Shown: positions 1 to 24,667 of the stretch, piece by piece | Numbering within the stretch: position 1 is the first letter of the stretch | Layout of the letters: each line of letters begins with the position of its first letter | Source: Chloroflexota bacterium | GTDB taxonomy: Bacteria; Chloroflexota; Ktedonobacteria; Ktedonobacterales; Ktedonobacteraceae | Direction of reading: 5' to 3' | DNA: 24,667 bases | Assembly: GCA_902810755.1 (NCBI GenBank) | Contig: CADDYT010000090.1 | Coordinates: forward strand, 1-24,667 | Position numbers and translations under genes: made by a program | The notes under the pieces: generated by a model | Told to the model about the DNA's origin: nothing | The model's database searches: none | The model's input: the letters and a program-made list of their open reading frames with translations, nothing else

Positions 1-202
1 GGGTGGCCTGCTGCGGTCTCTAGACGACTTCTTTCCAGGCGGCACGAGCCGTCCGTGTATAGTAGGGCCACCCCTTGCGGGTGGCCTGGGGCGGGCTGAA
101 GTGAACGTTTCTGGGGCTACCCCTTGCGGGTGGCCTGAGTCGGGCGCGCACGGGCTGAAGTGAACGCTTATGTGACCGGTATTGCCTCTTGCCGGTGGCC
201 TG
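1..202. repeat. Cluster of GC-rich palindromic dispersed repeats
   Basis: The stretch ahead of the tRNA has no gene. It holds several copies of a unit with core CCCCTTGCGGGTGGCCTG, at about 71-88 and 120-137, with a diverged copy at 185-202 and a truncated one at 1-10. The unit is itself a hairpin: GGCCACCC pairs with GGGTGGCC around CTTGC. A second short unit, GGGCTGAAGTGAACG, occurs near 93 and 153. Bases 54-88 are identical to 16175-16209, and related copies lie at 11545-11642. The family is therefore dispersed in this genome. Its function is unknown; it could be a REP/MITE-like element. Confidence 0.8.
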
Positions 203-234
203 CGCACGGCGGTTTTTTCAATTGACACTTGTAG

Positions 235-240
235 TACAAT
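235..240 (+). promoter_or_regulatory. Probable -10 box of the tRNA-Arg gene
   Basis: TACAAT lies 11 bases before the first base of the tRNA, a normal distance for a -10 box with a very short leader. No matching -35 box sits at 16-18 bases upstream. The TTGACA at 222-227 is only 7 bases away, too close to act with this -10. Confidence 0.4.
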
Positions 241-251
241 AAAAGCGTCAC

Positions 252-324
252 GTCGCTGTAGCTCAGTGGATAGAGCGGCCGTCTCCTAAATGGCAGGTCG
301 TCGGTTCGAGTCCGACCAGCGACG
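252..324 (+). tRNA. tRNA-Arg (anticodon CCT)
   Basis: A full cloverleaf can be drawn. The acceptor stem GTCGCTG (252-258) pairs with CAGCGAC (317-323), with discriminator G324. A standard D arm begins TAGCTCAGTGGATAGAGC. The anticodon stem GCCGT pairs with ATGGC, with one G-T pair, around loop CTCCTAA, so the anticodon is CCT, which reads AGG as arginine. The T stem GTCGG pairs with CCGAC around TTCGAGT. CCA is not encoded. A T-run directly follows and probably ends transcription. The flanks AAAAGCGTC and GACGCTTTT extend the pairing beyond the acceptor stem. Confidence 0.95.
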
Positions 325-330
325 CTTTTT

Positions 331-1110
331 TTATGTATGCAGCGTGATGAGGCCGCGCTGAGCGGCGAGGGAGACGGCTTCGGTGCGGTTGGTGGCGCCG
401 AGCTTGCCCATGATGGAACTGACGTGGAATTTGGCGGTGCGCTCGCTGATGACGAGGTGGGCGGCAATCTCTTTGTTGGGCATGCCCTGAGCCAGCAGGT
501 TGAGGACTTCCAGTTCGCGCTCGGTGAGCGGCTCCTGCGGGGGCAGGTGGCGCGCGCCGCTCGCCCTGACGGGGGAAGCGGACACGGGCGAGCCGGGGGG
601 CGATTGCTGGCCCATGTGGCGCAGCAGTTTGGAGGCAACAATGGGTTGCAGCAGCGAGCCGCCCTGCATGGTGACGCGAATGGCGTTGAAGATTTCGTCG
701 CGCGGCGCTCCCTTGAGCAGGTAGCCGTTCGCGCCGGCCTGCACTGCGTGGATGATGCGCTCGTCGTTATCGAAGGCGGTGAAGACGATGATGCGCGGCA
801 TGGTTTGCCCTGATGATAGTCCCTGCCGTCCCTGCACCGTAAAGTGAGGACGTTGTGCCTGTTGCTGGTGCAGGAGGCGGATGGTTTCGACGCCGTCCAT
901 GAAGGGCATTTCAAGATCGAGCAGGATGATATCGGGCTGCATGCTGCGCGCGAGGCGCAGGGTCTCATCGCCGTTGGCAGCCTCGGCGATGACCTCAAAG
1001 TCGGGCTGCGTCTCCAGCACGGCGCGCAGCCCCTCACGCACGATAGGGTGGTCATCGGCGAGTAAGATGCGGATTTTCTGGTTCGATTCTACCGGTTGTG
1101 TAGCCGTCAT
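331..1110 (-). CDS. NarL/LuxR-type response regulator
   Basis: This is the DNA-binding response regulator of a two-component system, 259 residues from the chosen ATG. The receiver domain (about 12-145) has the acidic pair D19-D20, phospho-acceptor D65 in LLDLEMP, T111 and K133. The C-terminal 66 residues (194-259) are a LuxR-type helix-turn-helix beginning PLTERELEVLNLLAQG. An in-frame TTG at 1155 would give 15 more residues but would overlap the kinase gene, and those residues look unlike a receiver start, so ATG 1110 is preferred. The gene lies 26 bases after the kinase stop on the same strand, so the kinase is the likely phosphodonor. Residues 82-104 form a loop roughly 15-20 residues longer than usual between helix 3 and strand 4 of the receiver. 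The targets cannot be told from the sequence. Confidence 0.95.
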   Translation of the reverse strand: MTATQPVESNQKIRILLADDHPIVREGLRAVLETQPDFEVIAEAANGDETLRLARSMQPDIILLDLEMPFMDGVETIRLLHQQQAQRPHFTVQGRQGLSSGQTMPRIIVFTAFDNDERIIHAVQAGANGYLLKGAPRDEIFNAIRVTMQGGSLLQPIVASKLLRHMGQQSPPGSPVSASPVRASGARHLPPQEPLTERELEVLNLLAQGMPNKEIAAHLVISERTAKFHVSSIMGKLGATNRTEAVSLAAQRGLITLHT

Positions 1111-1136
1111 AGCAGCAGGCCTGACCTTTCTTTCTG

Positions 1137-2384
1137 CTAAGCGATGGGGACGCAAGCGGCGATGCAGGTGCCAGCCCCTGGCTCGCTGGAAATGCAGAGG
1201 GTGCCGCCGAGCAGTTTGATGCGTTCGCTCATGCCCATCAGCCCGAAGTGGGCCGCCTGCTCCTGCTCCTGCCCGCGCACCTGCCCCTGCTTGCCCACGC
1301 GCTCAGGATCGAAGCCACGCCCATCATCCTGCACGTAGAGGCAGAGTTTTTCTTTGTCGGCGACGAGTCTGAGCTGGATATGCCGCGCCTGCGCGTGCTT
1401 GCTGGCGTTGGCCAGCGCCTCCTGAGCCACGCGGTAGATGCCGGTCTCCAATCGATCGGCCAGGCCGGGAAAGTGCTTCGCGGGCGAGCAGCGGAAGGAG
1501 ATGCGGGCCGTCGTCTCTTCGCGGGTCTGCTGCACCAGCAGGCTCAGCGCCTCGCGCAGGGTGTGGCCTTGCAGCGGGGCGGCGCGCATGTCTATGACCG
1601 AGCGGCGCGCCTCCTCAAGGTTGCGCCGCGCCAGGGTCAGGGCACGACGAATGGCCTCCTGCGCTCGCTCCGGGCGCGTGGCGGAGAGAGCGTCCGCCGT
1701 TTCCAGTTGCAGCGTGATCGCGGCAAGGCCCTGGGCCAGCGTGTCGTGAATATCGCGCGCGAGCCGGTTGCGCTCCTCAATGGTGGCGAGCCGGGCGGCG
1801 GCGCGTGTATGCTCGGCGGAGATGCGCGCTCGCTGGATGGCCAGCCCGATCTGATCGCCGATGATGTGTAGCAGTTGCAATTCCTCCGAGGCCAGCTCGC
1901 GCCAGTCCTCGCTGGCGACGTTCAACACGCCGATGGCGGTTTCCCCGGCGTAGATGGGGACGCTGGCATGGTAGCGCAGACCCAGCGAGGTCGGGTCGCC
2001 CTCACGCTCGGCATTTTTCAGGCGGCTGCAGCGCAGCACGTCGATATTGGCCGCGCCCTCAAGATCGCCCTGCACAAACGTGTCCAGGCAGAGGCAGGAG
2101 CCGGTCATGCGCTGTGGGTGGTCGGCCAGGTAGGGCGGCAGGGATTGCGCCGCTGCCAGGTAAGGTTTGCCCTGCTCGTTGAGCAGCCAGACCCAGCCCG
2201 TGCGCAGCCCCAGCAGTTTCGTCACCTGCGCCAGCACCTCCTGCAACGCCTCATGCACATCTACCTTGCGGTTCAAATGGCCCGCGATGGCATACAGCAC
2301 TGCCAGGTCGCGGTTGCTACGCAGCAGCGAAGCCGTCTCCTGTTGCAACGCGGCATCTTCTTCGCGGGAATGATTCTCTCTCAT
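1137..2384 (-). CDS. GAF-domain sensor histidine kinase (HisKA_3/NarX-like)
   Basis: A 415-residue histidine kinase without membrane segments, so probably a cytoplasmic sensor. Residues 1-30 are a polar, possibly coiled-coil start. A GAF domain covers about 30-185 and may bind a small ligand or cofactor. The dimerisation and phosphotransfer part carries H213 in ARDIHDTLAQGL, the hallmark of the HisKA_3 family that pairs with NarL-type regulators. The ATPase domain shows the N box around N326, the G1 box DGRGFD (354-359) and the G2 box GLMGM (381-385). A Gln/Glu-rich linker at 365-377 sits in the ATP-lid region. The gene is first in a two-gene operon with the response regulator. Cysteines at C97, C99 and C119 in the GAF domain are notable, but metal or redox binding is only a guess. 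Confidence 0.95.
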   Translation of the reverse strand: MRENHSREEDAALQQETASLLRSNRDLAVLYAIAGHLNRKVDVHEALQEVLAQVTKLLGLRTGWVWLLNEQGKPYLAAAQSLPPYLADHPQRMTGSCLCLDTFVQGDLEGAANIDVLRCSRLKNAEREGDPTSLGLRYHASVPIYAGETAIGVLNVASEDWRELASEELQLLHIIGDQIGLAIQRARISAEHTRAAARLATIEERNRLARDIHDTLAQGLAAITLQLETADALSATRPERAQEAIRRALTLARRNLEEARRSVIDMRAAPLQGHTLREALSLLVQQTREETTARISFRCSPAKHFPGLADRLETGIYRVAQEALANASKHAQARHIQLRLVADKEKLCLYVQDDGRGFDPERVGKQGQVRGQEQEQAAHFGLMGMSERIKLLGGTLCISSEPGAGTCIAACVPIA

Positions 2385-2452
2385 GATGTATCTATACGTC
2401 TCAGGTTACATGACCGTTGCTGGTGAAATTGGACAAACAGTATCGGCAACTT

Positions 2453-2486
2453 CGTGTCATGCTGAGCGGGGGCGAAGCATGACACG
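2453..2486. repeat. Dispersed inverted repeat, GTGTCATGCT family, copy 1
   Basis: CGTGTCATGCT and AGCATGACACG form perfect 11-base arms around a 12-base loop, in the divergent gap between the kinase and the Rieske gene. The same element, with small changes, recurs at 3621-3656, 11402-11482, 20524-20555, 21462-21559 and 21597-21630. All copies lie in intergenic DNA, so this is an interspersed repeat rather than a gene-specific operator. Confidence 0.85.
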
Positions 2487-2586
2487 TTCGATTTTCCTAC
2501 GGAGAAGTATATCACTGACGGAAAGAGGTGTCGAGGGAGTTTCTATGGCTTCCAGGCCCTGCAACGCGGATTCTGAGCCATAGATA

Positions 2587-2595
2587 TGCTATAAT
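2587..2595 (+). promoter_or_regulatory. Extended -10 promoter for the Rieske gene
   Basis: TGCTATAAT matches an extended -10 (TGnTATAAT) exactly. It lies 49 bases before the ATG at 2644. No good -35 box is seen 17 bases upstream, which is common for extended -10 promoters. Confidence 0.6.
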
Positions 2596-2643
2596 AGCGG
2601 CTCAGAGGAACTCTTCTGTCACGACGAAAGGAAGCTTTTTACC

Positions 2644-3609
2644 ATGCTCAATGACCCTGTATTGTTGAATGACTGGCACGTGGTAGCCTATGCGCCAGAT
2701 TTGCAGGAGGGGAAGCCGATGGCCGTGCGCTTGCTGGAGGAAGACCTGGTGTTATGGCGCGTGGGCGACCACATCCTGGCCTGGCGCGATCTCTGCCTGC
2801 ACCGAGGTACGCGGCTCTCGCTCGGCAAGATCGAGGGCGAGACGCTGGTTTGCCCCTATCACGGCTGGACATATAACACGGAGGGGCAGTGCATTCGTTT
2901 TCCGGCGCACCCGAACCAGAAGCCGCCCGCGACGGCGCGCGCAAAGGTCTACCGGGCGCAGGAACGCTACAACTGGATCTGGGTCACGCTGGGCAATCCA
3001 GAGCGCGATATCCCCGAATTCGCGCAGTGGGACGACCCAACCTTCCGCAAAATCCACTGCGGCCCCTATTCCTTCAACGCCAGCGGGCCGCGCGCCGTCG
3101 AAAACTTTCTGGACGTGACGCACTTCCCCTTCGTTCACCAGGGCTATCTGGGCGACCCGGCCTTCCCGGAGGTGAGCGATTACACGGCGGAAATTGATGC
3201 GGAAGGGGTCACGGCAAAGGATATCACTGTCTATCAGCCCGACCCCGACGGCTCCGGCAAGGGGGCCTACGTCACCTACACCTACAAAGTCATTCGCCCG
3301 CTCACCGCCTACTTTATTAAGACCTCTTCCGGCGCTCGTTTTGCCATGTACTTTACAGTGACGCCGGTGAGCGAGCGCAGTTGCATTGCCTGGACATATG
3401 TCGCGCAGGACTACGATAATATCCCGGAAGACGAAATTCGCAAATTCGAGGACATGATTACCTGGCAGGATGTACCCATCGTCGAATCGCAGCGCCCGGA
3501 ACTGCTGCCGCTCGACCTGCAGGCCGAATTGCACCTGCGCTCCGACCGCACTGCCATCGCCTACCGCAAATGGCTGCGCCAGCTCGGCGTGACCTTTGGC
3601 ACGGTGTAA
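2644..3609 (+). CDS. Rieske non-heme iron oxygenase, alpha-subunit type
   Basis: A 321-residue Rieske oxygenase. The N-terminal domain binds the [2Fe-2S] cluster through C51-x-H53 (CLHRG) and C70-x2-H73 (CPYHGW). The catalytic domain has the mononuclear iron motif in ENFLDVTHFPFVH, with N154, D157, H160 and H165; a third ligand is expected from the acidic stretch near 276-281. The length fits the single-component-alpha group (vanillate demethylase or phenoxybenzoate dioxygenase-like), which needs a separate reductase; none is encoded nearby. The substrate is unknown and may be an aromatic acid, an ether or an N-methyl compound. The start is supported by an AAAGGAAG ribosome site about 10 bases upstream and an extended -10 box at 2587. 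The gene stands alone on its strand and ends just before a repeat hairpin at 3621. Confidence 0.92.
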   Translation: MLNDPVLLNDWHVVAYAPDLQEGKPMAVRLLEEDLVLWRVGDHILAWRDLCLHRGTRLSLGKIEGETLVCPYHGWTYNTEGQCIRFPAHPNQKPPATARAKVYRAQERYNWIWVTLGNPERDIPEFAQWDDPTFRKIHCGPYSFNASGPRAVENFLDVTHFPFVHQGYLGDPAFPEVSDYTAEIDAEGVTAKDITVYQPDPDGSGKGAYVTYTYKVIRPLTAYFIKTSSGARFAMYFTVTPVSERSCIAWTYVAQDYDNIPEDEIRKFEDMITWQDVPIVESQRPELLPLDLQAELHLRSDRTAIAYRKWLRQLGVTFGTV

Positions 3610-3868
3610 AATAACATCGGGCGTGTCATGCTGAACGAGAGCGAAGCATGACACGCTCATGGTCCATTCCCGATTGGGAGTAAAAATTCCCCTGTACAGA
3701 AGGAAGCTCTGTTACAACCCTGAGTGGTTAGCCCTCTTCCTGTACAGGACTGACACACCCTGTCTTCTGATAGGCTTGCCAGTAACCGAACGCTTTTTCA
3801 AGCTCGTGTTCTGATGCCGGTTTCCCTGTACGCTTTATATATCTTCTTCAAATCAAACTCTAGCGTGC
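3610..3868 (-). other. Predicted unannotated minus-strand transcript in a convergent gap
   Basis: This gap lies between two gene tails, so no promoter is expected, yet a near-consensus one points into it from 3875-3903. The resulting RNA would be about 250 bases, starting near 3868 and possibly ending at the hairpin at 3621-3656. No complete reading frame with a normal start codon is present. Two short open stretches look protein-like: one translates as KKIYKAYRETG, and a second, in a frame shifted by one base, as KPASEHELEKAFGYWQAYQ. This could be a decayed small gene or a small RNA. Evidence is from sequence only. Confidence 0.3.
3621..3656. repeat. Dispersed inverted repeat, GTGTCATGCT family, copy 2
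   Basis: GCGTGTCATGCT pairs perfectly with AGCATGACACGC (12-base arms) starting 11 bases after the Rieske stop codon. It could end transcription of the Rieske gene. Read on the minus strand it is followed by TTATTTT, so it might also end the transcript predicted to start near 3868. Confidence 0.8.
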
Positions 3869-3890
3869 GACGCCATTATAACCTGTACAG
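3691..3890. repeat. Four CCTGTACAG palindromic sites on a 48-base grid
   Basis: CCTGTACAG begins at 3691, 3739 and 3882, and a near-copy, CCTGTACG, at 3835. The start-to-start distances are 48, 96 and 47 bases, so the sites fit a period of about 48 with one slot empty. The core CTGTACAG is its own reverse complement, so the sites could be operators, or stems in an RNA. The copy at 3882 sits in the spacer of the promoter at 3875-3903. The sequences between sites do not resemble one another. Confidence 0.6.
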
Positions 3891-3903
3891 TTTCTCTTTT
3901 CAA
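3875..3903 (-). promoter_or_regulatory. Near-consensus sigma-70 type promoter with palindrome in its spacer
   Basis: On the minus strand TTGAAA (3903-3898) and TATAAT (3880-3875) are separated by exactly 17 bases, the optimal spacing. The spacer contains the palindrome CTGTACAG, where a bound regulator would block or reshape the promoter. Transcription would start near 3868 and run towards 3610, antisense to the end of the Rieske gene if it is not stopped. Confidence 0.55.
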
Positions 3904-3917
3904 GATTTGTTGTAGCC

Positions 3918-3976
3918 AGACAAAAGAGAGAAACCGCCCGTCCCGAACCGAGACAGGCGGTTTCTCTCTTTTGTCT
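3918..3976. terminator. Long perfect inverted repeat, probable bidirectional terminator
   Basis: Two perfect 21-base arms (3918-3938 and 3956-3976) flank a 17-base loop. One arm ends TTTCTCTCTTTTGTCT. The repeat lies 7 bases beyond the stop codon of the minus-strand secreted protein gene at 3984 and in the tail-to-tail gap with the Rieske gene, so a terminator role is the simplest reading. Confidence 0.75.
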
Positions 3977-3983
3977 GCGGTTA

Positions 3984-5168
3984 TTACGCCTCAAACTGAA
4001 TAGCCTGACAGTGATAATTCTCCGTCAGTGTATTGTTATCGGCGTGGCCGACAGCCCAGACATCGTGGGCGGAGACGGCGGAGACCGCGACAAGCTGGGT
4101 GCTGTTTGTGCCGGGGCTGGGACTCTTCACCACGTTCCACTGCTTGCCGTTCCAGTGTTCGATCAGCGTCTTATCAAAGACGGTGCTGGTGCCGTTGCTG
4201 CCCACCGCCCAGACATTGGTGGCCGAGATGGCCGTCACCGCCCAGAGGGAGGGATGCATGCCGGGGCTGGGGCTGGTGACCACCTGCCAGTTCGTACCGT
4301 TCCAGTTTTCAATCAGGGTCTGGATGTTGCCGTTGTTGGTGAAGTAACCAACTGCCCAGATGTCGCTGCTGGAGACCGCTGTTACGCCCTGAAAGACGCC
4401 GCCCTGGCCAGGGTTGGGGGTTGTGACGACGCTCCAGGCTGTGCCGTTCCAGTGTTCGGCCAGCGTCTGGCCCATGGTGCCGCTGGCTCCCACCGCCCAG
4501 ACGTCGGCCGAAGAGACGGCTGTCACGCTGGAAAGGACATCGTTGACCGGCTTCGGGCCGGGATTGGGACTTTTCACCACACTCCACTTTGTGCCGTTCC
4601 AGTGTTCGATCAACGTCTTCTGCCCTGAAGAACTGCTGGCAGTGAAGCCGACCGCCCACACGTCATTCGAAGAGACGGCAGCCACGCTGAAAAGTTCGTT
4701 GTTGATTGAGCCGGGGCTGGGGCTGGCAACCACGCTCCACGTTGTGCCGTTCCAGTGTTCGGTCAAGGTCTGCGTGACTCCCGTCGTGCTGACCTGGAAT
4801 CCCACTGCCCAGACATCGCTGCTGGAAACCGCGCTGACGGCATACATCGTATTATCAATTGTGCCGGGGTTGGGGTTTGCCACAAGGCTCCAGGCTGTGC
4901 CGTTCCAGTGTTCAATCACTGTCACCTGTCCGCTGGCCTGGCTGCCCGAGTTGCCGACGGCCCACACATCGCTGGCGGAGATGGCCGCGACGCCGCTCAG
5001 GCCACTGCCCCCGTTACTCCCATCGGGGCTGGGTACAACATTCCACGCGCAGGTACTCGCATTCGCCTGTGCGCTCGCTGCCCTTGCCCCTATCGTTTTG
5101 AACGATAGAGCGCCGAGTAGAACAATTACTATACACAGCAAGATAGCAATTCTGATAAAACGCGCCAT
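3984..5168 (-). CDS. Secreted seven-repeat protein with DVWAVG motifs (probable beta-propeller)
   Basis: A 394-residue exported protein. Residues 1-33 form a signal peptide or anchor (MARFIRIAILLCIVIVLLG, then an Ala-rich stretch). After it come seven repeats of about 46-53 residues, each reading roughly V-x-A-(V/I)-S-x-x-D-V-W-A-V-G, a short loop, then TLIEHWNGTxW, VVxSPNPG. Seven such Trp/Gly-rich units suggest a seven-bladed beta-propeller; no catalytic residues are evident. The repeats are also similar at DNA level (GTGCCGTTCCAGTGTTC recurs many times on the plus strand), which points to expansion by duplication. The ATG at 5168 has an ideal AGGAGG site 7 bases upstream, so it is preferred over the in-frame ATG at 5189. 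Function is not known; adhesion or a surface structural role is a guess. Confidence 0.85.
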   Translation of the reverse strand: MARFIRIAILLCIVIVLLGALSFKTIGARAASAQANASTCAWNVVPSPDGSNGGSGLSGVAAISASDVWAVGNSGSQASGQVTVIEHWNGTAWSLVANPNPGTIDNTMYAVSAVSSSDVWAVGFQVSTTGVTQTLTEHWNGTTWSVVASPSPGSINNELFSVAAVSSNDVWAVGFTASSSSGQKTLIEHWNGTKWSVVKSPNPGPKPVNDVLSSVTAVSSADVWAVGASGTMGQTLAEHWNGTAWSVVTTPNPGQGGVFQGVTAVSSSDIWAVGYFTNNGNIQTLIENWNGTNWQVVTSPSPGMHPSLWAVTAISATNVWAVGSNGTSTVFDKTLIEHWNGKQWNVVKSPSPGTNSTQLVAVSAVSAHDVWAVGHADNNTLTENYHCQAIQFEA

Positions 5169-5314
5169 TCTCTGTCCTCCTGACTTCATGTTGAATGGTA
5201 ATCCGTAAGTATCCTTTATCAGAAAGGAAGCATCTTGCTCATTACAATGCGCTTATGCGCGTTTTTGTCTCGACGAAGCAGAACAGCTTGTGCATGCGCG
5301 ATGCTGAAGGCAAA

Positions 5315-5358
5315 CGAAAGCGGTGATAAGGCGCGATCGCGCCTTATCACCGCTTTCG
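5315..5358. terminator. 44-base perfect palindrome after the BNR-repeat gene
   Basis: Bases 5315-5336 are the exact reverse complement of 5337-5358, with no loop. The centre reads GCGCGATCGCGC. The palindrome starts 7 bases past the stop codon of the minus-strand gene at 5366, the same distance as the repeat after the neighbouring secreted-protein gene. It has no clear T-run after it on the minus strand, so termination is likely but not certain. Confidence 0.65.
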
Positions 5359-5365
5359 CCGCAGT

Positions 5366-8152
5366 CTATAGTTCGAGTCTCCACGCGCCGCGACCGTGTG
5401 TGGCGGCGTAGAGGACGCGGGCGGAGGCGGAGATGGTCAGGCCGTAGACGGCCACCATTGGCAGGCCGGGGGCGGCAGTCTGCCAGCTCGTGCCGCCGGA
5501 GGGGAGCAGGGCGACGCCGAAATCGGTGGCGACGTAGAGGTTGCCGGTCTGGTCATCGAAGGCCACGCCGGTGACGGGCATGTCGCCGAGGTCGTAGCTG
5601 ATGTCTTTCCAGGCAGCCTTGCCCGTTGTGGGGTCGTAGGTTACATCGAAGACGTGACCGGGCGTGTCTGGCGTGTAGGCATTGTAGCCGGAGAAGGTGA
5701 CGTAGGCATGGTACGGGTTCGCGGGATCAACGGCGATGCCGCTGATGAAGCGACCGGGCTGGGCCGAGGTATCGATGCGCGTGAAGGCCACCGTAGCGGC
5801 GGGCGCGTCGGCATTGGTCGAGATGAAGAGACGACCGGGGCGCGTCGCCGCCCAGAGAATGTTGCTAACGCCGCTGGCGCGACTGATGGCGACCACGTAG
5901 CCGCCGCTCTTGTCCGGGCCATAGCTGGTATCCGTCAGCTTCGCCGTGCCGAGCGGCTCCCAGTCGCCGCACTGCGATTTGAAATCGCCTTTGAATTCGT
6001 TGCAGTGCTGCGTCAGGTACGCCTGCGGGCCGCCGTCATCGACCGTGCGCCAGACATGTTCCAGCCCGACGAAGAGCGTGCCGCCCACCTGCGGGTCCGC
6101 GAGCAGCGGGACATAGAACGAGGCCGCTTCCTGGCTGCTGACCAGCGGATCGGAGATGTAGTCCCAGCCGTTGGGGTCGGTGGCGGCGAAATTGACATCC
6201 AGATTTGGCCCGTAGTAGGTATGCACGCGAATATTCGGGTTCTGCACATCGATGGCTGAGGAGCCGCCGTCGCCGCCGACCGACTCAAGCCAGTTGCTGC
6301 CCTGCGAGGTGTAGGCCCACGTGCCGTTGTCCTGCGAGCCGCCAATAATGTCGGTCTTCGGGTGCTGCGGATTGACGGTGATGCTCTGGAACTGAATGGT
6401 TGCCAGCCCGGCATTGAGGCTGAAAATCTGCGTGGGAACGGCCTTCAGCCAGTTCTGGCAGTCGGTCAGGTCGGCGCCGGAGAGGCCACGACCGGCGCAA
6501 CCGCTGGAAGCATCGGTGAAATCCCCGCTCGTGCGCACGAGGCCGCCATCGGAGCCGAGGAAGGCGATATCGGGGTTGTTCGGGTCGAAGGCGATGACGT
6601 GCTGGTCGGGGTGCATGCCCTGCGGCGTGGCCTGCGCGTCGTCGGTCATGTCGGTGAAATCGACGCCCGCGTCGGTGGAACGCTGCACGGCGCGCCCGTT
6701 GGAGGGTGGGCTGGCGGTAAAGATTTCATTGTACTGCATAGAGCCGCCAATCCAGACGATATCAGGATGGCCCGCCGGTGAGGCGATGGGCATGTCATAC
6801 GAACACTGCGGGTTGCAGTAGTTGTAAGAGGCGTAGCCCGGCGTCCCCTTCGTCGAACTGGAAAGCTGCGTCCAGCCGGGATTGTGCGTGCCGTCGGTCA
6901 GTTGCGAGGCGGGGACGTTGGCATCGTCGACGCGGTAGAAGTTGGCGGTGTTGCCATCGGTATCGCCGAGGTAGATGCGTAGCTTACCATTGTCGGGGGC
7001 CAGCGCGAACTCCGTGCGCGACCCCGCGCTATTCTGTGCCAGGCCCCCGCCAGCTGAGGCAAAAATCTGCTCGTAGCCGCCGTTGCCTGTACTGCGGTAG
7101 AGGCCATAATCGAACATGGAGAAGTAGATGCGCGGCGCGGAACCGGTAGGCAGGCCGGTGCTGTCAAAGACGATCTTCGAGACGCCGCCCCGGAAGAAAT
7201 CGTTGCCGTTGGAAGTCGTCGGGTCAACCGAATCAGACGGTTCGCTGAAGACCAGCTTGAAGCTCTGGCCGCCGTCGATCGATTCATAGAGGCCCACCGG
7301 CGGCGCATCCGGCGGGGTGAAGCGACCGCCGTTGATGGATGACGCGCCATGCCGCGCGACATCCGTGCCGATAAAGATGTGGTTGGGGTTGGTAGGGTCA
7401 ATGGCGATGGCGCCGATGGCGCGATTCTTCGCCACCGGCACGCTGCCCGCCACCAGTTTCCAGGTCTTACCGAAGTTCGTCGATCTGTACAGGCCGACCC
7501 CGGCTTCGGAGTCGCTCGACCCGTTCTCCTCACCCGTGCCAGCGTAGAGCGTCGCGCCTGTCGGGTCGTTGGGGTCGATGACGATGGAGCCGATAGCGTT
7601 GGAGGCGAGGCCGCCGGAGGAGGAATGCCAGGTGGGGGTCGCGGCAAGACCGTTATCCGTTTCCCAGATACCGCCGCCAGCCGCGCCAACCCAGACGCGA
7701 CAGAGCGTCTCGTCGCAGGTGCTGGAAATAGCGATGGCGGTGACGCGCCCGGAGGCAGTGGTGGTCGCGCCTGTGTACGTAACCTGCACGGGAACGTTGC
7801 CCACTACCGGGCCAACGAGATTCCAGGAGTGGCCGCCTGCGCTCCTACGCCTTGAGAGGGCCAGATACGCCTGGTATGCCCGAATAGTCTGGTCATACGA
7901 GACAGAGGTCGCGGGATAGGCCAGAGCGGCGTACTGCTGCGCTTCAAAGACATTGCTGCCCTGCGGGTTATTGTCATCATACTGCCCGTCATCATCATAG
8001 TGTGTGCTGAGGAAGTGATTGAAGTCGGGTTGAACAGGCTGCGCGTGGACACGCCAGGGGAGAGGCAGCATATAGCCGGTAATCAGCGTCACGATCAGTA
8101 CAGTGATGAGCAGAGCAAAAACATAACGAGATTTGAGTCTTACATGGGTCAT
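5366..8152 (-). CDS. Large secreted BNR/Asp-box (sortilin/VPS10-like) beta-propeller protein
   Basis: A 928-residue exported protein. Residues 1-38 are a signal sequence with a hydrophobic core (FALLITVLIVTLITGYMLPL) ending near AQP. The mature part contains many propeller strands with Asp-box-like motifs such as STNFGKTW, SIDGGQSF and STDAGVDF, and recurring phrases of the type IAIDPTNPNHIFIGTD and IAVDPANPYHAYV. This resembles WD40/YVTN/BNR-like and VPS10/sortilin-type propellers, which bind or occasionally cleave glycans or peptides. Several Cys pairs (for example in CNPQC and CDETLC) could form disulfides outside the cell. No sialidase Arg triad can be identified by eye, so enzymatic activity is unsupported. 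The gene follows the same orientation and end structure as the DVWAVG-repeat gene, and both may serve at the cell surface. GGAGG lies about 11 bases before the ATG. Confidence 0.85.
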   Translation of the reverse strand: MTHVRLKSRYVFALLITVLIVTLITGYMLPLPWRVHAQPVQPDFNHFLSTHYDDDGQYDDNNPQGSNVFEAQQYAALAYPATSVSYDQTIRAYQAYLALSRRRSAGGHSWNLVGPVVGNVPVQVTYTGATTTASGRVTAIAISSTCDETLCRVWVGAAGGGIWETDNGLAATPTWHSSSGGLASNAIGSIVIDPNDPTGATLYAGTGEENGSSDSEAGVGLYRSTNFGKTWKLVAGSVPVAKNRAIGAIAIDPTNPNHIFIGTDVARHGASSINGGRFTPPDAPPVGLYESIDGGQSFKLVFSEPSDSVDPTTSNGNDFFRGGVSKIVFDSTGLPTGSAPRIYFSMFDYGLYRSTGNGGYEQIFASAGGGLAQNSAGSRTEFALAPDNGKLRIYLGDTDGNTANFYRVDDANVPASQLTDGTHNPGWTQLSSSTKGTPGYASYNYCNPQCSYDMPIASPAGHPDIVWIGGSMQYNEIFTASPPSNGRAVQRSTDAGVDFTDMTDDAQATPQGMHPDQHVIAFDPNNPDIAFLGSDGGLVRTSGDFTDASSGCAGRGLSGADLTDCQNWLKAVPTQIFSLNAGLATIQFQSITVNPQHPKTDIIGGSQDNGTWAYTSQGSNWLESVGGDGGSSAIDVQNPNIRVHTYYGPNLDVNFAATDPNGWDYISDPLVSSQEAASFYVPLLADPQVGGTLFVGLEHVWRTVDDGGPQAYLTQHCNEFKGDFKSQCGDWEPLGTAKLTDTSYGPDKSGGYVVAISRASGVSNILWAATRPGRLFISTNADAPAATVAFTRIDTSAQPGRFISGIAVDPANPYHAYVTFSGYNAYTPDTPGHVFDVTYDPTTGKAAWKDISYDLGDMPVTGVAFDDQTGNLYVATDFGVALLPSGGTSWQTAAPGLPMVAVYGLTISASARVLYAATHGRGAWRLEL

Positions 8153-8319
8153 ACGAGGGGTATACCTCCACTACACAGAACAGTAAAGGGCCATATCTGG
8201 ATAAAAGAACATGCCGGGCAAAGAAATTCGCGCAGGCCGGATACGGGAGAAACAATCGAGAAGGCAATTATGTTATCATCTGTGAAAGGAAGAAACCGTA
8301 ACGGAAAGGAAAAACACAC

Positions 8320-8730
8320 ATGGCCGATTTGAAAAACATGCCAGAGTCCTACTGGAAGGAAAAGTTGACGCCGGAGCAGTACCGCGTGATGCGCAAGAAG
8401 GGGACGGAACGCGCCTTCAGCGGGCCGCTCTACTACAACCACGAGGCGGGGATGTACCATTGCGCCGCCTGCGGCCACGAACTCTTCTCCTCCGAAAACA
8501 AGTTCGATTCCGGCTGCGGCTGGCCCAGCTTCGACCGGCCCATCAACTCGGAGAACGTCGAGTATCATGAAGACCACTCGTTCTTCATGAACCGCACCGA
8601 AGTGACCTGCAAAAACTGCGGCGCGCACCTCGGCCACGTCTTCGAGGACGGTCCGCGCGAGACCACCGGCCTGCGCTACTGCATCAACTCCGTCTCCCTG
8701 CAGTTCGAGCCGAAAAAAGAAGAGAAGTAG
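8320..8730 (+). CDS. msrB: Peptide-methionine (R)-S-oxide reductase
   Basis: MsrB reduces methionine-R-sulfoxide in oxidised proteins. All family marks are present in 136 residues: the zinc-binding pairs C48-x2-C51 (CAAC) and C97-x2-C100 (CKNC), the SGCGWPSF loop with C66 as a possible resolving cysteine, GHVF(E)DGP, and the catalytic C121 in RYCINSVSL. It is a free-standing MsrB, not fused to MsrA. It has no signal peptide, so it acts in the cytoplasm. A GGAAAGGA ribosome site lies about 9 bases before the ATG. It is transcribed alone, divergent from the BNR-protein gene and convergent with the TPR-like gene, with a shared hairpin at its stop codon. Confidence 0.97.
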
Positions 8731-8760
8731 ATGATGCTGTGAGCCTCTCACAGCATCATC
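8730..8760. terminator. Bidirectional hairpin between msrB and the TPR-like gene
   Basis: GATGATGCTGTGAG (8730-8743) and CTCACAGCATCATC (8747-8760) form a perfect 14-base stem with a 3-base loop. It starts at the last base of the msrB stop codon and overlaps the stop codon of the opposing gene, so one compact element serves both convergent genes. Confidence 0.75.
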
Positions 8761-10696
8761 AAATTGTCTCGTCTTCCCAGACGCGGTGCAGGATGGTGAG
8801 GGCGGCTTTCTCAAAGGCTTCATCGGTGAGGAGAGAGAGGTCGGGTTCGCCGCGCAATTTGCGCTCGGAGTTCTGCTGGAGCAGGATAAAGGCGAGCTGC
8901 TCCCAGCCCTGCGCGGCCTTATCGGCGGGGAAGAGCGCGGCAAAACACGGATCCTGGGCGGGATACTGCCAGAGAGCGCGGTTGCGCGCCAGGCTGTAAA
9001 CGAGGTAGCGGCGCGCCGCCTGCCCGGCGTTCTTATCCGGCATGGTGACATCATCCGGCAGGTTCAGGTGCCAGCAGCCGGCGATGGCATACCAGCAGGC
9101 AAGGTTGTAAAGCAGGTAGCTGTCGCTCTCGGACGTGAAATCCCAGTTGCCGCCGCGCAGGTGCCGCAGACCGTTGATGGCGTCATCTCTGCACGCGGCA
9201 TCGTTAAGCAGGAGACGAGCGGTGCAGATGCCGAGGTTGAGGCGGCGTTCGATGGTTGTGTCGTCGGGTATGGCTGTGCCGTTGCGCCTCACTACCGGTT
9301 GCCGGTACACATCGTTGTGCGTGTGGAAGCGACGCCATGCCTCACTGTAGGCATCCAGCGCCTGATAGAAATGCGTTTTGCTGCTGTCGGGCGGGGTATC
9401 TGTCAATATCTTCGTGGTTGTACCGGGTTGCGTCTGCACCATCGCCTGCAACCCCCACATGGTCCAGGTATCGCCCAGATTTTCGTAGGGCTTGTACCAC
9501 TTTTCATTCAGGGCGCTGGCCTGCTGGAAATGGTCTATGGCCTGCCGATAAAACGTGGGGAAGCGGTCGTATCGCTGCGAGCATACCAGGTAGAGGTAGC
9601 CAACGTAATTGGTAAGCAGCGTGTGATGCCGCCGCGTGTAGTCGCGGCTGGAGAGTTTATGCTGCCCGCTCAGGTAGCCGGTGAGCCAGCGCCAGTAGAA
9701 GGCGGGGCTTGCCTCGTTCGCCAGAATGCTGCGGTGCGTCACCTCGACGGCCAGCCAGCCTGTCGCCGGTGGCACCAGCGCGAGATAGCGTTTCTCCCGC
9801 TCATAGAGATCAGGGGCGCCCGTGCTATCAGCCGTTTCCTGCCCGGCAAGTGCTTCCTGCTCAACCTTCACCTTTGCCTTCCTGCCCCTGTTCCCGTTCC
9901 CGTTCGGCTGCGTTGGAGTTTCCGTCGTGGAAGTGGCGCTGGCGGCGCTGGCGGTCGCTACCGGGATGCTCTGCCCGGTTTGCCTGCCTGCCCCGTTTGC
10001 CGTATCCGATTCCCAGAAGGTAGAGAGAACCGAGGGGATATTGCTCCGCAAATCCTGAACCTCGAAACTCAAGCCGAGTTGTACCCTGTCAGCTGTCTCG
10101 CCGCGCGCCTGCAAAATGGTTGCTATTTTTGTGCCGCGAGGGGTAAAAACAAGGCTCAGGAGTTCAACGGCGGTCTGCACCGTTGTATTGGCCCCTGCGG
10201 CATCTTTGAGCGAGGCCAGCAGGTTATTGAGCTGCGTCGGGTCGGCTGCTTCGGGAACGGGGTTGCGGTCCGCCGTGCGCGGCAGCAGGAACATGGAGCC
10301 AGCTCTTCTCTGTTTCCGCCCGCCGTTGCCCGGTTGCTCGGTCTCCTCGCTGATCTCCGTCAGGGCCGTCGCCAGCCCCTCGCGCGTCAACTGGTTCAGG
10401 CCGCCTGCGATCCTGTCGAGATCATCACAGTCTGAGGCATTGGTAAACGGATCAACGACCAGATGGGCAACGCGGCTCAGCCGCCAGACATGCCAGATGA
10501 GGACCGCGCCCAGAATAATGATGAGGATGGTCGCGACGATCTCGGCCAGCGTTAGCAGCAAGCCACCAACTTTGCCGAAATTATTCTGCAAGCCGTCTGC
10601 GAAGGTGGACAGGGGGGCCGGGAGAAAGAACAACAGGCAGACAATCACGAGCAAAGCCACAATGATAGCGATAATGAGAGGCGTCCGGGTCTTCAT
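8759..10696 (-). CDS. Membrane-anchored TPR-like protein of unknown function
   Basis: A 645-residue protein I cannot assign to a known family. Two hydrophobic helices (about 6-25 and 43-70) place it in the membrane with a long cytoplasmic part following WHVWRLSR. Residues about 80-240 form a helical region with a Gly/Arg-rich segment near 125-135. Residues about 245-295 are a low-complexity linker rich in Ala, Thr, Asn and Lys. From about 300 to the end the sequence is helical, with TPR-like pieces such as YRQAIDHFQQASALNEKWYKPYENLGDTW and LLYNLACWYAIAGCW; the phrase AVEVTHRSILANEASPAFYW precedes them. TPR regions usually hold protein partners. The gene is transcribed alone; AGGGAG lies about 8 bases before the ATG. 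A small inverted repeat, TGATCG/CGATCA (10724-10740), sits just upstream and might be an operator. Confidence 0.8.
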   Translation of the reverse strand: MKTRTPLIIAIIVALLVIVCLLFFLPAPLSTFADGLQNNFGKVGGLLLTLAEIVATILIIILGAVLIWHVWRLSRVAHLVVDPFTNASDCDDLDRIAGGLNQLTREGLATALTEISEETEQPGNGGRKQRRAGSMFLLPRTADRNPVPEAADPTQLNNLLASLKDAAGANTTVQTAVELLSLVFTPRGTKIATILQARGETADRVQLGLSFEVQDLRSNIPSVLSTFWESDTANGAGRQTGQSIPVATASAASATSTTETPTQPNGNGNRGRKAKVKVEQEALAGQETADSTGAPDLYEREKRYLALVPPATGWLAVEVTHRSILANEASPAFYWRWLTGYLSGQHKLSSRDYTRRHHTLLTNYVGYLYLVCSQRYDRFPTFYRQAIDHFQQASALNEKWYKPYENLGDTWTMWGLQAMVQTQPGTTTKILTDTPPDSSKTHFYQALDAYSEAWRRFHTHNDVYRQPVVRRNGTAIPDDTTIERRLNLGICTARLLLNDAACRDDAINGLRHLRGGNWDFTSESDSYLLYNLACWYAIAGCWHLNLPDDVTMPDKNAGQAARRYLVYSLARNRALWQYPAQDPCFAALFPADKAAQGWEQLAFILLQQNSERKLRGEPDLSLLTDEAFEKAALTILHRVWEDETI

Positions 10697-10862
10697 AATG
10701 GGGTCTCCCTTCGTACTTTTTCTTGATCGTCTCTCGATCAGGTAATGACAAAGAGGATAGTTGCGCTAATCAATAATAACATAGCCTCAACCATCTTTTT
10801 CCATAAGCAAGCAGCCCGGGTAGGAGTTTTGTCTCTGGCAAGCATACAAACGATATGCTGTT

Positions 10863-11200
10863 CTACAACCACCGCCGCCTCTGTGGAGTAATATCATAGA
10901 GCGGTAGATGGGTTTTTGCCTCAACAAGCTCTAATAAGCCCTGCATCTGCCTCTCATACTCATCATAGGGAACCGTTGGCCTGAACTGGTAGAGGAAAAA
11001 CGGGCGACGCGGAACCCACATCCACTGCACGAGGGTCTCGTCGTTTGATAGCGCGTAGGTTTTTGGCATGCCTCGTTTCCAGGTGCCACTTACGGTGAAA
11101 AGGCGGGCCTGATCCCATCCCAGCCAGATCGTTATCTGAAGAGGGGAGGTCTCTGCATCGCCTTGCGTGCCAGTTTTGAGTACAGTTCGTTCTGTGGCAT
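10863..11200 (-). pseudogene. Small gene split by a one-base frameshift, unknown function
   Basis: From ATG 11200 the frame reads MPQNELYSKLARKAMQRPP and then stops. From the C-run at about 11143-11146 the neighbouring frame continues as a plausible protein to 10863, including LQITIWLGWDQARLFTVSG and YDEYERQMQGLLELVEAKTH. One missing C in the run would join them into a product of about 112 residues. The first part has a strong promoter (11239-11267) and a GGGGAG ribosome site, which argues that the real gene begins at 11200. In the downstream frame the only usual start is ATG 11069, which would cut off half the protein. It could be a recent pseudogene, a programmed -1 frameshift or a sequencing error. 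The family is not recognised. Confidence 0.55.
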
Positions 11201-11238
11201 AGTTTTATTCGACTCCCCGTCGTGTTATTTACTGACAC

Positions 11239-11267
11239 AGTATAGCATATGGCTACTTGCTCATCAA
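11239..11267 (-). promoter_or_regulatory. Promoter for the frameshifted small gene
   Basis: On the minus strand TTGATG (11267-11262) and TATACT (11244-11239) are 17 bases apart, and TGC directly before TATACT makes an extended -10. Transcription would start near 11232, giving a leader of about 30 bases before ATG 11200. Confidence 0.55.
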
Positions 11268-11401
11268 CATCTTACCCCACATCACTTATCCTCGTTTTCC
11301 TACATGACAGGCGGCGATTTTTGCAGTACCATATAGGACAATGACGGAGAGAATAGAAAGAGATGTAAGGATGGATGATTTACAGGATCGTCACCGTCAT
11401 A

Positions 11402-11482
11402 TCATGCTGAGTGAAGCGAAGCATCTGAGGCAACCCATAACGGTCAATCCGATGATTGGATGCTTCGCTTCACTCAGCATGA
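11402..11482. repeat. Long-stem member of the ATGCTGAG dispersed repeat family
   Basis: Two oppositely oriented copies (11402-11425 and 11459-11482) form a perfect 24-base stem around a 33-base loop. The core ATGCTGAGTGAAGCGAAGCA matches the family seen at 2453, 3621 and 20524. The surrounding gap (11268-11506) holds no gene that I can support. Confidence 0.85.
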
Positions 11483-11506
11483 CACGTCAGGGGACGATCC
11501 TGATGG

Positions 11507-11703
11507 CATGCCGTATGCTGGCTCCCCGTCACAGGTCGACAGCGCAGGCCACCCGCCAGGGGTGGCCCTACGAGAGACGACCCCTCCACAAGCGGCACGA
11601 GCCGCCCGTATTATAGTAGGGCTACCCCTGGCGGATGGCCTGCGGTGCCGGGTCGTATAAGAGGAATCCGGCAGGCCAGCAGAGGGAGCCAGCATACGGC
11701 ATG
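11507..11703. repeat. Composite 197-base element with terminal inverted repeats (MITE-like)
   Basis: The outer ends (11507-11526 and 11684-11703) are perfect 20-base inverted repeats ending ATGCCGTATGCTGGCTCCC. Nested inside are two oppositely oriented copies (11545-11571 and 11616-11642) of the GC-rich palindrome also found at 1-202 and 16103-16209, with two mismatches between them. The phrase GGCACGAGCCG between them also occurs at 41-51. The element has no open frame of note and ends 28 bases before the recQ start, so it must displace or supply upstream control of recQ. Target-site duplications are not obvious. Confidence 0.7.
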
Positions 11704-11730
11704 ACATGACCATAGGAGAGAGGGCAGGCT

Positions 11731-13986
11731 GTGCAGGATATCGATGGGGCGTTGAAGCAGTATTTTGGCTTTGGGGAGTTCTGGCCGGGGCAGCGGCAGG
11801 TGATTGAGCAGGTGCTGGCGGGACGCGATACGTTTGTGTTGATGCCGACCGGCGGGGGCAAGTCGCTGACGTACCAGCTCCCGGCGCTGCTGCTGCCGGG
11901 GCTGACGGTGGTGGTCTCGCCGCTGATCGCGCTGATGCAGGATCAGGTGGATCGCTTGCTGGCGAATGGTATTGACGCTACATTTATCAATAGCTCGCTA
12001 GCGGTTGAGGAGCGGGCACGGCGCGAGCGGCAGGCCATCAATGGCGAGGTGAGGCTGCTCTACGTCGCGCCCGAACGGCTGATGGGGCCAAACTTCCTCT
12101 CTTTGCTCGACCGTGTGGAGAATAACGTGGGGCTGTCATTGATCGCCGTGGACGAGGCGCACTGCGTGAGCGAGTGGGGGCATGATTTTCGCCCGGAGTA
12201 TCGCCAGCTGGGGCAGTTGCGCGAACGCTACCTGGAGACGCCCATGCTGGCGCTGACGGCGACGGCGACCGAGCGCGTGCGCGATGATATCCTTGAGCAA
12301 CTGCGGCTACACGACCCGTATATCCATATCGCCAGCTTCGACCGGCCCAACCTGTATTATGAGGTGCGGCAGAAGCATCAGAGGTCATACCGCGAACTGG
12401 TGCAGATTTTGCGCGAGCTGGATGGAGCCTCTACCATCATTTACCGCAATAGCCGCGAAAGCGTCGATGAGCTGAGCGCGGCGCTGGAACGCGACGGCAT
12501 CCCGGCGCTGCCCTACCATGCCGGGCTGAGCAACGAGGAGCGCGCAGAGAATCAGATGCGCTTCATTCGCGACGATGTGCCGGTGCTGGTGGCGACCATC
12601 GCCTTTGGCATGGGCATCGCCAAGCCAGATGTGCGCGCGGTCATCCATTATGATTTGCCGCGCAACCTTGAGGGCTACTATCAGGAGTCGGGCCGCGCCG
12701 GACGCGACGGGCTGCCCGCGCAGTGTCTCCTCTTTTACAGCGCAGGCGACCGTGCAAAGCTCAACTATATTGTTGGACAGAAGGAAGACCTGTACGAGCA
12801 GCGGCTGGCGCAGCACCAGTTGCAGCAGATAGCAGCCTATGGCGAAAGCGCGGAATGCCGCCGTCGCATCCTGCTGGGCTACTTCGGCGAGGTCTACGGA
12901 CGGGACAATTGCGGCAACTGCGATAATTGCCTGCACGAGCAGGTGATTGAAGACCGCACGATAGACGCGCAGAAGTTTCTCTCCTGCATCGTGCGCACGC
13001 AGCAACGCTTCGGCATGCGCCACATCATCGACATCCTGCGCGGGGCCAATACGCAGAAGATTCGCGACTACGGACACGAGCAGCTTTCGACCTATGGCAT
13101 CGGCAAGGATCGCAGCGTGGAAGAATGGTTGCGTCTCGGTCGCTCGCTGCTCCACCAGGGACTGCTGCTGGAGACGAAGGACAGCTATCCGGTGCTGCGC
13201 CTGAATCCCTACTCACGCGAGATTTTGCGGGGCGAGCGGCAGGTGCTGGTTGCCATGCCCGCGCCTGCACCTGCTTCCACGCCGGGCAGAGCAAGGCAGC
13301 AGCAAGAGGCGGCGCCGGGGAAGGTGAGAAAAGAGCAGATTGCCCCCCTCTCGCCGGAGGAAGAGGGATTGTTCCAGCATTTACGCAACCTGCGCAAGCG
13401 ACTGGCCGACAAAAAGGGTCTGCCGCCCTACATGGTCTTCGCCGATACCAGCCTGCAGGCGATGGCGCAGTGGCGACCGCTCAGCCAGGCGCATTTCGAG
13501 CGCATCCCCGGCGTGGGGGCGAGCAAGCTGGAAACCTACTTCACGGTCTTCACCGACGCCATTCGCGACTACTGCGCGCAGCACAATATGACGACGGACA
13601 TAGAACCGCCGACAGGGGCGAAGAAGCCGGAAAAGGCGAAGAAAAGCGAGGAAGTAGCCATCGGGCCGTCGCCGTCGTCGCGGCAGCTCACGCTGGAGCT
13701 ATTCCGCCAGGGGCTGAGCATCGCCGAGATTGCCGCGCGCAGAAATCTCGCGCTCACAACGATTGAAAGCCATCTGGCCGATTTAATCGAGGAGGGCGAG
13801 GAGGTCGATATTGAGCGGCTGGTGCCGCCCGCGCGCTACGCGGTTATGCTCGCCGCCTTTGAGCGTTTTGGCGACGGGCCGCTCAAGCCGGTCAAAGAGT
13901 TTCTGGGCGATGCATTTTCGTATGGCGAGTTGCGCATGGTGCGCGCCACGCTGCGCCATCACGGGGCCCCGCCCGATGAGACCTGA
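11731..13986 (+). CDS. recQ: ATP-dependent DNA helicase RecQ with C-terminal HTH extension
   Basis: A 3'-5' DNA helicase for recombination and fork repair, 751 residues from a GTG start with AGGAGAGAGGG just upstream. Helicase motifs are all present: motif I TGGGKS (40-45), DEAH (141-144), ALTATAT, and in the second lobe YHAGLS and the QESGRAGRDG motif VI. The zinc site follows with Cys residues in CRRRI and CGNCDNC (about 375-400), then the RQC winged helix. An Ala/Pro linker (about 507-530) leads to an HRDC domain (about 535-620). After a Lys-rich linker, the last 100 residues (QLTLELFRQGLSIAEIAARR onward) form a helix-turn-helix region like that seen after HRDC in some RecQ proteins. The 3' end overlaps the tail of the opposing pseudouridine synthase gene by 28 bases. 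Confidence 0.97.
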   Translation: MQDIDGALKQYFGFGEFWPGQRQVIEQVLAGRDTFVLMPTGGGKSLTYQLPALLLPGLTVVVSPLIALMQDQVDRLLANGIDATFINSSLAVEERARRERQAINGEVRLLYVAPERLMGPNFLSLLDRVENNVGLSLIAVDEAHCVSEWGHDFRPEYRQLGQLRERYLETPMLALTATATERVRDDILEQLRLHDPYIHIASFDRPNLYYEVRQKHQRSYRELVQILRELDGASTIIYRNSRESVDELSAALERDGIPALPYHAGLSNEERAENQMRFIRDDVPVLVATIAFGMGIAKPDVRAVIHYDLPRNLEGYYQESGRAGRDGLPAQCLLFYSAGDRAKLNYIVGQKEDLYEQRLAQHQLQQIAAYGESAECRRRILLGYFGEVYGRDNCGNCDNCLHEQVIEDRTIDAQKFLSCIVRTQQRFGMRHIIDILRGANTQKIRDYGHEQLSTYGIGKDRSVEEWLRLGRSLLHQGLLLETKDSYPVLRLNPYSREILRGERQVLVAMPAPAPASTPGRARQQQEAAPGKVRKEQIAPLSPEEEGLFQHLRNLRKRLADKKGLPPYMVFADTSLQAMAQWRPLSQAHFERIPGVGASKLETYFTVFTDAIRDYCAQHNMTTDIEPPTGAKKPEKAKKSEEVAIGPSPSSRQLTLELFRQGLSIAEIAARRNLALTTIESHLADLIEEGEEVDIERLVPPARYAVMLAAFERFGDGPLKPVKEFLGDAFSYGELRMVRATLRHHGAPPDET

Positions 13987-14795
13987 GAAAGCTGTTCCAG
14001 TTCGCGCGGCGTCAGGTAGCGCCAGTGACCGGGGGGCAGGTTGGCGAGCGTGAGGGGGCCAATGCCGGTACGGATGAGCTGAAGGACGGGATGCCCAACG
14101 GCGGCGAGCATACGGCGCACCTGGCGTTTGCGCCCCTCATGGATGCTGAGAGCGAGCCAGCAATGTGTCTGTGAGGAACGCTCGCGGCGCAGCAGGCGCA
14201 CCTGTACAGGCGTGGTTCGGTGACGCTGGCCGTTGTCCTCGACGATCTCGACGCCGCGCCGCAGGGCATTGAGCGCGGCTTTATCGGGGCAGCCCTCTAC
14301 CAGCGCCTCGTAGTGCTTCTGCATGGAGTAGCGGGGATGGGTCATGCGCAGGGCAAAATCGCCATCGTTGGTGAGCAGGAGCAGGCCGCTGGTGTCGAGG
14401 TCGAGGCGACCGACGGGGTAGAGGCGCAGATGGCGCAGTTCTTCCGGGAGCAGATCGAGGACGGTGCGCCGATGCTGCGGGTCGTAGACCGTGCTGACGT
14501 AGCCGACGGGCTTGTGCAGCAGCACGTAGACATGCTGCGCGGGAGCCGAGACCTGTTTGCCATCGACACTGACGGTATCGCGCGCGGGCTGGATGCGCGT
14601 CCCCTGCGCCCTCACGGTCACGCCGTTCACCTGCACGCGCCCGGCTGCTATCAATGCTTCGGCGTGGCGGCGCGAGGCGACTCCCGCATGGGCCAGGAAG
14701 CGGGCCAGGCGTTCGCCCTCCTCCTGTCCCTTGCTCTGTTCTTTCCCCGATTCAGCTTCTGCTGCGGATTGGTGTTCCGGGTCTGGTTGCATCAT
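13959..14795 (-). CDS. rRNA pseudouridine synthase, RsuA/RluB/RluE/RluF family
   Basis: Converts a uridine in rRNA to pseudouridine. The chosen product has 278 residues. A charged lead (about 1-25) is followed by an S4 RNA-binding domain (about 28-82, RLARFLAHAGVASRRHAEAL) and the catalytic domain, with D132 in GRLDLDTSGLLLLTNDG as the catalytic aspartate and the family end motif EGRKRQVRRMLAAVGHPVLQL. The family covers 16S (RsuA) and 23S (RluB, RluE, RluF) enzymes; the exact target is not clear, though the layout looks RluB-like. The ATG at 14795 overlaps the DUF2851 stop codon as ATGA, suggesting coupled translation; an in-frame ATG at 14804 is also possible. It is last in a three-gene operon. 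Confidence 0.93.
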   Translation of the reverse strand: MMQPDPEHQSAAEAESGKEQSKGQEEGERLARFLAHAGVASRRHAEALIAAGRVQVNGVTVRAQGTRIQPARDTVSVDGKQVSAPAQHVYVLLHKPVGYVSTVYDPQHRRTVLDLLPEELRHLRLYPVGRLDLDTSGLLLLTNDGDFALRMTHPRYSMQKHYEALVEGCPDKAALNALRRGVEIVEDNGQRHRTTPVQVRLLRRERSSQTHCWLALSIHEGRKRQVRRMLAAVGHPVLQLIRTGIGPLTLANLPPGHWRYLTPRELEQLSQVSSGGAP

Positions 14796-16492
14796 ACATC
14801 CCATTTTCCTGCGAGGCAGGCCGCGCAGTGTTTTTCGCGACAGGTTGATTGATAGATATGGTGCAACCCCTGTTGCGCGCAACTGCCGCGAGGTTCAGCC
14901 TGCAATTGTAACTGCGCACACATAACACGGATAACACGGTTAGAAGAGAGACCGGGATGCTCAAGGTAGAGTTGCCGGGCAGCGTCCGTCAGCGCGCTAT
15001 CGCCTTCGATCAAGCCGAGGGCGGCGGCAAAGGGCAGGACAACGTTGCAGAGGACGATATCGGCGCGCGCTTTGCTCAGCCCGGCCTCGATGAAGAGGGC
15101 ACGCAGGGTGTGCAGCGCCTGCGAGGTTGGCAGAGCGAGACACTGGCGGATTTCCGTTGTCGCGCTCTGTGTCGCGGCTCGTTGCCAGAGGCGGCGCAGG
15201 GCGTGCAGGCGCGCGGCATCGAGTGAGGGCGGCTCAACGCCGCGGCCGGTCGGCGGCGGCACGTGACCGGCGCCATCCAGACCCAGCAGGTAGAGGGCGG
15301 CTGCGCGGAAGAAAGCGCGGTCTCGCCCGTAGGCCAGCGCCTCGGCCAGCGCAGGCAGCAAGCAGCGGTCATAGAGGTGTTCTACCGGCGGCCTCTCCTC
15401 ATATTGCTCAGCAAAGACGGCGCGCAGTTGTTCCACAAAGCTCTCCACTTTCTGCTCGAAGCGCAGCAGCCCGGCGGTGCGCAGCAGCCCGGCGCGCTCC
15501 TTCTCGTTCAGACGCCGCATCACGTCATGACACGGCCAGTGCGCCGCCTCTTCTGCTGACGGCAAAGGAGACAGGGCTGATTGAGCAGGCGAGCAGGAAA
15601 GCACAGGCCGGTCGTAGAGGGAGCAGGTGGGGATAGTGGCCCCGTCCTGGCGGCTGGTGGGCCGGTCGTCGTCACAGAGCAGGACGACGTGCAGCACGAC
15701 GTGATTGTAGCGAGCATCCGTGTGGTGCCGGTGAGCGAACCAGTCGCTGGCGCGCACGTGAAATTCGACATCGCCCACCAGCGCGGTCTCTTCCGGTTCC
15801 GGCGCGAAGACGGCATCGCGCACATCGGGGCCAGCAGCACTGCCGCGCTGGCCGGCAAAGAGCAGCCGGTAGCAGGAACCGTTGCCCAGTTGCAGGTTCG
15901 CGCCAACCGGCAAGGCCCACCAGCGCCGCGCCACCTCATCTTCGGCAGGGTAGAGACGGCGCGGTTCAAGAACGGCTGGATCAGAGGCCACATCGCCCCC
16001 GCAGGCCCCCGCGCCTCCCGGCAGGGCAGCCGCCGCGTCGCATGCCAGGGCAGCCGCCGCGTCGCATGCCAGGGCAGCCAACAGACCCCCGGCGCCCGCC
16101 CACAGGCCACCCGCAAGGGGTGGCCCTACTAGAGACGTCATGTTCCCCATATGTGACATCTGGCTGCCACTGGTCGTGTATAGTAGGGCCACCCCTTGCG
16201 GGTGGCCTGCGGTGTGACCTGTTGACGGCGGGCGGGTTGTCGACGGCGGGTGGCCTGTTGACGGCGGGCGTCCTGTTGACGGCACGTGACCTGTCGACGG
16301 CGGGTGGCCTGTTGACGGCACGTGACCTGTTGACGGCGCTTGTGCTGTTGTCGACGGCGCGTGGCCTGTTGACGGCACGTGACCTGTCGACGGCGCCTGT
16401 GCTGTTGTCGACGGCACGTGGGCTGCTGACGACGCCTGGGTTGTTGACGACGGCGCGTGGCCTGTCGACGGATGGGTTGTCGGGGTCTCCAT
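14792..16492 (-). CDS. DUF2851 family protein with a repeat-built N-terminus
   Basis: The conserved part begins near residue 170. Residues 200-272 carry the DUF2851 pattern: GPD followed by GDVEFHVRASDWFAHRHH, D..YN and VVLHVVL. A Cys-rich end, CREKHCAACL, is also typical. The family's biochemical role is unknown. The first 170 residues are unusual. Residues 5-92 are hexapeptide repeats of the type GHxPST. Residues 95-130 are the translation of the dispersed palindrome pair at 16103-16209. Residues 142-157 are a duplicated ACDAAAAL. The ATG at 16492 is 9 bases after the stop of the upstream coiled-coil gene but has no clear ribosome site, so translation might start later (Met at 112, 115 or 118 are candidates). 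The downstream pseudouridine synthase overlaps it by 4 bases. Confidence 0.8.
   Translation of the reverse strand: METPTTHPSTGHAPSSTTQASSAAHVPSTTAQAPSTGHVPSTGHAPSTTAQAPSTGHVPSTGHPPSTGHVPSTGRPPSTGHPPSTTRPPSTGHTAGHPQGVALLYTTSGSQMSHMGNMTSLVGPPLAGGLWAGAGGLLAALACDAAAALACDAAAALPGGAGACGGDVASDPAVLEPRRLYPAEDEVARRWWALPVGANLQLGNGSCYRLLFAGQRGSAAGPDVRDAVFAPEPEETALVGDVEFHVRASDWFAHRHHTDARYNHVVLHVVLLCDDDRPTSRQDGATIPTCSLYDRPVLSCSPAQSALSPLPSAEEAAHWPCHDVMRRLNEKERAGLLRTAGLLRFEQKVESFVEQLRAVFAEQYEERPPVEHLYDRCLLPALAEALAYGRDRAFFRAAALYLLGLDGAGHVPPPTGRGVEPPSLDAARLHALRRLWQRAATQSATTEIRQCLALPTSQALHTLRALFIEAGLSKARADIVLCNVVLPFAAALGLIEGDSALTDAARQLYLEHPGLSSNRVIRVMCAQLQLQAEPRGSCAQQGLHHIYQSTCREKHCAACLAGKWDV
16026..16080. repeat. 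24-base tandem repeat inside the DUF2851 gene
   Basis: A 24-base unit beginning GCAGCCGCCGCGTCGCATGC occurs at 16026-16049 and 16050-16073 without change, followed by seven bases of a third copy. The length is a multiple of three, so the reading frame is kept and the octapeptide ACDAAAAL is doubled. Confidence 0.85.
16103..16209. repeat. Dispersed GC-rich palindrome pair located inside a reading frame
   Basis: Bases 16103-16131 and 16181-16209 are perfect 29-base inverted repeats around a 49-base loop. Each arm is itself a hairpin (GGCCACCC/GGGTGGCC). Bases 16175-16209 match 54-88 exactly. This pair lies wholly in the DUF2851 frame and stays open through it, coding for residues about 95-130. 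Confidence 0.85.
16217..16490. repeat. Minisatellite of 18-base units coding for GHxPST hexapeptides
   Basis: The plus strand shows about a dozen units of the form TGTTGACGGCACGTGACC with variants. Unit lengths are 15, 18 or 21 bases, always a multiple of three, so the minus-strand DUF2851 frame is kept. Many units carry GTCGAC or GTTGAC. The conserved phase supports translation of this stretch. Confidence 0.85.
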
Positions 16493-16501
16493 TCACAGGT
16501 T

Positions 16502-18127
16502 CTACTCCAGTGCCTGCTCTTCGTCAGCAGTTTCGATGGTGTGACTATCGAGAGAGGCCCGGCCCTCGGCTACTGTGGCTTCGGCTTCGGCGCTCCTGGC
16601 GGCCTGGATGGCTTGCTCCTCGGCGGCTTCGGCATCGGCCAGCGTGGCCTGCGCCTGTGTATAGGCCTCTTCCGCTGTGCGCAGGCTCATTTCCGCGTCT
16701 TCTCCGCTCAGTTCGCCGCGCTGGATGGCCTCGCGCACGCGCTGCAGGTTCTCTTCGGCCTGCTGCGCGTTGTGGCGGGCCTCTCGCGTGGTCGCGCTGC
16801 TGGCCTCGGCCATCGCGGCGGCCTGCGCAGCAGCGGCGGCGGCCACCTCGGCAACGGTCATAGAGGTAGCAGCGTTTTCCACGCTCTCTTCCTCAGCCTC
16901 GGCGGCCTGCGCTCGCGGCCCCATTTCCGGTGGAAAGGCCGCGTCCCTGGCAGTTGTGGCCTCCGAAGCTGTTTCTTCTGCCGACGGCGCGGACGGTTCC
17001 GCTAGCTCCTGCGCCGCTGCCTCATCTGCGGGCGCGGGCGGCTCCTCGCCCCCGTCGGTTTCGGCTTCGCCTGTTGCGTTCGTCGGGGCGGCAGTTGCGG
17101 CGGTCTCAACGGTTCCGGTCGTCGCGGTAGCTTCCGGCGCGCTTCCTGCCAGCTTGCGCGCGAGACGTTCGGCCTCCAGCGCCCGTTGCCCGGCCTCGCG
17201 TGCGGCGCGTTCGGCTTCCAGGGCGAGGGCGTCGGCGCGGTCAGCCTCTGCCTGCAACAGATCGACTTCCTGCAACAGGTGGCGGCTTGAGCCGAGGTGT
17301 TCTAAGCGGGCAGAGGCTTCCATGGCGCGTTGCGCTGCCTGCCGCGCCTCCTCCTCGGCGGCCTGAGCGGCAGCCCGTGCCTGGCGCGCCCGTTGCTCCG
17401 CCTCCTGAAATGTGAGCGCGACCGGCGGTGAGGGCTGGGCCTCTGCCTCTTCCCGCGTCGCGGCGATGGGCGTTGCTTCGGGTTCCGCCTCGAAATCCTC
17501 TTCCCGGCCCACTACCGGCGTGGGATGCGGTTCAATCTCCCGCTCTGCCTCACCGATAGCCGGGGTAGCGTATGGTTCGGCTTCTCTCTCCGGCTCCGGC
17601 TCTAGCGTAGGGGCAGGGGCAGGTGTGGGAACCTCTGTTTCTTCTGTCGGCGCTGCGGTTGCGCCATTCATGCCGACAGGTGGTGCAACTGCCGCCTCCG
17701 GCTCCAGCCCTGCTGTGGGTGGCGCAGGTTCCACTTCTGGCTCCGTCGGCGTGGCGGAAGCAGACGGGTCCGTCGGCGTGGCTGTCGTCGTGACCTGCGC
17801 CTCTAACGGTTTGTCGGCAGCCGGGGCAACGTCCGTTTCTGGCGTTACCTCTCCTGTCGGGGCGGCTTCCGGCTCAGGAGTCTCTGCTGTCGGCGGGCCT
17901 GAGCGCAGGGCCGCTAATTGCTGGCGAATAAGCTCCAGGCGTTCCTCGATACGCTGGAGACGGGCAATGCGCTTTTCTACACGGGCCTGGGCGCGTTGTA
18001 AGCCTTCCTGTGCGCTTGCCAGGCGTTCGCGCATGCGCCGCTCGCGCTTCTGTAGTTTCTTCTCGTTCTTGCTTCTTTCCTGGGCTGCTCTTTCCTCTGA
18101 GTGCGCGGTGCGGTACTGATCGGCCAT
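16502..18127 (-). CDS. Ala/Glu-rich coiled-coil protein, unknown function
   Basis: A 541-residue protein of low complexity with no recognisable enzyme domain. Residues about 10-75 are a basic coiled coil (KKLQKRERRMRERLASAQE and similar). Residues about 80-235 are a disordered Pro/Glu/Thr/Ala-rich stretch with repeated TPxxxEA-like motifs. Residues about 245-330 are a second long coiled coil rich in Ala, Arg and Glu. A further acidic linker is followed by a third Ala-rich coiled coil to the end (about 410-541). There is no signal peptide or membrane helix. The ATG at 18127 is preferred; an in-frame GTG at 18175 would add 16 residues. It is first in an operon with the DUF2851 and pseudouridine synthase genes. 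It might be a scaffold or filament-like protein, but this is a guess. Confidence 0.8.
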   Translation of the reverse strand: MADQYRTAHSEERAAQERSKNEKKLQKRERRMRERLASAQEGLQRAQARVEKRIARLQRIEERLELIRQQLAALRSGPPTAETPEPEAAPTGEVTPETDVAPAADKPLEAQVTTTATPTDPSASATPTEPEVEPAPPTAGLEPEAAVAPPVGMNGATAAPTEETEVPTPAPAPTLEPEPEREAEPYATPAIGEAEREIEPHPTPVVGREEDFEAEPEATPIAATREEAEAQPSPPVALTFQEAEQRARQARAAAQAAEEEARQAAQRAMEASARLEHLGSSRHLLQEVDLLQAEADRADALALEAERAAREAGQRALEAERLARKLAGSAPEATATTGTVETAATAAPTNATGEAETDGGEEPPAPADEAAAQELAEPSAPSAEETASEATTARDAAFPPEMGPRAQAAEAEEESVENAATSMTVAEVAAAAAAQAAAMAEASSATTREARHNAQQAEENLQRVREAIQRGELSGEDAEMSLRTAEEAYTQAQATLADAEAAEEQAIQAARSAEAEATVAEGRASLDSHTIETADEEQALE

Positions 18128-18266
18128 AGCTTCTTTCGTCCAACCTTCCCTGGCAAAGCGGGGTCTCCCTTCCACGCTTTGCCCGTTTTTTTAGAGGATA
18201 CCTTATCCGCTCAAAGATTGCAACCTTTTGTTGCCTCAGTCTCTGCCGATAGGTATAGGAGAAACT

Positions 18267-20420
18267 ATGTCACAGGGGCATACAATGATAGAGCAGAAAG
18301 CGGAGCAATCTATGATTTTCCTGAACGGTGAAGAGGCCGCACAGCCAGCAGGAGCGGATATCTTTACGTCCGAAGGGGGTCGCTACTGGCGAAAAATCTA
18401 TGATAGCATGCCGTGCGGCGTCGTGGTCTGGGATGCTGGACGGCACATCATTGAGGTTAATGCGACAGCGCAGCAGATTCTGGGCCTGGACGTTCAGAGC
18501 TTGCAGGCCTATGTTGAGCTACGAGTTCCTGATATGATGATGCATCTCGATGGCACCCCGATGTCAGCAGAGGAATGGCCTTCTTCTATCATCTTTCGCA
18601 CGGGCCAGCCGTTGCACAATTATATTGCCGGTTATAACAATCCTGATGGCTCTTATCGCTGGATACAGTTTGATGGCGTCCCGATCTGTGGGGAAAATGG
18701 CACGATCACCCATGTGGTGGTCAGTTTTATCGATGTGACCGAGCGCGTGCAGGCGGAACGGCGCGCTCGCGAGAGCGAAGCCCGCTTACAGGCCATCTTT
18801 ACCAACCTGCCGGTCATCCTCTTCGTTATGGATCGCACAGGCATCATTACCTTTCTGGAAGGGAACGGGATCGGACAGCCTCTTGATAAGGCGGTGGAGA
18901 CGATGGCGACCTCGGTGTTCGATCTCTACTCCAGAACAGACGATGCGCTGGAATACATGCGGCGGACGCTGGAAGGCGAGACCCTGACGGCACAGACAGA
19001 AATCAACGGGCGGGTCTTTGAGGTGCGGCTCGTCCCACTACGCAATGAGCAAGACGAAGTAAGCGGGATTCTCGGTGTTGCCATAGATACTACCGAGCGC
19101 AAACGAGCCGAAGAGCAATTGCTCTACCAGTCACGGCACGATGCCCTGACCGATCTACCCAATCGCATTCTGCTCATGGAACGCTTAGAAGAGGCCATCA
19201 AGGCCCCCGGGCAGGCAGGGCAGAGCGTGGCCCTGCTGGTGATGGATCTGGATCATTTCAAAGATATCAATGATACCTTTGGACACCAGCATGGTGATCT
19301 GCTACTGCAACAGGTGGCGGAACGCCTGCTGCACGTCGCGGGGCCACAGGCAACGGTGGCCCGGCTCGGCGGCGACGAGTTCGCGCTTCTGCTGCCTGCG
19401 ACTGATAAGGCCAGAATACAACAAACTGTGGAATCACTTCTCACGGCGCTGGAGGCCGCGTTCACGCTGCGGGGCTATGCGCTGCGTGTCGAGGCCAGTA
19501 CAGGGATCGCCCTCTATCCAGAGCATGGACTGGACGCGCTGACGCTACTGCGCCGCGCCGATATGGCGCTCTATATGGCGAAACGGGCGCATGAAAGCTA
19601 CGCCTTCTATGATGCCACCTACGACCAGTATAGCCCGCGTCGCCTCGCCCTCACCGGTGCGCTGCGCAACGCCATCGCCTCCAACGAACTGCTCCTCTAC
19701 TATCAGCCAGAGGCCGATACGCTCACCGGAGTTGTACAGGGAGTTGAGGCCCTCCTGCGCTGGCAGCACCCCACCTACGGCTTCCTCTCGCCTGACCAGT
19801 TCATCCCGCTGGCCGAACAGACGGGGTTGATTACGCCACTGAGCGCCTGGGTGCTGGAAACCGCGCTCAGGCAGTGTCGGAAATGGCTGCGCTCTGGCCT
19901 CGAATTGAGCGTCTCCGTTAACCTCTCCATGTGGAACCTGCGTGACGAATGCCTGCCGGACACTATCGCCACCCTGCTGCAAACCTGCTGCATCCCACCG
20001 CGCCTGCTCTGCCTGGAATTGACGGAAAGCGCGGTCATGGTCGATACCGAGCGCACGCTGGCCGTCCTCTCGCGCATCACCGCGCTGGGCGTGCGCATCT
20101 CCGTCGACGATTTCGGCACCGGCTACTCCTCGCTCTTCTACCTCAAACGCCTGCCGGTCAACGAACTGAAGATTGACCGCACGTTCGTTCAACACATGAG
20201 AGATGTGGAAGCGGATGCCGCCATTGTACGTTCCACCATCGAACTGGCGCACAGTCTCGGCCTGCACGTCGTGGCCGAAGGCGTGGAAGACAGAGCTACC
20301 TGGCAGCAGTTGCGCGCCCTCGGTTGCGATACCATCCAGGGCTACTATCTCTCGCGCCCCCTCCCTCCCCACGACTTTGAACGCTGGCTGCGCGAAACAA
20401 AGCTTGAGGTCGCCATTTGA
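18267..20420 (+). CDS. PAS-PAS-GGDEF-EAL cyclic-di-GMP protein
   Basis: A 717-residue signalling protein without membrane helices. Two PAS domains (about 25-150 and 155-275) give the sensory input; the first contains IYDSMPCGVVVWDAG and the second IFTNLPVILFVMDRTG. The GGDEF domain (about 285-440) has an intact GGDEF motif at 368-372 and the NDTFGH segment, so it could make c-di-GMP. The EAL domain (about 455-710) keeps EALLRW (494), ELTES, DDFGTGYSSL, LKIDRTFV and AEGVE, all expected for c-di-GMP hydrolysis. Both activities are therefore predicted, with the PAS domains choosing between them. The ATG at 18267 has AGGAGA four bases upstream and is better than the TTG at 18228. It is transcribed divergently from the coiled-coil operon. 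Confidence 0.95.
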   Translation: MSQGHTMIEQKAEQSMIFLNGEEAAQPAGADIFTSEGGRYWRKIYDSMPCGVVVWDAGRHIIEVNATAQQILGLDVQSLQAYVELRVPDMMMHLDGTPMSAEEWPSSIIFRTGQPLHNYIAGYNNPDGSYRWIQFDGVPICGENGTITHVVVSFIDVTERVQAERRARESEARLQAIFTNLPVILFVMDRTGIITFLEGNGIGQPLDKAVETMATSVFDLYSRTDDALEYMRRTLEGETLTAQTEINGRVFEVRLVPLRNEQDEVSGILGVAIDTTERKRAEEQLLYQSRHDALTDLPNRILLMERLEEAIKAPGQAGQSVALLVMDLDHFKDINDTFGHQHGDLLLQQVAERLLHVAGPQATVARLGGDEFALLLPATDKARIQQTVESLLTALEAAFTLRGYALRVEASTGIALYPEHGLDALTLLRRADMALYMAKRAHESYAFYDATYDQYSPRRLALTGALRNAIASNELLLYYQPEADTLTGVVQGVEALLRWQHPTYGFLSPDQFIPLAEQTGLITPLSAWVLETALRQCRKWLRSGLELSVSVNLSMWNLRDECLPDTIATLLQTCCIPPRLLCLELTESAVMVDTERTLAVLSRITALGVRISVDDFGTGYSSLFYLKRLPVNELKIDRTFVQHMRDVEADAAIVRSTIELAHSLGLHVVAEGVEDRATWQQLRALGCDTIQGYYLSRPLPPHDFERWLRETKLEVAI

Positions 20421-20523
20421 TGTATCCGGCAGATCATCGCTTCTGCCACAAAACGCCCGTTTGTGATATAGTATCATCAAGAGATACTCAATGATTGAGC
20501 ATGGCGGTGAAAGTGTCTCGAAC

Positions 20524-20555
20524 GTGTCATGCTGAGCGGCTGCGAAGCATGACAC
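20524..20555. repeat. Dispersed inverted repeat, GTGTCATGCT family, copy in the xdhC leader
   Basis: GTGTCATGCT and AGCATGACAC are 10-base perfect arms around a 12-base loop. The repeat lies 36 bases before the XdhC-family start codon and would be in its leader RNA if the promoter is upstream, for example at TATAGT (20467-20472). Confidence 0.8.
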
Positions 20556-20590
20556 CTCTGAGAGCATGAGCGTAAAGCAGGAGCGAGGCA

Positions 20591-21454
20591 ATGGCAGTAA
20601 TGAATGTGTATAACGAGATACAGGCGGCGTTGAAGCGCGGGGAGCGCGTGGCGACGGCGACGGTGGTGAAGACGATTGGCGCGGCCCCCTGCGGCGTGGG
20701 CAGCAAGATGGTGGTGCGCGCCGATGGCACGACGAGCGGCAGTTTTTCCGGCGGGCAGGTGGACGCGCAGGTAGCAGAGAAGACGCTGCAGGCGTTGCAG
20801 GAAGGCTATTCACGGCTAACCCATATCCATCTGGATGGCGACCTCGCTGTCGGCAGTTGCGGCGCGACGCTTGAGGTCTTTATCGAGGTGCTACACCCGG
20901 AACCGCGCTTGATTATTGCCGGGGCCGGCTACGTGGCCCAGGCCCTGGCCCGGCTGGCCTCCCAGCTTGATTTTCGCATTATAGTGGTCGATGATCGCCG
21001 CGACCTCGCCGACCCGCAGGCGTTTGGCGACCACGTGCAGCTTACCTTTGGCGATATCCCGGAGACGCTGCGCGCCCTGGAGCCGGACGAGGCGAGCTGG
21101 GTCGTCATCGTCACGCGCGGCCACCACCTCGATAAGGACGCGCTCAAGGCGGTGCTGGAGTCGAACGCGCACTACGTGGGTATGATCGGCAGCCCCGGCA
21201 AGGTCAAAAAGATTTTCCGTGATCTCTACAACGAGGGCATCCCCCGCGAGCGGCTGGCGCAGGTTCACTCGCCCATCGGCCTCGACCTCGGCGCGGAGAC
21301 CCCGGACGAGATCGCTCTGAGCATCGCCGCCGAGATGCTTATGCTGCGCAAAAACGGCACCGGCGCCCCTCTCAAAGATCTGCGCCGCCTGCTGGACGAG
21401 GCGCTGCCGGTTGAGGAAGCGATTGAAGAAACGGTCGAACAAACTGTATCATAA
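20591..21454 (+). CDS. XdhC/CoxI family protein
   Basis: A 287-residue XdhC/CoxI-like protein. The family helps mature molybdenum hydroxylases such as xanthine dehydrogenase and CO dehydrogenase by handling the molybdenum cofactor. The N-terminal XdhC domain (about 5-75) has GAAPCGVGSKMVVRADG and the GSCGATLEVFIEV segment (88-100). A Rossmann-like domain starts IIAGAGYVAQALARL (108-122) and includes TRGHHLDKDAL, YVGMIGSPGKVKK and HSPIGLDLGAETPDEIA, all typical. No molybdenum hydroxylase subunit lies in the window, so its client enzyme must be elsewhere. GGAG about 8 bases upstream supports the ATG at 20591. The C-terminal tail is acidic. A long repeat stem follows the stop codon. Confidence 0.93.
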   Translation: MAVMNVYNEIQAALKRGERVATATVVKTIGAAPCGVGSKMVVRADGTTSGSFSGGQVDAQVAEKTLQALQEGYSRLTHIHLDGDLAVGSCGATLEVFIEVLHPEPRLIIAGAGYVAQALARLASQLDFRIIVVDDRRDLADPQAFGDHVQLTFGDIPETLRALEPDEASWVVIVTRGHHLDKDALKAVLESNAHYVGMIGSPGKVKKIFRDLYNEGIPRERLAQVHSPIGLDLGAETPDEIALSIAAEMLMLRKNGTGAPLKDLRRLLDEALPVEEAIEETVEQTVS

Positions 21455-21461
21455 AAATCTC

Positions 21462-21559
21462 CGGGACAGGTCATCCTGAACGCAGCGAAGGATCTGAGGC
21501 AAGGGACTGGCGCTCTGGCCCCTAGAGATCCTTCGCTGCGCCCAGGATGACCTGTCCCG
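21462..21559. repeat. Long inverted repeat, ATCCTGA variant of the dispersed family
   Basis: Arms 21462-21495 and 21526-21559 (34 bases) pair with two mismatches around a 30-base loop. The core TCATCCTGAACGCAGCGAAG differs from the ATGCTGA family by the GGAT/GCAT change. It starts 7 bases past the xdhC stop codon and may end that transcript. Another single arm lies at 21597-21630. Confidence 0.85.
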
Positions 21560-21596
21560 CTCAAAGCCGTGCGGTCTCCATGCGCGCCAAGCAGCC

Positions 21597-21630
21597 AGAG
21601 ATCCTTCGCTACGCTCAGGATGATATGTCC
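21597..21630. repeat. Single arm of the ATCCTGA dispersed repeat
   Basis: AGAGATCCTTCGCTACGCTC followed by AGGATGATATGTCC is a further copy in the same orientation as the right arm at 21526. The rest of the gap up to the lipoprotein gene shows nothing else that I can support. Confidence 0.75.
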
Positions 21631-21735
21631 GCCGGTGTACCATCTTGAAAACCTGGCCCGGAAGAATGATAATAGTTAATGCGGCCCGGTGAAAGGTGCG
21701 CGCGGGCCAGGGATGAACAGGAAGGATACTCCATT

Positions 21736-22704
21736 TTGAGGCAAAATACCGGCGGTATCAGATACTCATTTATGTTGTTCAGCATCTTCAGCAGTCTTCT
21801 CCTGCTCGCCGCCTGCTCGTCATCACCTTCACCCTCTTCATCGCCTACGGTCGTTGCTTCGACGGCGGCTACGGTGGTGGCTACCTTGCCGCCTACCAGT
21901 ACGCCGACACTAACGCCGGGGCCTGCGCCGACGCGCTACACGGCGCGGACGCTCTTACAGGGCGGCTACCGGCCCGATGACCTGGCTTTCGATACGCAGG
22001 GGCGTTTATTGTTCAGCGATTTCTACAACGACACGATCAGTCGACTGAATGCGGATGGCTCGGTGACGACGTTGCTGAGGGGCATTAACGGGCCGGAAGG
22101 CATGGTCGTGTTACAGGATGGCACGCTGATCGTAGCGGAGCAGCGGACGAACCGCATCCTCTCCTTCGCCCCCGGCTCGCATACGCCGACGCTGCTGCGC
22201 CAGTTGCCCGGCACGCCGAGCGCAGCTCACTGCAAAGACGGCGTGGACGGCATCGCCTTTGACCCGACAACTAACACAGTGATTGTGCCAGACAGCCCCA
22301 ACGGCAATGTCTATCGCCTGAGCCTGGACGGCAAAACGTTGACTCTGCTGGCATCCGGCATCGTGCGTCCGGTCGGGGCCTACGTCGACGCGCAGGGAAC
22401 CATCTATGTTGCTGACGAGTGCGGTGGGGCCGTCTGGACGATCACGCCCGGCGGCAAGACCACACGCATCGGCGGCTTCGGTATGCCCGACGACGTGGTG
22501 CTCGATGGACACGGCAACCTGCTGGTGATCGACCTGCAGCCATCTATTCACGCGCTGATTCGCATGAACCTGGCAACGGGGAAACGCCAGACACTGGCCA
22601 GCGCGGGCTACATCGAGCCGCAGGGGCTGGTTATCGATGCGCAGGGCAATATTTTTGTATCGGACGATTACGCAGACAAGATTGTGGAGTACGAACCGGC
22701 ATGA
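21736..22704 (+). CDS. NHL/SMP-30-like beta-propeller lipoprotein
   Basis: An exported lipoprotein of 322 residues from the TTG at 21736. The signal ends in the lipobox LAAC with C27 as the lipidated cysteine, after the hydrophobic run MLFSIFSSLLLL. A Ser/Thr/Pro-rich tether (about 28-65) leads to a propeller of about six repeats such as GYRPDDLAFDTQGRLLFSD, INGPEGMVVLQDGTLIVAE and IEPQGLVIDAQGNIFVSDDY, typical of NHL, SMP-30 or strictosidine-synthase-like folds. Enzyme activity cannot be judged. AGGAAGGA lies 10 bases before the TTG and gives a normal signal length with basic residues; ATG 21679 would add 19 residues and ATG 21772 would shorten the n-region. The stop overlaps the next start as ATGA, so it is in an operon with the CoA-transferase. 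Confidence 0.87.
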   Translation: MRQNTGGIRYSFMLFSIFSSLLLLAACSSSPSPSSSPTVVASTAATVVATLPPTSTPTLTPGPAPTRYTARTLLQGGYRPDDLAFDTQGRLLFSDFYNDTISRLNADGSVTTLLRGINGPEGMVVLQDGTLIVAEQRTNRILSFAPGSHTPTLLRQLPGTPSAAHCKDGVDGIAFDPTTNTVIVPDSPNGNVYRLSLDGKTLTLLASGIVRPVGAYVDAQGTIYVADECGGAVWTITPGGKTTRIGGFGMPDDVVLDGHGNLLVIDLQPSIHALIRMNLATGKRQTLASAGYIEPQGLVIDAQGNIFVSDDYADKIVEYEPA

Positions 22705-23615
22705 ACAAACTCTTACCCATGAGCGAGGCTATTGCTCGCTACGTTCCCGATGGCGCCTCGGTCGCGCTGGGGCTGGCGCTGGAGCCACTCATCCCCTTCG
22801 CCGCCGGGCATGAGATCATACGCCAGCAGCGGCGCAACCTGACGCTGATCGGCCCGATTTCCGATATCCTCTTCGATCAATTGATCGGCGCGGGCTGTGT
22901 GGAGAAAGTCAAAGCAGCCTGGGTGGGCAACGTGAGCGAGGGGCTGGGCCACTGCTACCGCCGCGCCACGGAAAAATCCATCCCGCGAGCGATCACCACC
23001 GAGGATCACAGCAACTTCTCGATCGCGCTGGCGCTGCTGGCGGCCAGCCTCGGCTCGCCCTACATCCCCACGCGCACCCTGCTGGGCAGCGATATCATCC
23101 GCAAAAACCCCACCTTCCGGCAGGAGGTCTCGCCCATCGATGGCACGCCTCTGCTGCTCGTTCCCGCTGTAAAACCGGATGTCACCATCATCCATGTGCA
23201 GCGCAGCGATGAAGAAGGCAACGCGCACCTGTGGGGCAACGTGGGCATCTGCGAAGAGGCTTTCCTGGCCGCGCGCGACGTGATTCTGGTGGCGGAGGAG
23301 ATCGTGCCGCACGAGGTGATCGTGAGCGACCCCAACCGCGTCCTGGGGCCATCGTTCAAGGTGCGCGCCGTCGTCCACGAACCCTGGGGCGCGCACCCTT
23401 CCACCGTGCAGGGCTACCATGGGCGCGACCACGCCTTCTACCACGAATATCACCAGCGCACGCGCACCCTCGAAGGCTTCCAGCAATGGCTCGACGAATG
23501 GGTCTTGCAGCTACCCACCCGCGCCGATTACGTCGCCAAACTCGGCGAGGAGCGCATCGCGCGCCTGCGCGTCAAAGAACACCGCTACGCCACACCGGTG
23601 GATTACGGCTATTAA
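22701..23615 (+). CDS. Family I CoA-transferase, subunit A (GctA/IpdA-like)
   Basis: The alpha subunit, 304 residues, of a two-subunit CoA-transferase or CoA-hydrolase like glutaconate CoA-transferase and the actinobacterial IpdAB ring-cleavage enzyme. Typical stretches are VPDGASVALGLALEP at the start, LTLIGPISDILFDQLIGAGCV, the EDHSNFSIALALLAASLGSPYIPTR region (about 101-125), and VQRSDEEGNAHLWGN. The substrate is unknown; the choices include short dicarboxyl-CoA and steroid-derived ring fragments. The ATG overlaps the lipoprotein stop codon by 4 bases, and subunit B follows after an 88-base gap with two small hairpins. Confidence 0.92.
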   Translation: MNKLLPMSEAIARYVPDGASVALGLALEPLIPFAAGHEIIRQQRRNLTLIGPISDILFDQLIGAGCVEKVKAAWVGNVSEGLGHCYRRATEKSIPRAITTEDHSNFSIALALLAASLGSPYIPTRTLLGSDIIRKNPTFRQEVSPIDGTPLLLVPAVKPDVTIIHVQRSDEEGNAHLWGNVGICEEAFLAARDVILVAEEIVPHEVIVSDPNRVLGPSFKVRAVVHEPWGAHPSTVQGYHGRDHAFYHEYHQRTRTLEGFQQWLDEWVLQLPTRADYVAKLGEERIARLRVKEHRYATPVDYGY

Positions 23616-23624
23616 CGGGGTTTT

Positions 23625-23665
23625 CAGGGGCTGCAGCCCCTGAACGGGGTCTGGGGTGTCCCCAG
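23625..23665. repeat. Two GC hairpins between the CoA-transferase genes
   Basis: CAGGGGCTGCAGCCCCTG (23625-23642) is a perfect 18-base palindrome. CTGGGGTGTCCCCAG (23651-23665) is a 6-base stem followed by ATTTT. They could weaken transcription or protect the RNA between subunits A and B, or be part of a dispersed repeat. Confidence 0.6.
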
Positions 23666-23703
23666 ATTTTCCCCTTTACCCAAAAACTGAGGGAAAGATA
23701 ATC

Positions 23704-24483
23704 ATGGAATATACCGCGAAAGAATTGATGGTTGTCTGCGCCGCCAGGCAGATACGGGATGGAGAAAACGTCTTTGTCGGCATGCGCCTGCCGCTCATCG
23801 CCTTCGCGCTGGCGAAGCGTACCCACGCACCCAACGCCATTGGCCTCTTCGAGGTGGGCATCATGCGCGACACGCCCGCCGCCGAGCTACTCTACACGAT
23901 GGGCGACCCCGCCAATATCAGCGGTGCGCTCTGGGCCACGCGCATGGTCAACCTGATGGGCCTGATGGCGGCGGGCGAGGTCAACCTGGGCTTCATCGGC
24001 GGCGCGGAAGTGGATCGCTACGGCAACCTGAACACCTCGCTCATCGGCGACTGGCAGCGTCCTTCCGTGCGCCTCCCTGGCAGTGGCGGCGGCGCGGACA
24101 TCGCCTCGCTCTCGCACCGGCTCGCCATCATCATGCAGCACGACCGGCACCGTCTGCGCGAGCGCGTCGATTTCGTCACCAGCCCCGGCTACGGCTACCC
24201 CGACGAACATGGCCTGGCTGGCACCGCCTGGCGCGAGCGCGTCGGCCTGCCCAGGGGCGGCCCCTCCGCCCTCATCACCACCCTGGCCCTCTTCACCTTC
24301 GACCCCGAAACCGGCGAGGCCCTGCTGCAATCCTACCACCCCGGCACCACCATCGAGCAGGTGCAGGAACAAACTGGCTGGCCCCTCCGCCTCGCCCCTG
24401 ACTGCGCCGAAACCGTGCCTCCCAGTGAGGAGGAGTTAAAGGTGATTCGGGAGTCTGATCCAGAGGGTGTGTGGACGAGGTGA
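23704..24483 (+). CDS. Family I CoA-transferase, subunit B (GctB/IpdB-like)
   Basis: The beta subunit, 259 residues, of the enzyme begun by the upstream gene. It has ENVFVGMRLPLIAFALAKR, GLFEVGIM with E50 at the place where family I transferases carry the catalytic glutamate in an E-x-G context, GGAEVDRYGNLNTSLIGDW, the glycine-rich LPGSGGGADIASLSHR and VDFVTSPGYGY. Retention of a glutamate at this site would favour true CoA transfer over pure hydrolysis, but an alignment is needed. GAGGGAAAG lies 6 bases before the ATG at 23704; an in-frame GTG at 23656 would add 16 residues that fall in the hairpin region, so it is not chosen. It is the last gene of the operon. Confidence 0.92.
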   Translation: MEYTAKELMVVCAARQIRDGENVFVGMRLPLIAFALAKRTHAPNAIGLFEVGIMRDTPAAELLYTMGDPANISGALWATRMVNLMGLMAAGEVNLGFIGGAEVDRYGNLNTSLIGDWQRPSVRLPGSGGGADIASLSHRLAIIMQHDRHRLRERVDFVTSPGYGYPDEHGLAGTAWRERVGLPRGGPSALITTLALFTFDPETGEALLQSYHPGTTIEQVQEQTGWPLRLAPDCAETVPPSEEELKVIRESDPEGVWTR

Positions 24484-24556
24484 GGGCTGCGCAGCAGGAT
24501 CGGCAAAGAGGGGTGGTCTCGTACTGTAGGGACAGGGGGTGGAGCGGTAGGGACGC

Positions 24557-24652
24557 GGGGGCCTTGTGCCTGTCCGCCCAGCAAGCCTCCCCGTTCTCTT
24601 CTCCTTGCAGATAGAGGAATTCGGTGGCGAGGCGGACAGGCACAAGGCCCCC
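24557..24652. repeat. 22-base perfect inverted repeat at the window end
   Basis: Bases 24557-24578 and 24631-24652 are exact reverse complements, with the core GCCTTGTGCCTGTCCGCC, around a 52-base loop. No gene is seen from 24484 to the window end. The layout resembles the other dispersed inverted-repeat elements here, and it may continue past the window. Confidence 0.7.
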
Positions 24653-24667
24653 ACCAATCCCCTCAAC

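Follow-up and report, generated by a model that had tools for sequence, protein, structure and literature searches.

Does a palindromic repeat that lies in frame within a gene belong to the protein, or has the reading frame been called too far upstream? The question is raised by a stretch of 24,667 nucleotides from a Ktedonobacteraceae bacterium (the whole stretch is hereafter called the window), where a perfect inverted-repeat pair at 16103–16209 falls inside an open reading frame (ORF) for a DUF2851 protein. An earlier note on this DNA took the pair for a dispersed palindromic element which keeps the frame open and is translated, much as Rickettsia palindromic elements are. Our own reading, which we hold with a probability of about 0.65, is that the pair is a dimer of GTAG-tagged repetitive extragenic palindromes (REPs), probably spread by a RAYT transposase, and that the DUF2851 protein would start after the palindrome.

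Anatomy of the palindrome pair

Direct comparison of 16103–16131 with 16181–16209 confirmed the inverted repeat, the two arms being exact reverse complements at 29 of 29 bases; taken as 38-nt arms, the same dimer is 92% complementary. With a 49-base loop (16132–16180) the element measures 107 bases. From the loop outward, each arm reads 5'-GTAG-GGCCACCC-CTTGC-GGGTGGCC, i.e. a hairpin with a four-base tag. The left unit (16105–16129, minus strand) has its core at 16105–16125 and its GTAG tag at 16126–16129 (CTAC on the plus strand), and the right unit (16183–16207, plus strand) has its tag at 16183–16186 and its core at 16187–16207, with both tags facing inward. The 21-base core, an 8-bp stem with a 5-base loop, fits the short hairpins (20–40 bp) of GTAG-tagged REPs. 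REPs tagged GTAG or CGTC have been described, pairs with inward tags being called tail-to-tail dimers (Di Nocera et al. 2013, PMC3733652); going by its sequence, the palindrome pair is a tail-to-tail dimer of a GTAG-class REP. The minus strand of 16095–16220 is predicted to fold at −86 kcal/mol, which none of 200 shuffled sequences equalled (shuffle mean −49.5, z = −9.4).

The window contains six copies of the core at up to three mismatches (mean of 0.00 in 100 shuffles), which bears out the description of the element as dispersed. Five of the six units are tagged GTAG and one has CTGG, hence none has the CGTC tag. Three of the four places with REPs are inverted doublets able to form a hairpin, as in REPINs. 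Besides 16103–16209, these are a dimer at 1–88, which has lost its left unit at the window start and retains the right one (GTAG 62–65, core 66–86), and a diverged dimer at 11545–11642, between an ORF at 8759–10696 on the minus strand and recQ, which begins at 11731 on the plus strand. Both were described correctly in the earlier note, where the first appeared as a copy at 60–88, i.e. the right half of the truncated dimer. The fourth place is a single core (115–135, plus strand) with one mismatch and CTGG in place of the tag. A tRNA-Arg (anticodon CCT) is found at 252–325, near the REP units of the window start. Rfam detected nothing but a tRNA in the window, and no RAYT gene was found there.

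The REP family in a related genome

A scan of genome contigs returned four loci, one of them from Ktedonobacteraceae. The nearest genome reached was a Ktedonobacteraceae MAG (G001), whose DUF2851 protein is ~50% identical to that of the window. Tag plus core at up to two mismatches was detected 107 times in this MAG (control, 0) and twice in the other 46 genomes of its class, both times in G047, with none in the remaining 45. The core alone, at up to one mismatch, occurred 110 times (54 forward, 56 reverse; reversed-pattern control, 0). Elsewhere it was seen only in G034 and G035, once each, among 400 sampled genomes of the phylum, and these two 21-mers were rejected as family members, being untagged and part of a longer stem. 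The element had no match in plasmids, and an exact 25-mer of it gave 0 hits in viral contigs.

At 107 of the 110 core places in the MAG, the tag was GTAA in 54 cases, GTAG in 40 and another sequence in 13 (94 of 107 tagged). An earlier count, from a search whose pattern included the tag, had given 48 GTAG, 46 GTAA and 6 other among the 100 copies with full flanks (of 101), and the core-only search newly added 20 copies from 19 stretches, of which nine were tagged, all with GTAA. By the core-only counts, most but not all copies are tagged, and GTAA is no rarer than GTAG. GTAG tagging is thus found in the window and mixed in the MAG. The family is numerous and mostly extragenic, as judged in the MAG from the 110 cores and from 97 copies with up to two mismatches in the first 76 stretches, where 76 copies were intergenic, 10 touched an ORF edge and 11 lay inside (greedy ORFs of at least 100 aa, making up 84% of the DNA). 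Lone copies predominate (83 of 101), and all 10 adjacent pairs within 200 bases are head-to-tail and none tail-to-tail, unlike the window dimers.

A second dispersed palindromic family is present between genes of the window at 2453–2489, 3622–3658 and 20523–20559, with related arms at 11402–11482 and 21462–21630. Its arms are like GTGTCATGCTGAGCG...CGAAGCATGACAC, and as an exact pattern it had 0 matches in the 47 genomes of the MAG's class. Two terminator-like hairpins stand at gene ends, one at 3917–3977 (29-nt arms 3 bases apart) and one at 5315–5358 (22-nt perfect arms, no spacer).

A RAYT-like gene among REP copies

Three Y1_Tnp matches were detected in the MAG, one of which is flanked by REP copies. 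This match is a RAYT-like ORF of 160 aa on the minus strand of contig C395 (locus L072, 729–1211), with REPs at 629 and 708 (minus) and 1350 (plus), the nearest two of which face each other with their tags inward. Three REPs in the ~1 kb around the ORF compare with 0.015 expected (~0.015 per kb). The best NCBIfam match of the protein was REP_Tyr_transpos (E = 2e-21) at 76.4 bits, just under the cut-off of 80; a search of the PDB gave two chance-level matches. An arrangement with two inverted REPs flanking the gene is described for RAYTs (Nunvar et al. 2010, PMC2817692). The stop codon (TAA) of the RAYT-like gene is supplied by the GTAA tag of the REP copy at 708–732, and GTAG tags often supply a TAG stop (Di Nocera et al. 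2013, PMC3733652).

The window dimer would be a non-autonomous repeat that a RAYT (tyrosine, HUH) encoded elsewhere in the genome probably spreads in single-stranded form. TnpAREP cleaves single-stranded REPs near the hairpin, and for one such enzyme changes at tag positions 3 and 4 abolish cleavage (PMC8266576), hence the GTAA tag is worth testing and offers a test case against the GTAG rule.

Is the dimer part of the DUF2851 protein?

As called, the DUF2851 ORF occupies 14792–16492 on the minus strand and runs from ATG 16492 for 566 aa, with the Pfam DUF2851 domain at residues 199–358 and the dimer at residues ~95–130. The N-terminus is built of repeat DNA, as the earlier note had it: a minisatellite of 18–21 base units upstream of the dimer (16214–16471), the palindrome pair and a 24-base tandem duplication of 2.4 copies (16022–16079) are all real. 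The unit number of the duplication differs in P0001 and P0002, two relatives of the protein. The dimer lies in ~500 bases of repeat-rich DNA that separate the DUF2851 gene from a 557-aa ORF. This 557-aa ORF (16502–18175) is Ala/Glu-rich, directly upstream of DUF2851 and on the same strand; it shows moderately coding-like codon use (slices of 0.05–0.72) and has no match in Pfam or NCBIfam.

The frame does stay open through the dimer, but this carries little weight, because the 107 bases lack a stop in four of the six frames and other ORFs cross them too. These are a 171-aa ORF in another minus-strand frame (15981–16496), which starts with MNGDP at GTG 16496 and spans the minisatellite and the dimer, and an ORF on the plus strand (16042–16863). 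Both minus-strand frames across the dimer are also open through the minisatellite. Being G+C-rich and repetitive, the ~500-base stretch would be open in several frames, and ORF calling would for that reason extend DUF2851 back to ATG 16492. Two in-frame start codons follow the dimer, TTG138 (at 16081) and GTG168, the latter overlapped by the TGA (15981–15983) of the 171-aa ORF. GTG168 is the start preferred here, and would give a gene at 14792–15991.

Alignment with relatives, a check put forward in the earlier note, showed that the region before the domain is absent elsewhere. Wherever the N-terminus could be read (29 of 29 loci), the open stretch ahead of the domain (residue 177) did not exceed 76 residues; the survey covered 30 loci of 44 genomes with a match, L029 being a fragment with an unreadable N-terminus. 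Furthermore, proteins P0005–P0012 begin shortly before the DUF2851 domain, and among the 120 matches listed only P0001 and P0003 are longer than 472 residues. A start at GTG168 reads (M)ASDPAVLEPR, alongside MAESDPAVLEPR of P0005, but this codon is not conserved, with alanine at that position in P0002 and P0003.

Codon use, scored after training on 14 window genes (leave-one-out for controls) and affected here by repeat composition, was non-coding in character over the N-terminus: residues 1–94 scored −0.364, lower than 248 of 248 gene segments, and residues 1–167 scored −0.250, lower than 198 of 198, with slices of the DUF2851 domain at 0.29 to 0.53. Residues 95–130 and 131–167 alone were low yet within range (6 and 10 of 286 gene segments as low). 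Between the right REP unit and the domain the frame agrees among the window, P0002 and P0003 despite indels, hence residues from ~122 on may be translated.

Given this codon use, the differing frame of P0003 (see below) and the in-frame starts downstream, translation of the element within the DUF2851 protein is unsupported. The protein probably begins after the palindrome, most likely at GTG168 or TTG138, leaving the REP dimer outside it, and in-frame carriage is probably an effect of ORF calling. As an extragenic element, the REP dimer would form a very stable hairpin in RNA between the two genes, which could lower or uncouple DUF2851 expression. The earlier note had named two things that would count against translation of the element, a translation start after residue 130 and relatives in which the same N-terminus comes without the palindrome. 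The former is likely rather than proved, and relatives with other N-termini do exist.

Alternative readings of the locus

Carriage in the manner of the Rickettsia elements would mean that translation does start at ATG 16492, so that the DUF2851 protein carries at its N-terminus a disordered extension encoded by the minisatellite and the REP dimer. No stop interrupts the ORF, and the N-terminus recurs in P0001 (546 aa), which shares 96% identity and is 12 + 8 residues shorter there, both differences being whole repeat units, while P0003 and P0004 also possess long repeat-rich N-termini and the same REP family is in frame in two further proteins, P0121 and P0122. We nonetheless find this unlikely in view of the codon use of residues 1–167 and the 29 related loci that lack the N-terminus. 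Moreover the minisatellite is in a different frame in P0003, the best relative to carry it: residues 1–64 of P0003 give 50.8 bits to the MNGDP frame (GTG 16496) vs 27.7 to the ATG frame, and residues further on match the ATG frame (tblastn piece 14–240, 122 bits, weak through the minisatellite). A GGAG precedes both ORFs, 12 bases from ATG 16492 vs 8 from GTG 16496.

That last spacing suits a second alternative, in which ribosomes read the repeats from GTG 16496 in the other frame (the reading of P0003 and P0004), and a frame change at the dimer in the window lineage, for example by dimer–dimer recombination, ends this reading at the TGA and produces two overlapping ORFs. Both P0003 and P0004 start with MNGDPRRP and run into DUF2851, the minisatellite in the MNGDP frame scores 0.264, which is within the gene range (12 of 248 segments as low), and P0003 has two dimers that are read in two frames. 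As judged from the protein sequences, the first P0003 dimer matches the window plus strand through the loop, hence its loop is flipped relative to that of the window; P0004 has no dimer, and a protein search with the REP stretches of P0003 found only P0003 itself. On the other hand the whole 171-aa ORF scores −0.056, lower than 198 of 198 gene segments, no frame stands out in the codon-position variation of the minisatellite, and the recombination step is a guess from the proteins of P0003 and P0004. We regard this alternative as improbable, more so than translation from ATG 16492, but this clade might translate part of the repeats and the ORF at 15981–16496 might matter.

By far the least probable reading makes the palindrome a transcription terminator or some other local structure outside any mobile repeat family. 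It would account for a very stable hairpin, for window copies lying between genes, for the single untagged 21-mer within a longer stem in G034 and G035 and for the 13 of 107 MAG cores without a tag, but it sits poorly with 110 near-identical cores in one MAG and hardly any elsewhere in the class, and with a tag in 94 of 107 cores and copies around a transposase gene.

REPs inside other genes

Copies of this REP family are found in frame in two other genes, where the REP is likely to be translated, and in this wider sense the idea of the earlier note holds. P0121 is a metagenomic kinase-Kelch protein of 818 aa in which residues 329–366 are 61% identical to the translation of the window dimer (E = 1e-7 in direct comparison, 0.18 in a database search). 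The stretch separates the kinase domain from the membrane and Kelch part. At this place the linker varies among 19 aligned relatives, hence the REP could have replaced linker sequence and need not be a clean insertion. P0122, an Eco57I-type methylase of the MAG, has GHVGPPLAGGRG near residue 154, opposite a gap in nine of nine aligned relatives (9 of 15 other loci). The 11 inside copies of the MAG belong to 10 greedy ORFs, seven of which were scanned against Pfam (L086, with two copies, L104 and L122 were left out). Five had no domain, and the two that did were P0122 and an iron-sulphur protein with the REP in its first residues.

Intragenic REPs are known, and many N-terminal ones may in fact lie outside the coding sequence, translation beginning further downstream (Di Nocera et al. 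2013, PMC3733652); the DUF2851 dimer fits this group of spurious N-terminal REPs. The locus warns that a predicted protein can gain more than 160 residues from repeat DNA. More broadly, a REP family and its linked transposase gene are now described for Ktedonobacteria, along with two proteins in which a REP is likely read through between conserved parts. As a speculation that we ourselves doubt, this Ktedonobacteraceae lineage may repeatedly accept REPs as translated linkers, and the several open frames of the arms would help. Loop flipping or dimer recombination before DUF2851 might then switch the frame that reaches the domain and so yield different N-termini from the same repeats, and the GTAA copies with the flanked RAYT may be a REPtron with a changed tag.

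Comparison with known repeat systems

Chloroflexi are among the phyla named as having GTAG repeats (PMC3733652). The present family resembles the GTAG-tagged REPs of that study in its hairpin with an 8-bp stem, GTAG at one foot, high copy number and mostly intergenic location, and also in its tail-to-tail dimers and a RAYT gene with flanking copies. It differs in that GTAA is at least as frequent as GTAG in the MAG; changes at tag positions 2 and 3, and GTGG, are mentioned in the available text of the study, from which GTAA is absent. With REPINs (Bertels and Rainey 2011, PMC3116915) it shares inverted REP doublets that form one long hairpin and are linked to a RAYT, but such doublets are the rule only in the window, and in the MAG stretches the pair around the transposase gene is the only one. 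The likeness to RAYTs (Nunvar et al. 2010, PMC2817692) is a gene for a PF01797 protein between inverted REPs, whereas the MAG protein stays below the REP_Tyr_transpos cut-off and its flanking copies are tagged GTAA.

The comparison with Rickettsia palindromic elements drawn in the earlier note stands in part. Those too are palindromic repeats that can sit in frame within genes, and this family has in-frame copies in other genes, but by sequence it is a GTAG-tagged REP and its translation in DUF2851 lacks support. RPE-4 and RPE-6 are placed in the sister class, which has the CGTC tag and repeats without transposase association (Di Nocera et al. 2013, PMC3733652). Among the matches listed for literature on Ktedonobacter palindromes or on RAYTs in Chloroflexi, no title on a REP family with a linked transposase in Ktedonobacteria was found. 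The REP family is probably new, of a known kind, and its common GTAA tag is unusual.
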